This document shows, piece by piece, positions 1-64,000 of a stretch of DNA of 64,000 nt (positions are counted from its first letter, which is position 1; each line of letters begins with the position of its first letter). The notes beneath the pieces were generated by a model, which saw nothing but the letters and a program-made list of their open reading frames with translations, did no database searches and was not told the origin of the DNA. The position numbers and the translations under genes are program-made. The stretch covers positions 1,838,501-1,902,500 of the forward strand of contig NZ_CP022203.1 of the NCBI RefSeq assembly GCF_002305895.1. The letters are read 5' to 3'. The DNA is from Corallococcus macrosporus DSM 14697. GTDB lineage: Bacteria; Myxococcota; Myxococcia; Myxococcales; Myxococcaceae.

Positions 1-377
1 TCGACGTCCTCCTCGTCCTCGGAGTCGTCTTCGTCCTCTTCCAGTGCGTCGGCGAGCGCGCGCAGGTGCTGGGCCACCTCCACCACGCGCACGCCGTCGA
101 TGCCGTCCGTGGACGTCAGCGCTTCGACGAGGGCCGTCACTGCCTCAAGGGCCTGCTGGGCGGAGGCGAGGACGGTGTCCTCGGCCTTGGAGGTGTCCGA
201 GGTGGTGGGGCTGGCGCCCTCGGCCGGCGTGGAGTCCTGGGGAGCGTCGTGCATGTCGTCTCTCTTCACGAGGAGGAAGCGGTGCTTGTTGGCGGCCCTG
301 TCCACGAGGGACACCTCCTCCACCACCATGTCGACGAGGCGGTGGACGGGCGCGGAGCCTTGGGTGGTGCTCGTCAT
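1..377 (-). CDS. Phage head/scaffold-like protein, C-terminus outside window
   Basis: The frame opens with ATG at 377, overlaps the stop of the methylase/protease gene by ATGA, and stays open for 125 codons to the window edge. An early segment reads VVEEVSLVDRAANKHRFLLV, a pattern I associate with phage proteins encoded beside XkdF-type proteases. It is followed by a Ser/Thr/Ala-rich linker, a helical stretch and a run of Glu/Asp near the edge. Acidic, helical composition and position directly after the protease suggest a scaffold or head-assembly role. This is inferred from context, since the C-terminal half cannot be seen. Confidence 0.7.
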   Translation of the reverse strand, partial: MTSTTQGSAPVHRLVDMVVEEVSLVDRAANKHRFLLVKRDDMHDAPQDSTPAEGASPTTSDTSKAEDTVLASAQQALEAVTALVEALTSTDGIDGVRVVEVAQHLRALADALEEDEDDSEDEEDV

Positions 378-1726
378 GCGGCCTCCGGCTGGGAGTCAGC
401 GGCAGGTGTTTCGGAAGGGGGGGGCTCGGTAGGGGGCGATGCCTCGGGGAGGCGGCGCGCGGTGCCGCCAATGGAGAAGCCCGTCAGTTGCCCGTCCTTC
501 ACCCGGCCCCAGAGCTCGTCGGAGAGGACGCGCACGGCGAGAAGCCAGGTGCCCTTGCGCACCGGCACTTCGCCCAGGTTGAAGTCGACGGGGGCCAGGT
601 AGCTCTCCAGCACCTTCACGTGCCCGTTGACGCGCATCTGGTGCATGAGCCCCAGGCCGCCGAACTCCTCCATGAAGCGGTGTGCCGCCTGACGAATCTC
701 CGCGGCGGAGTAGATGTCGCCCTGCGCGTCCACCGTCTCCGGCTCCAGGACGACGCCCAGGACGTACCGCTCGTCGTCGGGCTCGACGCCCTTGAGGAGC
801 GGCTTCGTCGCGAGGAAGGAGGCGGTGTCGGGCGACTCCTCCGGCTGCCAGTCGTCCACCGTGAAGTCCGGGCCACCCTCCAGCGCCTTCGCGGCGGGCT
901 GGTAGTTGGAGACGAGGAGCTGCGTCAGCACGGAGGAGCCGCCCACGCCGCGCATGGCGGCGATGGTGCGAGGCGTCCGGATGCGCTTCACCACGAAGCC
1001 GGAGCCCTTCAGCATCCCGGGCAGCTTGCCCCGGATGCCGTACGTCATGAGCCAGCGGCCCTTCAGCGACTTGAGGACGCCGTAGAAGCGCTCCTCGTCG
1101 AAGTCGCCCTCACCGACGTCGACGTTGTACCCAGGGTACGGAGGGTCGAGAAAGAGGACGGTGTCCTTCCCGTCGTACTTGCGGACCACCTTCTCGTAGT
1201 CGCCGCCGTACACCTTCACGCGCTTGAGGCGGGGGGCGTGCTGCTCGATGCGGGCGAGCGTCTTCGCCTCGACGCCCATGCCGTTGGGGCTGACGCTGCG
1301 ACCGCGCAGCTTCCCGTAGGAGAAGTGCGTCAGGTAGAGGAAGCGGTGCAGGCGCTCCACGTCCCCCTTCGGCTTGGAATCGAAGAGGCTCTTGAAGGTC
1401 TTCTCGTCGCCGACCCACGGCAGCTTCTTCAGCTTGGCGAGGCCCGCTGGCGTCAGCTTCTGGAGGAGCCGGTACGCGTCGGCGATTTCGGGGTCCGCGT
1501 CGTTGATGGCCTCGACGTCCGAGGGGGCCTTCTCGAAGAGGACGGCGGCGCTGCCGGCGAAGGGCTCCACGTACGTCTTGTGCGCGGGCAGCATTGCCAC
1601 CAGGCGCTTCGCCAGGCGCTTCTTGCCAGCAGGGCTGCCCCAGATGGTCTTCTCCACCGGCTCACCCTGGAGGGACTCCAGGACGTGCCGGGCCCGGGCG
1701 AGGGCTTTCGTGAGGGCGTCACCCAT
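374..1726 (-). CDS. Fused DNA adenine methylase and XkdF-like prohead protease
   Basis: Residues 28-275 look like a D12-class N6-adenine methyltransferase: SAM-binding VEPFAGSAAVLF near 53-64, then the catalytic DPPY motif at 194-197. Residues 305-425 resemble the XkdF phage serine-protease domain, with a conserved His in GLMHQ (362) and a candidate nucleophile Ser in GFSIGG (418). The C-terminal 25 residues are Pro/Glu-rich. The gene lies between the small upstream gene (8-bp overlap) and the scaffold-like gene (ATGA overlap), which is the usual protease position in a head operon. The protein would combine virion maturation with adenine methylation of phage or host DNA. A natural fusion is preferred over an artefact because the frame is continuous and coupled on both sides. 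It could alternatively be a methylase with a non-catalytic XkdF-like tail. Confidence 0.78.
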   Translation of the reverse strand: MGDALTKALARARHVLESLQGEPVEKTIWGSPAGKKRLAKRLVAMLPAHKTYVEPFAGSAAVLFEKAPSDVEAINDADPEIADAYRLLQKLTPAGLAKLKKLPWVGDEKTFKSLFDSKPKGDVERLHRFLYLTHFSYGKLRGRSVSPNGMGVEAKTLARIEQHAPRLKRVKVYGGDYEKVVRKYDGKDTVLFLDPPYPGYNVDVGEGDFDEERFYGVLKSLKGRWLMTYGIRGKLPGMLKGSGFVVKRIRTPRTIAAMRGVGGSSVLTQLLVSNYQPAAKALEGGPDFTVDDWQPEESPDTASFLATKPLLKGVEPDDERYVLGVVLEPETVDAQGDIYSAAEIRQAAHRFMEEFGGLGLMHQMRVNGHVKVLESYLAPVDFNLGEVPVRKGTWLLAVRVLSDELWGRVKDGQLTGFSIGGTARRLPEASPPTEPPPSETPAADSQPEAA

Positions 1727-1904
1727 CCTGGAGGCCCTCCGGGTCGAAGCCCCACGTCAGCTCTCCCGAGGTGGGGAGATTGAGGTCGCGAGGCCAGACG
1801 ATGGGCGTCGCCTCGGCCTTGGCCGTGGAGGTCGACTCCTGCGTCGTCGTGCTGCCCTCCGGCGTCGGAGGTGAGGTGGTGGAAGGTGTCGAGGGTGCCT
1901 GCAT
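1719..1904 (-). CDS. Small phage protein (61 aa), unknown function
   Basis: This is a Thr/Ser/Pro-rich leader followed by a compact C-terminus reading PIVWPRDLNLP then WGFDPEGLQDG. It overlaps the methylase/protease start by 8 bp, indicating translational coupling. It starts 15 nt downstream (in the direction of transcription) of one copy of a repeated promoter-like element. Short proteins with a PIVWPRDLN-type core occur in phage head operons, but I cannot assign a function. Confidence 0.6.
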   Translation of the reverse strand: MQAPSTPSTTSPPTPEGSTTTQESTSTAKAEATPIVWPRDLNLPTSGELTWGFDPEGLQDG

Positions 1905-1919
1905 CGCGTTTCGTCTCCG

Positions 1920-1960
1920 AAAGAGACAAAGGCCTGCGACGCGAAATCGGGGACATCACT
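1920..1960 (-). promoter_or_regulatory. Repeated prophage element A, copy 1
   Basis: Read on the minus strand it begins ATGTCCCCGA and ends GGCCTTTGTCT. The same arrangement recurs at 5386-5424, 17262-17304 and 22530-22570, always in this orientation. Here it sits just upstream of the 61-aa gene at 1904. Conserved spacing and strand suggest a late promoter or operator; no transcription start is known. Confidence 0.5.
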
Positions 1961-3038
1961 AAGTGACGGCGAGTGTCGTGGTGCGGCAGAGGCCGTGGTA
2001 AGGCGGGAAGCCCACGCCGGCGTCCGCGAGCTGCCTGTCAGAAGCGAGGGTGCGGAACTCGCCGACTTCGTCTCGGGTGCCAGCGGCGGAGCGGAGCACT
2101 TCGGCCAGGCGCATCTCCTGGCTCCCCCGATTGACGTAGAGGAACGCGCGACCGGTGTCCGCGTCCAGGCGCTCGCGCACCCAAGGCAGCTCCTGCTTCA
2201 CATCCTCTGGGCGCTCGAGCGACTCGACGCGCTCGAAGCGTTGGAGGGCTTCTCCCACGGAGAATGTCCGCCCGTGGAGGAAGCGGCACACCTGGGTGGT
2301 GGCCTCGTCGAGGACAGCCTCAATGCGGTAGCTGCGGATGCCGGCCTCGGCGTAGCTGCTCATCTGACTGAAGGAGCGCCCCTGGCCGATGAAGTGGCTC
2401 GCCACCACCTCCCAGTAGAAGGGGGCCCGCTCGATGAGGGCGCCACGCGCGGCCCGCTCCAGGGACTCGGCGATGTCGCTTCTCCCCAGGCCTGCCTCCA
2501 GTCCTTCGGCCACGAGCTGCCGGGCCTCCGCGCCGAAGGTGTCCAACCTGCGTCCGTACTCGTCCCGCACGAAGTTGCCCTGGGTGCGGACGATGTGTTG
2601 GGCCACGCGCCTGTCCACGGCGTTGAATCGGGCGGCGATGGCGAGCCCCTGCTCCCGCCGGGCGTGGCTGCGGGTGGACGCCACCACCTCCTCGGCCGCG
2701 TCACCGAGGGGCGACTGGATGCGGGACGGGATGACGACTGTCTGCCGGCCGGCTGCCTCCAGGGCTTGGGCGACGAGACGCCTGCGCTGGGCCGCCGTCG
2801 TCGCCCTCCAGTCCACGTCGAGGATGGCCACCGCCTCTCTAATGGCATCCACGTCCGCGCGCCCGACGGCGCGGCGGAGGCGCGCGGCGAGCAGGGCCAC
2901 GGCCCGGTCCATGCCCGCGGCGGTGCCAACGTCCAGGGCCTTGGCCACCGGCAGCCGCAGGACGTCTCCAAGGAGGGTGTCCGCCATCGCCCGCGCCTCG
3001 TGCAGGAGGAGGAGGCCATCAGCGGGAGCCGTGCACAT
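1959..3038 (-). CDS. Phage head morphogenesis protein (Mu gpF / SPP1 gp7 type)
   Basis: This 359-aa helical protein follows the portal gene, the normal place for the minor head protein that joins portal to capsid. The C-terminal half contains a segment with conserved Cys and His (TTQVCRFLHGRTF) and ends with a PPYHGLCRTT motif typical of the F-like domain. AGGAGG lies about 6 nt before the ATG at 3038, and the start overlaps the preceding small gene by 20 bp, consistent with coupled translation. Family assignment rests on the C-terminal motif plus gene order. Confidence 0.8.
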   Translation of the reverse strand: MCTAPADGLLLLHEARAMADTLLGDVLRLPVAKALDVGTAAGMDRAVALLAARLRRAVGRADVDAIREAVAILDVDWRATTAAQRRRLVAQALEAAGRQTVVIPSRIQSPLGDAAEEVVASTRSHARREQGLAIAARFNAVDRRVAQHIVRTQGNFVRDEYGRRLDTFGAEARQLVAEGLEAGLGRSDIAESLERAARGALIERAPFYWEVVASHFIGQGRSFSQMSSYAEAGIRSYRIEAVLDEATTQVCRFLHGRTFSVGEALQRFERVESLERPEDVKQELPWVRERLDADTGRAFLYVNRGSQEMRLAEVLRSAAGTRDEVGEFRTLASDRQLADAGVGFPPYHGLCRTTTLAVT

Positions 3039-3300
3039 GGGGCGCCTCCTGCGTCACCAGCTCCACGGGGGTGCGGCGCCTGGCGCGCACCTCGACGCCA
3101 GCCGGGGTGGGGGAGAAGACGACGTCGTGGCCGCCTGCGCACCTGTCGCACAAGGCGAAGACGAGCAGACCGTTGCGCCACAGCGTCGTCGTCTCCTCCA
3201 GGGGGCCGCGCCTGCGGCACATGCGGCACTCCAGGACACCGCGCTCGGCGTCGGCCTGGGCCTGGAGCACCCACGCGCGCTGGAGTTGCTCGGGCGTCAT
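3019..3300 (-). CDS. Small zinc-ribbon-like phage protein
   Basis: This 93-aa protein has two Cys pairs, CRMCRRRG near residue 25 and CDRCAGGHD near residue 51, the spacing of a treble-clef or zinc-ribbon fold. It starts with an ATGA overlap on the portal stop and runs into the head-morphogenesis start, so it is embedded in the head operon. The function is unknown; a structural or nucleic-acid-binding role is possible. Confidence 0.65.
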   Translation of the reverse strand: MTPEQLQRAWVLQAQADAERGVLECRMCRRRGPLEETTTLWRNGLLVFALCDRCAGGHDVVFSPTPAGVEVRARRRTPVELVTQEAPHVHGSR

Positions 3301-5096
3301 GTGGGCTTCCCCGAGAACCAGGTGTCGAACTCTTCGCGGGGGACAGGGACGTGCTCGGTGTCCATGTAGCGGCGGGCCAGCGCCAGGCGCCCTTGCGACA
3401 GGCGCTCCTCCTCGGCACGAAGCTCTTCGCGCAGCCCCAAGAGGCGCTTGGCCTCGCCCAAAAGCAAGCCCCTGTCCTTTTGGGGCTTCAGGTCTTCGAC
3501 GCCCGTCTGGATGCCCGCCAGCGTGAGGGTGATGGGGCGCTTCACCCAGTCGTCCCCAATCTTGCGGAACTCGCGGTGGAAGATGTCGCCGGCCAGGTGG
3601 CGGCCCTCCTCGGGAGTCAGCACACCCACGCGGACCAGGCGCTCGACCATCTCCGTCATGCGCTCGGGGTCTCTCGTGGCCGTCGTCTGGCTGCGAAAGC
3701 GCCAGAAGCGCACGCCCATGTCCGCGAGCACCTTTCGGTTGAGGAGGAAGTCGAACTCGTCGCGCTCCGGCTGGAACACCTGGTCCTCGGCGAAGCGGAG
3801 CTGTGCCTCCGCCACCGAGCGGTTGAAGTCACGCCCGTCGCCGCGCAACAGCGGTGGCAGACGGAAGGCGCTGCCCACCTTGTCGATGTTGCGTTGGTCA
3901 TACTGCTGAAAAAGGGCGTCCTGCTGCTGCGCGTCCGTCAGAGGGCGCAGCTCAATCTTCGCGCGGCCCCCGTCGCCTGTTCCGGAGCCATCGGCCTCCA
4001 AAATGAGAATCTTGTGGAAGTTGGCTTTGCCTTTGAGGTTCTCCTCAATGAAGCGCTCGATGCGCGGCACTGAGGCGTCGGAGAGCCGTCCTCCTGAGAC
4101 GAGCAGCGCCAGGGGCGGGACGGACTTGTTGTTGAAGTAGAGGTAGTTGACCTCCTCCATCTGCCGGGAGCCGAGGACGGACAGAAGGGTGCCCACCCAG
4201 CGCGGGATGCCATAGGGAGAGCGTGGCGAATGAATCGCGAAGTGGATGAGCTCCGTGGCGGGGCCGTCCGAGGCGTCCGCGGCCTTGAGGGCGGCGACGT
4301 CCGGGAAGGCGCGGCCCGTGAGGCGGGAGATGACGCGCGAGTCCCCGAAGGACTTGAAGTACACCCGCTCGCTGCCCTGCACCTGGATGTAGCGGCGCAG
4401 GCGTCGGCGGGTGGTGACGGTGTCGAAGCTGACGGCGGAGATGCGCACGCGCTCGCGCACTTCGACGGCCTCCTTATCCAGAGGGAGGAGTCGCACCGTG
4501 TACGAGGGGACGTAGACGAAGCGGGCGATGTCGCCCTTTCCGTCGCGCAGCACCTCCCAGTACGCGTTGCCCGTCACCTCGAGGTCGTGGCGGGTGCGGC
4601 GGCGCAGCTCGACGAAGCTGGAGTCGAAGCAGCAAAAATCGAAGAAGGACTCCAGGCGGGCCTTCTCAACCCGGGCCTGCTGACGAACCTCCTCCTCATG
4701 CGCGGCGACTTCCTCGTCCGAGGGGCGCAGGGCCGTCCCTGAAGGCAGCGTGCCCGCGTCACGCGCGGACAGACGCTCCAGGGCCATGGCGTCGGCGACC
4801 TTCTCCCGGGCTCCGTCGGCGTCGAAGTCGATGGCGGGCTCGAAGCGGAAGCCGAAGCCGTCGATGTTCGTCGCGTAGGCGTCGACGTTCTGCCTCAGCG
4901 AGTTGGAGTGCTCGACGAGGAGGCAGAGCGCTTCCGGCTCATATGGGGGCTGGAGCGCACCCGCGTCGGAGAAGGCCAATGCCTCCTCTCCGCCAGGACG
5001 ACTGGCGGGCTCGTCGACACGGGCGCCTACCACCACCGTCTTGAGGATGTCCTGGAGGCGCTCCTCAGCCTGGTGGACTTCCGTAGGCACTGTCAC
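3297..5096 (-). CDS. Phage portal protein
   Basis: This 599-aa protein would form the dodecameric portal ring at the capsid vertex. Features include an N-terminal SNSLRQNVDAYATNIDGFG helix region, a central TGNAYWEVLRD segment, an HFAIHSPRSPYGIPRWVG stretch and a C-terminal helical part with PPLLRGDGRDFNRSVAEAQ. These match the PBSX/HK97-type phage portal layout. I chose the GTG at 5096 because GGAGG lies 7 nt upstream and it overlaps the preceding stop by GTGA. The open frame extends much farther upstream, but that part is low-complexity Arg/Pro/Ala and overlaps another gene. Confidence 0.85.
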   Translation of the reverse strand: MTVPTEVHQAEERLQDILKTVVVGARVDEPASRPGGEEALAFSDAGALQPPYEPEALCLLVEHSNSLRQNVDAYATNIDGFGFRFEPAIDFDADGAREKVADAMALERLSARDAGTLPSGTALRPSDEEVAAHEEEVRQQARVEKARLESFFDFCCFDSSFVELRRRTRHDLEVTGNAYWEVLRDGKGDIARFVYVPSYTVRLLPLDKEAVEVRERVRISAVSFDTVTTRRRLRRYIQVQGSERVYFKSFGDSRVISRLTGRAFPDVAALKAADASDGPATELIHFAIHSPRSPYGIPRWVGTLLSVLGSRQMEEVNYLYFNNKSVPPLALLVSGGRLSDASVPRIERFIEENLKGKANFHKILILEADGSGTGDGGRAKIELRPLTDAQQQDALFQQYDQRNIDKVGSAFRLPPLLRGDGRDFNRSVAEAQLRFAEDQVFQPERDEFDFLLNRKVLADMGVRFWRFRSQTTATRDPERMTEMVERLVRVGVLTPEEGRHLAGDIFHREFRKIGDDWVKRPITLTLAGIQTGVEDLKPQKDRGLLLGEAKRLLGLREELRAEEERLSQGRLALARRYMDTEHVPVPREEFDTWFSGKPT

Positions 5097-5293
5097 GGGC
5101 GGTCCTCCACGTAGGCCAGGAGGCCCGTGGGCGTGTGGGAGACGGCGCGGACGCGCTGGCCGCGGGCTGCCAGCTCGGCGTGCAGCGCCTCCAGCAGGCC
5201 GTCGTGGGTGCTGGCCTCGATGGTGAACTCCGGCCCGGGGCGTGCCGCGCCCGAGGGGGAGGAGAGGACGAAGACTCTGACGACGCTCTGCAC
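5093..5293 (-). CDS. Small phage protein (66 aa)
   Basis: I chose the GTG start because GGAGG lies 5 nt before it. The product is a compact alpha/beta-looking protein ending LLAYVEDRP and is coupled to the portal by a GTGA overlap. Element A copy 2 lies about 95 nt upstream. No family is recognised; small genes between terminase and portal are common in tailed phages. Confidence 0.55.
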   Translation of the reverse strand: MQSVVRVFVLSSPSGAARPGPEFTIEASTHDGLLEALHAELAARGQRVRAVSHTPTGLLAYVEDRP

Positions 5294-5385
5294 ACGGGCC
5301 TCCCGCACCAGGTGGAGGCAAGGCGCGCGGTGGGAGGGGCGCCCTCGACGTGCGGGGGCGTTGGGGGCCGCGCGCCTCACCTCCA

Positions 5386-5424
5386 GCGAGGACAAAGGCC
5401 TCGGGCCCAATTTCGGGGACATCG
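5386..5424 (-). promoter_or_regulatory. Repeated prophage element A, copy 2
   Basis: On the minus strand it runs from ATGTCCCCGAAATT through GAGGCCTTTGTCCTC, matching the copies at 1920, 17262 and 22530. It precedes the 66-aa gene, portal and head genes, so it would be the last upstream signal before the head operon after the cargo insertion. A late promoter is the best guess. Confidence 0.5.
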
Positions 5425-5537
5425 GGTGGGAGTGCTTTGCGGGTGTGTCGAGACGAACTGCGACACGCCAGGGAGGCCGCTGCTGTGCCGTCCCTATCGA
5501 ACACGTTGAAGCCCCTCTTCAACGCGGAGGAGACACC

Positions 5538-6425
5538 ATGGACACCTACCGTGTCGCGAGGCTGCCCGCGCGCCTGCGTGGCTTCGCGCTGCCGGACACG
5601 AGCAAGTCACCCGAGGGTTATGTCGAGGCGGGCGACTATCTCGTGCTCGAGGAGAAGGCCCGCTATCCCACGCCCGACACCGACTACGCCCGGCTGGTGG
5701 CGCCCCAGTTGAGCGGACTCGACACTTGGGTGTGCACGCGCTGGCGCACGCAGCGCTACGCGACGCTCGTCTCCCAAGAGGGTGCCCCTGCCATGGCCCG
5801 GCTGTCGTTCGCCAATGAGCCGCTGGCCATCCAGGAGGAGCGTCTCTTCGCGCTCCTGTGGGCGTTCGTCGACTACCGGTACGACGTGAGCAGGGCGTAC
5901 TACCCGTGGGCGCTGCCGGGCGTCCGTGTCCCATTGGCGCCGCCCCGGCTGAACAACTGCTGCACCTTCGTCGAGGCCCTGTTGGTGAAGGCCTTCTCCG
6001 AGGCGCATGGTGCGGCCTTCTCGTGGGACGCGCGTCGCCACCGGCAGATGATGATCGCCTCCACCCAGGACTACTTTTCTCCCGTGACGGCGGCCGTCGA
6101 GTCCGGCATGGCCTTGCGTGCGCCGTCGGCGGATGTGCCTCCCCACCCATGGACGCTCATCCAGGGGTGGCGCAGCCAGTGGGACTCCGGGCACACCTTC
6201 CTCGTTCTGGACCACCACCCAGAGACAGACAAGGTGCTGGTGCTGGAGTCCAACGCTGCCTATGGGCTCGACGGCGTCGGCTACCGTGGCCTCGGCAACC
6301 TGCGGGACGTCGGCCTCCAGCCGCCTGCGGACTGGTGGGTGCGGAGCGAGGTGTGGACGTGGCGCCGCATCTGCTCGACGTACCCCTTCCGGCGGCAGGG
6401 CTGGTTGAAGGTCAAGGCGCGCTGA
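5538..6425 (+). CDS. NlpC/P60-like cysteine peptidase/amidase candidate
   Basis: The 295-aa product contains a segment with a candidate nucleophile Cys (LNNCCTFVEALLV, about residues 138-150). Roughly 80 residues later comes a candidate His block (SGHTFLVLDHHPETDKVLVL), the Cys-then-GH order of papain-like NlpC/P60 amidases. GGAGGA precedes the ATG at 5538. The gene is transcribed opposite to the head genes and marks the left edge of the accessory cargo block. A second, broken copy of its 3' end lies at 10289-12867. It could be a lysis enzyme or a peptidoglycan- or protein-modifying cargo enzyme; the fold call is tentative. Confidence 0.45.
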   Translation: MDTYRVARLPARLRGFALPDTSKSPEGYVEAGDYLVLEEKARYPTPDTDYARLVAPQLSGLDTWVCTRWRTQRYATLVSQEGAPAMARLSFANEPLAIQEERLFALLWAFVDYRYDVSRAYYPWALPGVRVPLAPPRLNNCCTFVEALLVKAFSEAHGAAFSWDARRHRQMMIASTQDYFSPVTAAVESGMALRAPSADVPPHPWTLIQGWRSQWDSGHTFLVLDHHPETDKVLVLESNAAYGLDGVGYRGLGNLRDVGLQPPADWWVRSEVWTWRRICSTYPFRRQGWLKVKAR

Positions 6426-6558
6426 GTCCGCAGAACTCGCGCTGACACAGGCTCCGCTCACAGGAGGCGGTGCAGTCAGGGGGCGCATGTGTGCAGTGTG
6501 GAACTCTCCCACTTCGTGGGACGCCCATTCAGTTTGGTCACTAGGTTGAGAACCTTGC

Positions 6559-6625
6559 GCCTCCGGCCTCATTTCTATAATATTCTTCGAGTTTAGGCCG
6601 CATTGCTGATGTGTCAGCGATGCGG
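6559..6625 (+). promoter_or_regulatory. Promoter and palindromic operator of the cargo operon
   Basis: A TATAAT hexamer at 6576-6581 has weak upstream TTG-containing candidates. It is followed by an imperfect palindrome at 6598-6625 (12-nt arms, one mismatch, 4-nt centre TGTG). The palindrome lies between the -10 box and the ATG at 6646, a position where a repressor would block transcription. The XRE protein of the second operon gene is the obvious candidate autoregulator. Confidence 0.5.
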
Positions 6626-6645
6626 CGAGGACCGAGGGGTCAAAC

Positions 6646-7476
6646 ATGGCGTCACGCAGTTGGGTTCCGGAGCCGGTGAAGTACATGGACGAGCGCGTTC
6701 CGGCTGGCTTCTTCCTGGACACGCTGCGTGCGCTTCGCGATGCGAATCGCATCGCTGCGGCAAGTCTCCGAGGTCTGGAGGCTGACTGGCGCAAAGGTGC
6801 CTTTGCCCACGTGCGGCGGGAGTTCTTCAACCAGCTTTGGGGACCGGTGGCTCGCAAGTACGGAGGACGCGCGCGAGCAGTGCTCAACGCGAACTTCGCG
6901 ACGAAGCACCTCGAGGTGACTCTGGGGGGAATCAAGTTCACCGCAGTAGCAGTGCAGTCTCCCAACGAGTTCCCGCGGGAAGCCGAGTATCGAACGTCAT
7001 TGGCCGGTGGAAACCAGCTCTCCATGCTGGCGCGGATGGGAATGGAAGAGGAGCAGCCGTTAGCAGAGGCGCAGCTCTACGCAGTATTCGGCTACTCAAG
7101 CGACGTCGAAGAGGAGAGCGGTCTGCCTGTGTTTGCGCACGTCGGGTTCCCGCACCACAGGAAGAAGAAGTACGTGGATATCAAGTCCTTGCACCAGTTG
7201 ATTCGCGAACTCGGTGGCCCCTTGAACTCGATTGATGCCGCGCGAGATTTGTCTACGGCGATCTCCAGCGACGCTAACCTCCCCTCCGAGGCAGAGTTCG
7301 AAGTGAACCTTACGGATGCAGAGCCGCCGTTGCGTATCGTCGGCCGTGATAACAAGGCTCCTAATAACCCCGAGCAGAGCCTGTCGACGGAGTTCGAGGA
7401 GGAGCGGACTGAAGACGAGCCGCATCTGAGTATCATCCCCCGTAACAATAAGATTCCTGTTACAGAGGACGAATGA
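6646..7476 (+). CDS. Unknown protein, first gene of cargo operon
   Basis: This 276-aa protein matches no family I recognise. The N-terminal two thirds look folded (mixed helix/strand, ending near PHHRKKKYVDIKSLHQLI). The last 80 residues are acidic and carry a repeated unit, LRIVGRDNKAPNNPE then LSIIPRNNKIPVTED, suggesting an internal duplication. Its stop overlaps the ATG of the XRE-ImmA gene by ATGA. Partners of XRE-ImmA/IrrE proteins are often toxins or proteolysis targets, so this may be the effector or the regulated substrate; that is inference. Confidence 0.7.
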   Translation: MASRSWVPEPVKYMDERVPAGFFLDTLRALRDANRIAAASLRGLEADWRKGAFAHVRREFFNQLWGPVARKYGGRARAVLNANFATKHLEVTLGGIKFTAVAVQSPNEFPREAEYRTSLAGGNQLSMLARMGMEEEQPLAEAQLYAVFGYSSDVEEESGLPVFAHVGFPHHRKKKYVDIKSLHQLIRELGGPLNSIDAARDLSTAISSDANLPSEAEFEVNLTDAEPPLRIVGRDNKAPNNPEQSLSTEFEEERTEDEPHLSIIPRNNKIPVTEDE

Positions 7477-8678
7477 TTCTAGGTACTCCAGGCTTCATTG
7501 GCTCACGCTTGGTGGAGGCGCGCCTTGAGCGCGGTATCCCCGTGCGCGCGCTCGCCGAGCGTGTTGAGATCAGTGTGCCTGCTATCTATGGTTATGAGAA
7601 AGGCGCCTCTAGTCCTCGAGCCGATGTGTTGCGGCGGTTGTGCGACGCGCTCGATGTGCCTGAACGCTACTTTCTCATGCCCGTGGAGGAACAACCTGGA
7701 AGCGCGGTCTTCTACCGCGCACAGCGCTCGACAAGTGTTGCTGCCTGCAATGCCGCAGAGGCAAAGCTAAGCTGGCTACACCGGCTCGGAACTGTAGTTG
7801 GCCAGTTTGTCGATCTGCCTTCCATGAGTTTGCCGGACTTTGCGATTCCAAGGGATCCGCTTGCTCTCTCGGATGGTGAAGTAGAGCGATTTGCGGTCGA
7901 AACGCGGCGCTACTGGGGGTTGGGACAAGGGCCAATTAGCAACATGGTTGCGTTGCTGGAGAAGCATGGCGTTCTGTTGGCGCGGGCCCAGGTTGATGCA
8001 GATGCTTTGGATGGTTTGTCTCAGTTCTTCCCAGATCACGCTGTAGGTCTGCTGGCTGCTAACAAAGAATCGGGACCGCGTTCGCGCTTCGATGTTGCGC
8101 ATGAACTCGGTCACCTTGTGCTTCATCGAGGAGTTGAACAGTCGCGACTCAATAAGCCAAGTGAGTGGCGTGCCTTTGAGAATCAAGCTCATCGATTTGC
8201 TGCGGCCTTGCTGTTTCCCCCAGAGGCATTTCGACACGAGGTGAAGTCATTCACTCTGGATGGTTTTTTTGAGTTGAAGATGCGCTGGAAGGTCTCTGTG
8301 CGGATGATGATGATGCAGGCCCAGAGATTGGGATTTTTGAGCGACGACGCGATGACTCGGCTTCACATCAACTACGCTCGCAGGGGCTATAAGCGGAGTG
8401 AACCCCTGGACGAGCAGCTTCCGCCGGAACAGCCGCGGTTGATTCGCCGTGCGATTGAGCTGTGGGTTGCAGAGCGAGGATTCGAGGAGGTGTGTGCGCA
8501 TTTGCCCTTCGCAAACCGCGACATCGTTACCTTGACGGGCGTTCCTCGTGGAGTGCTTACAGGGGAGAGCGCACAGGTTCTAAGACTGGTTCCTGCCTCT
8601 ACGGCTGCTGAAAACGCGCCTGGGCCGCAGGACACCCCGCCAGGAGGAGGAACGGTTACACCGCTTCGACGCTTGTGA
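7473..8678 (+). CDS. XRE-HTH / ImmA-IrrE metallopeptidase fusion
   Basis: Residues 10-66 form an XRE-type helix-turn-helix (VRALAERVEISVPAIYGYEK). Residues 155-290 carry an ImmA/IrrE zinc peptidase domain with HELGH at 210-214 and a downstream EN-x-A helix (FENQAHRFAAALLFPPEAF) providing the third ligand region. Such proteins bind a promoter and cleave a repressor or partner after a stress or infection cue. It is coupled by ATGA to the upstream unknown gene and has the operator at 6598-6625 at the operon head. Base composition is less GC-rich than the phage genes, consistent with recent acquisition. Confidence 0.85.
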   Translation: MILGTPGFIGSRLVEARLERGIPVRALAERVEISVPAIYGYEKGASSPRADVLRRLCDALDVPERYFLMPVEEQPGSAVFYRAQRSTSVAACNAAEAKLSWLHRLGTVVGQFVDLPSMSLPDFAIPRDPLALSDGEVERFAVETRRYWGLGQGPISNMVALLEKHGVLLARAQVDADALDGLSQFFPDHAVGLLAANKESGPRSRFDVAHELGHLVLHRGVEQSRLNKPSEWRAFENQAHRFAAALLFPPEAFRHEVKSFTLDGFFELKMRWKVSVRMMMMQAQRLGFLSDDAMTRLHINYARRGYKRSEPLDEQLPPEQPRLIRRAIELWVAERGFEEVCAHLPFANRDIVTLTGVPRGVLTGESAQVLRLVPASTAAENAPGPQDTPPGGGTVTPLRRL

Positions 8679-8847
8679 CATCGGGTGGGCGCCTTCCGGT
8701 GACCCGCACGCGGATCCCCGCTTCCTCTGCCCTCGCCAAGAGGTCGAAGCGTGCCGCGCTGCGGCCATGGGCAATGCCGGTGTCTTTGATGCTGCCGTGT
8801 AGGTCGGGGGGCAGTATCGTCGCGTGCGGTGGGCGCGAGTCGAGATC
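8656..8847 (-). pseudogene. 5'-truncated gene fragment, unknown
   Basis: This is an open minus-strand frame without a plausible start, GC-rich in third positions. It reads like genuine protein (DLHGSIKDTGIAHG then FDLLARAEEAGIRVRVTGRR) and ends overlapping the 3' end of the XRE-ImmA gene. It looks like the C-terminus of a gene whose front was replaced when the DUF3800 gene arrived. I do not recognise the family. Confidence 0.3.
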
Positions 8848-8867
8848 TCAGTCGTCGGGGTGGCAAT

Positions 8868-9965
8868 GTGAATGTGAATCTATACTGCGATGAGTCTGGA
8901 AACGGAGGGCCTAACTACTTCGATCTGGAGCAGCCAGTACATGTGCTTGCGGGACTTCTGGTGCCAGATGATGCGAGAGGTAAGCTCGTAGGCTTTATCC
9001 AAAAGGTTCGCAATGAGTACCCACAGGGAAAGGAGACGAAAGGGAAGACGCTACTCAAATCCCCCAGGGGGCGCCGTGTGCTGGCGGACTTTATTGATGA
9101 CGTGGCCAGCGTGGGATGTGGATTTACGTTCGTTGTCGCGGAGAGGCGGTATTGCGCGGCTGCAAAAATCGTCGAGACGTTCTTTGACCCAGGCCATAAT
9201 CCGAGTGCCGAGTGGTTGCCTACGAACGCCAATGTGGCCCGAAAGAAACTTGCTGAGATAATTCAGGCATTGCCGGACAGATATCTTCAAAATTTCGTGA
9301 CAGCATATAGAGAGCCGACGTTGGATGGATTGGCGGAGTCGGCAAGGTCGATTGGCTATGCGCTAGATTTGAGTGGGCATTCCGTCTTTGCTAGGACCGT
9401 TCGGGGGAATCTCAATGTCATGAATGCCGTGCTTTCTGCGGAGTTGTTGGTGACTGAGGAGGTTAATCGTAAGTCCTCTACGAGTCTGAATTATCCGGTA
9501 TTTACTCTGTTTTTGAGTCTCAGTGATGCGCTGCTTGCTAGGGCGGGGCACTCTGGAGATGTCGTCCATGACGTGACGAAGGAGTTTGAACGGGCGTTTC
9601 GGGATGCGTTTCGCAGAATGCAGAATGTGGGTGTTTCTCCGTATTATGAAGAGGCTTTTCTCCAGGATGGGCGACCGGCGCGACTCAAAGTAGAGGCCTT
9701 CAAAGCCTTCCGAACAGGGGAGTCGATAGAGGAGCCCGAAGTGCGTGGGGCCGATTACACTGCAAATGCCGTAAAGGGAGTCGTGCTCATGGGGACGGGC
9801 GATAGTGAACTGGGGTCGTGCCCTCACATGCGTCGAATTGCGAAGAGGGTGCTCCCGTCTTTGCTTCAGTCTGGCGGAGACATAATCGGCTCCGAGGCGT
9901 TCTGTGCAAGCGTGATAGCCCCGATGCTGGAGGCTCTTCGCGGCTTCGCGTCGCAAGAGGATTAG
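8868..9965 (+). CDS. DUF3800-like protein (predicted RNase H-fold)
   Basis: The N-terminus NLYCDESGN is the hallmark of DUF3800, followed by a hydrophobic strand VHVLAGLLV and a further acidic motif farther on (FTFVVAERRY). The family is predicted to have an RNase H-like fold and is frequent in phages and defence islands; its biochemistry is poorly known. I placed the start at GTG 8868, since family members begin a few residues before the DESG motif and a GGGGTGG lies just upstream; GTG 8829 is possible. At 365 aa it is about normal length. Codons are AT-richer than the neighbouring phage genes, suggesting transfer. It lies 190 bp after the XRE-ImmA gene and may be part of the same system. 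Confidence 0.75.
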   Translation: MNVNLYCDESGNGGPNYFDLEQPVHVLAGLLVPDDARGKLVGFIQKVRNEYPQGKETKGKTLLKSPRGRRVLADFIDDVASVGCGFTFVVAERRYCAAAKIVETFFDPGHNPSAEWLPTNANVARKKLAEIIQALPDRYLQNFVTAYREPTLDGLAESARSIGYALDLSGHSVFARTVRGNLNVMNAVLSAELLVTEEVNRKSSTSLNYPVFTLFLSLSDALLARAGHSGDVVHDVTKEFERAFRDAFRRMQNVGVSPYYEEAFLQDGRPARLKVEAFKAFRTGESIEEPEVRGADYTANAVKGVVLMGTGDSELGSCPHMRRIAKRVLPSLLQSGGDIIGSEAFCASVIAPMLEALRGFASQED

Positions 9966-10112
9966 GGTGCGGACTGACCGTATGGCTGTCCTGGCCTGGG
10001 GTTGGCGCATCGCCGACCAGTCGTTTCTGTTAGCGGGATGAATGATTTTCGCTTGCGACCAAGAATGCCCTTTGGGTGTAGGGGTGTTTGCCATGTCATC
10101 TGGCTTGCGAGA

Positions 10113-10230
10113 CTAACCAATCACCCGCACCCCAATCTCCCCGGTGTCTCGTCGCTCGGGCCCCCGCTCGCGCTGGCACGCCAGGGCAACGGCCCAGAAC
10201 TTGTCCGCGTGCCCGCGGTTGGTGCGCTCG
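10113..10230 (-). pseudogene. Remnant of large-terminase C-terminus
   Basis: This short minus-strand frame encodes [21 protein letters not shown] and ends GEIGVRVIG. It is almost the same as the last 38 residues of the terminase at 14524 except for a few substitutions. Upstream the similarity stops abruptly and fused DNA similar to the peptidase 3' region begins. It is therefore a duplicated gene end from recombination between related prophages. Confidence 0.8.
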
Positions 10231-10415
10231 GCGTCGAAGGAGGGCCGGGATGCGCGCTCAGTGCGCTTCGGGCGGTCCTCCCTCGCCGTTGACCACCATG
10301 CGGAGACGGACAAGGTACTGGTGCTGTAGAGCGACAGCAAAGTTGACCCCCTCGCGACACTAAAACTGACCCCCTCCGAGGGGCCTCCACCCGCAGCACC
10401 TGGAGGCAGTTCGCG

Positions 10416-11723
10416 ATGGAAGAGTCAGTGAAGGACGTGGCACCCCGCCCGACGGAGGTGCCGATGGTCGAGCAGGACGTGGTGCGACAGATGCGCGTGC
10501 TGGCGGAGGCCGGCTGGGGCGTAAAGGCCATCGCACGCGAGGTGGGCGTGTCGCGCAACACCGTGCGCCGCTACCTGCGGCACGGGCGGGCGGCCGAGGT
10601 GCAGGTGCGCCCCGAGGCGCGGGCACTGGACGCGGCGGCCCGAGAGCGCGCGCTGGCGCTGTGGGCGAGCACGGCGGAGGGCAACGCCGTCGTGGTGCAG
10701 GCGCTGCTCACGCAGGAGGGCCACGCGGCGAGCGTGCGCACGGTGCAGCGAGCGGTGGAGGGCAGGCGCCAGCAGGTGCGCGCGGCGCAAGTGGCCAGCG
10801 TGCGCTTCGACACCGCGCCGGGGCGGCAGATGCAGGTGGACTTTGGCGAGAAGAAAGTCCTCCTCGGGGGCGTGCTGGTGAAGGTGTACCTGCTGGTGGC
10901 GGTGCTGAGCCACTCGCGCCGCCTCTTCGTGCGCGCCTTCCTCAACCAGCGGGGCGACGACTGGCGCGAGGGCATCGCGGCGGCGTTCGTGCACTTCGGT
11001 GGTGTGCCGTTGGAGGTGCTGGGCGACAACGCGCGTGCTCTCGTCCTCGGGCGCGACAGGGACACCGCGACGGTGCGCTTCCACCCGGCCTACGCCGCCT
11101 TTTGCCGCGACTGGGACGTCACCCCTCGCGCCTGCGGGCCATACCGCGCACGCACCAAAGGCAAGACGGAGTCGGGGGTGAAGTACGTCAAGCGCAACGC
11201 GCTCGCCGGACGCACCTTCGAGTCCTTCGCCGGGCTGCAGGCGCACCTGGCCGCATGGATGGTCGAGGCGGATGCCCGGGTGCATGGCACGACGCACGAG
11301 ACGCCCGTGGCCCGCTTTGAGCGCGACGAGAAGACGGCGCTGCGTGCGCTGCCGCTGCGCGCGCTGCCACGGCGCGAGCAGCGTCTGAAACGGCGGGTGG
11401 CCCACGACGCCCTCGTCGACGTGGACACCATTCGCTACAGCGTGCCGCACCGGCTCGTACGCGAGCACGTGGAGGTCCTCGTCGGCGACGCCGACGTGCG
11501 CATCTTCCACGGCGGAGTCGAGGTGGCTCGGCACATACGCGGCCGCGAGCCGCACGCGCGCATCATCAAGGCCGAGCACTGGCAGGGCCTGTGGCGACAG
11601 CAGTCCAAGGAGGTTTCGGGGGTGGCGAGCGCTGCCGCACCCTCGGCATTGAATGCGCTGGGCCGCAGCCTCGCGGACTACGAGAGGGCCATCGCGGGCG
11701 GCGTGAAGCGAGGTGCCGCGTGA
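10416..11723 (+). CDS. istA: IS21-family transposase IstA
   Basis: The 435-aa product has an N-terminal helix-turn-helix (GVKAIAREVGVSRNTVRRYL) and an rve-type integrase core. DDE residues are visible in QVDFGE, in LGDNARALV and in the Glu of KGKTESGVKYVK. A beta-rich C-terminal domain follows (VDVDTIRYSVP). It catalyses strand transfer of the element. GTGA overlap links it to IstB. Confidence 0.92.
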   Translation: MEESVKDVAPRPTEVPMVEQDVVRQMRVLAEAGWGVKAIAREVGVSRNTVRRYLRHGRAAEVQVRPEARALDAAARERALALWASTAEGNAVVVQALLTQEGHAASVRTVQRAVEGRRQQVRAAQVASVRFDTAPGRQMQVDFGEKKVLLGGVLVKVYLLVAVLSHSRRLFVRAFLNQRGDDWREGIAAAFVHFGGVPLEVLGDNARALVLGRDRDTATVRFHPAYAAFCRDWDVTPRACGPYRARTKGKTESGVKYVKRNALAGRTFESFAGLQAHLAAWMVEADARVHGTTHETPVARFERDEKTALRALPLRALPRREQRLKRRVAHDALVDVDTIRYSVPHRLVREHVEVLVGDADVRIFHGGVEVARHIRGREPHARIIKAEHWQGLWRQQSKEVSGVASAAAPSALNALGRSLADYERAIAGGVKRGAA

Positions 11724-12514
11724 GCGCCGACATCGTGCACGCGCGCGTCGTGGAGCACCTGCAGCGGCTGCGCCTCGGACACCTCGCCGAGAGACTCGAC
11801 GCGCTGCTGTCGGAAGCGGCCCGCGGCGAGCCCAGCTACCTGGCCTTCCTCGACGGCTTGCTGCGCGAGGAGGTGGGCGCCAAGCAGAGAAAGCGCGTCA
11901 GCATGGGCATCACCATCGCCCACTTCCCGGCCGTCAAGACGCTCGAGGACTTCGACTTTCGGGCGCAGCCTGGCGTGGACGCGAAGCTGGTGCGCGAGCT
12001 CGCACAGGGGCGCTTCATCGCGAGCGCGGAGAACGTCCTCGTCTTCGGGCCACCAGGCGTGGGCAAGACGCACCTGGCCATCGGCCTGGGGCGCGCCGCC
12101 GTCGAGGCCGGCCACTCCGTCCTCTTCACGTCCGCGACGACGCTGCTCGCCGCGCTCGCCAAGGCCGAGAGTGAGGGGGCCCTGCGCGACAAGCTCAACT
12201 ACTTCGCCAAGCCCAAGCTGCTCGTCATCGACGAACTGGGCTACCTGCCCTTCGAGAAGCGCGCCGCCCACCTCTTCTTCCAGTTGGTGGCGCGCCGGTA
12301 CGAGAAGGGCAGCATGCTCATCACCACCAACCAGCTCGTCGGCCAATGGGGCCACGTCTTCGGTGACGACGTGCTGGCGGCAGCCATCCTCGACCGACTG
12401 CTGCACCACAGCCACACGCTCCTCATCCAGGGCGACAGCTACCGGCTGCGGCACAAGCGCAAGGCCGGGCTGCTGACGCGCGGCACGGCAACGGCGCAGA
12501 GCTCCACCGAGTAG
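11720..12514 (+). CDS. istB: IS21-family helper ATPase IstB
   Basis: The 264-aa AAA+ protein has Walker A GPPGVGKTHLA, Walker B LLVIDELGYLPF and a C-terminal DRLLHHSHTLLIQGDSYR motif diagnostic of IstB. It assists IstA in target capture. The GTG start at 11720 overlaps the istA stop. Confidence 0.92.
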   Translation: MSADIVHARVVEHLQRLRLGHLAERLDALLSEAARGEPSYLAFLDGLLREEVGAKQRKRVSMGITIAHFPAVKTLEDFDFRAQPGVDAKLVRELAQGRFIASAENVLVFGPPGVGKTHLAIGLGRAAVEAGHSVLFTSATTLLAALAKAESEGALRDKLNYFAKPKLLVIDELGYLPFEKRAAHLFFQLVARRYEKGSMLITTNQLVGQWGHVFGDDVLAAAILDRLLHHSHTLLIQGDSYRLRHKRKAGLLTRGTATAQSSTE

Positions 12515-12867
12515 CAGAAGACGGGCGTGTGGGCCGGGAAGGGCCTACGCTCCGCCCGCGGGGAAACAGCCCCCGCGGGCTCCGCTTCGGCGGCGCCCCC
12601 GACGACGAGCAGCAACAACCGGCCCTCCCGGAGGGGGTCAGTTTTACTGGCGTGAGGGGGTCAGAAATTGCTGTCGCCTGACAGGTGCTGGAGTCCAACG
12701 CTGCCTATGGGCTCGACGGCGTCGGCTACCGTGGCCTCGGCAACCTGCGGGACGTCGGCCTCCAGCCGCCTGCGGACTGGTGGGTGCGGAGCGAGGTGTG
12801 GACGTGGCGCCGCATCTGCTCGACGTACCCCTTCCGGCGGCAGGCCTGGCTGAAGGTTAAGGAGTGA

Positions 12868-13295
12868 GCGCCCGCAGAGTGCGGAGGCTGCGTCGTATAT
12901 CGCTGACCGACCACCAGCGCTTGTTGGTGCTCTTGGCCGAGAAATCGGACGGGAGTGCGTATGGAGGAGCGGCGCCGAAGAGCGCCGCTAACGAGGGCAG
13001 GGCATTGGGCCAATTGACGGCTGGCTGCGTTTGGTTGCGAAAGGAGGCCTGTGGCTGCCGCCCGAAGGTCAAAGCCCCGCGAGGACTATTCATGGGAGCT
13101 ATAGCGGCTACGCCCGGTTGACGGTCAGTCAAGGTGAGCAGTACAACGATGGGTAGGGGCACTCGACGGATGCCCGCCGCCCACACCGGCAAAGCCGAAC
13201 TGGCACCGACGTTGTTACCCAACGCTCTCACCTTTGAGCGCTGCGGTCCTGAGTGGGCCACGACCGACTAAGGCGCTTTCTGAGGAGAGAGTTCC
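12868..13295 (+). other. Intergenic stretch in cargo block 2
   Basis: After the peptidase remnant there is no convincing gene. A short plus-strand frame (12864-13121) lacks a ribosome-binding site and has weak codon bias. GAGGAGAG just before 13296 is the ribosome-binding site of the next gene. Nothing else stands out. Confidence 0.4.
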
Positions 13296-13946
13296 ATGTC
13301 ACGTCGGACGTTTACGAGCGTCGAGGTCGAGCACCTGAAGCGCTCGGCGAAGAAGGCGGCTAAGCAGGAGGGAATCCCCCACCTGCAGTGGCTGAACAAC
13401 TTCGCAAAGAGCGCGGGCTACATCGACTTCCGCGACCTGAAGCACCGTGCAAAGCCGGGCTCGAAGGCGGGTGCTTCGCCGAAGCAGTCTGCTCCGCCCG
13501 ACTCGCCGCCTCCACGCGTCGAGAACGGGAGCAAGCACCGTCTCATGGAGTTGGTCGAGGAGCACGGCCCCTGCCGTTCGCAGTGGCGCCGCGGTCCGGC
13601 GTTCGCTTATGGCTGCATCCTGTGGAAGGGGCACGACGGTCCACACAGTCGGTTCGGGAAGTCGTGGACCGACGCCGAAGGCCACATGCCGACGGCCGCC
13701 GAACTCCGCCAACTCGAGCACGAAGAGGCGACCGGCACCATGCGGGAGTTCGTCCTGAAAGACGGCGAGTTCGTCGAGGTCACGCCGGAAGACAGCGTCC
13801 GTAGGCCCGGAGAGGGGCGCAGCAAGTTCCGCTACCTGGAAGAGACGCTCGAAGCCGAGGACGACGAGCCAGACGACGAGACGTTCCCTCCGGGGGACGA
13901 CGGCTTCGTTGATGAAGACGAGGATGACGCCGACGACAGTGAATAG
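13296..13946 (+). CDS. Unknown cargo protein (216 aa)
   Basis: It is preceded by GAGGAGAG 8 nt upstream. The N-terminal 45 residues (KRSAKKAAKQEGIPHLQWL) form a basic helical segment, followed by a Pro-rich linker and a central domain with a Cys pair region (CRSQWRRGPAFAYGCILWKG). The C-terminal tail is very acidic (Glu/Asp-rich last 45 residues). Acidic tails are common in inhibitors and DNA mimics, but no function can be assigned. It is convergent with the 109-aa gene on the other strand. Confidence 0.65.
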   Translation: MSRRTFTSVEVEHLKRSAKKAAKQEGIPHLQWLNNFAKSAGYIDFRDLKHRAKPGSKAGASPKQSAPPDSPPPRVENGSKHRLMELVEEHGPCRSQWRRGPAFAYGCILWKGHDGPHSRFGKSWTDAEGHMPTAAELRQLEHEEATGTMREFVLKDGEFVEVTPEDSVRRPGEGRSKFRYLEETLEAEDDEPDDETFPPGDDGFVDEDEDDADDSE

Positions 13947-14000
13947 GGCGAGCCGAGGGCGAAGGTCGTGTTCGACCCTCCGCCCTCGGTGCGCGGTTCG

Positions 14001-14330
14001 CTACCTCACGACGTGCGTCGAGGTCGTGGTCGCCGACTCGATGGTCCACTTGCCATCAACATGGACCAACGAGCCGGTGGCGGTCGCCTCGACCTTCTCT
14101 CCGTTCTCGCCTTGCTCCGCCGGGGTGTCTCCAACGAAGTTGATGCGTGCGCGGAAAGCGATCCGCCCGCGTCCATCCCAGTCCGCGCGCTCAACCTCAC
14201 CCTCGTCGAACTCAAACGGCGACCCGTTCGTATCTGCGAGCGCGCCGCTGAGGTCGTCGTCCTCGAAGAGTAGGCGTCCACCGATCTCCATCAGCATGCT
14301 CTCCACGATCTCTACTGGCTGCTTGGCCAT
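14001..14330 (-). CDS. Unknown small cargo protein (109 aa)
   Basis: The start at 14330 has GGAGAAAGAA directly upstream. The product begins MAKQPVEIVESMLMEIGG and has a beta-rich C-terminus (GTGSLVHVDGKW-like pattern), an SH3 or lipocalin-like strand alternation by eye. The open frame extends farther upstream, but that extension overlaps terminase DNA and lacks protein-like composition. No family is recognised. Confidence 0.6.
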   Translation of the reverse strand: MAKQPVEIVESMLMEIGGRLLFEDDDLSGALADTNGSPFEFDEGEVERADWDGRGRIAFRARINFVGDTPAEQGENGEKVEATATGSLVHVDGKWTIESATTTSTHVVR

Positions 14331-14523
14331 TTCTTTCTCCTTGGGGACCAATCCCCAAGGCCCTTTACAAAATGGGATCTGCGCAATCGGTCGCGGAGCC
14401 AACTTTTTTGAATCCTGAGTGGTTTCAGGGGGGGCTCCTGTGGATGCGGTTATAGGGAGCCAGTTCGAGCGCTTCGTTGTCGCGCGCGCTGGGAGAATTT
14501 GGATGCCTACGAAGGCAGCCCAA

Positions 14524-15958
14524 TCACCCAATCACCCGCACCCCAATCTCGCCGATGCGCGGGCCGCCCGTTGTCCGCTCCTTCTGGCACGCGAGCGCCA
14601 CTGCCCAGAACTTGTCCGCGTGCCCGCGGTTGGTGCGCTCGGCGTCGAAGGACACCTTCCCCGAGGGCAGCACGCGCCGCTTGATGGAGTGAATCTGCCC
14701 GACAAGCTCACGCTGGCGCGGCAGTGTGACATCGCGGCGCTGGAGCAGAATCTTGAAGTCGGTGGCCCAGCGCTCCTTGGCCTCGTTGGTGAAGCTCTCC
14801 TCCACCACCTGGGGAAAGTCGCGGGCCAGGTTCTCGGCAAGGTTCATTCCGATACCGCTCTTATCAACGCTGAGGCGCGCCACGGGCAGGACGGACAGGA
14901 GTCGACGGAGGTGGGTTTCCTGCTCCGCGAAGGGGACACCTTCGAAGCTGCGCAGCATCCTGCAGGTGAAGCGGCCCTCCACCTCTTCGAAGACGGCCAG
15001 CTCGGAGCGGTCTCGCGTGCGGCCCACGTCGAAGCCCGCCACCAGGCGGCCCTGGGGCACGGGCACGTCGGAGGCGTCCTGGGCCATCGGCAGCTCGTCG
15101 GTGGTGCACGGGAGGATGAGCTCGTAGGGGAGGAAGCTGTAGGACTCGTCGACGTAAAAGGCATTCGAACTCCTGCTGGAAGTCCTCCTGGGGCAAGGAG
15201 TCGAACTGCTCGGTGAGGACGGGGCGCCCGAAGCGAGCGACGCGCTCCTCGGTGGACATGTGGGGTGCCTCCACTGCGGCGCGCCTCACGTCGAGGGAGA
15301 AGAAGCGGCATAGCCACCAGGGCACCAGTTGGCGGGTGTGGTGCGGGTACTTGCGCAGTTCCTGGGTGTCTATCTCCCAGAAGATGCCGCGCCGGCCGAG
15401 CGGGGTGCTGCCCCCTGTGAGTTGTCCATGCGAGCGCAGGATGAGGGCGGTGCTGCCTGTATAGACTTCGCGGTCGTTGACCAGGTGCGCCAGCTCGTCG
15501 AGGTAGACATCGCCGCGCTTGCCGCGCGGAGGCTTGGCGGGAACGGAGATGATGCGCGAGAGGCGCCGGCCTCGGGAGTTCGACTCGAAGGCCAGCTCCG
15601 TCTTGGCATCCGTCACGAGCTTCTTCTGGTAGGCGAGCGGCAGCTCCTCGTACACCTGCCGGGCGATGAGCACCTTCTCGACAGCGTCCGAGAGGTTGTA
15701 CGAAACGAAGACCGCCGTGTGGCCGTCGCGCAGGTGGCACCGCGCCAGGGCCTCGAGAGCGAAGAGGAAGGAGAAGCCCACCTGTCGGCTCTTCGCCACC
15801 CACCTGAAGCGGGAGCGGTTGCCGAGAAAGGACTGCTGGTACGGCTCCAGCACCACCGGCTCGTTGTCGTACTGGCACAGCCCGGAAATGAATCCGGACT
15901 CGGTGGCCAGCCACTGTGTGAGGTCATCCTCGGTGCGCTTGACGATGCCGAGCGTCAC
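14524..15958 (-). pseudogene. Large terminase subunit, frameshifted
   Basis: The ATPase part is read from GTG 15958 (GGAGGAC 6 nt upstream): adenine-binding LEPYQQSFL, a Walker A-like AKSRQVGFS near residue 53, and Walker B VYLDELAH near 133. At about 15154-15163 (TGCCTTTTAC on the minus strand) the frame shifts. The remaining protein, [15 protein letters not shown] onward, continues in another frame to 14524 with the nuclease domain ([29 protein letters not shown]). One base too many, or two missing, explains it. Packaging would fail unless the shift is programmed or a sequencing error. About 477 residues would result once repaired, a normal length. Confidence 0.85.
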
Positions 15959-16038
15959 GCTGTCCTCCCTGCATGTTCCGTTGCTTTCTCTCGGCACCCG
16001 AGCGCGTATGGCTGCGTCCTCTTCACGACGGAGCCGCC

Positions 16039-16653
16039 ATGTCTGCCTATGCCGCTGTTGCCCGCCCACCTCGCACGCTCACGGAGAAGGAGGTGGCGCT
16101 CCTGCTGCGCGTCACGGGGGCGCACAAGGAGGGCTTCAGGGACCACTGCCTCTACAGCCTCGCGCTGGCCTCGGGCCTGCGTGAGCACGAATTGGTCGCC
16201 CTCAACATCGGCGACATCTTCAACGAGCGCGGGCGCGCGCGCCGGCACGTGATGCTGACTGTCTTCAAGGGCAGCCGCCGACACCCGAGTCCCCAGGAAA
16301 TCGTTCTCGCGGACGCGGTGCGCGCGAAGCTGGAGAAGCTGCTGCGCCTGAAGCGTGCGCAGGGACACGACGTGGGGCCCCTGGCGCCGCTCTTCCTGAG
16401 TCGCAAGGGCATGCGCCTGTCCACGCGGCAGGTGCGCCACGGCTTCGCGGTGTGGCAGGAGCGCGCGGGCCTGGATCGGCACCTGAACTTCCACTGCACC
16501 CGTCACACCGCATGCACTGGGGTGTACCGGCGGACGAAGGACATCCGCCTCACCCAGCGCTTCGCGCGCCAGCGCAGCGTCGACTCCACCGTCATCTACA
16601 CGCACCCCTCGGACGACGAGCTGGTGCGCGTGACGCAAGAGTTGCCCTGCTGA
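16039..16653 (+). CDS. Small tyrosine recombinase
   Basis: The 204-aa phage-integrase catalytic domain lacks the usual N-terminal arm- and core-binding domains. The Arg of SGLREHEL, the Lys of [12 protein letters not shown] and the tyrosine in STVIYTHPS are present. The second active-site position, normally in an LGH motif, reads FARQR, so the usual His appears replaced. It is divergent from the large terminase and opposite to the late genes. With a separate serine integrase at 34773, this may be a phage dimer-resolution or accessory recombinase rather than the integrase. Confidence 0.8.
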
Positions 16654-17134
16654 AGGGACAGGCCGCCTCCGCGCTGAGCGCCCACGAGAGCCCCTGGCTG
16701 GGCCGGGGTGCCGCGCGGAGGCGGTGAGAGGTGGCAGTTCGCGGGGCCCGCGCGAACTGCCCCAGGCGCAGGCGGCGAAAGTGAACGCCTCGCGCTGTTC
16801 ACTTACCGGGCTGAAATGATCAGTCGCGGGGTGTTCACTTTTTCGAACCTGACCCTCTCGAAAAGGGCCCCAGGTACACGCCCCGGCGGCGAGGCCCGCA
16901 CGAAAAAACGCACCACCCCCCACCCTGGCGTCAGGGGTAGGCGGGGTAGGCGTGCTGGCGTCATCGGTAGGCATGGTTGCGCCCGGCAGGGGCAGGCAGT
17001 GAAGGTGACGGGGAGGAGCTGCGCCGCGCGGCGGGCGGCAGGCGGCCCCAACCAGCGGAAAGCGGCCATTGGCCTCGGCGCTTCGGCCCCTCACGAGGGC
17101 TCGTAAGCGCGCGAAACAGCGTGGGGGCGGTGAC

Positions 17135-17172
17135 GCCGAATGGCCGCCTTTACCTATTTTCGGCCATTCGGC
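17135..17172. repeat. Perfect 12-bp inverted repeat, 14-nt loop
   Basis: Arms GCCGAATGGCCG and CGGCCATTCGGC surround an AT-richer loop. There is no T-tract, so a simple terminator is unlikely. The position between the terminase subunits suits a packaging or protein-binding site. Confidence 0.6.
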
Positions 17173-17261
17173 TCGGCCCTGGTAACGGCACGCGCGCCCA
17201 GGTGCGCGCGGGGCGGAGGGTGGGGGCGCGGGGGGCTTTGCTCGGAGTGGTGGGGCTCACG

Positions 17262-17304
17262 AGGAGGACAAAGGCCTCCGGCCCGAAGCGCTGGGGGACA
17301 CGCG
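17262..17304 (-). promoter_or_regulatory. Repeated prophage element A, copy 3
   Basis: The minus-strand core GTGTCCCCC through GGAGGCCTTTGTCCTCCTC matches the other copies, with the most divergence in the centre. It lies 1.3 kb upstream of the large terminase start with the plus-strand recombinase between, so it may drive a long terminase leader or serve a non-promoter role. Confidence 0.45.
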
Positions 17305-17703
17305 CGCACGAAACGGGCGCCACGCGGCGACAGGCGCGGTGCGCGGGGCCAACCGGGGCCGCGCGCCAGGTGGGCCACGCGGCGGCCAGCGGGGCCTCAG
17401 CGAAGGAGGGGCGGGTGGGGCGGGGAAGTGAACGGAGCGCGGGCGTCCAGCACTCCGGACGGAGTGTGCTTCCGCGCGCGAGTTCAGGCCCGAACTCCTA
17501 CCGCGGCGCTCATGGGCCTGGTGGCTGTTCGCCGTAACCTCGCGTAACCACGAAGGCTGTGGCGCCAGGCGTGTGCTTCCGCGCGCCTGGTAGAGCTCCC
17601 GGGGGGACTGTCACCAGGTCTGGCCTGGCGCGGCCCGGCGCGGCGAGAGTGAACGGCGAAACTGAACGCGAAAGTGCCCGCGTTCACTTGCCGATGGGCA
17701 CTT

Positions 17704-18675
17704 TCAAACGGGGTCGGCGGGGGCCGCGACGTCTGTCGGAGGAGCCACGAGGGCGTCGTCCTTGGTGTGCTCCGGGGCGGCCGTGCCGAGGTCCTCGTCG
17801 TCGCTCGCCGTCACCTCCGCATCCACTTCGCCGCGCTCGGCGGGTGTCGTCTCGCGTGCAGCGCGCAGGGCCTGGGCGTGCCGCGCCTGCAGGCCCTCCA
17901 GCGAGAAAGTGGCGTGCAGCTCCTGGCGGGAGTCGGCGCCGCCTTGGACGAACTCCTTCAGGCGCACCATGGTGTTGAAGTCGGTGGGGTTGTCGACGCG
18001 CACGCGCCCTTCAGCGAGGGCCTCCTCGAAGCCGAGGAGGTAGCCGTCAATCATCTTCAGCGCGTCGTCCTTGGAGACGGCGATGGCGTTGGCGCGCAGC
18101 TCGATGAGCTTCTGGTCCGCCTTGGTAGCGATGCGCGTCTTGGCCTCGTCGCGGCGGCGCAGGCAGTTGTGCTCCTTCGCGTAGTTGGCGACGAGGGAGG
18201 TGGCGACACCGAAGCGCTCGGCCAGCTCGCGGTACGAGGCGTAGGACGTCATGGTGGATCCGTCGGGGAGCGACTTCACGTCGCCGAAGACGAGCGCTCG
18301 GTCCAGCTCCTGGCGCGGGAGCGCGGGCTCTTCGGACTTGCGGGGGCGGCCCGTCTTCCGCTTCGGAGGTGGAGGCGGCGGCGCTTCGGCCGACGCGGGC
18401 GGCTCGTCCGGCTCCTCCGGCTGCTGGCCCGCGAGGAGGCGCTTTCGCCGGCCGAGGCAGTCGTGCTGCTGGGCGTACTTGGCGACGGCGCTGTGAGCGA
18501 CACCGAAGCGCTCCGCCAGCTCGCGCAGGGAAGGGAAGCGCCGCTTCACGCGGCCTCGCGTGGTGGGAACCTCCTCCCCTTCCACGAGGAGCCGGTCCAC
18601 CTCGTCATGAGGCAGCCGGGGGCCTTCAGCCTTGGTGGGGCGCCCCAGCTTCTTGAGGGGCTTCTTCTGGGCCAT
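17704..18675 (-). CDS. Terminase small subunit-like protein with duplicated HTH
   Basis: The 323-aa protein has two near-repeat units: [20 protein letters not shown] with DCLGRRKRL near residues 48-80, and [20 protein letters not shown] with NCLRRRDEA near 146-178. Each is preceded by a GRPTKAE or GRPRKSE basic patch. A helical oligomerisation-like C-terminus and an acidic tail follow. Small terminases bind pac/cos DNA through N-terminal HTH motifs; a tandem pair is unusual. GAGGGAAGG precedes the ATG. Gene order upstream of the large terminase supports the call. Confidence 0.65.
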
Positions 18676-18683
18676 ACCTTCCC

Positions 18684-19493
18684 TCAGCAGCCGGTGGCGG
18701 GCTGGGCCACCGCATCGACAACCTGGGTGCGTAGGCGCTGCATGAGCCGCGTGCGCTGGCGCTTCAGGCGCTGGTACGTCCTCTCCGCCTCGGCGGCGTC
18801 ACCTTCGACGAGGCGGCTGACGTAGGTGCGCAGCTTCTCGCGCCGGACGACGGTGGCCATGAGGACCTCGACGTCGCTGCGTGGCAGGGTGGCCTGGGCC
18901 AGATGCACCAGCACGGCGTCGCGCTTCACGAAGCTGCGGCGGACGCTGGGGCGCCTGGGGCTCTCCACCGGCGTGGCGTGACGCGTGTCGGGCAGCCACT
19001 CGGCGAGCTGCGCCTGGGTGTACGTCTCGTGCTGCTCCGCGCGCTCCTTCCGGAGGTGGCGGAACACCTCGCGCGCCGTCTGCTGGCGCAGGCGGGCCGC
19101 CGTCCAGTCACCCCAGCGCGCGAGCGGGAATCCGCGCGCAACGGCGAGGAAGGTGGCGATGACGAGCTGGTCGAGGTCCTCCCGCGACACCGCGTTGCTG
19201 AGGAGGCGGCGGCGCAGGCGGCGCAACATGGGGGCGTAGGCGGAGGCGAGGGCCGCCGTCCACGCGGGGCTGGAGGAGGCCTGCACTTCGGCCACCAGGG
19301 CCCGGGTGAGGGCTTCCCGCTCCGGATACGTCTCCGCGCGCGCGTCAGCCAGCGAGGCCAGCACCGATTCGAGCGAGGCATGACGCGCGAAGTCCGGCCG
19401 CCGCGTGCGGCCAGCCGCGAAGACGGCCTGGTGCCGAGAGGCGAGCGCCTCCACACGCAGCAAGCCCAGAAGGTGGCCGAAGAAGTCACTCAC
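18684..19493 (-). CDS. Sigma-70-like phage transcription factor
   Basis: In this 269-aa protein, residues about 95-165 resemble sigma region 2 ([20 protein letters not shown] then [20 protein letters not shown]). A basic C-terminal helical region could serve as region 4, though it is weak. The GTG start at 19493 overlaps the upstream stop by GTGA. It sits directly above the small terminase gene and could direct late transcription from the repeated element A copies. It has the same overall design as the IS-split gene at 23930. Confidence 0.55.
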
Positions 19494-19828
19494 CGGGGAC
19501 GGGCCTCCCACCACTCGCGCACCAACTCGAGGAAGTCATCCAACTGCATGGTGACGAGGGGCGGCTGCCCATCGTCCTTGCAGACGGCCAGCGGCCAGCG
19601 GCCCGGCGGGCACGTCTCCACCGCCTGACGCATGGCTTCGCGGACGTTGGTCCGCTGGTGGGCCTTCGCTTCGACCCAGAAGCACGGCACCTCGACGTCG
19701 GACATCTCCTGCCCGGTGCGGTACTGGAGGCCGCGGCGGATGAGGGCCTCGGGCATCGCTTCCCGGAAGCGGTGGACGAGGGCTCGCTCGAAATCTGCGC
19801 CCTTGCGGCGGGAGGACGCGCCACTCAC
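19490..19828 (-). CDS. PD-(D/E)xK-type phage endonuclease, small
   Basis: The 112-aa protein contains SRRKGADFERALVHRF, then MSDVEVPCFWVEAKAH, which gives the D-x(n)-ExK core, and a C-terminal VCKDDGQPPLVTM strand pair. This matches small phage nucleases that may resolve branched DNA. It is coupled by GTGA overlaps to both neighbours in the nuclease operon. Confidence 0.7.
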   Translation of the reverse strand: MSGASSRRKGADFERALVHRFREAMPEALIRRGLQYRTGQEMSDVEVPCFWVEAKAHQRTNVREAMRQAVETCPPGRWPLAVCKDDGQPPLVTMQLDDFLELVREWWEARPR

Positions 19829-20484
19829 GAGACACCTCCCGACTCCTCCAGCAGCCGCTCCATGTGGCCACCACGCGCCATGCGCACGGCGAGGCAGCGG
19901 GCCACCTCCAGCGCGCAGCGAGCGTCCGCCATGGCACGGTGAGGCGTCGGCCGGTGGAGGCCGAAGCGCTTGGCCAGGGCGTTGAGGGAGAGGGATTCCA
20001 CTTCGCCCGTGGCGAGTAGCGGCCACGCGAGGCTGGCGGTGTCGAGGCGGTGGTAGTCGACGCTGGGCAGAGCCAGCCCGGTGCGACGGTAGCCCTCGGT
20101 GAGGAAGCCCCAGTCGAAGCTGGTGTTGTGGCCGGCCACGAGGGTGCCCGCCAGGAGCGGCGTCACGGTGGCCAAGACTTCCTGCAAGGGCAGGGCGTCC
20201 CGCCACTCCTCGTCGGAGTAGCCGCACACGGCCAGGGCTTCGGGGTGCGCGTCGGCCAGCCGGGTGGGCTTCACGCGGGCCTCGTACTCCGCCAGCACCT
20301 TGAGGCTGCGGGCGTCGACGCGGAGGATGGCCACCTCCAGCACTTCGTGCCGGGAGGCATCCAGGCCGGTCGTCTCCAAGTCAATGAAGGCGAGCGTCCG
20401 CAGGTGCGGCGGGATGCTGGGGAAGAGCACCGGCGGGAGGGGCGAAACAGGGGTGGTGTCGGAAGCAGGGTGAGCGGACAGCAT
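19825..20484 (-). CDS. DnaQ-like 3'-5' exonuclease
   Basis: The 219-aa DEDDh exonuclease has FIDLETTGLD (Exo I, near residue 34), GHNTSFDWGFL (Exo II, near 118) and HRAMADARCALEVA (Exo III with catalytic His, near 182). It would proofread or trim DNA during phage replication or recombination. It ends overlapping the small endonuclease. Confidence 0.88.
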   Translation of the reverse strand: MLSAHPASDTTPVSPLPPVLFPSIPPHLRTLAFIDLETTGLDASRHEVLEVAILRVDARSLKVLAEYEARVKPTRLADAHPEALAVCGYSDEEWRDALPLQEVLATVTPLLAGTLVAGHNTSFDWGFLTEGYRRTGLALPSVDYHRLDTASLAWPLLATGEVESLSLNALAKRFGLHRPTPHRAMADARCALEVARCLAVRMARGGHMERLLEESGGVS

Positions 20485-21660
20485 CTATGCGACCTCCTTG
20501 GCCCAGAAGCGGGGCGAGTGGTGTTTGGCGGCGAGGGAGTCCAGCTCGGCCTTCAGCAGCGCGACGCGGGCGGTGCCCAGGCGCTTGCCCGCGTCCTTCA
20601 GCACCGCGTCGAGGGCCTTCTTCTCGACGCTGGCGAGGCGCTCCACCAACTCCTCACGGGGGAGGCCGGTGGCGCGGGCCAGCACCGCGACGGTGGGCTC
20701 CAGCGGGTAGTCGAGGCTGGTGGTGTTGAACATGCGGTAGCGCGTGCCGGCGAGGACGAGTTCGTCCTGCTCGGCGAGGTGGGCTCGGAGGACGCCCTCC
20801 AGCTCCGCCTTGCGCGCGCCGAGAATCTTCGCGAGGTGGGCGACTTCCTGGCGCTCGCGGGCGACGGACTCCAAGTCAGACGTGTCCTCGCAGACGACTT
20901 CACGTCGGCCCTCCAGCGCCTGGGCGTAGGCGGGGCAGTTGCGCCGGTGGTCGCAGTAGACGCAGTTGGGGTTGAGGCGGGCGGGGAAGGACTCCGCCGT
21001 CTCCATCTGCTGGCCCAGCGTCTCGACGTAAGCGAGGGCGGCTTCCAACTGCTCCTCGGTGCGCGTCGTCTCCTGTCGCACGCCGTGGCGCAGCATCCAC
21101 ATGGAGAGGCGCACCTTCTTCGCCCAGGGCCAGAGTCGTCGGGCGGCGAGGGCGTAGAGGCTGAGCTGGAGGCTGGAGTCCAGCTCCTCGCGGGTGAAGA
21201 GCTGGTAGTTGGACTTGTAGTCCATGACGTGGACTGTCTCGTCGTCCACCCAGTCGACCCGGTCAATGAAGCCCAGGACGGTGAAGGGGCCTACCGGCAA
21301 CCGGAACTCCTTCTCGACGGCGAGGATGTCGCGGGCGTCTACGCGGCCCTGCTGGCGGACGAAGTCCTGGAGGATGCCGAGGCCCTGCTGGAAGAGGTCC
21401 AGGCCGGAGAGGCCCGAGGCGGCCCATGCTTCACGGTAGAGCTGGAGGGCGCGTTCCTCGGAGAGCGGGCCCGCGTACTCGGTGTCGATGACTTCCTGGA
21501 GGAGCCGCTCGAGGACGGCGTGCAGCGCCTTGCCGAAGCTCAGAGGGACGCCGGGCTCGGCGGTGTGCTTGTCGAGATAGTGGAGCCGGTAGGACAGTGG
21601 GCAGGCCTCGAAGCGGCTCAGCCGGCTGTATGACAAATGCTGGTTTCGCAGGGCGCTCAT
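20485..21660 (-). CDS. RecB/Cas4-like PD-(D/E)xK exonuclease with Fe-S cysteines
   Basis: The 391-aa protein has [13 protein letters not shown] near residue 17 (first Cys), [12 protein letters not shown], the nuclease core [13 protein letters not shown] and VMDYKSN, and a C-terminal [13 protein letters not shown] triplet completing a four-Cys iron-sulfur cluster. A PDDEXK_1-family exonuclease role in phage recombination is expected. A helical C-terminal extension of about 130 residues is present. It is ATGA-coupled to the 45-aa gene upstream. Confidence 0.88.
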
Positions 21661-21794
21661 GACGTGGGCCTCCGGGCCGGTGCAGTGGCGTGTCGCGAGT
21701 CAGTCATCACGCTCTTTTCGAGAGACACATCAAGTCGAAGGGGTCGGGCAGTGCGACCACCTGCGTGTGTTTCACAGGCTCGGGGCACGCTCAC
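21657..21794 (-). CDS. 45-aa phage protein coupled to both neighbours
   Basis: The start GTG overlaps the previous stop by GTGA, and its own stop overlaps the next ATG by ATGA. The product begins [13 protein letters not shown] and contains [11 protein letters not shown]. There is no recognised domain. Two exact stop/start overlaps are hard to explain unless it is translated. Confidence 0.5.
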
Positions 21795-22402
21795 GGCGAC
21801 ACCTCGTCCGCGGAGGCTTGCCGTTTCTCGAAGGACATGACGCGCGAGCCCGGGAAGGCAGACAGGACGCGCACCAGTGTGGCGGCGTGCTCCGGGGTGA
21901 GCTCCTTCCGGGCCTGGCCGGTGTAGGCGGGGACGAGCCACACCTCGCCGTAGGTCTCGGAGCGGAAGCACACCTCGGCGTTGAGGGCCCTGAAGCTGGC
22001 GATGTCCTCGTCGGTGAGGCCGCGCAGGGCGGAGAGCGGGGACTCCGCGTCCAGCTCCTTCACATCGGGAGACGGAGTGGGCGGCGCGGACTTGGAGGCG
22101 GGAGCCGGGGCGAGCTTCTTCGAGCCTGCCTCGGACAGGGGATGGCCGAAGAGATCCACCGCAGCCGTGGCGGACTTCGCCGGAGGAACGGGGGCATGCG
22201 GCGCGGCCACGTCACGATGAGGCCGGGCCTGCCGATTCACCTTCAGCCATTCGGTGCAGGTGCCCACGCTGGGCAGGGTGCAGCCACCGCCAGGCCAGTA
22301 GTGCAGGCAGTGCTTGCCCTCGCCGCGGACATACACTTCGCACGTCACGCCTGGCGGACGTTGTTGAGCGGGGGTGGGCTGGAGGTGATGTGTAAGGGCC
22401 AT
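21791..22402 (-). CDS. Unknown phage protein (203 aa), first gene of leftward operon
   Basis: The N-terminal 45 residues hold four Cys and several His (CEVYVRGEGKHCLHYW then CTLPSVGTC), a possible metal site. A Pro/Ala linker follows, then an alpha/beta C-terminal domain (GEVWLVPAYTGQARKELTPE). The start lies about 30 nt downstream of element B, making this the first gene of the leftward early/middle unit. The C-terminal domain might bind nucleotide or DNA, but no family is recognised. Confidence 0.65.
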   Translation of the reverse strand: MALTHHLQPTPAQQRPPGVTCEVYVRGEGKHCLHYWPGGGCTLPSVGTCTEWLKVNRQARPHRDVAAPHAPVPPAKSATAAVDLFGHPLSEAGSKKLAPAPASKSAPPTPSPDVKELDAESPLSALRGLTDEDIASFRALNAEVCFRSETYGEVWLVPAYTGQARKELTPEHAATLVRVLSAFPGSRVMSFEKRQASADEVSP

Positions 22403-22429
22403 GCGCGGAGGTCGGCGGCGCGTGTTTGC

Positions 22430-22482
22430 CGATACACCCTAAAAGCACCCCCTCCCTCCGTTTCGGGACAAGAAATCTTTTT
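22430..22482 (-). promoter_or_regulatory. Element B, leftward copy (promoter or operator)
   Basis: On the minus strand it reads AAAGATTTCTTGTCCCGAAA then GGGGGTGCTTTTAG, nearly identical over 40 bp to plus-strand bases 27393-27447. The two copies point outward into the two phage arms. TTGTCC with a downstream TAGGGT suits a sigma-dependent promoter. Confidence 0.6.
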
Positions 22483-22529
22483 GCCCGATTTCTTTTTTGA
22501 TTTTTCCGGTGCGAATGACGCGCGGCCAT

Positions 22530-22570
22530 AAGGCAGAACAAAGGCCTCCGGCGCGATTTCGGGGACATGC
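22530..22570 (-). promoter_or_regulatory. Repeated prophage element A, copy 4
   Basis: The minus-strand sequence from ATGTCCCCGAAATCG to GGAGGCCTTTGTTCT lies about 130 nt upstream of the gene starting at 22402 and just before element B. Confidence 0.5.
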
Positions 22571-22579
22571 CTTCACCGG

Positions 22580-22880
22580 GTGGCAGAAAGGTGGCAGCCG
22601 GTGGCAGGCACTTCTTGAAAGACTGCCACGAAATTCCCCAGTGAAATCAATCGAGTGGCAGTGGTGGCAATGGTGGCAGTGTTTTTTGGGGTAATGCACC
22701 CTAGGGAGAGTGAGCCTCCGATTCCCCTATTGAATAGTGCCATTCAAATATGCGCGCGCCCGCTACGTAGGGGTACTCGAAAAAAGACTGCCACCACTGC
22801 CACCAAGAGATAAGTTGTTGAATTGAAAGAAGAAAAAGGTGGCAGATGGTACTGCCACCCACCTGCCACCTCTGCCACCC
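22580..22880. repeat. Array of 13 TGCCAC/GTGGCA boxes
   Basis: Seven boxes lie at 22580-22679 and six at 22789-22879, many as GTGGCAG or CTGCCACC and present in both orientations. Between the clusters is a 110-bp segment including ATTGAATAGTGCCATTCAAA, and AT-rich DNA also lies inside the second cluster (TTGTTGAATTGAAAG). Iteron-like boxes around AT-rich DNA fit a replication origin; a repressor operator array is the alternative. Confidence 0.7.
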
Positions 22881-22923
22881 TCAAGACGTTGAGTGAAAGT
22901 GGTGTGGCTGGTTGTGAAGAAGC

Positions 22924-23127
22924 ATGCAGGGCGAAGGTGTGGCGTGGCTGGACGCGGTAGGGCCAATGCCTGTGAATGGCCGCAGGACGGCCGGAAACGG
23001 CCTCCACGCGCATGAAGCGGAGCGGGAACCGCCCCTCGCCGGAGTTGACCCCTTCCGCGTCATTTGGGCCCTTCCAGAGCCGTCGCTCGTCGATTTTCTG
23101 AGGCGCAGTCCGGCGGAAGAGGGGTGA
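22924..23127 (+). CDS. Possible small protein (67 aa)
   Basis: ATG start, with a protein-like C-terminus (VDPFRVIWALPEPSLVDFL). Codon bias is weaker than in sure genes. It overlaps the next small frame by GTGA. Listed as a possibility because the control region otherwise lacks genes. Confidence 0.25.
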   Translation: MQGEGVAWLDAVGPMPVNGRRTAGNGLHAHEAEREPPLAGVDPFRVIWALPEPSLVDFLRRSPAEEG

Positions 23128-23333
23128 TGATACAGAGGGAGAAGGTGTTTCACTTCGCGCACGTCCGCGTGCATGGACGGCCCAGCTCCTTCTGCATGGA
23201 CGGGACCCGAGCGGCGACGTGCGGGCATGAAAGTCGCAAGCCGCGCGCGGCCATGTCCTCAAGGTCACAGCGGTCGGCCTGGATGGCATTGCTGAAAAAT
23301 TCGAGCGTCGCGAGAGCGCCACCGAATGCGTGA
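23124..23333 (+). CDS. Possible small protein (69 aa)
   Basis: The GTG (or ATG at 23127) overlaps the preceding frame. It is basic and Ser/Arg-rich with two Cys (SFCMDGTRAATCGHESR). It could be a small regulator; evidence is limited to overlap and composition. Confidence 0.22.
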   Translation: MMIQREKVFHFAHVRVHGRPSSFCMDGTRAATCGHESRKPRAAMSSRSQRSAWMALLKNSSVARAPPNA

Positions 23334-23929
23334 ATGTCTGGCTATTGGGAGCTAGGGAGGGGGTTGATACATGAATAACAAGTATCGCCATGAAACGCGG
23401 AGGAGTGTCGGCGGCATGGAAGGCCTGGAGTCGCGTTTTTCGTCACGCCGTCACGCCGTGGTCACGCCCAGGTTGCACGGTGTCGCTCGTATTACTCGCG
23501 GGCATGTCTCAGCGCGGTGCCGTCCTTGGCCTGTAAGGAGAGGCTGCGTGGATTCCGGTTTCAGCAGGATGCGCGGTTTTATTGTGATTGCCCCGGCTCT
23601 GGCGCCGAGGCCCTCGTGCGCCATTCGGATTGCACGGGGCCTTCGCCGAGGGAGCCTCGTCCTGGCATCCCTAGGCACGCCGCTCTCCCGTTGCCGTGCC
23701 CCGAGTAGGAAGGGGGCTCGCCCGTCACCGTAGAGAGGCCTCTGGGGGCTCGGGCGCATGTAGCGCCCTCCTCTTCGTTCGACTGATGCGCCGCAGCCAT
23801 GAGGCTCCCACGGAAGACGGGGTCGCCTCGGAGGCACTGGCGCCATTCCCTTAACGGGGCTCGGCCTTGTTTCCCCTCTCATCCGGCACCTCCCGCGCGC
23901 CGAGCGTGGAGCCGGGACGGCATTCATCT
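23334..23929. other. Intergenic stretch, no gene seen
   Basis: Open frames here overlap on several strands with no ribosome-binding site and no protein-like pattern. I see no tRNA, terminator or repeat. Confidence 0.4.
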
Positions 23930-24454
23930 GTGAGTCGTAGCTGGGATGCTCTCCATCGGGAGCTGGGCGGGGCTCTCCAGACGGCCGAGGCGCGGCGCGC
24001 CTACCGCCTGGTGCGGAGCAACTGGGAGGCGCTCGCCGACTTCGAGGAGCCGGAGGCTCTTGTTTCATTTCTCACGGCGCGAGAAGGCGATTCTCACGTC
24101 AAAGATGGCTTGCTCGCGGGCCTCGTCACATTGGTGCAGATGGGGAGCGCGGCCAGCTTCTTCGTGGCGGTGTTGTGGCTGGGCCTGTGGCCAGGGTTGG
24201 ACAGCGTGTATCGCCGATGTCTCAGGCGAACGGAGTGCCCGCCTGCGGAGGTGGTGTCCTCGGTGGCCGCGTCCTTCATGGCCCTCGTGGCACGCGTCAA
24301 TTTGTCAGGCGTCCATCGCGTGGTGTCAAGGCTCGGCCAATCAGGTCGCTGTTCGGTTCGGCCAATCAGGTCCGGACGTGAAGCGCCCAGGAATCGCGAC
24401 GGAGTGGGCCGCGCGGGTTCGGCCAAACCGGTCCGGCAGGGGCTCCGCCAGGTG

Positions 24455-25237
24455 TCAGCGTGCGGCGGTGTCAGCGTGGGCCGCGCGCGGTGCTCGGGTG
24501 CGCTTGGCGAGCGGTGGGTTGCGGTAGCTGTCACCCTCGATGGTGAGGACATGGGAGTGGTGCAGCAGTCGGTCCATGGCGGCGCTGGCCAGCAGTGCGT
24601 CACCAAACAGCGGAGGCCACTCCTCCAGGGCGCGATTGGAGGTGATGCAAGTGGCCGCACGCTCGTAGCGACGACGGATAATCTCGTACAGGTCGACACC
24701 CTCCTCACCCGTGAGGGGCCGCAGTCCGAGGTCGTCGATGATGAGCAGGGCTGGCGTGGTGAAGCGCAGGAGGCGCCGCTCGTAGCTGTTGTCGGCGCGT
24801 GAGGCGCGCAACTGCGTGAGCATGTCGTGGGCGCTCACGTAGAGGACGGCGTGGCCGGCGCGGCAAGCTCGCTGTCCCAGCGCCTGGGCGAGGTGACTCT
24901 TGCCGACGCCCGCCGGGCCCACCACGAGCACGTTCTCGTGCCGCTCGACAAAGGTGCAGGTGCCCAACTCCAGCACCTTGGCGCGCGGGACGGAGGTGTT
25001 GAAGGAGAAGTCGAAGTCCTCCAGGGTGCTGGGCCGCTCGAAGGCGGCACGGCGCAGGCGCACGTCCAACTGCTTGCCGTCGCGCCGCTCCACCTCGTCG
25101 GCCAGCAGTCGGTAGAGGAATTCCGTCAGCGACAAGTTGGCGTCGGCCGCCTCCCGGCAGCGCACCTCGAGGGACTGCAGCAGCCCGGACAGGCGCAGCT
25201 TCTTCAGCACGGGGACGAGCTCGTCATAGGTACTCAT
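24455..25237 (-). CDS. istB: IS21-family helper ATPase IstB
   Basis: The AAA+ ATPase starts MSTYDELVPVLKKLRL, with Walker A GPAGVGKSHLAQ, Walker B LLIIDDLGLRPL and the C-terminal DRLLHHSHVLTIEGDSYR IstB signature. The product is about 260 aa. The longer upstream open frame is not needed and overlaps istA. Confidence 0.9.
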   Translation of the reverse strand: MSTYDELVPVLKKLRLSGLLQSLEVRCREAADANLSLTEFLYRLLADEVERRDGKQLDVRLRRAAFERPSTLEDFDFSFNTSVPRAKVLELGTCTFVERHENVLVVGPAGVGKSHLAQALGQRACRAGHAVLYVSAHDMLTQLRASRADNSYERRLLRFTTPALLIIDDLGLRPLTGEEGVDLYEIIRRRYERAATCITSNRALEEWPPLFGDALLASAAMDRLLHHSHVLTIEGDSYRNPPLAKRTRAPRAAHADTAAR

Positions 25238-25290
25238 GCGGGGGGACACTCCTTGAGCGGGGTGGGACTGCGGGGACAGCGAGGGGGGCG

Positions 25291-26859
25291 CTAACGCAGC
25301 AGCGTGCGCACGTCGCGCGCGTAGCGGGGAGCCGGCGGCGCAGCAGTGGCGGCGGGCGTGGCGATGGCCAGGTGCCCGTCCTGGGGCAACGGCTGCAAGT
25401 CCAGGCCTCGGCGCAGGATGTCCTTGAGGCCCTGGTAGCGCAGGTTGCCGAAGTGCAGCGCCCGGCGGCACGCGGCATCGGCCCGCTCTCGCGGGAAGCC
25501 CTCCAGGTGCACCACCATGGCCTGCACGCAGCGCAGCTGGCTGAGGACGTCATCGGCGTCGAAGACGGCGCGCACGTACGCCTCGGTGTGAGGGCCCAGC
25601 CGGGCCGCCCGCGCCTCCCAGTGGCCGCGACTGCGGTGGCGCAGGGCCGCGCGCGCCTCGGGCAGGTGGGCCTCCACGGTGCTGCGGTGGCCCTCGCCGC
25701 GCAGCGGGTGGGTGGCCACGCGCTCGTCCTGGGCGTACACGCGCACGTCGTGGGCGGTGACGCACAGCCAGACGCGCTGGCCGATGAGGCGCCAGGGCAC
25801 CGAGTACAGCCGTCGGCCGTACATGACGTGGGCGTCTCTGTGCACGCGGGCCTCGTGCCACACCTCGGGCGCCCACGCGGCCGCCGGCAGCGCACGCAGC
25901 GCCGCGGCCTCGGCCTGCTGGAAGAGGAGGCGCGGCTGGCGCCCCGTCGTGCCGTGCACGCGCACCGACGCCACGTCCCGCAGCCAGCGCTGCAGGGCGG
26001 CCTCGCACTCGCGCGCGTCCTCCCCGGCCCGCCCGGCGAAGAAGTTGCCCTTCACATAGCGCACGCCCGCCTCCACCTTGCCCTTCTTCTCGGGGGCGCG
26101 AGGTGGGGCCGGGTCGACGATGAAGCCGTAGTGACGCGCCAGCGCGCGGTAGCTGCGTTGCAGGGCCCTCTCCCCGTCCACCCCGAAGGCCGCGCGTACC
26201 ACCGCCGCCTTGAGGTTGTCGGGCACCACGCAGCGGGGCACCCCGCCGAAGTACGCGAAGGCGGCCTCGTGGCAGCGCAGCCACGTCTCCACGCGCTGGT
26301 CGAACACCAGCGTGGCGAAGAGGTGGCGGCTGTAGCCGAGCACCATGACGAACACCCAGGCGCGCCGCAGCGTCCCCGTGTCCGCGTCGTACAGCCGGCC
26401 CACTTCACCGAAGTCCACCTGCGCCACCTCGCCCGGGGCCGTCTCCACGGGGATGGCGACGTCCTCTTCACTCACGCCCTGCGCCCGACGCACGCTGCCC
26501 ACCAGGCGTTTGACGGCCGAGAGGCTGCCTACCGGCACCCCTGCCTCCATCTGCAGCCGGGTGAAGATGGCCTGCGGCTGCAGGCCTTTGGCCACCCACG
26601 ATTCCACTTGGGCTCGGTGCGCCTCCAGGCTGGACGTCTGCTGAGGCGCTGGCGGGGCCGCGGGCCGCGCCACCAGCACCGCGGCCTTGAGCACCTCGAG
26701 TTCGGGCAGCACCTGCACATCGCCCCGCAGCAGCCCCGCCGCCTCCAGCACGCGGCGGTAGTTGCGCTCCACGTCCACGCCCATTCGCAGCACCTGGGCC
26801 ACTTGCCGCGCGGGTGTGCCCAGGCGGTGCAACCGCACCAATTCCTGCAGCCGGTCCAT
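25291..26859 (-). CDS. istA: IS21-family transposase IstA
   Basis: The 522-aa protein starts at ATG 26859 with GGAGAGTGGAG upstream (GTG 26880 is an alternative). Catalytic positions appear in QVDFGEVGRL, in CVVPDNLKAAV and in KKGKVEAGVRYVKGNF. A beta-barrel-like domain follows (YSVPWRLIGQRVWLCV). It is longer than IstA of the other element, mainly in the N-terminal and C-terminal extensions. Confidence 0.9.
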   Translation of the reverse strand: MDRLQELVRLHRLGTPARQVAQVLRMGVDVERNYRRVLEAAGLLRGDVQVLPELEVLKAAVLVARPAAPPAPQQTSSLEAHRAQVESWVAKGLQPQAIFTRLQMEAGVPVGSLSAVKRLVGSVRRAQGVSEEDVAIPVETAPGEVAQVDFGEVGRLYDADTGTLRRAWVFVMVLGYSRHLFATLVFDQRVETWLRCHEAAFAYFGGVPRCVVPDNLKAAVVRAAFGVDGERALQRSYRALARHYGFIVDPAPPRAPEKKGKVEAGVRYVKGNFFAGRAGEDARECEAALQRWLRDVASVRVHGTTGRQPRLLFQQAEAAALRALPAAAWAPEVWHEARVHRDAHVMYGRRLYSVPWRLIGQRVWLCVTAHDVRVYAQDERVATHPLRGEGHRSTVEAHLPEARAALRHRSRGHWEARAARLGPHTEAYVRAVFDADDVLSQLRCVQAMVVHLEGFPRERADAACRRALHFGNLRYQGLKDILRRGLDLQPLPQDGHLAIATPAATAAPPAPRYARDVRTLLR

Positions 26860-27392
26860 CTCCACTCTCCGGTTACTCACGCCACTTCCCTTTCCTTGGG
26901 AAGCCAGCGTGGCCTGTCGGCACGAGGCCCGGGGGACCGGTTTGGCCGAACCGGTGCGGACCGGTTTGGCCGAACTCACCCCGACCGGGTTCGCCGAACT
27001 CCGGAGGACCTGTTACGCCGAGCTACGACACGTGGCGGGGACACTCGTGCGCGGGACGGAGCGCGACGTCCTCAAGGCGTGGCACAAGGAGCTGGTGGAG
27101 CAACGCCGCCGCGCGCGCCTTGGGGCGCTGACAGACGTGGACGGCGGGGCGCCCTCGGTGCCGTGGCTCACTCCCTTCGTCTCGCGAGCCCGCTCCTTCA
27201 ACGCCGAGGTGGAGGAGCTACGCGCGTGGCTCGTCCCGCTGACGGGAGAGGACACCGAGTTGGTGGTGTCCCTCATCCTTCGCGAAGAGGACGCAGTCGA
27301 GGTGGCGGCGAGCCTTGGGATGTCGCCCGAAACGGCGCGCAAGCGCGTCCGGCGAGCCCTGGTTCGCCTGCGGAAAATGAAGAAAAAAATCC

Positions 27393-27447
27393 CCGGAAAA
27401 GATTTCTTGTCCCGAAACGGCGGGTGGGGGTGCTTTTTAGAGTTTGT
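27393..27447 (+). promoter_or_regulatory. Element B, rightward copy (promoter or operator)
   Basis: The plus-strand copy of the element at 22430-22482: AAAGATTTCTTGTCCCGAAA then GGGGGTGCTTTTTAG. It lies inside the 3' end of the split sigma-like gene and about 200 nt before the first gene of the rightward arm. Confidence 0.6.
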
Positions 27448-27639
27448 GGATTCTGAAACAACCGGGAAGACATCGGGCGGCTGACGGGAAGCGCGAATCG
27501 CGTGTCCCCTTCGCGCGCCGCCTGACATTGGGGGAGTAACGGGGCCGCCTCGCGCCCCAATCCAAGCCTGCTTCGACACGCCCTGTCCGCCAGCGCGGAC
27601 AGCGACGCCACTGTATTGCCTTCAACCTGGAAGGACTGA

Positions 27640-27981
27640 ATGAAGACAGCCGCGCGAAACAATTTCGAGCACGATGAAACATTCGTGCGCTTCTTCGCTC
27701 GCATCGACGGACACCGCCTCCGGGTGGTGAGCCGGGGCGATTCGGCGCCGGAGACGGAGAGGCGCGGCGCGTGCCTCTGCTGCGAATGCGAAGGGGCCGT
27801 GGCCAACGACTACGTCCGCATGCCGGGCCTCTTCCGCCGCTGGGAGCTCGAGCACGTCGTCGACAGCGAGGCGGACTTCAACGTCGAGCCGGCGGGCTGC
27901 ACCGCGGACGGCACCGAGTTGTTCTCGGTGTACCGGCGCGAGCGTCCCGTCTCCACCACGCACTGCCAGAAGGAGGAGTGA
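27640..27981 (+). CDS. Unknown phage early protein (113 aa)
   Basis: First gene of the rightward arm. It contains a Cys cluster CLCCECEG near residue 46 and a further Cys later, and ends just before the next gene. The Cys-rich centre suggests a metal-binding fold. No family recognised. Confidence 0.6.
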   Translation: MKTAARNNFEHDETFVRFFARIDGHRLRVVSRGDSAPETERRGACLCCECEGAVANDYVRMPGLFRRWELEHVVDSEADFNVEPAGCTADGTELFSVYRRERPVSTTHCQKEE

Positions 27982-27986
27982 AGCAC

Positions 27987-28724
27987 ATGCCCAACATGTG
28001 GGAGATGACGGCCGCGATGGCCAAGCAACACGAGCAGCAGGGCGGCGCCTGGCTGAAGCTGGCGAACGACGGGGACACCGCCGTCGTCGTCTTCCTCGGG
28101 GAGCCGCACCCGCGCGAGGTGGTTTTCCTCGACAACAAGTTCGTCCCCTTCGACGAGAAGCTGAAGGCCCAGGGGCAGAAGCCCTCGCTGCGCGTGGCCC
28201 TCAACGTCGCCGTCTATGACACTCGCGAGGTGAAGGTGATGGAGCAGGCTGTCACCTTCTTCAACACGCTGATGGAGCTGCGCGCGAAGTATGGCCTGGA
28301 GAAGTGGGCCTTCGAGGTGAAGCGCAGGGGGGCGGCCAAGGACACGAAGACGACGTACTCCATCCTCCCGGACCGGCAGCTCACTCAAGAAGAGATGGCA
28401 GCCTTCCAGTCGTTGCAGCAGCATGACCTGCCGAAGCTGTATGCGGCCGAGGCGGCGGCTGCGGCGAGCGGCACCTCGCCAGCGGGCGCTTCCTCCAATG
28501 CCAAAGCAGGCGAGCCCGTCGACGTGAAGCTGGCCCAGGCGATGGCCACTGCGTTGAAGGGACTGCCGCGCGAGGCGGTGGACCGCTTCCTCCAGAAGTT
28601 CGGCGTGCAGCGCATCCGCGACTTGCCGGCGTCGAAGGGGGAGCTGGCACGCGCCTTCGTCGACTCCCTCGTGGCCGAGTACTCCGCGGAGAGCGTCGCG
28701 GACGTGGACCCCTTCGGGCCGTGA
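27987..28724 (+). CDS. Putative phage ssDNA-binding protein
   Basis: The 245-aa protein starts 5 nt after the previous stop with GGAGGAG in the overlap. Strand-rich residues 20-130 (DTAVVVFLGEPHPREVVFLD, then LRVALNVAVYD and KWAFEVKRRGAAKDTKTTYS) resemble gp32-like OB-fold proteins found in phage replication modules. A helical C-terminal half ends acidic (YSAESVADVDPFGP), a usual partner-binding tail of single-strand binding proteins. Position before helicase and primase supports this. Confidence 0.5.
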   Translation: MPNMWEMTAAMAKQHEQQGGAWLKLANDGDTAVVVFLGEPHPREVVFLDNKFVPFDEKLKAQGQKPSLRVALNVAVYDTREVKVMEQAVTFFNTLMELRAKYGLEKWAFEVKRRGAAKDTKTTYSILPDRQLTQEEMAAFQSLQQHDLPKLYAAEAAAAASGTSPAGASSNAKAGEPVDVKLAQAMATALKGLPREAVDRFLQKFGVQRIRDLPASKGELARAFVDSLVAEYSAESVADVDPFGP

Positions 28725-28811
28725 GCACGCCTCGCCGTAGCTGGTTGCCGTAGCCATGCGCGAAGGGGGCCTGCTGCGTGCCCCCGACGCGCCTCACTGA
28801 GGACGACAAGA

Positions 28812-30329
28812 ATGGTGGAAGACTTCTCCGAAATGCACGGGGACGGGGGACGTGTTGTCTCTCGCACCCAGGACTCCAGCGTTGGGGCCGCGCCGTCTGC
28901 GCCTGTGCGCGACGCGAGCACGGCCACAGGCGTGCGGACGCTTCGCGTGCGGGTGGACGCTGGGCTGCGGCTCGCGGCGGGCGAGGTGCCGCCCAAGATG
29001 CTGGAGGGCCTCTGCCGGGCACTCTCCCTCCCCAACCCTGCCTTCTTGAAGCTGGTGCGGCTGCGCAAGCGCCCGGGAGCGGAGCCCCAGACGCTGTACT
29101 TCTTCCGCCAGCAGGAGCGGGAGCTGGTGCTGCCGCGCGGCGCCATTCACCTGCTGCGCCGGGGCGCGGATGAGGCCGGCCTGACGCTGTCCTTCGAGGA
29201 CGCGCGTGTGCTGCCGCCCAAGCGCCTGGCGAAGCTGCCGGTAGTGCCGCTGCGCGACTACCAGGCCGCAGCAGTGGAGCGCCTGGCGAAGGCCACCCAG
29301 GGGACGGCGGTGCTCCCATGCGGGGCCGGGAAGAGCGTCCTTGCCGTCGGCGCAATCTCTCGGCTCCGTACGCCGACGCTCATCCTCGTCCACACCCTGG
29401 ACCTGGCGGAGCAGTGGCGGGAGCACATCCGCGAGCGCCTGGGGCTGGAGGCGGGCCTCGTGGGGGCCGGGGAGGAGGAGGTGCGGCCCGTCACCGTGGC
29501 CGTCGTCCAGTCCCTCGCGCGGTGGGACGAGGCGAAGCTCGACGCCTTCCTTCATGGCTTCGGCTTGCTCGTCCTCGACGAGGCCCACCACATCGCCGCC
29601 AGCGCCTTCCACCGCCTCGTCGACCGCTGCCCGGCGCGCTACCGGCTGGGCCTGACGGCGACGCCCGAGCGGGAGGACGGGCTGACGCCGCTCTTGCGCC
29701 TGTACCTGGGCGCGCCCCTTGCCGTCGTGAAGCACGAGGACCTCGTCGCGCGGGGCGTGCTGGTGGTGCCCGAGGTGCGCGCCGTGGAGACGGCCTTCGA
29801 CTACGCCTACTTCGGCGCCTCGGACTACGCGCCCATGCTCGAGGCGCTGGCGGAGGACAAGGCGCGCAATGACCTCGTCCTCGGCGCCGTGGCGCGCGAA
29901 GCGTGGGCAGGCCACCTGTGCCTCGTCCTCACCGGAAGGGTGGACCACTGCGAGCTGCTGGCGCATCGGCTCTCGGCTGCCGGCCTGTCGGCCGCCGCGT
30001 TGACGAGCGAGGTGCCGCGCGAAGCGCGCAAGGCCCTCCTGGACCAGGCCCGCGCCGGGCGCGTCCGTGTGCTGGTGGCCACCAGCCTGGCGGATGAGGG
30101 GCTCGACTTGCCGCGCCTCTCGCGCGTCTTCCTGGCGTACCCCGGCCGCGCGCGTGGACGCACCGTCCAGCGCCTCGGACGCCTCATGCGTCCCCACCCG
30201 GAGAAGAAGAGCGCCGTCCTCATCGACTTCGTCGACGGGAAGGTACCGCTGCTCCGGCGCCACCATGCGGAGCGCCGCCAGCAGTACGCCACGGTGCTGG
30301 GGGTGTCCGCCGCCGCCAGCGCACATTGA
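28812..30329 (+). CDS. Superfamily 2 DNA helicase
   Basis: In this 505-aa protein, residues 40-135 form an accessory N-terminal domain. Walker A CGAGKS is at 170-175, DEAH at 256-259, motif III LTATPERED, and motif VI TVQRLGRLMRP near the C-terminus. It resembles UvsW/XPB-type phage helicases used in recombination or origin remodelling. It lies between the putative ssDNA-binding protein and the primase. Confidence 0.88.
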   Translation: MVEDFSEMHGDGGRVVSRTQDSSVGAAPSAPVRDASTATGVRTLRVRVDAGLRLAAGEVPPKMLEGLCRALSLPNPAFLKLVRLRKRPGAEPQTLYFFRQQERELVLPRGAIHLLRRGADEAGLTLSFEDARVLPPKRLAKLPVVPLRDYQAAAVERLAKATQGTAVLPCGAGKSVLAVGAISRLRTPTLILVHTLDLAEQWREHIRERLGLEAGLVGAGEEEVRPVTVAVVQSLARWDEAKLDAFLHGFGLLVLDEAHHIAASAFHRLVDRCPARYRLGLTATPEREDGLTPLLRLYLGAPLAVVKHEDLVARGVLVVPEVRAVETAFDYAYFGASDYAPMLEALAEDKARNDLVLGAVAREAWAGHLCLVLTGRVDHCELLAHRLSAAGLSAAALTSEVPREARKALLDQARAGRVRVLVATSLADEGLDLPRLSRVFLAYPGRARGRTVQRLGRLMRPHPEKKSAVLIDFVDGKVPLLRRHHAERRQQYATVLGVSAAASAH

Positions 30330-30355
30330 GCCTCTGCAGGGAGTGAGCACCTTCG

Positions 30356-33300
30356 ATGACGACACCTTCTGACACCACTCCAAGCACTCCCAACCCCGAC
30401 GCCATCCGCGCCACGTGGCGGTGGCTGGCGCATGCACAGCACGGAGTCAGCGAAGTCCGCGTCATCCGCCCGGGCGGCGGGGGACTTCTCGGCCTGGGCT
30501 TCTTCGACGACGAGGAGTCCTTCGTCGCGGCCTGCGTGGCGGCCAATGCCGGCGGCAACGTGTACGTGGGCATCCAGCCCAGGCCCCGGCGCCTGCTCGA
30601 GCTGGCCCCCAACGCCCTCCGCCCGTTGAGGACCGGGGCGGGCAGCAAGGACATCGAGGTGGTGACGGCCACGGTGGTGGACCTGGACCCCGTGCGCCCC
30701 AAGGACACGGCCAGCACCGAGGACGAGCTCTCGCTGACGCTCCAGGTGGCGGAAGCCGCCGCGGCCTGGTGTGAAGCGCAGGGCCTCGTCCGTCCGCGGC
30801 TGATGATGAGCGGCAACGGGGCGCAGCTCTGGTTCGCCCTGCCGCCGCAATCCCTGGAGGGCGACAGCCACGAGCGCGTGCAGGCGGGACTGAAGGCCTT
30901 CGAGGCCGAGTTCCGTGCCCGCTTCGCCTCCGAGCGCGTGCGCGTGGACTCCATCCACGACGTGGCCCGCATCATCAAGGTGGTGGGCACTGTCGCCCAG
31001 AAGGGGGCGGGGACGGCGGAGCGGCCTCACCGAGCAGCTCGGGCGCTCGCGGGCTTCGAGCGCGTCGAGGATCCGCAGCTCCTGGAGCGCCTGCTGAATG
31101 CGCCGATGCAACCGCCGGTGGAGAACCTGGCGCGTCCGGCCCAGGTGGCGCTGCCATTGGCACCCTCCGCCTCGGCACCGCTGGGGACGGTGAAGGCTCG
31201 CCGGACGGAGACGGGGGAGTACGACTGGGCGCACCCGGTGGAGATGTGCGGCCCGGTGCAGAGCTTGTGGCAGGAGGGCGCCGAGGACCGGAGCGTCGCC
31301 ATCTTCAACATGGTGCGCTTCTTCACGCACAAGGGACTGGGCCTCGACGAAATCACCGAGCTTGTCCTCGAGTACGACAGGCGCGGCCTGGGGAAGCTGA
31401 AGGGCCGGGACGGCGCCGGCTACATCCGCAAGGCCTACGAGAAGGTGGTAGCCACGGCCCGCGAGGACGGGGCCGTGGCGCCGCCCTGCCACTCCCTCCA
31501 GGGCCTGGGCTTCTGCCGCGTCAACCGCGAGCCGGACGTGCGCTGCGAGTTGTACGACGTCGTCTTCGACATCGACGCGGCTGTGGAGCGCCTGGCCACG
31601 GTGCCGGCCCAGGACGTGGAGTACCGCCTCAAGCCGATTCTGGAGGCCATCGCCCACCGTCCGCCGTCCGCGCAGGAGAAGTACCTGGGCCTGCTGGAGG
31701 TGCGCACGGGCTTGCCCGCGCAGAAGCTGCGGCTGTCCATGGCCCGCGCCGTGCGCACTTCAGCAGCGCGAGAGAGTGCGGAGGGCGCTGAGGGCACGGA
31801 CTCCAAGGGAGGGAAGGGAAGCAGCGGCGACGACACCATCGACGGCGAGGTGTTCGAGGACGCGTACTGCTACTACACGGTGACGCAGCGGGGAGAGGCG
31901 AAGGCCATCTCCTCCTTCACCTTCACGCCCAAGGCCGTCGTCGAAGCCGAAGAGGGGGAGGTGTTCCTTGGAGACATCCGCACGGACAAGGGCACCAGCA
32001 TGGAAGGAGCCCGGCTGCCGAGGCGGGCCTTCAATTCGCGCAAGGAGCTGCTGCACCACCTGCCCTCCGTCCACACGCAGTGGACGGGCAGCGACAACAA
32101 CGTGCAGGGCCTGCTGCGCGCGGTGGCGCGGCGTGCGGTGCCGCGGCTGCCGGGCACCAGCGTCCTGGGGGACTTCAAGCAGGGGGCGCACCACGTGTGG
32201 GTGGCGCCCGGATGTACCATTGGGAAGGAGGGCATTCTCTCCCCGTCGCCCGTGGCGTACCTGCCCAATGGGGCATCCCTCGAATCACGCGTCCGCTACG
32301 AGGCCACGGACGACGACAGCTTCCACGATGTGGCGCGTACGGTTTTCGAGTACCTGCCGCGCATCAACACGCCGCAGGTGGTGCTGCCCATGTTGGGGTG
32401 GTTCTTCGCCACGCCGATGAAGCCGCGCTTCTTGGAGAAGGTGGGCTCCTTCCCCATTCTCTTCTCGTACGGGACACAGGGCAGCGGCAAGTCCAGCACC
32501 TGCACGGAAGTCTTCTGGCCGCTGGCCGGGGTGCCGGCCTCGGACGCCTACAGCGTGACGGAGACGGAGTTTGCGTTGGTGAAGTTGCTGTCCTCGACGC
32601 GCTCCGTGCCGGTGGTGTTGGACGAGTACAAGCCCCACGACATGCCGCCGCCGCGCCTCCACCTGGTGCACCGCTACATGCGGCGCCTCTACCGCGGAGA
32701 GACGGAGGAGCGGGGCCGGCCGGACTTGACGGTGTCGACCTACCGGCTGCAGGCGCCGCTGTGCGTCTGCGGAGAGACGCGGCCCACGGAAGCGGCACTC
32801 GTGGAGCGCATTCTTCCCGTCAGCCCGGAGAAGGCGACGGTGCAGCAGCCGGCCTACCGGGCGGCCTTCCGCGAGGTGACGTCTGTGCGCCTCGCCCTCT
32901 TCGCCCCTCGCTACATTCAATTCTGCCTGAGGCGTGACTTCGACAAGGACTACCGCCTGGCCCGCCGCGTCGCGGACTCCTTCGTGAAGGGGCGACAGGC
33001 GCCTCCGCGCGTCACCGACAACGTGACGGCCATGCTGTTGGGCATCCACCTCTTCGAGGAGTTCGCCCGAGAGTGTGGCTACCCGTTGCCCGCCGACTTG
33101 GGCGCCCGTGAGGCCGTCGACGCCGTGCTGAAGGACGTCCTCGAGGAGGAGGAGGGCGTGCGAAACGCCCTCGACGTCTTTGTCCAGAAGCTGTCCACCA
33201 TGGCGATTCAGGGCGAGCTGAAGCACCGCGTTCATTACGCCTTCGTCGAGGGACGGCTGTGCGTCCACCTGGAGTCCGCCTACGACGCCTACCGGATGTA

Positions 33301-33565
33301 CTGCAAGCGCACCGACTACCGGGGAGAGATGGTGGATACGAAGGCGCTGCGACGCCTCATTCACGAAAACCACCGCGCGGGAGGGTACGTCGTTGCCCCC
33401 AGCGAGCGCGTCTGCTTCGCCGGCAAGTCCCTGCGCAGGTGTGCCCTGGTGATTGATGTCGCGAAGGTGCCCTTCATCTCCGCGGACGACTTCTCACACG
33501 TCGAAGAGGCAAGCCGTGGGTGGCGTGGCCATGGCTATGGCTTCGCGGCGGAAGGGGCCTCCTGA
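30356..33565 (+). CDS. Phage primase-polymerase / helicase
   Basis: The product is 1069 aa. The N-terminal 250 residues resemble an archaeo-eukaryotic primase-polymerase (GNVYVGIQPRPRR, VVDLDPVRP with acidic pair near 106, MSGNGAQLWFALP). A middle domain contains CHSLQGLGFC with Cys/His pairs. A C-terminal P-loop ATPase (YGTQGSGKSSTCTEV near 705, then VPVVLDEYKPHD) would unwind DNA. Such fused proteins start replication of phages and plasmids. It is the largest gene of the prophage and the probable user of the origin-like array at 22580-22880. Confidence 0.82.
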   Translation: MTTPSDTTPSTPNPDAIRATWRWLAHAQHGVSEVRVIRPGGGGLLGLGFFDDEESFVAACVAANAGGNVYVGIQPRPRRLLELAPNALRPLRTGAGSKDIEVVTATVVDLDPVRPKDTASTEDELSLTLQVAEAAAAWCEAQGLVRPRLMMSGNGAQLWFALPPQSLEGDSHERVQAGLKAFEAEFRARFASERVRVDSIHDVARIIKVVGTVAQKGAGTAERPHRAARALAGFERVEDPQLLERLLNAPMQPPVENLARPAQVALPLAPSASAPLGTVKARRTETGEYDWAHPVEMCGPVQSLWQEGAEDRSVAIFNMVRFFTHKGLGLDEITELVLEYDRRGLGKLKGRDGAGYIRKAYEKVVATAREDGAVAPPCHSLQGLGFCRVNREPDVRCELYDVVFDIDAAVERLATVPAQDVEYRLKPILEAIAHRPPSAQEKYLGLLEVRTGLPAQKLRLSMARAVRTSAARESAEGAEGTDSKGGKGSSGDDTIDGEVFEDAYCYYTVTQRGEAKAISSFTFTPKAVVEAEEGEVFLGDIRTDKGTSMEGARLPRRAFNSRKELLHHLPSVHTQWTGSDNNVQGLLRAVARRAVPRLPGTSVLGDFKQGAHHVWVAPGCTIGKEGILSPSPVAYLPNGASLESRVRYEATDDDSFHDVARTVFEYLPRINTPQVVLPMLGWFFATPMKPRFLEKVGSFPILFSYGTQGSGKSSTCTEVFWPLAGVPASDAYSVTETEFALVKLLSSTRSVPVVLDEYKPHDMPPPRLHLVHRYMRRLYRGETEERGRPDLTVSTYRLQAPLCVCGETRPTEAALVERILPVSPEKATVQQPAYRAAFREVTSVRLALFAPRYIQFCLRRDFDKDYRLARRVADSFVKGRQAPPRVTDNVTAMLLGIHLFEEFARECGYPLPADLGAREAVDAVLKDVLEEEEGVRNALDVFVQKLSTMAIQGELKHRVHYAFVEGRLCVHLESAYDAYRMYCKRTDYRGEMVDTKALRRLIHENHRAGGYVVAPSERVCFAGKSLRRCALVIDVAKVPFISADDFSHVEEASRGWRGHGYGFAAEGAS

Positions 33566-33717
33566 GTGAGTGCTCACCTCCTGAATTGCTTCCACCTGCG
33601 GGCTGCAGCAGGGAAGTGCTGCGATGCGCGGTGTTTCTCGTTTGGCGAGTGGCGTCGGCCTGGCGGGAGTGCTGCGAGTGCCATGTGTCCCCTCGATTTC
33701 GCTCTCGGGCCTTTGTC

Positions 33718-33909
33718 ATGACGACGGATACGCGGATGCCGAATCAGCATGAGGTTTCAGCCAAGGGGCGCTCCAGCACCCCGAAGCAGCGCCAGGACGA
33801 CGCGGTGGACGTCCTCGCCGATGCCCTCTGGGAGCTGTGGCTCCGTCGCCATGCGCAGCCGGAACGACAGTCGCCCGTGTGGGACGCGGAGGAGAGCGCG
33901 CATGGATGA
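33718..33909 (+). CDS. Small phage protein (63 aa)
   Basis: A short hydrophilic protein (KQRQDDAVDVLADALWELWLRRH) with one amphipathic helix. It ends about 90 bp before the DUF2924 gene. The start at 33718 or 33736 is uncertain. Unknown function. Confidence 0.45.
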   Translation: MTTDTRMPNQHEVSAKGRSSTPKQRQDDAVDVLADALWELWLRRHAQPERQSPVWDAEESAHG

Positions 33910-34000
33910 GCCGCGGACTCTCGACTTGTCTTCTTTTGGGGACAGAGCGTCCATGGGTTTCGCCCGAGGGCGCGCTGCCCCGGACGAAGGAGACACCACC

Positions 34001-34579
34001 ATGGCGAAGAATGGGATTGCGCGGGCCGCGCGCAAGGAGCTGGCGGACGTGCCACGGCAACTGGCTGCGCTGGCCAGCATGTCAGTGCCGGATTTGGCGG
34101 AGAAGTACCTGGAGGTGTACGGCGAGCCCACGCGCAGCCGCAACCGGGACTACCTGAAGAAGCGCCTGTCCTTCCGGATTCAGGAGCTGGCCGAGGGGAG
34201 CCTCTCCACGCGCGCCGTGACACGCATTGCCGAGCTGGGCGACAAGCTGCCCGAGCGCTGGAGGATGCGGCAGGTGGAGGAGACGAAGCCCTCCGCGCCG
34301 CCGCCTCCAGCCGCTACGGACTTGCGCTCCGCCGCTGCGGACGCACGCGCGCCCGCTGCGGACGGGCGCGATGCGCGCCTGCCGCCGCCGGGCGCGGTGC
34401 TGACGCGCGCCTTCAAAGGCACGCAGCACCGAGTGACGGTGCGGGAGGACGGCATTGAATACGAGGGCCAGCTCCACCGCAGCCTCTCCAGCGTGGCCAA
34501 GCTGATTACGGGCACGGCGTGGAATGGCTTCTCCTTCTTCGGCCTCAAGGCCGGCAGCTCGAAGGCGGTGAAGTCATGA
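34001..34579 (+). CDS. DUF2924 protein
   Basis: The 192-aa protein has an N-terminal helical region ([20 protein letters not shown], then [21 protein letters not shown]) and the C-terminal DUF2924 signature ([18 protein letters not shown] then [19 protein letters not shown]). The family is nearly always found next to large serine recombinases, as here, and may be a recombinase accessory or control factor. AAGGAGAC lies 9 nt before ATG 34001; an ATG at 33902 would add 33 residues. Confidence 0.82.
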
Positions 34580-34772
34580 GCGGCCCCTCCTTCTTCCAGA
34601 CGCACATGGGCCAGCGGTTCTACGAGTCGACGATGCCGCAGCTCGTTCGCGAGCTGACGCGCCTCAACGACAACGTGGAGCGGCTGGTGGCCGTGGCGGA
34701 GCAACTCGCCAAGCAGAAGGAGGCGCGGAGCGTCGAGCCGGCGCCGACGACGACAGAGGGGGTGGAGGAACC

Positions 34773-34776
<4 letters not shown>
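34576..34776 (+). CDS. Small coupled protein between DUF2924 and integrase (66 aa)
   Basis: The start overlaps the DUF2924 stop by ATGA and its end overlaps the integrase start by ATGA. A predicted helix, [19 protein letters not shown], looks like a short coiled coil. It may be a small partner of the recombinase or DUF2924 protein. Confidence 0.6.
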
Positions 34777-36453
<1,677 letters not shown>

Positions 36454-36457
<4 letters not shown>

Positions 36458-36876
36458 GCGCGAGTCCCGAGTCTCGGCCGGCGGAGGCCGGCCTCGTCAG
36501 CGCGCAGTTTTACCGCGTGCGGCGCTCGAAGGTGCGCTTCCGGGAGGGGGCGCGCCCCCCGTCGCGAGAAGCGGCGCGCCGGCCAGCGCACGTCGCGCGC
36601 ATGCTGGCCCTGGCGCACCACGTGGAGTCCGTCATTGCGCGAGGGCTGGTGGCGAGCGCGGCGGACGTCGCGGGCCAGTTGGGCTTTACCCGCGCGCGCG
36701 TGACGCACCTGCTGGACTTGCAGCTGCTGGCGCCTGACATCCAAGAGGAGGTGTTGTTCCTCGAGGCCGTGGATGGTGAGGAGCCCCTCAGCGAGCGAGG
36801 CCTGCGGGCCATTGCTCACGCGGGGACGTGGGACGCGCAGCGCGTGCGCTGGCGCGAAGTGAAGGCTTCATTCTGA
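36454..36876 (+). CDS. Putative HTH protein after integrase (140 aa)
   Basis: The GTG overlaps the integrase stop. The centre (VIARGLVASAADVAGQLGFT then RARVTHLLDLQLL) resembles a DNA-binding helix-turn-helix, with a basic N-terminus. Its position after a large serine recombinase suggests a recombination directionality factor or a regulator. Confidence 0.55.
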
Positions 36877-36962
36877 GACAGGCGCCCGAATACGCGGACT
36901 CTTTGGTGTAGCGTGAGTGCAAGAGGCTGAATTGTTGTCCGCGTTGAGAGTGCGCGGGCTGT

Positions 36963-37526
36963 ATGCCCCGCGAGGAAAGCGAGCGAGAGCACATGCAGAA
37001 CGACATGAAGGGCATCATCCAGGCTGCGGTGGCAGAGGAGGTGGGGAAGACGATGGGCCGGCAGGTGGAGCTGCTGGAGCAGATTGCTCATTTCCTGGGC
37101 ATTGAGTCCGGCCCGACTCCTGCGGCGTCCGCTCCGAAGCGCGCACCCGTGCCTCCTCCCGCGCCGAAGCGCACGCCTGCGCCCGCTACCGGGCCCGCGC
37201 CGAAGCGCCCGTCCTCGGTGCCTGTGCGGAAGTATGTGAGGCAGGAGGCCGCGCCGAAGCCCACGCGGGCCGGCCCCGCGCCCCAGAAGAGCCGCGGGCG
37301 CCCGCGCGCAGCGGGACGCACGGTGGCGTCCGTCCCCAGCTCCAGTCCCAGCCCCGCGACGCCCGTCGCATACGAGGTGGGGCAGGAGGTGCGTTACAAG
37401 CAGGGGAGGGGCAGCTTCTCGGCGAAGGTGACGGCCGTCGACGCGAAGGCGAAGACGGTGACGTTGGCGCGTGTCTCCGACAGCCTGAAGGTGGTGCGCC
37501 CTTTCGACAAGGTGACGCCAGCCTGA
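36963..37526 (+). CDS. Unknown prophage-end protein (187 aa)
   Basis: The N-terminal helix (QAAVAEEVGKTMGRQVELLE) may be a coiled coil. A long Pro/Ala/Lys linker with APKR repeats leads to a small C-terminal beta domain (VGQEVRYKQGRGSFSAKVTA) resembling a KOW/SH3-like fold. It is the last prophage gene before the terminator and the IS cluster. Start may alternatively be the ATG at 36993. Confidence 0.55.
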   Translation: MPREESEREHMQNDMKGIIQAAVAEEVGKTMGRQVELLEQIAHFLGIESGPTPAASAPKRAPVPPPAPKRTPAPATGPAPKRPSSVPVRKYVRQEAAPKPTRAGPAPQKSRGRPRAAGRTVASVPSSSPSPATPVAYEVGQEVRYKQGRGSFSAKVTAVDAKAKTVTLARVSDSLKVVRPFDKVTPA

Positions 37527-37539
37527 ATCTGGGCCGCGA

Positions 37540-37561
37540 AGCGCCCTCTTCGGAGGGCGCT
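37540..37561 (+). terminator. Hairpin after last prophage gene
   Basis: A 9-bp perfect stem (AGCGCCCTC/GAGGGCGCT) with a TTCG loop lies 14 nt after the stop at 37526. There is no T-tract, so termination may need Rho. Confidence 0.6.
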
Positions 37562-37580
37562 CCTGCGGCCAGTCGTTTAG

Positions 37581-38996
37581 TACTACCCGGTCACATGCGC
37601 GACGGCCCACGAGGAGGCGCGCGAGCGCGGATCGGGCGCAGGCATAGGGGGCAGTGACCGATGCGCCGCAGCAGCAAGCATTGGAGCTGCCGCCGCACCT
37701 GGGGCAGTGTCCACCGCACCTTCCTCCGGGGGGAAAAGCGCCCGACGCAGGGCGAGGAAGCCATGGGCCACCATGCAGAGCGTGGCGTGGTGATGGAAGC
37801 CTCGCCAGCTTCTGCCCTCGAAGTGGTCCAGGCCGACCTCGCCCTTCATCTCCTGGTAATCGCGCTCCACCCGCCAGCGCAGCCTGGCCATGCGCACCAA
37901 CTCCTTCAGCGGGGTGTCCTCCGGCAGCGAGGATAGGTAGTACTTCGTCGGGCCTGCCTCCCCCCGCGGCCACTCCACCAGCAACCAGACTTCCTCGCTG
38001 GGCGCTGCCCGCTCCATGTGTCGCTCCGCGGTGCGGACGCGCAGTGCGGCAAATCGCGAGGACTGCATGCCCCGGCTGCCTTGCCGCCACTGCACGCGAT
38101 GGAAGGCGGACCGAGGCAGTTGCGCCGCCAGTTGCTCGATGAGCACCGGGCTCTGGCCGCTGGCATCGAAGTAGCGTGTCCGAGGGCGGCCCCTCTGGTG
38201 CGGCACCCGCTGGGGAGCCTGCGGCTTGGAGTCAGGAGGCCAGACGTTGGTGTTGCCCTGGATTCCCATCAGGAAGTGCAGCCCCTTGGCGCGCAGTGCC
38301 TCGCGAAACTCACGGCAGTTGCCATAGCCCGGGTCGGCCAGGACGACGTGGTGGCGCACGCCCCAGCCCAGCGCGTCGTCGAGTTGCTCGAGTGCCAGTT
38401 CCCACTTGCGCTTGAAGCCGACCTCCGGCGGGACGCCTGCCGTTCGCATCCGGCGCCTGTCCTGTGTCCACTCCTCGGGCAGGTACAGGCGCATGGCGAT
38501 GCAGCCGCTGCCCTTCTCGCCTGCCAGATGCAGACTGACCGCCACCTGGCAATTGTCCGTGCGGCCCAGCGTTCCGGAGTACTGGCGGGCTACGCCGACC
38601 GAATGCACGCCCTTCTTTGGGAAGCCCGTATCGTCGAGGACGAGAGCCTCCAGGCCCGGCAACTCGCGTTGCAGCTTCAGCGCCAGGCGCCGTCGCATCT
38701 CGGCGTCATCCCAGCTCGCACCGGACACGCACTGCTGGAGTCGCTGGCGCATGGCCTCCGTCTGGTCCGGCTCCTCGACGAGCCGGGCCGCCATGGGCTC
38801 GATGCTCTTGCGCTCTCCGTCCAGCAGCAGGCCGGTGACATAGCCGCCCAAGGCGCGACGTCTCTCAGTGCGGCCCATTCCCACCGTCATCGAGTCCAGG
38901 TACTCGCTCAGCTCCTGGTCGAGCTTGCGTAGCTGTGTGGGCGTCATGCCCATTCAACACGGGGCGCCAACGCTCGATTCATGTGACCGGGTAGTA
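37581..38996 (-). mobile_element. IS701-family insertion sequence
   Basis: The 1416-bp element has inverted ends TACTACCCGGTCACATG, flanked by TTAG on both sides, the YTAR-type 4-bp target duplication of this family. It is inserted at the right edge of the prophage next to an older IS5-type remnant. Confidence 0.92.
37583..38953 (-). CDS. IS701-family transposase
   Basis: The 456-aa DDE transposase shows ALVLDDTGFPKKG, VVLADPGYGN and RWRVERDYQEMKGEVGLDHF containing the catalytic Asp, Asp and Glu. It appears complete and fills almost the whole element. Confidence 0.92.
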   Translation of the reverse strand: MGMTPTQLRKLDQELSEYLDSMTVGMGRTERRRALGGYVTGLLLDGERKSIEPMAARLVEEPDQTEAMRQRLQQCVSGASWDDAEMRRRLALKLQRELPGLEALVLDDTGFPKKGVHSVGVARQYSGTLGRTDNCQVAVSLHLAGEKGSGCIAMRLYLPEEWTQDRRRMRTAGVPPEVGFKRKWELALEQLDDALGWGVRHHVVLADPGYGNCREFREALRAKGLHFLMGIQGNTNVWPPDSKPQAPQRVPHQRGRPRTRYFDASGQSPVLIEQLAAQLPRSAFHRVQWRQGSRGMQSSRFAALRVRTAERHMERAAPSEEVWLLVEWPRGEAGPTKYYLSSLPEDTPLKELVRMARLRWRVERDYQEMKGEVGLDHFEGRSWRGFHHHATLCMVAHGFLALRRALFPPEEGAVDTAPGAAAAPMLAAAAHRSLPPMPAPDPRSRASSWAVAHVTG

Positions 38997-38999
38997 TTA

Positions 39000-39519
39000 G
39001 AGCTCCTAACAAAAATATGGATTGAGGTAGACGCGCCGGTGGATGAACGGGCGGGCCATGAGCACCTGGGAGCCATGGTTCGCGAACGCGTACCGGACGT
39101 GCTGTGGGAGCGGGTGGCCCCACTGCTGCCGGTTCCCAAGAAGAAGAAGCTTGGGCGGCCAACGTCCACGACACCCACGATTTGTTCCCCCTGTTGGATG
39201 CAGAGCCCGACGTGAATCAACCCCGTGGAGGTCTCGACATCGGCCCGGCAAGCTGCATGCGGATAAGGCGTACTCTTCGCGCAAGAACCGCCGTGGTCTG
39301 CGCAAACGCGGCATCACGCCCCGCATCGCACGGCCCGGCATTGAGTCGAAGCAGCACCTGGGCCGACACCGGTGGGTAGTGGAGCGCACCAACGCATGGC
39401 TCCATCAGCAGCGGCGCCTGCGAGTGCGCGCCGGGACGATGTCCACTTCGCCCTCCTCGTGCTCGGTAGCTGCTTGATACTCTTTCGAGGGCTTCAAACC
39501 TGATTTTTGTTAGGAACAC
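39000..39519 (+). mobile_element. IS5-family (IS427-like) remnant
   Basis: Inverted ends GAGCTCCTAACAAAAAT and GTGTTCCTAACAAAAAT lie between TA dinucleotides. The transposase is in pieces: an N-terminal piece (ERVAPLLPVPKKKKLGRP) in one frame and a C-terminal piece (LHADKAYSSRKNRRGLRKRG, then HRWVVERTNAWL) in another, with the middle deleted. At 520 bp it is shorter than the usual 0.8 kb. Confidence 0.85.
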
Positions 39520-39524
39520 TAAAT

Positions 39525-40688
39525 ATGATCGATTTGTTCGAACCGAGAATGCCGGAAGACAAGCTGCACGAGAGCTTTCGTTTGATCCGGCAAGATCCGG
39601 CCTACGCGCCGGTCATGCCGGTCATTCAAGGCTGGGCGGCTGGATTGCTTGAGCGGCGCCGGGAAGGAGACAAGTTCGTCAAGGAACTCCAATCCACATT
39701 CAATTCCGCGATGTGGGAGCTCTACCTGAACAGAGCGCTGATGGAGCTGGGGTTCGAGGTCGATTTTTCGAAGTCGGCGCCTGACTTTTGCGTGACGACC
39801 CCGGGTGGATACCGGTTCAATATCGAGGCCGTTATCTCCGACCGGTCACCAAGCGCTCCGACGATAGCCGGCTTGAGCGAGCAAGACTTCAAGATCCAAA
39901 GTGCCCTGAAGCTGATCGGCAAGCTGAATGATAAGGTGCGCCTCTATCGGGGGGATGGGGGCAAGAAATATCCCTATGGCGTGCTGGAGCACGTCCGGGA
40001 GGCTCCATTCGTTGTGGCGATCGCGCCGTTCGACAGTGACCTCTCGCTGACGCAGAACAACGAGCTCATCAATCTGGTGTTGTTCGGCCTTGGAGCACCT
40101 TCGCACGAGGCCGACACCTTCGGGCATCAAGAGAGGGTCGTCAGAATCCAGAAGAAACCCGGCACCGAGATTGACGTCGGGATTTTCACGAATGATTCCT
40201 TCAAGGAAATCAGCGCAGTGATCTTCTCGACGACCGGCACGTTCGGGAAGGCCGTCATCGAAAGCGGGATTGATCGGCTGGTGCGGTCGTGCCGTTACAG
40301 GGTCATCGACAAAGACCTTGCTCAGGCAGGCGATCCTTCCTGGTCATTGGGCGAGCAGTATCTGGCACAGGGAAAGTTGGATTTTCTCAAGAGGTACCGG
40401 TGGGAGGACGAATCCCTCATTTACGGTATGGATGTCCGCATATGCTCCTCCCGAGTTCACCGAGAGACGCATCTCGACGGCCTGCACATCTACTATAATC
40501 CCTACGCCGAGCACCCGCTCGACCCTGGCACATTCTGGTCGGCTGAGATCACCCACAACTTTTACGATGTGGCTGCGGACGGACCGCAGCAGGATCATCC
40601 GGACGGAGCGCTGGTTTCACGGCAGGTCCATGCGCCAAATTCCCTGGCTCTCGCACACCTTCTCCATTCCAACGGTTTCATGCGTTAA
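39525..40688 (+). CDS. Isolated nuclease-like protein in IS-flanked island
   Basis: In this 387-aa protein, residues 47-120 have a restriction-endonuclease-like pattern: a helix (FNSAMWELYLNRALMELGFE), then APDFCVTTPGGYRFNIEAVI, where PDF and NIEAV would correspond to PD and (D/E)x-x of a PD-(D/E)xK core; the Lys is not obvious. Codon use is AT-richer than neighbours. It starts 6 nt after the IS5 remnant, so its promoter or N-terminus may have been changed by the insertion. A stand-alone defence nuclease or a toxin is possible; this is not established. Confidence 0.55.
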   Translation: MIDLFEPRMPEDKLHESFRLIRQDPAYAPVMPVIQGWAAGLLERRREGDKFVKELQSTFNSAMWELYLNRALMELGFEVDFSKSAPDFCVTTPGGYRFNIEAVISDRSPSAPTIAGLSEQDFKIQSALKLIGKLNDKVRLYRGDGGKKYPYGVLEHVREAPFVVAIAPFDSDLSLTQNNELINLVLFGLGAPSHEADTFGHQERVVRIQKKPGTEIDVGIFTNDSFKEISAVIFSTTGTFGKAVIESGIDRLVRSCRYRVIDKDLAQAGDPSWSLGEQYLAQGKLDFLKRYRWEDESLIYGMDVRICSSRVHRETHLDGLHIYYNPYAEHPLDPGTFWSAEITHNFYDVAADGPQQDHPDGALVSRQVHAPNSLALAHLLHSNGFMR

Positions 40689-40727
40689 TAGTAGTATTAA
40701 GGGCGGGAAGGCGCTGCACGCTCGTCG

Positions 40728-41108
40728 TCACGGCTCGTAGGCCATGTCGTCGAGCTGCTCCTGGGCGATGGCGCGGTAGTGAGGCACGACTTCCACGGCG
40801 AGCACTTCCCGTCTCTCCTGGCGGGCGCTGCTGACGTCCCCCTTGTCCTGGTGCCGGTACATCCGAGCCAGCGCTTCCATGTGCCTGCGGGAGCCTTCTC
40901 GGATGCGCCGAATCTCCTCACGCAAGAGGCCTAACGCGCCCTCCTCCGAGGCGAGCGCAGTTTCGGCTTCGCCGTCGCTGAGGCCCACCTCGGAGGCCGT
41001 GCGCTTCAGCAGTGCTTTCTCCGTCATCGTGAGGGCCAGGCGCTCCTCTCCGAGGGGGACGCGGCGTGCCAGTGTGCGAATCGGGCCCCAGTCAACGGTT
41101 TCACTCAC
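40728..41108 (-). CDS. DUSAM domain protein
   Basis: The 126-aa protein has the domain pattern seen repeatedly in Myxococcus and Stigmatella: VDWGPIRTLARRV, LTMTEKALLKRTASEVGLSD, ALASEEGALGLLREEIRRIREG and VEVVPHYRAIAQEQLD. Function is unknown; the family is restricted to this bacterial group, so it is a good taxonomic marker. GTG start at 41108. Confidence 0.88.
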   Translation of the reverse strand: MSETVDWGPIRTLARRVPLGEERLALTMTEKALLKRTASEVGLSDGEAETALASEEGALGLLREEIRRIREGSRRHMEALARMYRHQDKGDVSSARQERREVLAVEVVPHYRAIAQEQLDDMAYEP

Positions 41109-41362
41109 GGGTCATTTTTCCTTTGCGAGCCGCCAAGCATGAGTGTGAGGCCAAGGCTGGGGCCTCTTGCACCCCGGTTAGGGATAGGCGCACCGAGGGT
41201 GGCCTGTCCGCTGCGAGTGGTAGAGGGCTTCACAGCTTCCCAAGGGTCATGTTAATTCGACGGTCCAGTCACCTAGACCTTGCAAGTTTCGGGAGAGTGG
41301 CCCGCGACGGCGAACCTTGGTGTCCGTGGGGCCGCGCCCCTCTTTCAGGAGGATTCACAGCC

Positions 41363-42532
41363 ATGACGAAGCGTCCGGAAGATGAAGTGTCGACGGAAGA
41401 GTTACCGCCCAGCCCCCCCGCCCCGCCTAGCCCCAGCTCGCCGCGCTTCCTCTTCTATGTGGATGACGTCCGTTACGAGGCGGTGGGGGCGCTTGAGGTG
41501 CGGTCGAATGGCGAGAAGCTCCTGAAGGCGGAGCGGCGAGTGGCGGATGGAATCCTGGCCGGCCCCTGCCTGGTTCGCCAGATTGCCAGCCCCTCCACGT
41601 TCATGATGCGCACGCGGCTGATTGAGGAGGTGCAGTTGGCCTTCCGACTCAACCACCCCAACATCGCTCAAGTCTTCCACATGCAGGTGGATGAGGATGC
41701 GGATGTGCCCTTCGCAGTCATGGAGTACGTGGGTGGGCCTTCGCTGGAGACGCTGGTGACTGCGGCGTTGGTGCGAGGCAAGCCCCTCTCAGAGGGCTTT
41801 GCCTTGTACGTGGGGGCGGAGGTGGCGGATGCGCTGCACTACGCGCACACGCTGACGTCGGAGAAGGGCGTGCCCCTGGGCATCGTCCACCGTGACGTGA
41901 GTCCTAGGCACATCGCCTTGGGCCTCCATGGAGAGGTGAAGGTGCTGGACTTCGGCTCGGCGTTCTCGCTGATGGTGGGGCGGGAGGAGTCGCCGGAGAA
42001 TCTGCTGCGAGGGGACGTGGCCTACGCCTCTCCGGAGTACCTGCGCAAGGAAGGGCTGACGCCGCGCTCCGACGTCTTCAGCCTGGGGGTGTTGCTGGTG
42101 GAAGTCCTTGCGGGCAAGCACCTCTTCGAGGTGCACGACGTCCCGGTGGTGGCGAAGGAGAGCCGGTTTGTCACGGAGTCGCCGCCCACGTTGCCGCTGC
42201 AGCAGATGCAGGCCCTCATGGACACGTTCGGCCCGGACGTCGTCGAGAAGGCGGTGGCGCACCTCAATGAGGACCTCAAGGCGGTGCTGCACAAGGCCCT
42301 GCGCCTCAACCCCGAGGAGCGCTTCGCGACGGCGGCCGACATGCGGGATGCGCTGCGGGGCGTCGCCCACGCCCAGCTCCGTGCGCCCTATGGGCGCGCG
42401 GAGGCCGCCAAGGAGGCCTCCCTCGTGGTATCCGAAGGCGGGGTGCTGCGGGACCAGGTGGAGTTCGGCGAGGCCGGCCTCTACCCGGATGGGCTGGAGA
42501 AGCACGAGCTGGGACTCCCGAAGAAGGTGTAG
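41363..42532 (+). CDS. Ser/Thr kinase-like protein, possible pseudokinase
   Basis: The 389-aa protein has AGGAGG before ATG 41363. The kinase fold is clear: LNHPNIAQVFHM, AVMEYVGGPSLE, IVHRDVSPRHIAL near residue 175, VLDFGSAFSL, DVAYASPEYLRKE and SDVFSLGVLLVEVLAG. However, the usual glycine loop is absent, the VAIK lysine region reads PCLVRQIA, and the Mg-binding Asn after HRD is His. HRD and DFG Asp remain. It may be catalytically weak or a scaffold. The C-terminal 60 residues are a non-kinase tail; there is no transmembrane segment. Confidence 0.8.
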   Translation: MTKRPEDEVSTEELPPSPPAPPSPSSPRFLFYVDDVRYEAVGALEVRSNGEKLLKAERRVADGILAGPCLVRQIASPSTFMMRTRLIEEVQLAFRLNHPNIAQVFHMQVDEDADVPFAVMEYVGGPSLETLVTAALVRGKPLSEGFALYVGAEVADALHYAHTLTSEKGVPLGIVHRDVSPRHIALGLHGEVKVLDFGSAFSLMVGREESPENLLRGDVAYASPEYLRKEGLTPRSDVFSLGVLLVEVLAGKHLFEVHDVPVVAKESRFVTESPPTLPLQQMQALMDTFGPDVVEKAVAHLNEDLKAVLHKALRLNPEERFATAADMRDALRGVAHAQLRAPYGRAEAAKEASLVVSEGGVLRDQVEFGEAGLYPDGLEKHELGLPKKV

Positions 42533-42539
42533 GCCGCCA

Positions 42540-42926
42540 ATGCTCTGCTTTCGCCTACTGCGCAATGGCCGGCACGTCGCAACCGCGGGGGTGTCGGGCT
42601 TCGGTGTCGTCTCCACCATTCTGACGTGGGTGCGCCGCCCCGATGATGAGACGCGCGACAACCCGGAGGTGGACCTCCACCTTGGGGGCTCCGTGGGCAG
42701 GGAGTACCGCGAGCACCTGAAGTGGTGTTACGCCAAGGACATCCGTGCGGGCGACGTCCTCACGGTGGAGGTGCGTGAGGACTTGGAGCCAGACCCTCCG
42801 AGGGAGAGGCGCCTCGACGAGGAAGCGGGGCTGGACGATGTGGCCCGCCTCCAACTGAGGAAGAAAGCCCTGGAGGCGCAGCTCGCCGACGTGAATGAGG
42901 AGCTGGCGGAGCGCGGCGCGGCGTAG
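42540..42926 (+). CDS. Unknown protein downstream of kinase (128 aa)
   Basis: Begins 7 nt after the kinase stop. It has a beta-rich N-terminal half (MLCFRLLRNGRHVATAGVSG then GDVLTVEVREDLEPDPPRE) and a C-terminal helix (LRKKALEAQLADVNEELAER). Probably co-expressed with the kinase. Confidence 0.6.
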   Translation: MLCFRLLRNGRHVATAGVSGFGVVSTILTWVRRPDDETRDNPEVDLHLGGSVGREYREHLKWCYAKDIRAGDVLTVEVREDLEPDPPRERRLDEEAGLDDVARLQLRKKALEAQLADVNEELAERGAA

Positions 42927-43122
42927 CGGGGTGCCTCCTCCTTCGGACGGGGAGGCGCTCCGTCATCGCCGGAGCCGCTCGGGTTGGGGGCGCGCGTGCC
43001 CCGATGCAGGGCCTCGAGGCATGGGGCCCTGCACGCCGGGCCTGCTCCCTGCTCGGAGACGCCGGAGCACCGGCCGCAATCCGCCTGACGCTGGAGGGGG
43101 CCAGGGTCTTCGGGGCGCTGCT

Positions 43123-43470
43123 TCAGCGGGCCAGCTCGGTGGTGATGCGGACGAGGGCGTCCAGCTTCGACGCGTCGAGCTTCCTCGCCAAGAAGATCAG
43201 CCGCCGCAGCGTCACATCGTCGTCCGGCCGAGTTGGACTCCCGCTACTGGGGGACTCGGTGAGGCCCATCAGGTCCTCCGGGGAGACCATCAACTCGATG
43301 CACAGCTTCTTCAGTGTCTCGACGCTGGGAATCATCTGCCCGCGCTCAATCCGGCTGTAGACGGCAGAGGCCAGCCCCACGCGCTCAGCGACTTGGACCT
43401 GCGTCAGACTCATCTGTTCCCGAGCGAGGCGGGCGATACTCCCGAGGTGCGCTGCGAGCTGTTGGTTCAT
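43123..43470 (-). CDS. XRE-family transcriptional regulator
   Basis: The 115-aa protein has a helix-turn-helix (MSLTQVQVAERVGLASAVYS) and a C-terminal helical segment of about 40 residues. It is tandem with the related regulator at 43523. The upstream gap contains direct repeats AAGGGAGTA and a TTGACA box on its coding strand. Confidence 0.85.
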   Translation of the reverse strand: MNQQLAAHLGSIARLAREQMSLTQVQVAERVGLASAVYSRIERGQMIPSVETLKKLCIELMVSPEDLMGLTESPSSGSPTRPDDDVTLRRLIFLARKLDASKLDALVRITTELAR

Positions 43471-43522
43471 AGGTACAAGGGAGTATACCTGAGTTGCGCG
43501 TTGTCAAGGGAGTACGATTCCA
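43471..43522 (-). promoter_or_regulatory. Promoter/operator of the first XRE gene
   Basis: The minus strand carries CCTTGACA and GGTATACTCCC. Two direct AAGGGAGTA repeats (plus-strand 43477 and 43506) are 29 bp apart. The arrangement suits autorepression. Confidence 0.45.
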
Positions 43523-43897
43523 TCAACGCACGCCCGACAAAAGCTGAATGAGAGCAAGGGCCTGGCGTCCGTCCAACTGGTGCACACGGCGTCGCAGGGC
43601 GTCCTTCGCGGCAGCAACGACGTCCGGCGGCAGTGCATCGGGATAGCCCAGCAACTCATTGGGAGAGGCTTCGAGGACGGTGCACAGACGGTACAGCGTC
43701 CGGACGCTGGGGAGCGTTCGCCCGCGCTCGAGCCGGCTGTAGACGCCGGGGGAGATGCCGATGAGGTGGGCCACCTCTGTCTGCTTCAGTCCTGCCCGAA
43801 GGCGGGCCGCGCGAAGGGTGTCGCTGATGACGCTGGGCAGGGGGCGGGCGGGCTCCTTCGTAAGGGCGAAGTCGCGGACATCAAGTGGGATATGCAT
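43523..43897 (-). CDS. XRE-family transcriptional regulator
   Basis: The 124-aa protein has an N-terminal extension (MHIPLDVRDFALTKEPARPL), the HTH RLRAGLKQTEVAHLIGISPG with YSRLERGRTLPSV, and a short helical tail. A palindromic operator lies 10 nt upstream of its ATG. Gap to the next regulator gene is 52 nt. Confidence 0.85.
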   Translation of the reverse strand: MHIPLDVRDFALTKEPARPLPSVISDTLRAARLRAGLKQTEVAHLIGISPGVYSRLERGRTLPSVRTLYRLCTVLEASPNELLGYPDALPPDVVAAAKDALRRRVHQLDGRQALALIQLLSGVR

Positions 43898-43906
43898 TCC
43901 AGTGAA

Positions 43907-43928
43907 ACTATACCCAATAGTCTAGTTG
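43907..43928. promoter_or_regulatory. Palindromic operator of second XRE gene
   Basis: AACTATACCCA and ATAGTCTAGTT form an imperfect dyad. Its ACTATACC and GTCTAGT half-sites recur in a better palindrome at 47124-47153, suggesting one regulator binds both. Confidence 0.5.
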
Positions 43929-44096
43929 ACTTCACCTTTGGGCACGGGCCGGCATCTCCCGGGAGGAGTGGTCAGGGGTGGGATAAGACTTCGCACGATT
44001 TCCCCGGGCTTCTGGTAGCGTGGGCCGGCGCCTGGGAGGGAGTCGCATGCGCGTGGCCGCAGTCCTGCTGTCCTACAGAGTCTCGAGGAAGTCGCC

Positions 44097-46055
44097 ATGA
44101 GGGACAACGGCCCCCCAGCCGTGCTGTCCCCTGGGGACTCGGTGATGGGCTACACGGTGGTGAGGCAACTGGACCGAGGTGGCTTCGGCACCGTGTACCT
44201 CGCGACGAATGACGGGCAGCCCTGCGCACTGAAGCTCGTGGAGCGGCAGCGCGTGGAGGGGCGGGTGGAGAAGGAAATCTCCATCCTCTTGCGCTTGACG
44301 CACCCGAACGTGGTGGGCATTCGCGGCTTCACATACTGGCAAGCCGAGGAGCGCGACTTCGCCCTCATCGCCATGGAGTACGTGGAGGGGCGGAAGCTGA
44401 GCGCGTGGGTGAAGGATGAGAACCCCTCGGCCCGGCGAATCGCGAAGGTGACGCTCGACATGGCGCGGGCGCTGAAGGCCTCGCACGAGGCGGGAGTGGT
44501 GCACCGGGATGTGAAGGACGCCAACGTCATGGTGCGCGACGCGGACGGCCTGGCGGTGCTGGTGGACTACGGCATCGGGGACTACGCGGGAGCCCCCTCC
44601 GGCATCACCCAGTCCATGCTGCCGCCAGGGACGATGGAGTACCGGCCCCCCGAGGCTTGGCTCTTCCTGCAGAAGTACCTCGGCCAGAAGACGAGCGCCC
44701 GCTACGTGTCCGCCCCCTCGGATGACATGTGGGCCCTGGGCACCGTCCTCTACCGCCTCCTGACGGCGAGGTTGCCCTTCGACGCGGGGACGGAGGAGGA
44801 CTACATCCGGAGTGTCATCAGCAAGTCGCCTGTGCCCCCTCACCACGTCAACCGCTTCGTCCCGGAGCGGCTGGGCATGTTGTGCATGCGGCTGCTGGAG
44901 AAGGACCCTGCTGCACGTCCAGACGCGAGCGCTGTCTGTGCGGCCCTGGAGCAGCTCCTGTCGGGGGCGGAGGGGGAGGCGTGGGACACGCCCTTGTTCG
45001 AAGCATATGGCCCGAACTCGGCCACGACGGAGGGCGAGGGGAACGCGCTGAAGCGGTGGGCAAAGCGGCCCTTGCGCCAGATGCGTCGTGGCAAGCCGCC
45101 GGGGCCGGAGCTGCCGGAAGTCCCAGGCGAAGGCAGGCCCGCGGCATTGCCACCCGAGGCCCCGCCCGTACCTGCGGCCACGCGGCCTGTGGAGGCGCAG
45201 TTGCCGGGCTTGGCGCTCGATGCCGGGGTGGGGGCGGAAGCCGCAATGGAGGCGGACGGCGCGCTGGAAGCAGCGCTCGTGGCCCCCGGCGTCGAGGCAG
45301 GGCGGCCCTCGGTTCTTTCGCGACTCCGGCTGGGGCGTGTGCTGGGCGCGGGGCTGCTGGCCATGACCCTCGCGTCGGGGGCGTACTTCTCACTGCGGAC
45401 GGACTCACCGCAGCCGCAGGCTGTCACCGGCCAAGAAGTAGCGCCATATATAGAAAAACCTCAAGCTGCCCCGGCCGCAGCTCCCACCGGGCCGGAGGCA
45501 ACACCTGCGGCCGTCGCTCCCCCCGCGACGCTTCCCGAGGTGACTGCCACCGTGACGACGACGAAGAGTGACTCCCCGACCTCCCCGCCGGTGCCTGCCA
45601 AGAAGGCCACGAGGAGCGTCAGCAGTGCCTTGGCGACGGCCGCCCTCTGCACCACGTTCGCGTGCTCCGGTCCCCAGGTGCGCCCGGCTCCCGACCCTGA
45701 ACCGTGCCCGGCAGGCTCTGTGGAGGGCATGAGGAAGCTGGGCATGAAGAGTGGAGACTACGAGGCTGCGAGCTTCGTCCGAGGGGACCAAAAAGTCGTA
45801 ACGGTGAGGGACGGCACTGCACAGATCATCCTGGGCGGGGACAAGGCCACGCTGTCTGGGCGACTCACTATTGCCGACCGCGTCTATGTCCGACTGACGC
45901 GGGTGCGATTTCGCGGAGAGAGCTTCCCCGTGTGCCTGGAAGTGCTGGACACCTCTCGCAACCGCGGACTGGAGATAGAGGGTGGCGGAGGGGAGACGGG
46001 CAAGGCTCGCGTGTACTCTGCCGTCTTCGTCAAGGCAGTGAGTGAGTTTGAATGA
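44097..46055 (+). CDS. Membrane-anchored Ser/Thr protein kinase
   Basis: In this 652-aa protein, residues 18-285 are a complete kinase: glycine loop DRGGFGTVYLA, CALKLVE lysine, VVHRDVKDANVMV, DYG in place of DFG (VLVDYGIGD), PPGTMEYRPPE. A Pro/Ala-rich linker, one transmembrane segment (GRVLGAGLLAMTLASGAYFS near 420) and a periplasmic part with a second hydrophobic stretch (LATAALCTTFACSG) follow. It signals between outside and cytoplasm. The DUF2381 gene 71 bp downstream is its usual neighbour in Myxococcus. Confidence 0.9.
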   Translation: MRDNGPPAVLSPGDSVMGYTVVRQLDRGGFGTVYLATNDGQPCALKLVERQRVEGRVEKEISILLRLTHPNVVGIRGFTYWQAEERDFALIAMEYVEGRKLSAWVKDENPSARRIAKVTLDMARALKASHEAGVVHRDVKDANVMVRDADGLAVLVDYGIGDYAGAPSGITQSMLPPGTMEYRPPEAWLFLQKYLGQKTSARYVSAPSDDMWALGTVLYRLLTARLPFDAGTEEDYIRSVISKSPVPPHHVNRFVPERLGMLCMRLLEKDPAARPDASAVCAALEQLLSGAEGEAWDTPLFEAYGPNSATTEGEGNALKRWAKRPLRQMRRGKPPGPELPEVPGEGRPAALPPEAPPVPAATRPVEAQLPGLALDAGVGAEAAMEADGALEAALVAPGVEAGRPSVLSRLRLGRVLGAGLLAMTLASGAYFSLRTDSPQPQAVTGQEVAPYIEKPQAAPAAAPTGPEATPAAVAPPATLPEVTATVTTTKSDSPTSPPVPAKKATRSVSSALATAALCTTFACSGPQVRPAPDPEPCPAGSVEGMRKLGMKSGDYEAASFVRGDQKVVTVRDGTAQIILGGDKATLSGRLTIADRVYVRLTRVRFRGESFPVCLEVLDTSRNRGLEIEGGGGETGKARVYSAVFVKAVSEFE

Positions 46056-46126
46056 CTTGTCGCTGTTGAGTAGACGCCCGTGAGTCGCCAGCGGTGTCGC
46101 CGCTGGCTTGGTAGGGGAGACGTCGC

Positions 46127-47047
46127 GTGCATCATTCCGTGTCGGCCGTGCTGCTTTTCCTCCTCCTCGTAGGGGAGGGGACGGCCCTGGCGCAGTCGCC
46201 CGCAACCACCGTGGGACTGAGCGTTCGCCGAATCGAGCTGGTTGCGGATGATGCTCAGCCAGCAGTTGAAGTGGCGGTGAGCCCAGGACTTTCGACGATG
46301 TTCCTCTTTGATTCGGAGGTGAGTCGAGAGGGGCTGACGCTCGAGGGACGCGAGCGCTTCGCGCTGGTGGACGCTGGGCTTACTGTCTTGCGCCTGATCC
46401 CGTCAGAGAAAATCTCGGCGGGAGAACGGCTCAAGCTGACAGTGCGTTTCCAGGATGGCGCGGCCCCGGCGAGCGCGACGTTTGTCCTGGTCGCCCACCC
46501 CGCACGGTCGGAGGCTCATGTCGAAGTCTATCGGCGCAAGAGGAGCGTCGAGACGTACCAAGAGGAAGTCCGGCAGGCGCGCATCGAGGCTGAGAAATGC
46601 CGAGAGGAGAATGAGCGCCTACGCGCGGAGCGAAGCGCTCCGGATGGGCTGACGGGACTCATCTCGACGGAAGTCCTCAGTGGGCGGGGCGCTGAGTTCC
46701 GCGACGTGACTAGGAGTGTGACGCTGGCCCCAGGAGGAGCAGCAGCCAAACACGCTGTCAATGCATACCGTGCCGCACACAGGGTGGCCGTCGAGGTCTT
46801 CCTCGTGCCGCGGGGTGATGACCAACCGTGGACAGCGGTGGGGGCGACGCTCAGGGGCAGAGCCAACGAGGAGCTGAAGGTGCTTCAAGTCTGGCAGTCT
46901 GGCCCTGTTGCCCCAGGCTCGGTTGGCCCGCGTGTGGTGGTAGAGGCCGAGGCAGCATCCGAGTCTCCTCAAGGCCCCTTCACGCTGAAGCTCTGGGACG
47001 CGGATGGGCGGCGCACCGTCACCCTGGGCAACGTCACCTTCCCTTAA
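46127..47047 (+). CDS. DUF2381 family exported protein
   Basis: The 306-aa protein starts at GTG. Signal peptide VSAVLLFLLLVGEGTALAQS, beta-rich N-domain with RIELVADDAQPAVEVAVSPG, coiled coil near 143-168 (EEVRQARIEAEKCREENERL), and a C-terminal beta domain (ANEELKVLQVWQSGP). Family members are found beside Ser/Thr kinases in myxobacteria and may act as a periplasmic sensor partner. There is no recognised catalytic site. Confidence 0.85.
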   Translation: MHHSVSAVLLFLLLVGEGTALAQSPATTVGLSVRRIELVADDAQPAVEVAVSPGLSTMFLFDSEVSREGLTLEGRERFALVDAGLTVLRLIPSEKISAGERLKLTVRFQDGAAPASATFVLVAHPARSEAHVEVYRRKRSVETYQEEVRQARIEAEKCREENERLRAERSAPDGLTGLISTEVLSGRGAEFRDVTRSVTLAPGGAAAKHAVNAYRAAHRVAVEVFLVPRGDDQPWTAVGATLRGRANEELKVLQVWQSGPVAPGSVGPRVVVEAEAASESPQGPFTLKLWDADGRRTVTLGNVTFP

Positions 47048-47123
47048 CCCTGCGGGCACCACCTCCAAGTCCTTTCGTGGGTTTCCTGCATTGGGGCTTG
47101 TACCGAATGCCAATCTAGGGTCC

Positions 47124-47153
47124 AATGGACTATACCTATTGGTCTAGTCCATT
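47124..47153. promoter_or_regulatory. Strong 30-bp palindromic operator candidate
   Basis: Outer arms AATGGACTA and TAGTCCATT are perfect; the halves match in 13 of 15 positions. The core matches the operator at 43907. It is between the DUF2381 gene and the start of the next cluster, so it may be a second target of an XRE regulator. Confidence 0.55.
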
Positions 47154-47333
47154 CTGGCGTGCCCTGGAGGCGATGTGTTCCTCACTGTGCTGGAGTGCGC
47201 GCGCGTAACTGCGCGCTTCCTTGGTGGCTGCGGAGAGCGCCCGGAAGGCGACGCGCCTGAGCCACCTTCCTAGCTCCGCTTCGAAGTCGGCGTTGGGCTC
47301 TCGCGCTGCGCCGAGGATCTCCCGCACCGCCAT
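47136..47333 (-). CDS. Possible small protein (65 aa)
   Basis: The minus-strand frame begins MAVREILGAAREPNADFEAE and is helical and basic throughout; its 3' end overlaps the palindrome. Codon choice is GC-rich, as in true genes. No family recognised; may be spurious. Confidence 0.3.
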   Translation of the reverse strand: MAVREILGAAREPNADFEAELGRWLRRVAFRALSAATKEARSYARALQHSEEHIASRARQNGLDQ

Positions 47334-47630
47334 GTGAGGCGCGTGCTGGCGGTCGTCGTGCGCCGAGTGGCCGTCTGCGCTTCGTTGGGCCGCGTGCCTG
47401 ACGGGCGCTGAGGAGCCCTTCCTCGGTCAGCCCAATTCGCGTTTGGAGTCATGAGCGGAGCCGGGCCTTGCCCTGGCGCCGTGACGTGACTCGTCTGTTT
47501 GTCGCTTCGCCCGGTCGGCCTGCCGGCGACTCCCTCAATGCAATGCATTCACCCGCAGCCCGGCGCCCTGCCGGACTGAACGGGAAACCTCTGTCCTTTG
47601 CCCCCGCCGGGGCCTTCTCAGGAGACGTCG

Positions 47631-49088
47631 ATGTCCATGCGCTGGGCCGTCGTGTTGCTGTTGGTGTTACCCGGAGCGGGATGGGCGGAAGAGATTGCCT
47701 ATCCTGAAGACTACGTGGCCGAGGAGGACACCGCTCTCATTGAGCAAGAGGGAGACGCGCTACTCGAGCCCTCCGTGGACGAGGGAAACGCCCTGGTTGA
47801 AGAGGGGGACGCCCTGGTGGAGGAGGAGCCGGCTTCGTCCAGCTCGGGCTCTGGCTGGGCGAACCGGCTGAGCCTGGAGACCACGACATGGGCGCTGCTG
47901 CCTCGCCGTGGGGCAGGGACGGATGAAGGCTTCTTGCAGGTGCATCCGCGGCTGGAGGTCGTCAAGCCAGGCTTCCTCCAAGTCGAGCTGGGCGCTCCGG
48001 TGCGTCTACGCCTGTGGGGCGGAGAGGCGGGGGGCAGTCTGGTGCGCAAGGAGGACTGGGACGAGCTCTCCGACTGGGGCCAGGTGGTGCAGAACCTGAT
48101 GGTGGGTGGCGACGCGCCGAACTTCGTGTGGGTGGGCGCCCTGGAGTCGTACACGCTGCTATCCGGGCACCTGGTGCGCCGCTACAACAACCGGGGCAAC
48201 CCCGAATACCACCCGGCCGGCGCCGTGGTGACGGGCATGTTGAGGCCCTTGTACGTCGAGGCCTTCGCCTCGGATGTGCTGGGCGCGCGGCTGATGGGGG
48301 CGGAAGTCGTGCTGGACGTGCAGCACCTCCTCGTGGGCCGCCAGCCGTACCCCATGCAGTACACGCTGGCGCTGTCCGCGGTGCATGACTGGGGCAAGGC
48401 GGGAGGGACGTCGGAGCCGATGACGTTGGCCCACCTGGATGGGACGGCCATGCTCGTGCGGCGCCGCAATCCCGAGGGGGGCTTCGAGCTGCAGGCGAAT
48501 GTGGGCTGGGGCGGGCGTCCCGGCGAGGGCGGCGCGTGTGGCGCGGTGGCGGGTCTGGGGGCTGAGTACCTGACCTCAAGGATGGACCTGCGAGCGCGCC
48601 TGGAGGGCCGCCTCCAGCGCGGAGGTTTCCGGCAGGGCGCCTTCGGCCCGGACTACGAGCTGGCGCGCTTCCAGGTGGCGGGCCCGACTGCCCTGCCGCA
48701 GGCGGACGCGCCTTTCTCGGACGGGTACTCGGCCTACGGCGAAGTGATTCTGAGCTGGGATGCGGAGAGCCTGAGCGTGCTGGGGCAGCGCCACTTCCGG
48801 CTGACGATGGGCACCGAGGTCTTCAATTGGGGCCGGGTAGACGTGGACGGCCGGCTGGAGACGCAGCTCTTCCACCGCAACCTCTCGGTGGGGGTGGGCG
48901 GCGTGGCGGTGGGCGCCGGCCAGCCAGGAGCGCGTTACCTCGCCTCGGCCGAGGCGCGATGGCGCTTCCTGGGTGGGAAGCTGTACGCGGTGGGGCAGGG
49001 GGGCACGCTGCTCTTCCCGACAGCGGAAGGGACGCTGCGGCCAGGCGCCTTCGCCTCCGTGGGGCTGGGGGTGGACAATGCGCGCTGA
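47631..49088 (+). CDS. Outer-membrane beta-barrel-like protein of toxin cluster
   Basis: The 485-aa protein has GGAG before ATG 47631. Signal peptide MRWAVVLLLVLPGAGWAEE, then an acidic repeat stretch (ALIEQEGDALLEPSVDEGNA) and alternating-residue strands to the end, as in outer-membrane barrels. Final strands end VGLGVDNAR. It overlaps the next gene by 11 bp. Likely forms an export or anchoring partner of the downstream lipoprotein. Confidence 0.65.
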   Translation: MSMRWAVVLLLVLPGAGWAEEIAYPEDYVAEEDTALIEQEGDALLEPSVDEGNALVEEGDALVEEEPASSSSGSGWANRLSLETTTWALLPRRGAGTDEGFLQVHPRLEVVKPGFLQVELGAPVRLRLWGGEAGGSLVRKEDWDELSDWGQVVQNLMVGGDAPNFVWVGALESYTLLSGHLVRRYNNRGNPEYHPAGAVVTGMLRPLYVEAFASDVLGARLMGAEVVLDVQHLLVGRQPYPMQYTLALSAVHDWGKAGGTSEPMTLAHLDGTAMLVRRRNPEGGFELQANVGWGGRPGEGGACGAVAGLGAEYLTSRMDLRARLEGRLQRGGFRQGAFGPDYELARFQVAGPTALPQADAPFSDGYSAYGEVILSWDAESLSVLGQRHFRLTMGTEVFNWGRVDVDGRLETQLFHRNLSVGVGGVAVGAGQPGARYLASAEARWRFLGGKLYAVGQGGTLLFPTAEGTLRPGAFASVGLGVDNAR

Positions 49089-51429
49089 GCGGCCTTGGCG
49101 CAGCGGGTTTGGCGCGGCGCTGCTGGTGGCCCTCCTGGCCTCCGGGTGCGCCTCGTTGCCGGCGAGGCCGGGCCAGGCGGGCCGTGGTGCGGCCCTGGCC
49201 TTCAGTCCCCTCTCCGTGCCCTCCCAGGCGGCGAGGAGCGCGGCGACAGGTGTGTACCAGGGGGATGCGTCGGGCTCCGCGGATGGGACGCCAGAGCCGG
49301 CGCCGATGGGCTATCGGCGAGTGCCCACCGGCAATGCCGTCAACGGGAAGGGAGTGCGCGGCTCGGGCGGCGAGGGTGGTGCCTTCGTCTGTGGCGGCAA
49401 GGCCCTGCCTCCGGACTGGCCCCGTCTGACTCAAAGCCGGGAGGTGCTGGCGCCTTTCCTGGCGTGTGCCTCGCCCGCGGAGTTCGTGGCCATGCAGCGC
49501 GGGGTGGGGGACATGGGCGCGGTGGTGCAGTCCCTCACGGCCTGGGACGCTGTCCGGCTGGGCGCCCTGGGGCCGATGGACGAAGACGCCTCGGCCGTCC
49601 TCAGTCGCAAGCGCGCGGACTTCATCGTCACGGCCGTGGAGAAGTACGGCGTGCCGTATGCGGAGGTGTTCTCCCTCTTCGTCCTGCACTCGGCCTTCGA
49701 CGACGAGCTGCGCGAGGTGGTGCAGCGACTCGCCCGCGACAAGCAACTGGGCGAGACGCTGGGCGCGATGGCTGCTGTCCGCGAGGAGCTGATGCGGCGG
49801 GGCATGGAGCTGGGGGAGTTCCCGGAGCGAGGAGAGAAGGCCGGCGACGTGCTGCGCGGGTTGGGGCGCGCGGGCCGCGACATGCTCTCTAGCACCTCGG
49901 TGAGCGGTGAGGCCCGGTACACGGAGCTTATGGCCATGCGTGGGCAGATGCCCCCGCCCTACCAGGCCGCCCTCGACGAAGTGCAGAAGGCGTTGATGGA
50001 GAGGCACTACTCGCCGGGAAGCCTCTCGGCGGGGGCCTTTGACTCTCTCACCTTCGGTGTGCCGGTGGGCTTCTACCACCTGGCGGTGGGGACGGGGCAC
50101 GGGGCGTACTCGCTGGCGCAGGGCAAGTACGAGCAGGCCACGCGCGAGCTGGCGCCGGCCGCGCTGGCGGTGGCGGTGTACGCCGGCGGCAAGGGCGCTC
50201 GGGCCCTGGTGGAGTCGCGTGGCGGGCTGCGGCGCCTCCAGATGCCGGCGCTCGACGTGGCCGGCATGAAGGCGCTGATGGCGCGCCTGGAGGAGCAGCT
50301 CGGCATCACTGCCGCGCGCGATTTGTTGCGCTACCTCCAGGCGAGCCGTGAGGGCGCGCTGGTGGCCGCCGAGTGGGGGGAAGCGGGACTGCTGGCGCTC
50401 TACGAGGCGCGTGGAAACCCCGCGAAGGCGCAGGCGGTGCTGATGGAGGCGGCCAGTCGCGAGTCCGCTCAGGCCGTGGCCAGCAGGGGCTCCGCAGGGA
50501 AGCGGCCCGTCAACCTGGACCTCTTCGAGCAGAACGCCGAGGTGTCCGCCGCGGAGGCGCAGACGGCCAGCCGAGAGTCCTCCGGGGCTGCGGCGGCGAG
50601 AGGAGGCGCGAGTCGCGAGTCCGCGCAGCCCGCGGCTTCACGGGGCGCAAGCGGGAATCGGCACATCAACCTGGACCTCTTCGCGCAGGACGCCAAGGTC
50701 GGCGCAAAGGAGTCCGCGAGGGCCAAGCTGTTCCAGGCGGAGCTGGAGTCCTCGGGGCCCCGTCTCCCGAAGGACGTGAAGCTGCTGAAGGAGATGGCGC
50801 CCAAGCTGAACGAGCCACCTCCGGGAGTCGAGAAGGGGGCGCCGCTCTGGCAGGAGTACGTCGCCTACCGCAAGAGGCGGCTGAAGGAGATTCGGGACGG
50901 TGACGCCGTCAAGGGCCCCCTGAAGTGGGAGGGCTACGGGGGGATGCGCGCCTACTATGCTCGGGGCATGGCTTTCGAGAGGACCATGATCGCCATCCTG
51001 GAGGCGGACGCCGCGTTGCCCCGCGCACAGCGGCGCTGGCTCGGCGACTTCGAGCAGCCGCGCATCGAGACGCACGTCGGAGTCTCGAAGGTGGACCTCC
51101 GGTATGCCGACGTCCTCGTCATCGAGGAGCGCCCTCCAGCGGGCCAGTCGCCTCGGGTGGAGACGTTCAGCTTCAAGAGTCGAGACCTCAGCCCCCTGAA
51201 GTGGGATGAGTTGCAGGTGCGGGTAAATACGGATGCGAGCAACGCGATGAGGTACTACGGTGGGTCGCTAAGGATTTTGCGGGACGGAATGCGGCAACAG
51301 GCGGATGTTCAGAGGGTACGCCTTGTCTATGAAGGACAAGGACTTTTGCCGAAAGATCCGAAGTTGTTTACCGGTGCGGCAAAGATAGCAGAGCAGAAGA
51401 TTAAGGGCGTGGAGGTAGAGTCTCAATGA
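49078..51429 (+). CDS. Lipoprotein polymorphic toxin with C-terminal nuclease domain
   Basis: In this 783-aa protein, the N-terminal signal has a lipobox (LLASGC). A long helical region of about 450 residues includes a hydrophobic stretch (YHLAVGTGHGAYSLAQG). Three near repeats of a Ser/Arg-rich motif with VNLDLFEQNAEV or INLDLFAQDAKV (about 475-550) look like linker repeats. The final 160 residues form a nuclease-like domain (LRYADVLVIEERPP then VETFSFKSRDLS, a D...SxK core). An immunity candidate follows directly, as expected for a polymorphic toxin delivered by contact. Confidence 0.72.
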   Translation: MRAERPWRSGFGAALLVALLASGCASLPARPGQAGRGAALAFSPLSVPSQAARSAATGVYQGDASGSADGTPEPAPMGYRRVPTGNAVNGKGVRGSGGEGGAFVCGGKALPPDWPRLTQSREVLAPFLACASPAEFVAMQRGVGDMGAVVQSLTAWDAVRLGALGPMDEDASAVLSRKRADFIVTAVEKYGVPYAEVFSLFVLHSAFDDELREVVQRLARDKQLGETLGAMAAVREELMRRGMELGEFPERGEKAGDVLRGLGRAGRDMLSSTSVSGEARYTELMAMRGQMPPPYQAALDEVQKALMERHYSPGSLSAGAFDSLTFGVPVGFYHLAVGTGHGAYSLAQGKYEQATRELAPAALAVAVYAGGKGARALVESRGGLRRLQMPALDVAGMKALMARLEEQLGITAARDLLRYLQASREGALVAAEWGEAGLLALYEARGNPAKAQAVLMEAASRESAQAVASRGSAGKRPVNLDLFEQNAEVSAAEAQTASRESSGAAAARGGASRESAQPAASRGASGNRHINLDLFAQDAKVGAKESARAKLFQAELESSGPRLPKDVKLLKEMAPKLNEPPPGVEKGAPLWQEYVAYRKRRLKEIRDGDAVKGPLKWEGYGGMRAYYARGMAFERTMIAILEADAALPRAQRRWLGDFEQPRIETHVGVSKVDLRYADVLVIEERPPAGQSPRVETFSFKSRDLSPLKWDELQVRVNTDASNAMRYYGGSLRILRDGMRQQADVQRVRLVYEGQGLLPKDPKLFTGAAKIAEQKIKGVEVESQ

Positions 51430-52760
51430 AGCTATTGACACTGCATGACTTGAACAAAGTGGATAGCTTGAGCTTCACCATCGAGGGACGCTTCGACGCG
51501 ACAGCAGGGGTAGAGCGCGCGTTGACGCCTCTATTCGATGCGCTTGAAAAGCATGCCGAAAGCTGGATGCCAACAATCGTCAAGTCTAAGCGGAAGCGAC
51601 AGTATTCCCGAGAGGCCGTGTGGCGTGCGCTGGAGGAGCGGCGCGATGAGTATGGCTCAATCATTGGGCTGTACCGCTTGGAGAGTCCCGCGGTATCGCT
51701 GGGGCTCGACCTTGCTCTCGCGCAGGGCGAGTCCAGCTTTCACTCCCGTCTTGATGTGCAGCCGCTCCACTTCTTCTCTGGAGTGGACGCCTGTCGCACT
51801 CTTGTGAGCGTGGCCCGCGATTGGGCCACTCGGTACCCCGTGCCGTACGCATCGGCTCATAGCATCGCAGACGAGCAACTGGCTGGATCCCCTAGCTTTG
51901 GCCGTGACGACCGAGAGGCGCGAAGAGATGGGTTCGACAAGATTTATGAGTTGTTCTGGCTGAACATCTTCGGTCCGAAGTTGGTGGAGTCAGTAGGCCG
52001 AGAGCGGATGCTCTCGACTCCTGCGCATCTCGTGGAGGAACTTCCCAACGGTTCAGTCCTCCTGGTTCTGTGGCCCACTGCCGCCGAGTTCGCCAGCGAG
52101 GAAGCGCGCGTGGCTCAGGCCCGAGCCCATGTCCACCTGCGGCCGGACCTCGACTTCGACACGGTGCTATGCACGCTGAAAGAGCGCAGCGCCGCGCTCG
52201 TGCCGGTTGAGCCGCGCTTCCACCCTGACGTGGCGCCGTTCCTCTTGCGACTGTTGGACGAGGTCGCCATCAGCGAGCGGCAACGAAAAATTGCCGAGTT
52301 CAACGCCTTCCGGCCGCCTGTGCCGGATGAGTGGCTGCCGGTCGCCCTTTCGTCGGACGTGGCGAATCCGGAGCGCGTCCTCGAATCCTACGGAGACTTG
52401 TCCGAAGGTCTCGTGGCAGCGCTGCACACCAAGGTGCCCTCCATCATGGACGAGACGGCCGAGTCCCTCACGGACCTCGACCTCTTCTTCTGGAGGGAAG
52501 ACTTCCCCAAACGGTACGAGCGGCACCTCATCGATGGACACACCGCACCGGCGCTCGGAGCCTACCTGGGGGACGTGCTGGTGCGGCGGCTGGGCGGAAC
52601 GTGGGTGCTGCGGCAGAAGATGGAAGAGTCCCAGGTGCGGGTGGGCAAGCGCGTCTGGCTACCCTTCCTCCGCGCCCGCCGGTACATGCAGTCCTGCCAG
52701 TCGCTGCTGGACTACTCGCTCACGCAGTTCTTCCACGAGGTGGAGCGGTACCGGCCCTGA
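51426..52760 (+). CDS. Immunity protein candidate for the lipoprotein toxin
   Basis: The 444-aa protein starts with an ATGA overlap on the toxin stop. The centre (RDWATRYPVPYASAHSIADE, then GFDKIYELFWLNIFGPKLVE) resembles the Imm52-type immunity fold; about 180 further C-terminal residues are unassigned. Cytoplasmic, no signal peptide. Expected to bind and neutralise the nuclease domain. Confidence 0.65.
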   Translation: MKLLTLHDLNKVDSLSFTIEGRFDATAGVERALTPLFDALEKHAESWMPTIVKSKRKRQYSREAVWRALEERRDEYGSIIGLYRLESPAVSLGLDLALAQGESSFHSRLDVQPLHFFSGVDACRTLVSVARDWATRYPVPYASAHSIADEQLAGSPSFGRDDREARRDGFDKIYELFWLNIFGPKLVESVGRERMLSTPAHLVEELPNGSVLLVLWPTAAEFASEEARVAQARAHVHLRPDLDFDTVLCTLKERSAALVPVEPRFHPDVAPFLLRLLDEVAISERQRKIAEFNAFRPPVPDEWLPVALSSDVANPERVLESYGDLSEGLVAALHTKVPSIMDETAESLTDLDLFFWREDFPKRYERHLIDGHTAPALGAYLGDVLVRRLGGTWVLRQKMEESQVRVGKRVWLPFLRARRYMQSCQSLLDYSLTQFFHEVERYRP

Positions 52761-52961
52761 TTGATGCGAAGGTGAGGGCGCCTGCATCCCTTGCAGTGGT
52801 TGCTGGCTGCTCGACCCAGTTGAGGTAATCAGGCAGGGTCGGAAATCTCACTTGGCCTTCGCTAACGCCTGGCAGTTGGCGCATCTCCACCCGAGATGCG
52901 CCCCCTTGAGGAATCAGGCCATAGAAGAGGTGGTCCAATTACCAACGATTACGAATCGGAT

Positions 52962-54818
52962 TCACTCGGTCAAAGGCCCAGGTGAAGCTTGGCTGCCCCG
53001 ATTAGACCTCTCCCAATCAAATGGCTGTCGCTGTTCGCCCTTTACCCATCTCTCAAAGATATGGACTGCTGACTCGCAGTGGAGATGTAGGCGCACAGTC
53101 TCGTTCTGCTGGGGAACTGCGTCTTCGGGAGCCTTCGTGTCGGTAGTGCTATTTGCTTTTGGGTTGATGAGGATGGTGCGTACCATGCCTGGTTGGAACG
53201 CGTGCCCGAATACTCTGTATGTTGGCTCGGAGAAGTACTCCAAGTCCTGATATGTATTGAGGCTTTCGAGAAAGCCGTTCAGGTCATCGGGAGGGATGAA
53301 CACCTGAAGAGGCTCCTTCGGCGGTGTTTTTACCGCACCATACTGAATGGCCACCGCTAGGAGTTCTGCGTCTTCTGGGGCTAAGGCATCTGCCCCTTGC
53401 GGAATTCTAATGTCGGTGCCGAACTCACGATTGATCACGGAGAGCCAATCGAGGAGTTTTGCAACTGGAGGCTCCTCGGCAGACTTGTCGGTGGGAGAGG
53501 GCTCCATCCGCATTATGAGGGCTCCGGTCTTGATGCTGTACACCTTAAGGATTCCGCCAGAGCGCTTCAGCGCCAGAATAAAATCAAGCGTCCTGCGCGC
53601 ATCTTGGGCGGGGGCAGTGTGAAGCTTATATTCTGCATGCAACTGGGCTTGACCGGAGGCCATGTCGCCGTGAACGAGCACGGAGCCCGCCAAGGCCCCC
53701 CCTTCGAATAGGTAGCGTCCGATTTTTTGATCCTGCCTTTGCTCGATCATTGGGACGCTTGAGATGGTTAGCGTGTTGCCATCTGGCTTCGTCAGTTCCA
53801 GGCGAACATCGGCCTTCCGGCGCTCTTTTTTGGGGGGCCGAATGACTGGGGGTGGTTGGTTTTGGTTGCCCGCGATTCGTTGCTCAAAGGCGATGGAATA
53901 GGTTGCTCGCTGGGGTTTGTATTCGGCGTCGGAGCTCGCTACCGCTGTCATGGTTCCAGTGGGGCGTGAGTCTGCGGGTAGCCCTTCAATCGGAGGAAGC
54001 AGTGAGGGAAAGTGCCTTCCGTCCCGAGCATCGGGAGCGCACCATACAAGGGACGTGTTGACGCAGGAGAATCGAACGATGAGTTGTGCAGTTGGTAGTT
54101 GACTGGATGCTTTCTTTTGCCAGCACTCAAGAACTGTTGCTGAGTATCCGGTTGGGATGAAGAACTCGAAGTATTCAGTGGGGGAGAAGCTGGTTTTCCC
54201 GAGAATGAAGTCTCGAATGAACGAATGCTTCTGTCGCTCTGCGGCCTCCAGTGACAGCCAGGTGGACCGCAAGATTGACTTGATTGCATCCACGGGGCGA
54301 TAGGGCGGCGCATACATGCTGAGGGTTGCTGTTTTGCTCGCTTCGGACACCTTGAATTCCAAGGTGGTGTCGCTGCCGCTCAGCACGACTGGTAGTGGTC
54401 CGTCAAACTGACCTCCGCCGATATGTGAATCTCCTCCCGGGTGCCTCAGCTTTGCGGTGCCCGCTCGTCCCCTGACGCGACCAACGGCGCGCTGTGGATG
54501 GAACATGCTCGCCAGTTGGTTGTCGTGTGTCTCGCCGTACCCTCCATTGCATGCGTCGCATTCTTCATACGAGAAGAGGTGTCGATTTCCGAAGGCTGCA
54601 GGAATGAGGTGCGCCTCTTTGCTGAATTTGGTTTCGCCTTCCGTTTTGTTGCAAAGTGCGCACCTCTTGTTGTCGCGCGAGCCTAGGGATTCGCGAGGTG
54701 GATTGTCGCCTCTTAGGTTGCAGGCGCGGAAAACGAGCTGGTCGTAGTGGTCGGCGAAGGCCTCATGTCCGCTCTTCCATCTCGGGTCAAAGGGCTGGAA
54801 AAAACCGCTATCTGGCAT
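52962..54818 (-). CDS. HNH-type nuclease protein, AT-richer island gene
   Basis: CAGGAG lies before ATG 54818. In this 618-aa protein the N-terminal zinc/HNH region has CALCNKTEGETKFSKEAHLI, then ECDACNGGYG followed by THDNQLA, giving two Cys pairs and the His/Asn core. The remaining 450 residues are mixed alpha/beta without a recognised domain. Codon use is AT-richer than flanking genes. It may be a stand-alone restriction or defence enzyme, or a toxin; the large C-terminal part may sense the target. Confidence 0.65.
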   Translation of the reverse strand: MPDSGFFQPFDPRWKSGHEAFADHYDQLVFRACNLRGDNPPRESLGSRDNKRCALCNKTEGETKFSKEAHLIPAAFGNRHLFSYEECDACNGGYGETHDNQLASMFHPQRAVGRVRGRAGTAKLRHPGGDSHIGGGQFDGPLPVVLSGSDTTLEFKVSEASKTATLSMYAPPYRPVDAIKSILRSTWLSLEAAERQKHSFIRDFILGKTSFSPTEYFEFFIPTGYSATVLECWQKKASSQLPTAQLIVRFSCVNTSLVWCAPDARDGRHFPSLLPPIEGLPADSRPTGTMTAVASSDAEYKPQRATYSIAFEQRIAGNQNQPPPVIRPPKKERRKADVRLELTKPDGNTLTISSVPMIEQRQDQKIGRYLFEGGALAGSVLVHGDMASGQAQLHAEYKLHTAPAQDARRTLDFILALKRSGGILKVYSIKTGALIMRMEPSPTDKSAEEPPVAKLLDWLSVINREFGTDIRIPQGADALAPEDAELLAVAIQYGAVKTPPKEPLQVFIPPDDLNGFLESLNTYQDLEYFSEPTYRVFGHAFQPGMVRTILINPKANSTTDTKAPEDAVPQQNETVRLHLHCESAVHIFERWVKGEQRQPFDWERSNRGSQASPGPLTE

Positions 54819-54982
54819 GAATTGCTCCTGCGGACGTTCCTGTTGGCTGATGTGCAGCTTCTCTTGCAGTTCTTGAGATGTGGTCTGCAGCTCAGCATTG
54901 GAGATGGCTTCCAAACTCGTATGTAATTTTAAATGAATGTATGGGCTTCATTCGGCGAGCTGTCCTTGACGCGAGGGGTTCC

Positions 54983-55987
54983 TCATTCTTCATCGATATC
55001 AGGGCACTCGCGAGCCTCAACGGCACCGCTGCGGCCTACGCGAAAGAGCTGGAATTTTGATTTCTTCGACACGGAGAGTGGGTATGTTTTCGCTGCGAGG
55101 AAGTGCGCTCCTCCCTCAAAGATGAGACGGCCGCTAACCACCCACGTTCGGGTTTCGGGAGTTAGGGCAAAGCCATCAAGTGTTGTGAGCTGCTTGAATG
55201 CTGCTCCGTCCGGAGTGATGGAGAGAAGCTCAGGAGCTTGCCTGCTGCTGAAGCCTGAGCCGACGGTGCGATTGGTGAGCACGGAGAAGTTCTCGCCAGC
55301 CCACACGACCCACGGCTTTGTAGTGACAGCTAGGCTGTTTGTCAGGACTCGAGGGGGGACTCGCTCTCTCCCGCGGACGTCGTACTCAAGCCAGACGAGT
55401 TCATCGGAATGGCCAATCGCGACACCGAACCTGTCAGGGCCGGCGGCGAGATAGGGGGCGTGGCCGTCGGTCATGCCATCTTCAGTGAGAGGTGGCATCG
55501 ATAGCTTGGCTGTCTTCGCGAGGCGCATCTTCTTGGTATCGACGAAATAGAGGACGTAGCTGCTTCTGCCGAACTGCGCAGCAACGGCCAGGACATCCCC
55601 AATCACTGCGGCGCTAGGGTGTCCGCGCATCGATCCGTCTGGAGACCGGCCCAGGGAAATCTCCCGCTGCTTACCGCCGTCTCCAAGATTCTCTACTACG
55701 AGCCGCAGGCTGCGACCGAAGTCGTTGGACTTGATCGATACGACCAATGGTGACGCGCCAAGGCTCGTCACATCGCAGTCGAGGCACGAGCGAACCCGTT
55801 CGACAATCGTCCGTGTCCACCATGTTGGAGTCAGTGCGGGGGGGCCGACGACTCGGTGGCGCCCGTGGTTCATGAGGTGGCGAGGACAGTCGACCCACGT
55901 GCCTTCTTCTCCAGCGGCTATTGATGCCACGGGGCTCAGAGAGAGGAGCAGCGCGACGGACGTGGCTAGGTGTTGGAGTTGATGCAT
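54983..55987 (-). CDS. Secreted protein, unknown
   Basis: The 334-aa protein has signal peptide HLATSVALLLSLSPVASIAA. The mature part is strand-rich with repeated WD/Kelch-like segments (VIGDVLAVAAQFGRSSYVLY and KPWVVWAGENFSVL), suggesting a beta propeller. Start taken at ATG 55987; the upstream extension lacks protein character. Confidence 0.6.
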   Translation of the reverse strand: MHQLQHLATSVALLLSLSPVASIAAGEEGTWVDCPRHLMNHGRHRVVGPPALTPTWWTRTIVERVRSCLDCDVTSLGASPLVVSIKSNDFGRSLRLVVENLGDGGKQREISLGRSPDGSMRGHPSAAVIGDVLAVAAQFGRSSYVLYFVDTKKMRLAKTAKLSMPPLTEDGMTDGHAPYLAAGPDRFGVAIGHSDELVWLEYDVRGRERVPPRVLTNSLAVTTKPWVVWAGENFSVLTNRTVGSGFSSRQAPELLSITPDGAAFKQLTTLDGFALTPETRTWVVSGRLIFEGGAHFLAAKTYPLSVSKKSKFQLFRVGRSGAVEARECPDIDEE

Positions 55988-56467
55988 GGCGAACAAGAAT
56001 GTACAGCGCAGGAAGTTGGGGCCTAGGGGCTTTCCGGAGGGGAGTTGGGTCCGACCCGCTATGCTCGCGAGGCTGGCGGCGTTAGCGACAGCACAGCCCC
56101 AAGGGCCCATGTCCACAGCGGGCGCCGGTCAGCGCCACGGGCAGCCTTCTCCGCGTGCTGTGCCATGGCTGCATCGAGCTCTGTTCCTCACCGGGGGACA
56201 ACAGTAGCGAGCCTTCCCTGGGGCGTCGAGGAGTTGGGGACTCACCCTTGAGAGGTATGGACGAAGAGGTTGCGCTCTGCCTTCGGACGAGTCGCGCCTG
56301 AAGGCATGGACGAGCAGCTTCTGGAGCGTCTCTGCCCGCGGGCAGAGACAGAAACGTGCGGGCACGGAGCGATTCTTCGGGGCGGTCTTCGGCTCTCAGA
56401 GAGAGACTCACCAAGAGCCGTAGTAGCGGCTTGACGAGAGGAGTAGGGAAGGCGGCATCATCCCGGC
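55988..56467. other. Divergent intergenic region, 480 bp
   Basis: Contains promoters for the genes at 55987 and 56468 by position. A perfect 22-bp palindrome (56328-56349, centre CCCGCGGG) stands out. Open frames here show no protein-like character. Confidence 0.4.
56328..56349. repeat. Perfect 22-bp palindrome
   Basis: Arms GTCTCTGCCCG and CGGGCAGAGAC with no loop; a dimeric repressor site or a hairpin. About 120 nt before the next start codon. Confidence 0.5.
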
Positions 56468-57607
56468 ATGAGTCAGGCCTCTCCTTCTCAACCGCTTTCA
56501 CCTCCTCCTTCGCAGCCAACGCCGCCGAAGGGGATGCCCGTCCTTGTCATGCTCATCGCCTCCTGCTTCGTGCTGGCCTTCATGGGCTGGGTCATGAGGC
56601 TTGGATACCCTGGAGCGGTGCTGGGAGCGGGCGCCCTCGCTGGGTCCATCGCAATCTTCAGGAAGAAGGACTCCAAGCACCGCAGCGCTGCCGTCATTGG
56701 CGCAATTGCTTCTGGCATTGTCGTCTTCGGCGCCATCGGGAACGGGAACGAGAAGTCGCGCAGCGAAGCTGCGAAGGCGGCCTCCATCGAAGAGGCGCGG
56801 CAGAAGGCGGAAGCAAGTCGCGCTCATGAAGAGGACGTGTCCTCGCGCATTGCTGCGCTGGTTGCGTCGACGGCTCCCCAGGAGGCAGTAGACCTTTGCA
56901 ACAGCTTTGGGGACGTCGGAGCTATCCCCGAGAAAGGCCGTGCCGGGTGCGGTGTGGCGTACCTTGCCAAGGGCCGCGAGTCGCTGGCCGCCGCGAAGCT
57001 CGCAGAGGCAGTGCCCCTCCTGGAGAGGGCGAGTGCCTTGTCTCCAGGCAACGCAGACGCGGCGACCGCGCTTTCGAGCGCGAGGGAGCTGCGCGGCAAG
57101 GAGGACTTCAAGAACAAGGGGCCGGAAGTCTCCGCTGGGCTGGCGCGTGCATTGACCCATGCCAAGGCGAAGGAATGGGAAGCGGCGGAGACGGAGCTGA
57201 ACGCTGCTGACGCCACCCTGAAGGCATTTGAGGGACTCGAGGTCGCCAAGTCGAAGGAGTGGAACATGCTGTCGGGCCAGGCCGCCCAGCAACGCAAGCG
57301 CATCCAGCCAGGGCTGGAGAAGCTCGAACTCCAGCGTCAGGCGCAGAAGGTGATGGTGGAGATGCGCGGGGAGAAGCCGCTGAACTCACCTTGGGATGGC
57401 TCGGTGCCGGAGGTGGAGCGGTACCTCAAGAAGGTGATGAACGACCCGGACAGCTATGAGCATGTCTCGTCGTCGGCTCCTGTTGCCCGCGACGCCTACT
57501 GGATTGTGAAGAGCTCCTTCCGTGGGAAGAACGCCTTCGGAGGGAAGGTCATCAACACGAGGTACTTCTTCATTCAGCAGGGGCAGGTTGTCCGCGTGGA
57601 GGAGTAG
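56468..57607 (+). CDS. Membrane protein with helical repeats and conserved C-terminal domain
   Basis: The 379-aa protein has a Pro-rich N-terminus and two or three transmembrane helices (GMPVLVMLIASCFVLAFMGW, AVLGAGALAGSIAIF, SAAVIGAIASGIVVFG). A TPR-like helical region includes ESLAAAKLAEAVPLLERASA. The C-terminal domain SPWDGSVPEVERYLKKVMND with FRGKNAFGGKVINTRYFF is widely seen at the end of bacterial membrane proteins and lipoproteins. Function unknown. Confidence 0.65.
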   Translation: MSQASPSQPLSPPPSQPTPPKGMPVLVMLIASCFVLAFMGWVMRLGYPGAVLGAGALAGSIAIFRKKDSKHRSAAVIGAIASGIVVFGAIGNGNEKSRSEAAKAASIEEARQKAEASRAHEEDVSSRIAALVASTAPQEAVDLCNSFGDVGAIPEKGRAGCGVAYLAKGRESLAAAKLAEAVPLLERASALSPGNADAATALSSARELRGKEDFKNKGPEVSAGLARALTHAKAKEWEAAETELNAADATLKAFEGLEVAKSKEWNMLSGQAAQQRKRIQPGLEKLELQRQAQKVMVEMRGEKPLNSPWDGSVPEVERYLKKVMNDPDSYEHVSSSAPVARDAYWIVKSSFRGKNAFGGKVINTRYFFIQQGQVVRVEE

Positions 57608-57733
57608 GGCGGTGCCCCCCCCACGTGACGAGGTGCCAAGCTCTTCTCCGCCCGTTCCGTCAATCGCTGCTGGACGACTCGCTCACATGAGCAGGAGAGG
57701 AGCATCGGAGCCTCAAAGGAGACGAGACTAGGT

Positions 57734-58525
57734 ATGAATCAGTACTTCCATCTTACCGCACAACAACTCATGACGCGTCTCGCTCAGATTCGCGTATTTG
57801 TCACCAACCACAACCCTACTATCGGTACGCTCACGGAGACTGTACTTCGCGAGTTCCTTAAGGAACACCTTCCTGAATCCGTCGGCGTCGCGCAAGGCTT
57901 CGTACTTGGTAATGATGACGTCTTGTCCCCCCAAATGGACATCGTCCTGTACGACCGGCATCGGCACGCGCCCGTGTATCGGCTTCATGATATCGTGATC
58001 CTTCGACCAGAAGCGGTGCTCTCGATAATCGAAGTCAAGACCACGATCAATAAGAGCATCATGCACGATGCCGTTCGGTATTTTCGTCGTCTGCCGTACA
58101 TTCCTCATGTGCAGACACACCTCTTCATTTATGATGCAAAGTCAATCGATAGCATTGGGAGCTATCTTCGTAGTTTTCCACATGAAGGGGAGTGGAAGTC
58201 TTTTGATCACGACACGTTCGAGATGCTTCCGGACTACGTGACTGGCATCGATGAATCATACCACCTAGGAAAGAGCGCGGTTATCCACGACTCGGATGAC
58301 GTAGGATACGCCTCTTGGTTCTATGAGGACGCGGCGGGGACGCAGATCAGCGCGCTCCAGCTTTTTCTTGAAAGCATCTACAGGCACATCGATGGGAGAA
58401 TTGGCACGCAACTGATTCAGCCGCAGACCCAAGACACGGGGGGGCTCAACCCTGAAGAGCAGGGCTCTGGTCGGCGAAACCGACGGACCACGCACATCCA
58501 CGCCATCTCCCTCTTCCCGATGTAG
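57734..58525 (+). CDS. DUF6602-like PD-(D/E)xK nuclease protein
   Basis: GGAGACGAG lies 13 nt before the ATG. The 263-aa protein has NPTIGTLTETVLREFLKEHL, then GVAQGFVLGNDDVLSPQMDI and LSIIEVKTTINKS, giving E, D and ExK of a nuclease core. C-terminal half unassigned. Markedly AT-richer than its neighbours, indicating recent transfer. DUF6602 proteins are often near defence genes; activity is not known. Confidence 0.65.
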   Translation: MNQYFHLTAQQLMTRLAQIRVFVTNHNPTIGTLTETVLREFLKEHLPESVGVAQGFVLGNDDVLSPQMDIVLYDRHRHAPVYRLHDIVILRPEAVLSIIEVKTTINKSIMHDAVRYFRRLPYIPHVQTHLFIYDAKSIDSIGSYLRSFPHEGEWKSFDHDTFEMLPDYVTGIDESYHLGKSAVIHDSDDVGYASWFYEDAAGTQISALQLFLESIYRHIDGRIGTQLIQPQTQDTGGLNPEEQGSGRRNRRTTHIHAISLFPM

Positions 58526-58688
58526 CGCGTAGAGACGGATAGGGAACTCCGCCACGGCGTGACCCTCGCCACTCCTTCAGGAGCTTCTTCCGACCTACTT
58601 AGTGTGGTGGCGACATTGGGCGTCGCGCTAGAGTCTACCGGGCCGGCTATCAACAGAGCCGCTCAGGGCTCTATTCCGGAGGAAATAG

Positions 58689-58976
58689 GTGAGAAATCTC
58701 GAGCAAGAAGAGGCCAAGGAGAGGATGCGGCGAGAACTCCTGCCTGTGGTGCTTGAGGAGATTGGTTTGACTGGATTGTATATGACGGACGAACTTACTC
58801 GGCCGATGGCTGGAGTATTGGCCGGCCTCATTGAGCAGAGTGGCGTTGAGGTGATTCACCTCAATGTTATTCCTTGGGTTGGTGTTCATGCCTATTTGAC
58901 GCATGCGAAGTATGATTTGGTGAAAGGTAAGTTGGAGGGTATGGCGATGGCTAGGTTTGGCGACGGAAGCATCTAG
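58689..58976 (+). CDS. Unknown small protein (95 aa)
   Basis: The GTG start at 58689 has GGAGGAAATAG directly before it. AT-richer codons. The centre (MTDELTRPMAGVLAGLIEQS, then VIHLNVIPWVGVHAY) is mixed alpha/beta. It overlaps the convergent 46-aa gene by 4 bp. Confidence 0.5.
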   Translation: MRNLEQEEAKERMRRELLPVVLEEIGLTGLYMTDELTRPMAGVLAGLIEQSGVEVIHLNVIPWVGVHAYLTHAKYDLVKGKLEGMAMARFGDGSI

Positions 58977-59113
58977 AGGTAATCGGCCTGGCCCTGTGTC
59001 TCGACTTCAAGGGCACGAAGCGCGCTGCCCGCGCCTTCCGCCCGGGTGGCCGCTGCCTCATACCGGCCGGCGTAGCCGAGGGTGATGAGGTTCAGCAGGG
59101 CGCCTTCCGCCAT
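58973..59113 (-). CDS. Small protein (46 aa), convergent
   Basis: Start at 59113 with GGAGGGG 5 nt upstream. Helical, small residues (MAEGALLNLITLGYAGRYEA). Possibly a short helical or membrane-associated peptide. Supported mainly by the ribosome-binding site. Confidence 0.4.
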   Translation of the reverse strand: MAEGALLNLITLGYAGRYEAAATRAEGAGSALRALEVETQGQADYL

Positions 59114-59885
59114 GGATGTCCCCTCCGCATGCTGCGAAAGCGGCGAAGGTAGCAGTGCATGCTTCGCTCGAAACTGCGTGGAAACTCATGCCTTCTCGCG
59201 CAGGCAGGCGGTGTTTGTTCGCGCGCAGCTCCTCGCGGGCGGAAACGGCCTCGCCTCCGCAGATCAGCGGGGCCGTCTTGGGGCGGGCGCGGCGGACCGC
59301 TGCGCGGGCCTCGACACGGCCCCGCAACGGGCGCTGGCGGCGAACGCGGGCGCATCCTCGGGCTGTCCCCGTCCTCGCCCAGCCGGAGCCACCACGGCGC
59401 GCGGGCAAGGGCCGAGAGGAGGGGCAGAGGGCCGTGCCGAGGACGCGGCCAAGAGTTTCTGAGAGCCGTCTCGGAGAGTCTGCGCGCGAGACGAAATCAG
59501 GAGTACCCAGTAAGGACTGAGGGCGTTTCGCTCTCTCGGTTAACAGAAACGAAGGGCCGGACTGGCCTCAAAAGGCTCCGGGCCGTCTTGGAGACAGGGA
59601 AGCGAAGCAACCCTGGAAGGTACGACATCGAAAGCCCTGGATTGTTAGAATCGGTCGCCCGAAGTGGTTAACAAAACTGTTAACCACTCTCGGCCTCTCT
59701 CTCCCCAAAACGGGTGAAAGAGCGGTCCAGAGAGCCCAATCGGCGGCGGAGGAGAGGGGCATCTCGCTCTGCGGGGTAGAGAGCCGAGAGCGCCCTCTTC
59801 GTCACCGCGAGCCAGAATCCCTTGGGATTCAGCGGCTTAAGCACGAAGGCCCCGCGATATCATCGCGAGGCCCTTGTTAAACAAA
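59114..59885. other. Intergenic, 770 bp, before tRNA cluster terminator
   Basis: No credible gene. Holds a perfect 10-bp inverted repeat (59663-59688) and a CGCGAT hairpin (59846-59871) that may add a second termination step for the tRNA transcript. Confidence 0.4.
59663..59688. repeat. Inverted repeat AGTGGTTAAC / GTTAACCACT
   Basis: 10-bp arms with a 6-nt loop in an otherwise GC-rich area; the GTTAAC word recurs nearby. Could be an operator, a stem-loop or an integration-site relic. Confidence 0.5.
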
Positions 59886-59913
59886 AAGGGCCCTACCGGT
59901 TGGTAGGACCCTT
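59886..59913 (-). terminator. Terminator of tRNA operon
   Basis: On the minus strand AAGGGTCCTACC, AACC loop, GGTAGGGCCCTT is followed by TTTTTGTTT: strong stem plus T-tract, ending 8 nt past the tRNA-Asn gene. Confidence 0.85.
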
Positions 59914-59920
59914 CAAGTAG

Positions 59921-59993
59921 CTCCCCAGGAGGGATTCGAACCCTCGACCCCGCGGTTAACAGCCGCGTGCTCTGCCAATTGAGCTACCGGGGA
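59921..59993 (-). tRNA. tRNA-Asn(GTT)
   Basis: The cloverleaf reads TCCCCGG acceptor, anticodon loop CTGTTAA, T-arm GGGTTCGAATCCC and discriminator G. Last gene of the three-tRNA cluster. Confidence 0.95.
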
Positions 59994-59999
59994 ATGTGA

Positions 60000-60070
60000 T
60001 ACCTCCGGAGGGAGTCGAACCCTCGCCACCCGCTTAAGAGGCGGGTGCTCGACCGATGAGCTACGGAGGC
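60000..60070 (-). tRNA. tRNA-Lys(CTT)
   Basis: Acceptor GCCTCCG/CGGAGGT, anticodon loop CTCTTAA giving CTT, T-loop TTCGACT. Confidence 0.92.
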
Positions 60071-60076
60071 GTGATG

Positions 60077-60151
60077 TCTGGGTGGCAGGATTTGAACCTG
60101 CGGCCTCACGGATCCGAACCGTGCGCTCTGGCCAGGCTGAGCTACACCCAG
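60077..60151 (-). tRNA. tRNA-Pro(CGG)
   Basis: Acceptor CTGGGTG/CACCCAG with the C1-G72 pair characteristic of bacterial proline tRNA; anticodon stem CACGG/CCGTG with loop TTCGGAT giving CGG. Confidence 0.88.
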
Positions 60152-60171
60152 GTGATGAAGTTGTCTGTGAT

Positions 60172-60206
60172 TGGGGACGCTGGGAGTCGAACCCACCGGC
60201 CCGGAA
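60172..60206 (-). pseudogene. Orphan tRNA-like 3' end
   Basis: The minus strand shows TGGGTTCGACTCCCA followed by GCGTCCCCA, a T-arm and acceptor 3' strand, but no matching GGGGACG 5' half within 150 nt. A terminator-like hairpin sits where the 5' half should be. It resembles the tRNA end left by an integrated and partly deleted element. Confidence 0.5.
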
Positions 60207-60243
60207 CGACAAAAGGCCGGGTTCCCTGGTGGGAGCCCGGCCT
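60207..60243 (-). terminator. Terminator-like hairpin followed by TTTT
   Basis: On the minus strand AGGCCGGG and CCCGGCCT pair, followed by TTTTG. It would stop transcripts from the right before the tRNA cluster. Confidence 0.6.
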
Positions 60244-60281
60244 CCGCGGAGCCTGACGCGTCCGGATGAGGGGCGCGTGCG

Positions 60282-60413
60282 TCAGCGGGAGTCGGGCGGA
60301 CTCTTGGAATTGGCGCGGAGCCCGCCGCAAAAGGACGGAGCCGCGTCGATGTCGAACCAGGGGTTGCTCGGAGACTGGGCGCTCTTCGGATACTTCCGCG
60401 AAATCATCGTCAT
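60282..60413 (-). CDS. Possible small protein (43 aa)
   Basis: ATG at 60413. Protein-like text (MTMISRKYPKSAQSPSNPWF), ending about 40 nt before the terminator hairpin. Low confidence. Confidence 0.3.
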   Translation of the reverse strand: MTMISRKYPKSAQSPSNPWFDIDAAPSFCGGLRANSKSPPDSR

Positions 60414-60529
60414 GGCATCACGCCCCTTTCTTGGGAGGAAGAGACGCTCCGGAAATTCATCTCTGACAGGCATGGAGCGAAGCCCGCTTCAAACGCCGCT
60501 TTCGCGCGGGGCTGTGCCGCGGACACCGC

Positions 60530-61549
60530 TCATCCCGGCGTGGGCTCAGCGTCGAGCCGGGCACGTTCGCGCGCGCTCCTTCGATAGGCGCCGGGGCGCT
60601 CTCCGCGGAAGCGCACGAAGGCGCGGCTGAACGAAGGCACGCTCTCGTAGCCTACGCGAGCCGCGATGTCGTCGATGGCCAGGTCGGTGTCGCGCAGGAA
60701 CTCCGCCGCGCGTGTCATGCGCCACCGGGCGATGTACTCGAGCGGCGGCTCACCGACGAGCTCGGTGAACCGCGCCGCGAAGGTGGAGCGTGAGAGGCCC
60801 ACCTGCGTCCCGAGCGAGGCGACCGTCCAGTGCGCTCCAGGCCGTTGGTGGATGAGCCCGAGCGCCTCGCGGATGGCGTCATCGCCCAGCGCCGCGATGC
60901 CTGGATGTCTGCACACGTGTCCCGAAGTCCCACCGGTGGTGGCGAGCGAGCGCAGTGCCTGGACGAACAGCACGTCCGCGAGGCGCTGGAGCACGAGCAT
61001 GCTCGCCGGGCCGGGATGGGCTGCCTCGGCGAGGAGGAGCTGGAGCGTGGCGGAGACCCACGGCGCCGTCGCGCGGTCGTTCGGGCTCAGCGCGACCACG
61101 CGCGGCAGGCTGGCGAGCAGTGACGGCGGACGCCCTCCGAGGTCGAAGAAACCGGTGAGGATGGACGTCGGTGCGCCGCTTCCCCCGAGCTTCCTTGGAC
61201 CTGGCTCGGTGCAGCGCCTGCCGTCGTGGGCATCGAGCGGCGGGGTCGTCAGGGCGTCGCGCAGGACGTGACCCGTTCCATGCGGGAGGAAGGCCGCGTC
61301 CCCGACGGAGAGGTCGAGTGGGCGCTCCCCTTCGACCTCGAGCCGGCCTGCCCCGCGAGCGATGAGATAGAACACCGCTCGCTCGTGTGTCCGGAGGCGA
61401 ATTCCCCACGGCGCCCGTGCCTCGATGCGCTTGTAGAGCGCGTTGCGCAGGAGCGAGACGCCCAGCACATCCGCCAGGGCGTCGCCACGGGGGTCCTCAA
61501 GGTCCAGCTCGACAGGACGCCTGGCTACTTTATTCGGACGAGGAGGCAT
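60530..61549 (-). CDS. AraC-family transcriptional regulator
   Basis: In this 339-aa protein the cupin_6-type sensor is residues 20-200 (GIRLRTHERAVFYLIARGAG) and the AraC DNA-binding domain is 225-325 (WTVASLGTQVGLSRSTFAAR, then FLRDTDLAIDDIAARVGYES). Start ATG 61549. Divergent from the nitroreductase, which it probably controls through the 100-bp shared upstream gap. Confidence 0.9.
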   Translation of the reverse strand: MPPRPNKVARRPVELDLEDPRGDALADVLGVSLLRNALYKRIEARAPWGIRLRTHERAVFYLIARGAGRLEVEGERPLDLSVGDAAFLPHGTGHVLRDALTTPPLDAHDGRRCTEPGPRKLGGSGAPTSILTGFFDLGGRPPSLLASLPRVVALSPNDRATAPWVSATLQLLLAEAAHPGPASMLVLQRLADVLFVQALRSLATTGGTSGHVCRHPGIAALGDDAIREALGLIHQRPGAHWTVASLGTQVGLSRSTFAARFTELVGEPPLEYIARWRMTRAAEFLRDTDLAIDDIAARVGYESVPSFSRAFVRFRGERPGAYRRSARERARLDAEPTPG

Positions 61550-61652
61550 TGAGCGTCCATAGCGCGCTCCGTATTTAAAGGCCAATCCCGTTGCGCGTGC
61601 GTCGCCCGCTCCATCAAGGGAGCCGCCGCGCGCGCGCCGAAAAGGTGAAGCC

Positions 61653-62246
61653 ATGTCCGAAGCCCGTTCCGAGGAGCTCGCGCTCCTCTTCCGTGAAGCA
61701 CGTACGCACAATGCCTGGATCGACCGCCCGGTGGACGATGCGCTCCTGGCGCGGGTCTACGAGCTCGCGAGGATGGGGCCCACCAGCGCGAACGCCCATC
61801 CGATGCGGCTGGTGTTCGTGAAGAGCGCTGACGCGAAGGCGAAGCTTCTGCCGGCGGTGCTTCCGCTCAACTTCGACAAGGTCCGTACCGCGCCCGTGAC
61901 GGCCATCGTGGCCTACGACTCGGCGTTCTACGAGTTCATGCCGCAGCTCTTCCCCGCGCGCCCGGAGATGCGGGACGTCATGGCCGGCTACCCCGCCGAA
62001 GGCCGCGCGAAGCTCGCGGAGCAGAGCGCGTTTCTCGGCGCGGGGTACGTGATTCTCGCCGCGCGGGCGCTCGGGCTCGACGTGGGACCGCTCGGCGGCT
62101 TTGACCCCGCGGGCGTGGATGCCGCGTTCTTTCCCGACGGGAAGTGGCGGAGCGTCCTCCTGCTCAACCTGGGCTACGGCGATTCATCGCAGCTCCACCC
62201 TCGAAACCCTCGGCTCTCGTTCGACCAGGCGTGCCGGGTCGCTTGA
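61653..62246 (+). CDS. RutE/HadB-like nitroreductase (malonic semialdehyde reductase type)
   Basis: The 197-aa flavoprotein has [56 protein letters not shown] and [15 protein letters not shown], which follow E. coli RutE closely. It is FMN-dependent and reduces 3-oxopropanoate-like aldehydes with NADH. There are no other pyrimidine-degradation genes nearby, so the true substrate may differ; control by the adjacent AraC protein suggests an inducible detoxification role. Confidence 0.88.
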
Positions 62247-62263
62247 AGCGCCCCGCACAGTCC

Positions 62264-62833
62264 CTACGACACGACCGCGCTCAGGTTCACCAGCGAATCA
62301 CGGCGGGTGCCCTGCTTCACGAAGTCCTGGATGGCGCGCGCCAGCGTGGCGGCGAGCAGGCCCAGCAAGGGAAGGTGGGCGCCCCCTTCGCAGGTGGCCT
62401 GGCCCGGTGCGTCCTCGGCATCCGGGACGAAGCGGTCGTCCCAGCGCACCAGGCCGAAGGTGCCGTCCGCGCTGACGGCGCCGTGCACCAGCGGCTTTCC
62501 CGCCTGGCGCGCGTAGTCGATGAGCACCTGGCGGCTGTGGTGGTTGTCCATGCAATCCACCAGCAGGTCCGCGCCACCGCAGAGCGCCGCCGCGTTGGCC
62601 CGGGTGAGCCGCACGCCATGCGCTTCCGCCTTCACGCCGTGCAGGTTGAGGAGCTGGAGCTTCAGCGCCTCCGCCTTGTTCCTGCCCACCGAGGGCTTCA
62701 CATACGCCTGCGAGAGCAGGTTCTTGGACTCCACCCGGTCGAAGTCCACGAAGACCAGGGTGGCATCCAGGTTGCGGCACAGCACCGCCGCCAAGGAGCC
62801 AATAGCCCCCACACCACAGAAGAGGATGCGCAT
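62264..62833 (-). CDS. ThiF/E1-like adenylyltransferase
   Basis: The 189-aa protein contains ILFCGVGAIGSLAAVLC (nucleotide loop), FVDFDRVESKNLLSQ (metal/ATP residues), VGRNKAEAL and LLVDCMDNHHSRQVLID. Shorter than usual MoeB/ThiF, lacking the zinc Cys pairs; a possible catalytic Cys lies in ATCEGGAHLP. It is 9 nt downstream of an 82-aa gene, so a small protein substrate is plausible. Confidence 0.8.
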   Translation of the reverse strand: MRILFCGVGAIGSLAAVLCRNLDATLVFVDFDRVESKNLLSQAYVKPSVGRNKAEALKLQLLNLHGVKAEAHGVRLTRANAAALCGGADLLVDCMDNHHSRQVLIDYARQAGKPLVHGAVSADGTFGLVRWDDRFVPDAEDAPGQATCEGGAHLPLLGLLAATLARAIQDFVKQGTRRDSLVNLSAVVS

Positions 62834-62842
62834 GGCGGGCCC

Positions 62843-63091
62843 CTACCGTGCCCCGAAGGGGACCTTGGGGCGCAGGTAGATGCGCTCCTCTCCGCGAGCG
62901 CCCCGGAGCCGGTCGACGACGAAGTGGGCGAACGCGTCATCACGGAGCTGGCTCAGGTGGAGGCCGGGCACGCCGCCCGAGCGGACCAGCTCCGTCGCGA
63001 TGCGGCGGATGTCGGCGTCCGGCACGGGGCCGTCCAACTCCACCGGGACGTCCGCGGACATGCCGTCATAGGTGATGTTGAGCGTGGCCAT
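62843..63091 (-). CDS. Small partner protein of ThiF-like enzyme (82 aa)
   Basis: Opens with a beta hairpin-like MATLNITYDGMSADVPVELD and ends IYLRPKVPFGAR. The strand pattern and size suit a ubiquitin/ThiS-like beta-grasp or ancillary protein, though the usual C-terminal GG is absent. First gene of the pair, with GGAGG upstream. Confidence 0.55.
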   Translation of the reverse strand: MATLNITYDGMSADVPVELDGPVPDADIRRIATELVRSGGVPGLHLSQLRDDAFAHFVVDRLRGARGEERIYLRPKVPFGAR

Positions 63092-63541
63092 CGTCGTGTG
63101 CGCCTCCTCGCGCGTCCGGCGGAGCGCGAGTCTGCGTCCGGTGGAGCTTCACGCCGGGACGGGGAACGGCGCGTGTCCTGACGCCGCCCCGCGAGTCCGT
63201 CTGTCATTGACGCCAGGGCCCGGCAGGCGGCGTCAACCCTGTCGCGCTGGGGAATCCCAGATGGGATTGCGGCGTGTTCTTGAATCGCTGGCTTTGATGC
63301 CGTGCGTGGCATCCAGGTCCATGTTGACCCGTTGTTTCGTGTCAGGACGATTCTGTGTCTTCAGCGCGCGCGTCGTCGCGGACGCGGTGGCTGCATTCAC
63401 AGGGGGCTCCTTTTCCTCCAGGAGTCGTGGCACTAGAGTCGGCCGTGCCTCTCTGGCGCGGATGCGCTTGCCAGTCGCCGCGGAGAGGCTTCATCACACA
63501 AGGCCCGGTCCGCGACCTCCCGGAGGAGGGCTGCGGAACGG
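63092..63541. other. Intergenic, 450 bp
   Basis: Open frames on both strands are low-complexity and lack ribosome-binding sites. It would hold promoters for the divergent genes on either side. No repeat or RNA gene seen. Confidence 0.4.
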
Positions 63542-64000
63542 ATGCATATGGACACCCGCATTCAGTGCCCGCATTGCGCCTTCCTGCATGAACGGCAGGC
63601 CGCGCCGCTATGCCCGAGATGCCAGCGCTCCACCTCCGCCGTGCGCACGGCGCCGGACGCTTCGGCGAATGTCCTTTCCTCGCGGAGGCGGGTTGAAGAG
63701 GAGGAGGTCCTCGGTGACTTCTCCATCGACGTGGACCTGGAGCCGGAGGCGCCGGCGCCCCCGCGCCGTGTGCGTCCCGCTCCTGCTCCGCGTGCGGCGC
63801 GCGCACCAGGGCTCGCTGGGCGTCTTCGCGCCAGGTGGAGCGCTTGGGTTCCGGAGGAGTCCACTTCGGGCGCGCGCATCGCGGCTGTCTTCTTGCTCGT
63901 CAACGCGGCGCTGACGGTGGCGGGGCACTTCTTGTATCCCCACAGCCGCGTGGTGGATGTGTCGGGGTGGGTGTCCTCGGCGGTGGACGTGGCTCTGGCC
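63542..64000 (+). CDS. Zinc-ribbon membrane protein, C-terminus outside window
   Basis: Starts at ATG 63542 (or 63548). CPHCAFLHERQ and CPRCQRS form a zinc ribbon in the first 30 residues. A Pro-rich linker leads to the first hydrophobic helix (IAAVFLLVNAALTVAGHFLY) before the edge. Usually such proteins have several transmembrane helices; function unknown. Confidence 0.6.
   Translation, partial: MHMDTRIQCPHCAFLHERQAAPLCPRCQRSTSAVRTAPDASANVLSSRRRVEEEEVLGDFSIDVDLEPEAPAPPRRVRPAPAPRAARAPGLAGRLRARWSAWVPEESTSGARIAAVFLLVNAALTVAGHFLYPHSRVVDVSGWVSSAVDVALA

Follow-up and report, generated by a model that had tools for sequence, protein, structure and literature searches.

The window, the whole 64,000-nucleotide stretch analysed here, spans positions 1,838,501-1,902,500 of a single-contig 8.97-Mb genome, and the packaging end of a prophage fills its first 20 kb. 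PHROG and Pfam searches place the portal gene (3297-5051, minus strand) to the left of a group of cargo genes and the gene of the large terminase subunit (14524-16069, minus strand, read in two frames) to the right, where it forms the right border of the cargo slot. The left border is a phrog_26504 gene of unassigned function (5538-6425, plus strand; PHROG match with E = 1.8e-190). Inside the slot lie rmrT (6646-7476, 276 aa), rmrA (7473-8678, 401 aa) and a DUF3800 gene (8868-9965, 365 aa, GTG start), all on the plus strand, and a second cargo pocket occupies approximately 12900-14520. The phrog_26504 gene, this pocket and an IS21 element in the same slot had escaped the original prediction. 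The original prediction, made from the sequence before any search, had described three reading frames at this place that run against the phage genes and are richer in AT. Both features are borne out: portal and terminase are encoded on the minus strand, and the G+C content is 0.59, 0.57 and 0.54 in the three genes versus 0.66-0.69 in the phage genes. The overlap of the first two frames by an ATGA, at 7473-7476, is likewise present.

The product of rmrA joins an XRE helix-turn-helix to an M78 (ImmA/IrrE) protease, with the Pfam domains HTH_3 and Peptidase_M78. It is matched by 14 PADLOC RmrA models, the best with E = 6.9e-106 over residues 1-372; the HELGH motif is intact at residue 210, as is the downstream M78 helix with its E. 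CapP and DdrO chains are matched in the PDB. The NCBIfam spr1629 family matches RmrA at 1e-50, under the family cutoff: the score against NF052239, the RipAB spr1629 equivalog, is 172.9 bits versus a cutoff of 335, which marks a related protein of a different equivalog. The 276-aa RmrT has no match in Pfam, PHROG or NCBIfam, and is matched by four PADLOC RmrT models (best E = 1.3e-10). Its sequence is diverged: the closest relatives beyond the prophage family share 30-57% identity with it. These matches identify 6646-8678 as a predicted RosmerTA toxin-antitoxin pair of an already known kind, carried by the prophage. An earlier reading had cast the 276-aa protein as the regulated substrate of the protease; the matches to RmrT models reassign it to the role of effector, the putative toxin. 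The broader expectation, that prophage cargo here encodes a defence or toxin-antitoxin system, fits a RosmerTA pair in a hypervariable prophage slot.

RosmerTA systems are toxin-antitoxin pairs that act in phage defence and combine an ImmA-type antitoxin with toxins of diverse kinds; for the pair of the Gordonia phage Kita both defence and membrane depolarisation have been shown (PMC10440598). The pair in the window shares with them the order of toxin and antitoxin genes, the gene sizes, the XRE and M78 domains of the antitoxin, the RmrT and RmrA matches and carriage by a prophage. It differs in that its RmrT, a putative toxin, falls in a diverged subgroup whose acidic tail is extended and bears repeats. 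RipAB (Spr1630/Spr1629) of Streptococcus pneumoniae is also a Rosmer toxin-antitoxin system, in which the target of RipA is the sliding clamp DnaN (PMC12795458). No NCBIfam family is closer to RmrA than the antitoxin family of this system; RipA acts on DnaN, whereas the clamp motif of the RmrT in the window is only suggestive. CapH/CapP and DdrO/PprI (IrrE) likewise combine an XRE repressor with an M78 protease, but they place the two functions on separate proteins, whereas RmrA fuses both and is paired with a toxin.

A relative of RmrT is present in 6 of the 96 family genomes, and one of RmrA, at E <= 1e-30, in 13 of the 145 from the order. RmrA follows RmrT in all six myxobacterial RmrT carriers. 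An ORF of approximately 200-265 aa lies directly upstream of RmrA in 23 of the 24 phage and plasmid loci that we fetched (one of the 23, L086, read from raw sequence), the exception being Paenibacillus phage Dash. Of these upstream partners ten were scanned, and all ten match RmrT models; two of the models that match the RmrT of the window, PDLC03933/03934, also recognise such partners in phages of Gram-positive bacteria and of enterobacteria. RmrA with a partner of the same kind is present on plasmids of several phyla as well. A tblastn search of phage and plasmid records found no RmrT relatives, and viral contigs compared with the alpha-proteobacterial RmrT alignment contained none; the wide RmrT alignment had no usable block. 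The proposed co-occurrence of the 276-aa protein with XRE-ImmA proteins is thus confirmed by 23 of the 24 phage and plasmid loci together with the six myxobacterial loci, and the two-gene linkage of rmrT and rmrA is kept across lineages.

The prediction of one promoter and operator region ahead of the pair also stands. Alignment of four loci reveals a conserved promoter-like block, CCTTGC-17-TATAAT (6553-6581, plus strand), 5' of rmrT, together with a conserved CATTGCTGA; one of these loci is from Archangium and has no matching prophage DNA around it. The block is not listed by a sigma-70 scan. Between the block and the rmrT start codon, a repeat search finds the inverted repeat GCCGCATTGCTGA-tgtg-TCAGCGATGCGGC (6597-6626, arms 6597-6609 and 6614-6626). 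An equally good repeat arises in 3 of 300 shuffles, and the window contains no second strong copy. We regard this repeat as the likely operator of RmrA, and autoregulation of the operon by RmrA appears likely as well.

The cargo between portal and terminase differs among about 20 related prophage copies. These were drawn from a genus search, IMG/VR and the RmrT search, and not all of them are independent: L046 and L075 appear to be one element. Several cargo sets in the relatives match defence families, and the cargo there includes a GmrSD_N/HEPN pair (PADLOC NsnA, 2e-56), an AAA/HNH pair (PADLOC PDC-M01A/B), a PD-T7-5-like gene, a MACPF protein, and trypsin-like and GDSL proteins. Relatives also contain copies of the phrog_26504 gene, and many of them have fragments of its 3' end inside the slot. 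In the window, a terminase 3'-end scar of 125 nt (10117-10241, minus strand), detected by repeat search and blastn and 84% identical to the intact terL end, is fused to the first part of a phrog_26504 3' fragment (10259-10326, plus strand, blastn). The second part of the fragment (12684-12862, plus strand), a 98% repeat of 6239-6417, follows an IS21-type element (10327-12683, plus strand; istA 10416-11723, istB about 11591-12514) with a 7-nt target duplication, GGTGCTG. Fusions that join about 130 nt of the terL 3' end to a 3' piece of phrog_26504 recur with nearly identical breakpoints in the window and L010, in L044 and in L046. Such fusions are evidently recombination scars, and they supply additional homology within the slot. 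The IS21 element is missing from the sister prophage L010; this and the 7-nt duplication indicate that it either inserted after the slot exchange described below or has dropped out of the sister.

In a comparison with the prophage of G038, a genome of another genus, each kilobase between about -4000 and 17000 is 0.95-0.996 identical, with about 0.99 over the cargo. Further out the identity is mostly 0.87-0.95, with one kilobase at 0.77, and over 3.4 kb at the right end of the window the matches in G038 are confined to short pieces of 70-84%. The higher identity over the cargo than further out is consistent with prophages of different genera having recently exchanged the slot together with its flanking DNA, probably via homologous recombination. 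The comparison thereby locates a cargo slot that appears to be swapped by recombination across genera. No near match to the prophage DNA was found in the phage collection. The Mx-alpha prophages of Myxococcus, prophage-like elements about 100 kb long and present in several copies, carry sitBAI toxin-immunity cassettes and variable toxin cargo (PMC5562445). The prophages studied here have comparable features: terL occurs a second time in the genome that contains the window, and two copies of the prophage lie about 100 kb from each other in G038. Unlike RmrTA, the SitA toxins are lipoproteins that are transferred to other cells. The present pair adds RosmerTA to the known cargo of myxobacterial prophages.

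Family identity, two-gene linkage, the conserved upstream block, cargo status and exchange are directly supported by these observations, and we infer the regulation, toxicity, trigger and defence of rmrTA as follows. RmrA would bind the operator before rmrT and repress its own operon, and would neutralise RmrT by binding it or possibly by cutting it. Phage infection or a DNA-damage signal, which is ssDNA in related pairs, would abolish both repression and neutralisation by RmrA. The M78 proteases PprI and CapP cut XRE repressors upon activation by ssDNA (PMC10904395). RmrT, then made or freed, would stop the cell, probably at the DNA or the replisome, and the prophage would benefit from a host shielded from other phages. 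The pair travels in the portal-terminase slot, which is exchanged when related prophages recombine homologously within the phage genes on either side. The suggestion that the XRE-ImmA protein is an operator-bound sensor survives in part: it fits a RosmerTA antitoxin with a candidate operator, but the roles of its partners have changed. We hold it very probable that the locus carries a RosmerTA pair in which RmrA represses and neutralises RmrT until infection, moving as exchanged defence cargo, with the DUF3800 gene independent of it.

Toxin-antitoxin pairs on mobile elements may also serve the element itself, and roles in keeping DNA in the chromosome are common for type II systems. The location of rmrTA on a prophage would suit a pair that acts mainly as an addiction module, a function that does not exclude phage defence. 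The other defence-type genes that occupy the slot in relatives speak against this being the main function, as does the fact that tested RosmerTA systems defend against phages (PMC10440598); we consider addiction as the main role unlikely, though the best of the alternatives. Far less probable is that the XRE-ImmA protein is merely a prophage repressor or antirepressor for lysogeny with the 276-aa protein as its substrate. Proteins with XRE and M78 domains do control repressors of ICEs and phages, and a match to PHROG 2439 files RmrA as a transcriptional regulator, but the pair is cargo that is absent from most related prophages, has its own promoter block, and is paralleled on plasmids from several phyla, where RmrA again has a partner of that kind.

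The three-gene grouping of the original prediction does not survive the distribution of the DUF3800 gene. The Pfam assignment of this gene (PF12686) is itself a partial match with E = 4.8e-4 and 21.3 bits, versus a gathering score of 21. Of the 96 family genomes, 4 contain the gene or a relative: the genome of the window, the near-identical sister G038, and G001 and G064, whose proteins are 35-41% identical and whose genomes lack an RmrT match. The gene starts 190 nt past RmrA, behind a terminase 3'-end remnant (8696-8735, minus strand) that follows rmrA directly. The remnant was found by local alignment to the terL 3' end of L011 (score 38, reached in 0 of 1000 shuffles); local alignments to the window's own terL or to that of L012 are not significant. 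In L011, from the same genus, and in L012, the terminase 3' end comes within about 20 nt of RmrA and rmrTA is alone in the slot. No DUF3800 annotation was found beside the 24 phage and plasmid RmrA loci, of which the plasmid gene tables are incomplete and L086 is unannotated. Co-occurrence of DUF3800 with RmrT-RmrA hence fails in all relatives except the near-identical prophage copy, and membership in the same operon is contradicted by the 190-nt distance, the intervening remnant and the absence from sister copies. A single defence system with DUF3800 as its effector, as first proposed, is scarcely credible and largely refuted: the genes are adjacent and on the same strand in the window and in the near-identical sister prophage L010, but DUF3800 is lacking in L011, L012, L013, L014 and the annotated phage and plasmid RmrA loci, its carriers outside the window and L010 have no RmrT match, and the terminase remnant splits it from RmrA. 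The gene is a separate passenger that shares the slot with rmrTA. The adjacency of rmrTA to the terminase in L011 and L012 and the terL remnant between RmrA and DUF3800 suggest that rmrTA first stood beside the terminase and DUF3800 was added later. With two of three genes assigned to RosmerTA and the third a separate passenger, the locus is largely of a known kind.

We also modelled the structure of RmrT. A model from three sequences has low confidence (mean pLDDT 55.9), with ordered regions at about 5-104 and 143-190 and disorder at 194-276; a single-sequence model (mean pLDDT 36) is unusable. A Foldseek search with the RmrT model gave no hit below 0.001, and a PDB sequence search by the RmrT profile gave nothing. 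In VIA-align comparisons of the low-confidence model, PD-(D/E)XK nucleases rank at the top, with EcoRV at Z 5.9 over 129 residues. Lower rows include BglII, DrdV, CidB, the restriction endonuclease 3ndh, a Holliday junction resolvase and a cap-snatching endonuclease, interleaved with the unrelated folds Rep15 and fructose bisphosphatase; every Z is below 8, a level that the tool rates middling. With low confidence, the RmrT domain may resemble PD-(D/E)XK nucleases. Judged by eye, the RmrT alignments contain no conserved D...(D/E)xK triad, and because of this we do not claim nuclease activity.

The RmrT tail contains an acidic-P-x-L-x-I-(I/V) motif, in two copies in the window, and the tail of L014 has a perfect 57-nt tandem repeat. 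QLSII/QMNLF-like peptides in the tails of L011 and L014, together with the known target of RipA, suggest a possible link to the sliding clamp. The strict clamp-binding motif is present in 1 of 22 members of the RmrT family versus 0.2 expected, which is not significant (p = 0.18), and its loose form in 3 of 22 (p = 0.06). The pattern hydrophobic-x-hydrophobic-K/R-K/R occurs in 6 of 22 tails versus 0.86 expected, with none of 2000 shuffles as high, for a pattern picked after viewing the tails and among several tried. As a speculation that we think will probably prove wrong, RmrT could be a degenerate PD-(D/E)XK fold whose tail motifs (HLSII/QLSII/QMNLF, in myxobacteria) dock on the sliding clamp, with RmrA holding the same tail and the motif copy number tuning toxicity or neutralisation. 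The mode of action is known for few members of this toxin family, to which the present work contributes concrete relatives and a tail-motif hypothesis.

One more observation concerns the right border of the slot: the terminase gene at 14524-16069 has a conserved +1 frameshift, a feature perhaps more worthy of attention than the operon.

The prophage gene for the terminase large subunit, terL (14524-16069, - strand), is spread over two reading frames; at CTT-TTA-C (15146-15161, - strand) a +1 shift leads from one into the other. Related prophage copies, partly non-independent, display the identical shift in 20 of 20 cases, each time accompanied by an invariant 21-nt block that is the longest invariant run within ±150 nt. 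The terL of the distant locus L084 consists of a single frame and is read straight through without a shift. TTA codons are absent from the 3002 codons of nine phage genes of the window. Judging by sequence, the junction looks like a putative programmed +1 ribosomal frameshift, prfB-like, with the rare TTA codon replacing the stop. A literature search revealed no obvious earlier report of such a terL frameshift. A tyrosine integrase-like ORF (15973-16653) overlaps the 5' end of the terminase gene on the opposite strand, and is kept in relatives.

Within the cargo slot between portal and terminase, several prophages (the one in the window and those of loci L044, L046 and L078) carry scars in which terminase and phrog_26504 3' ends are fused at nearly identical breakpoints; the window regions involved are 6239-6417, 10117-10326 and 12684-12862. 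The scars are possible recombination patches. The phrog_26504 fragment to the right of the IS21-type element (10327-12683) matches the full gene (5538-6425, + strand) at 98%, compared with 89% for the fragment of the sister prophage, as if the window fragment had undergone gene conversion.

The slot cargo itself is variable. A second copy of the terminase in the same genome (G000:C1:2276901-2278091, locus L073; 95% protein identity) has its slot filled with different cargo, and the same slot in a congeneric genome, G062, holds a MACPF (perforin-like) protein (L082:5278-6741). A second cargo pocket in the window (12870-14520) contains a 216-aa ORF (+ strand) and a 176-aa ORF (- strand), neither with a convincing family match in Pfam, PADLOC, PHROG or NCBIfam. 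In the related locus L014, the C-terminal tail of the RosmerTA toxin gene rmrT includes a perfect 57-nt tandem repeat of 2.6 copies (L014:10270-10415), which encodes repeated DELQMNL units.
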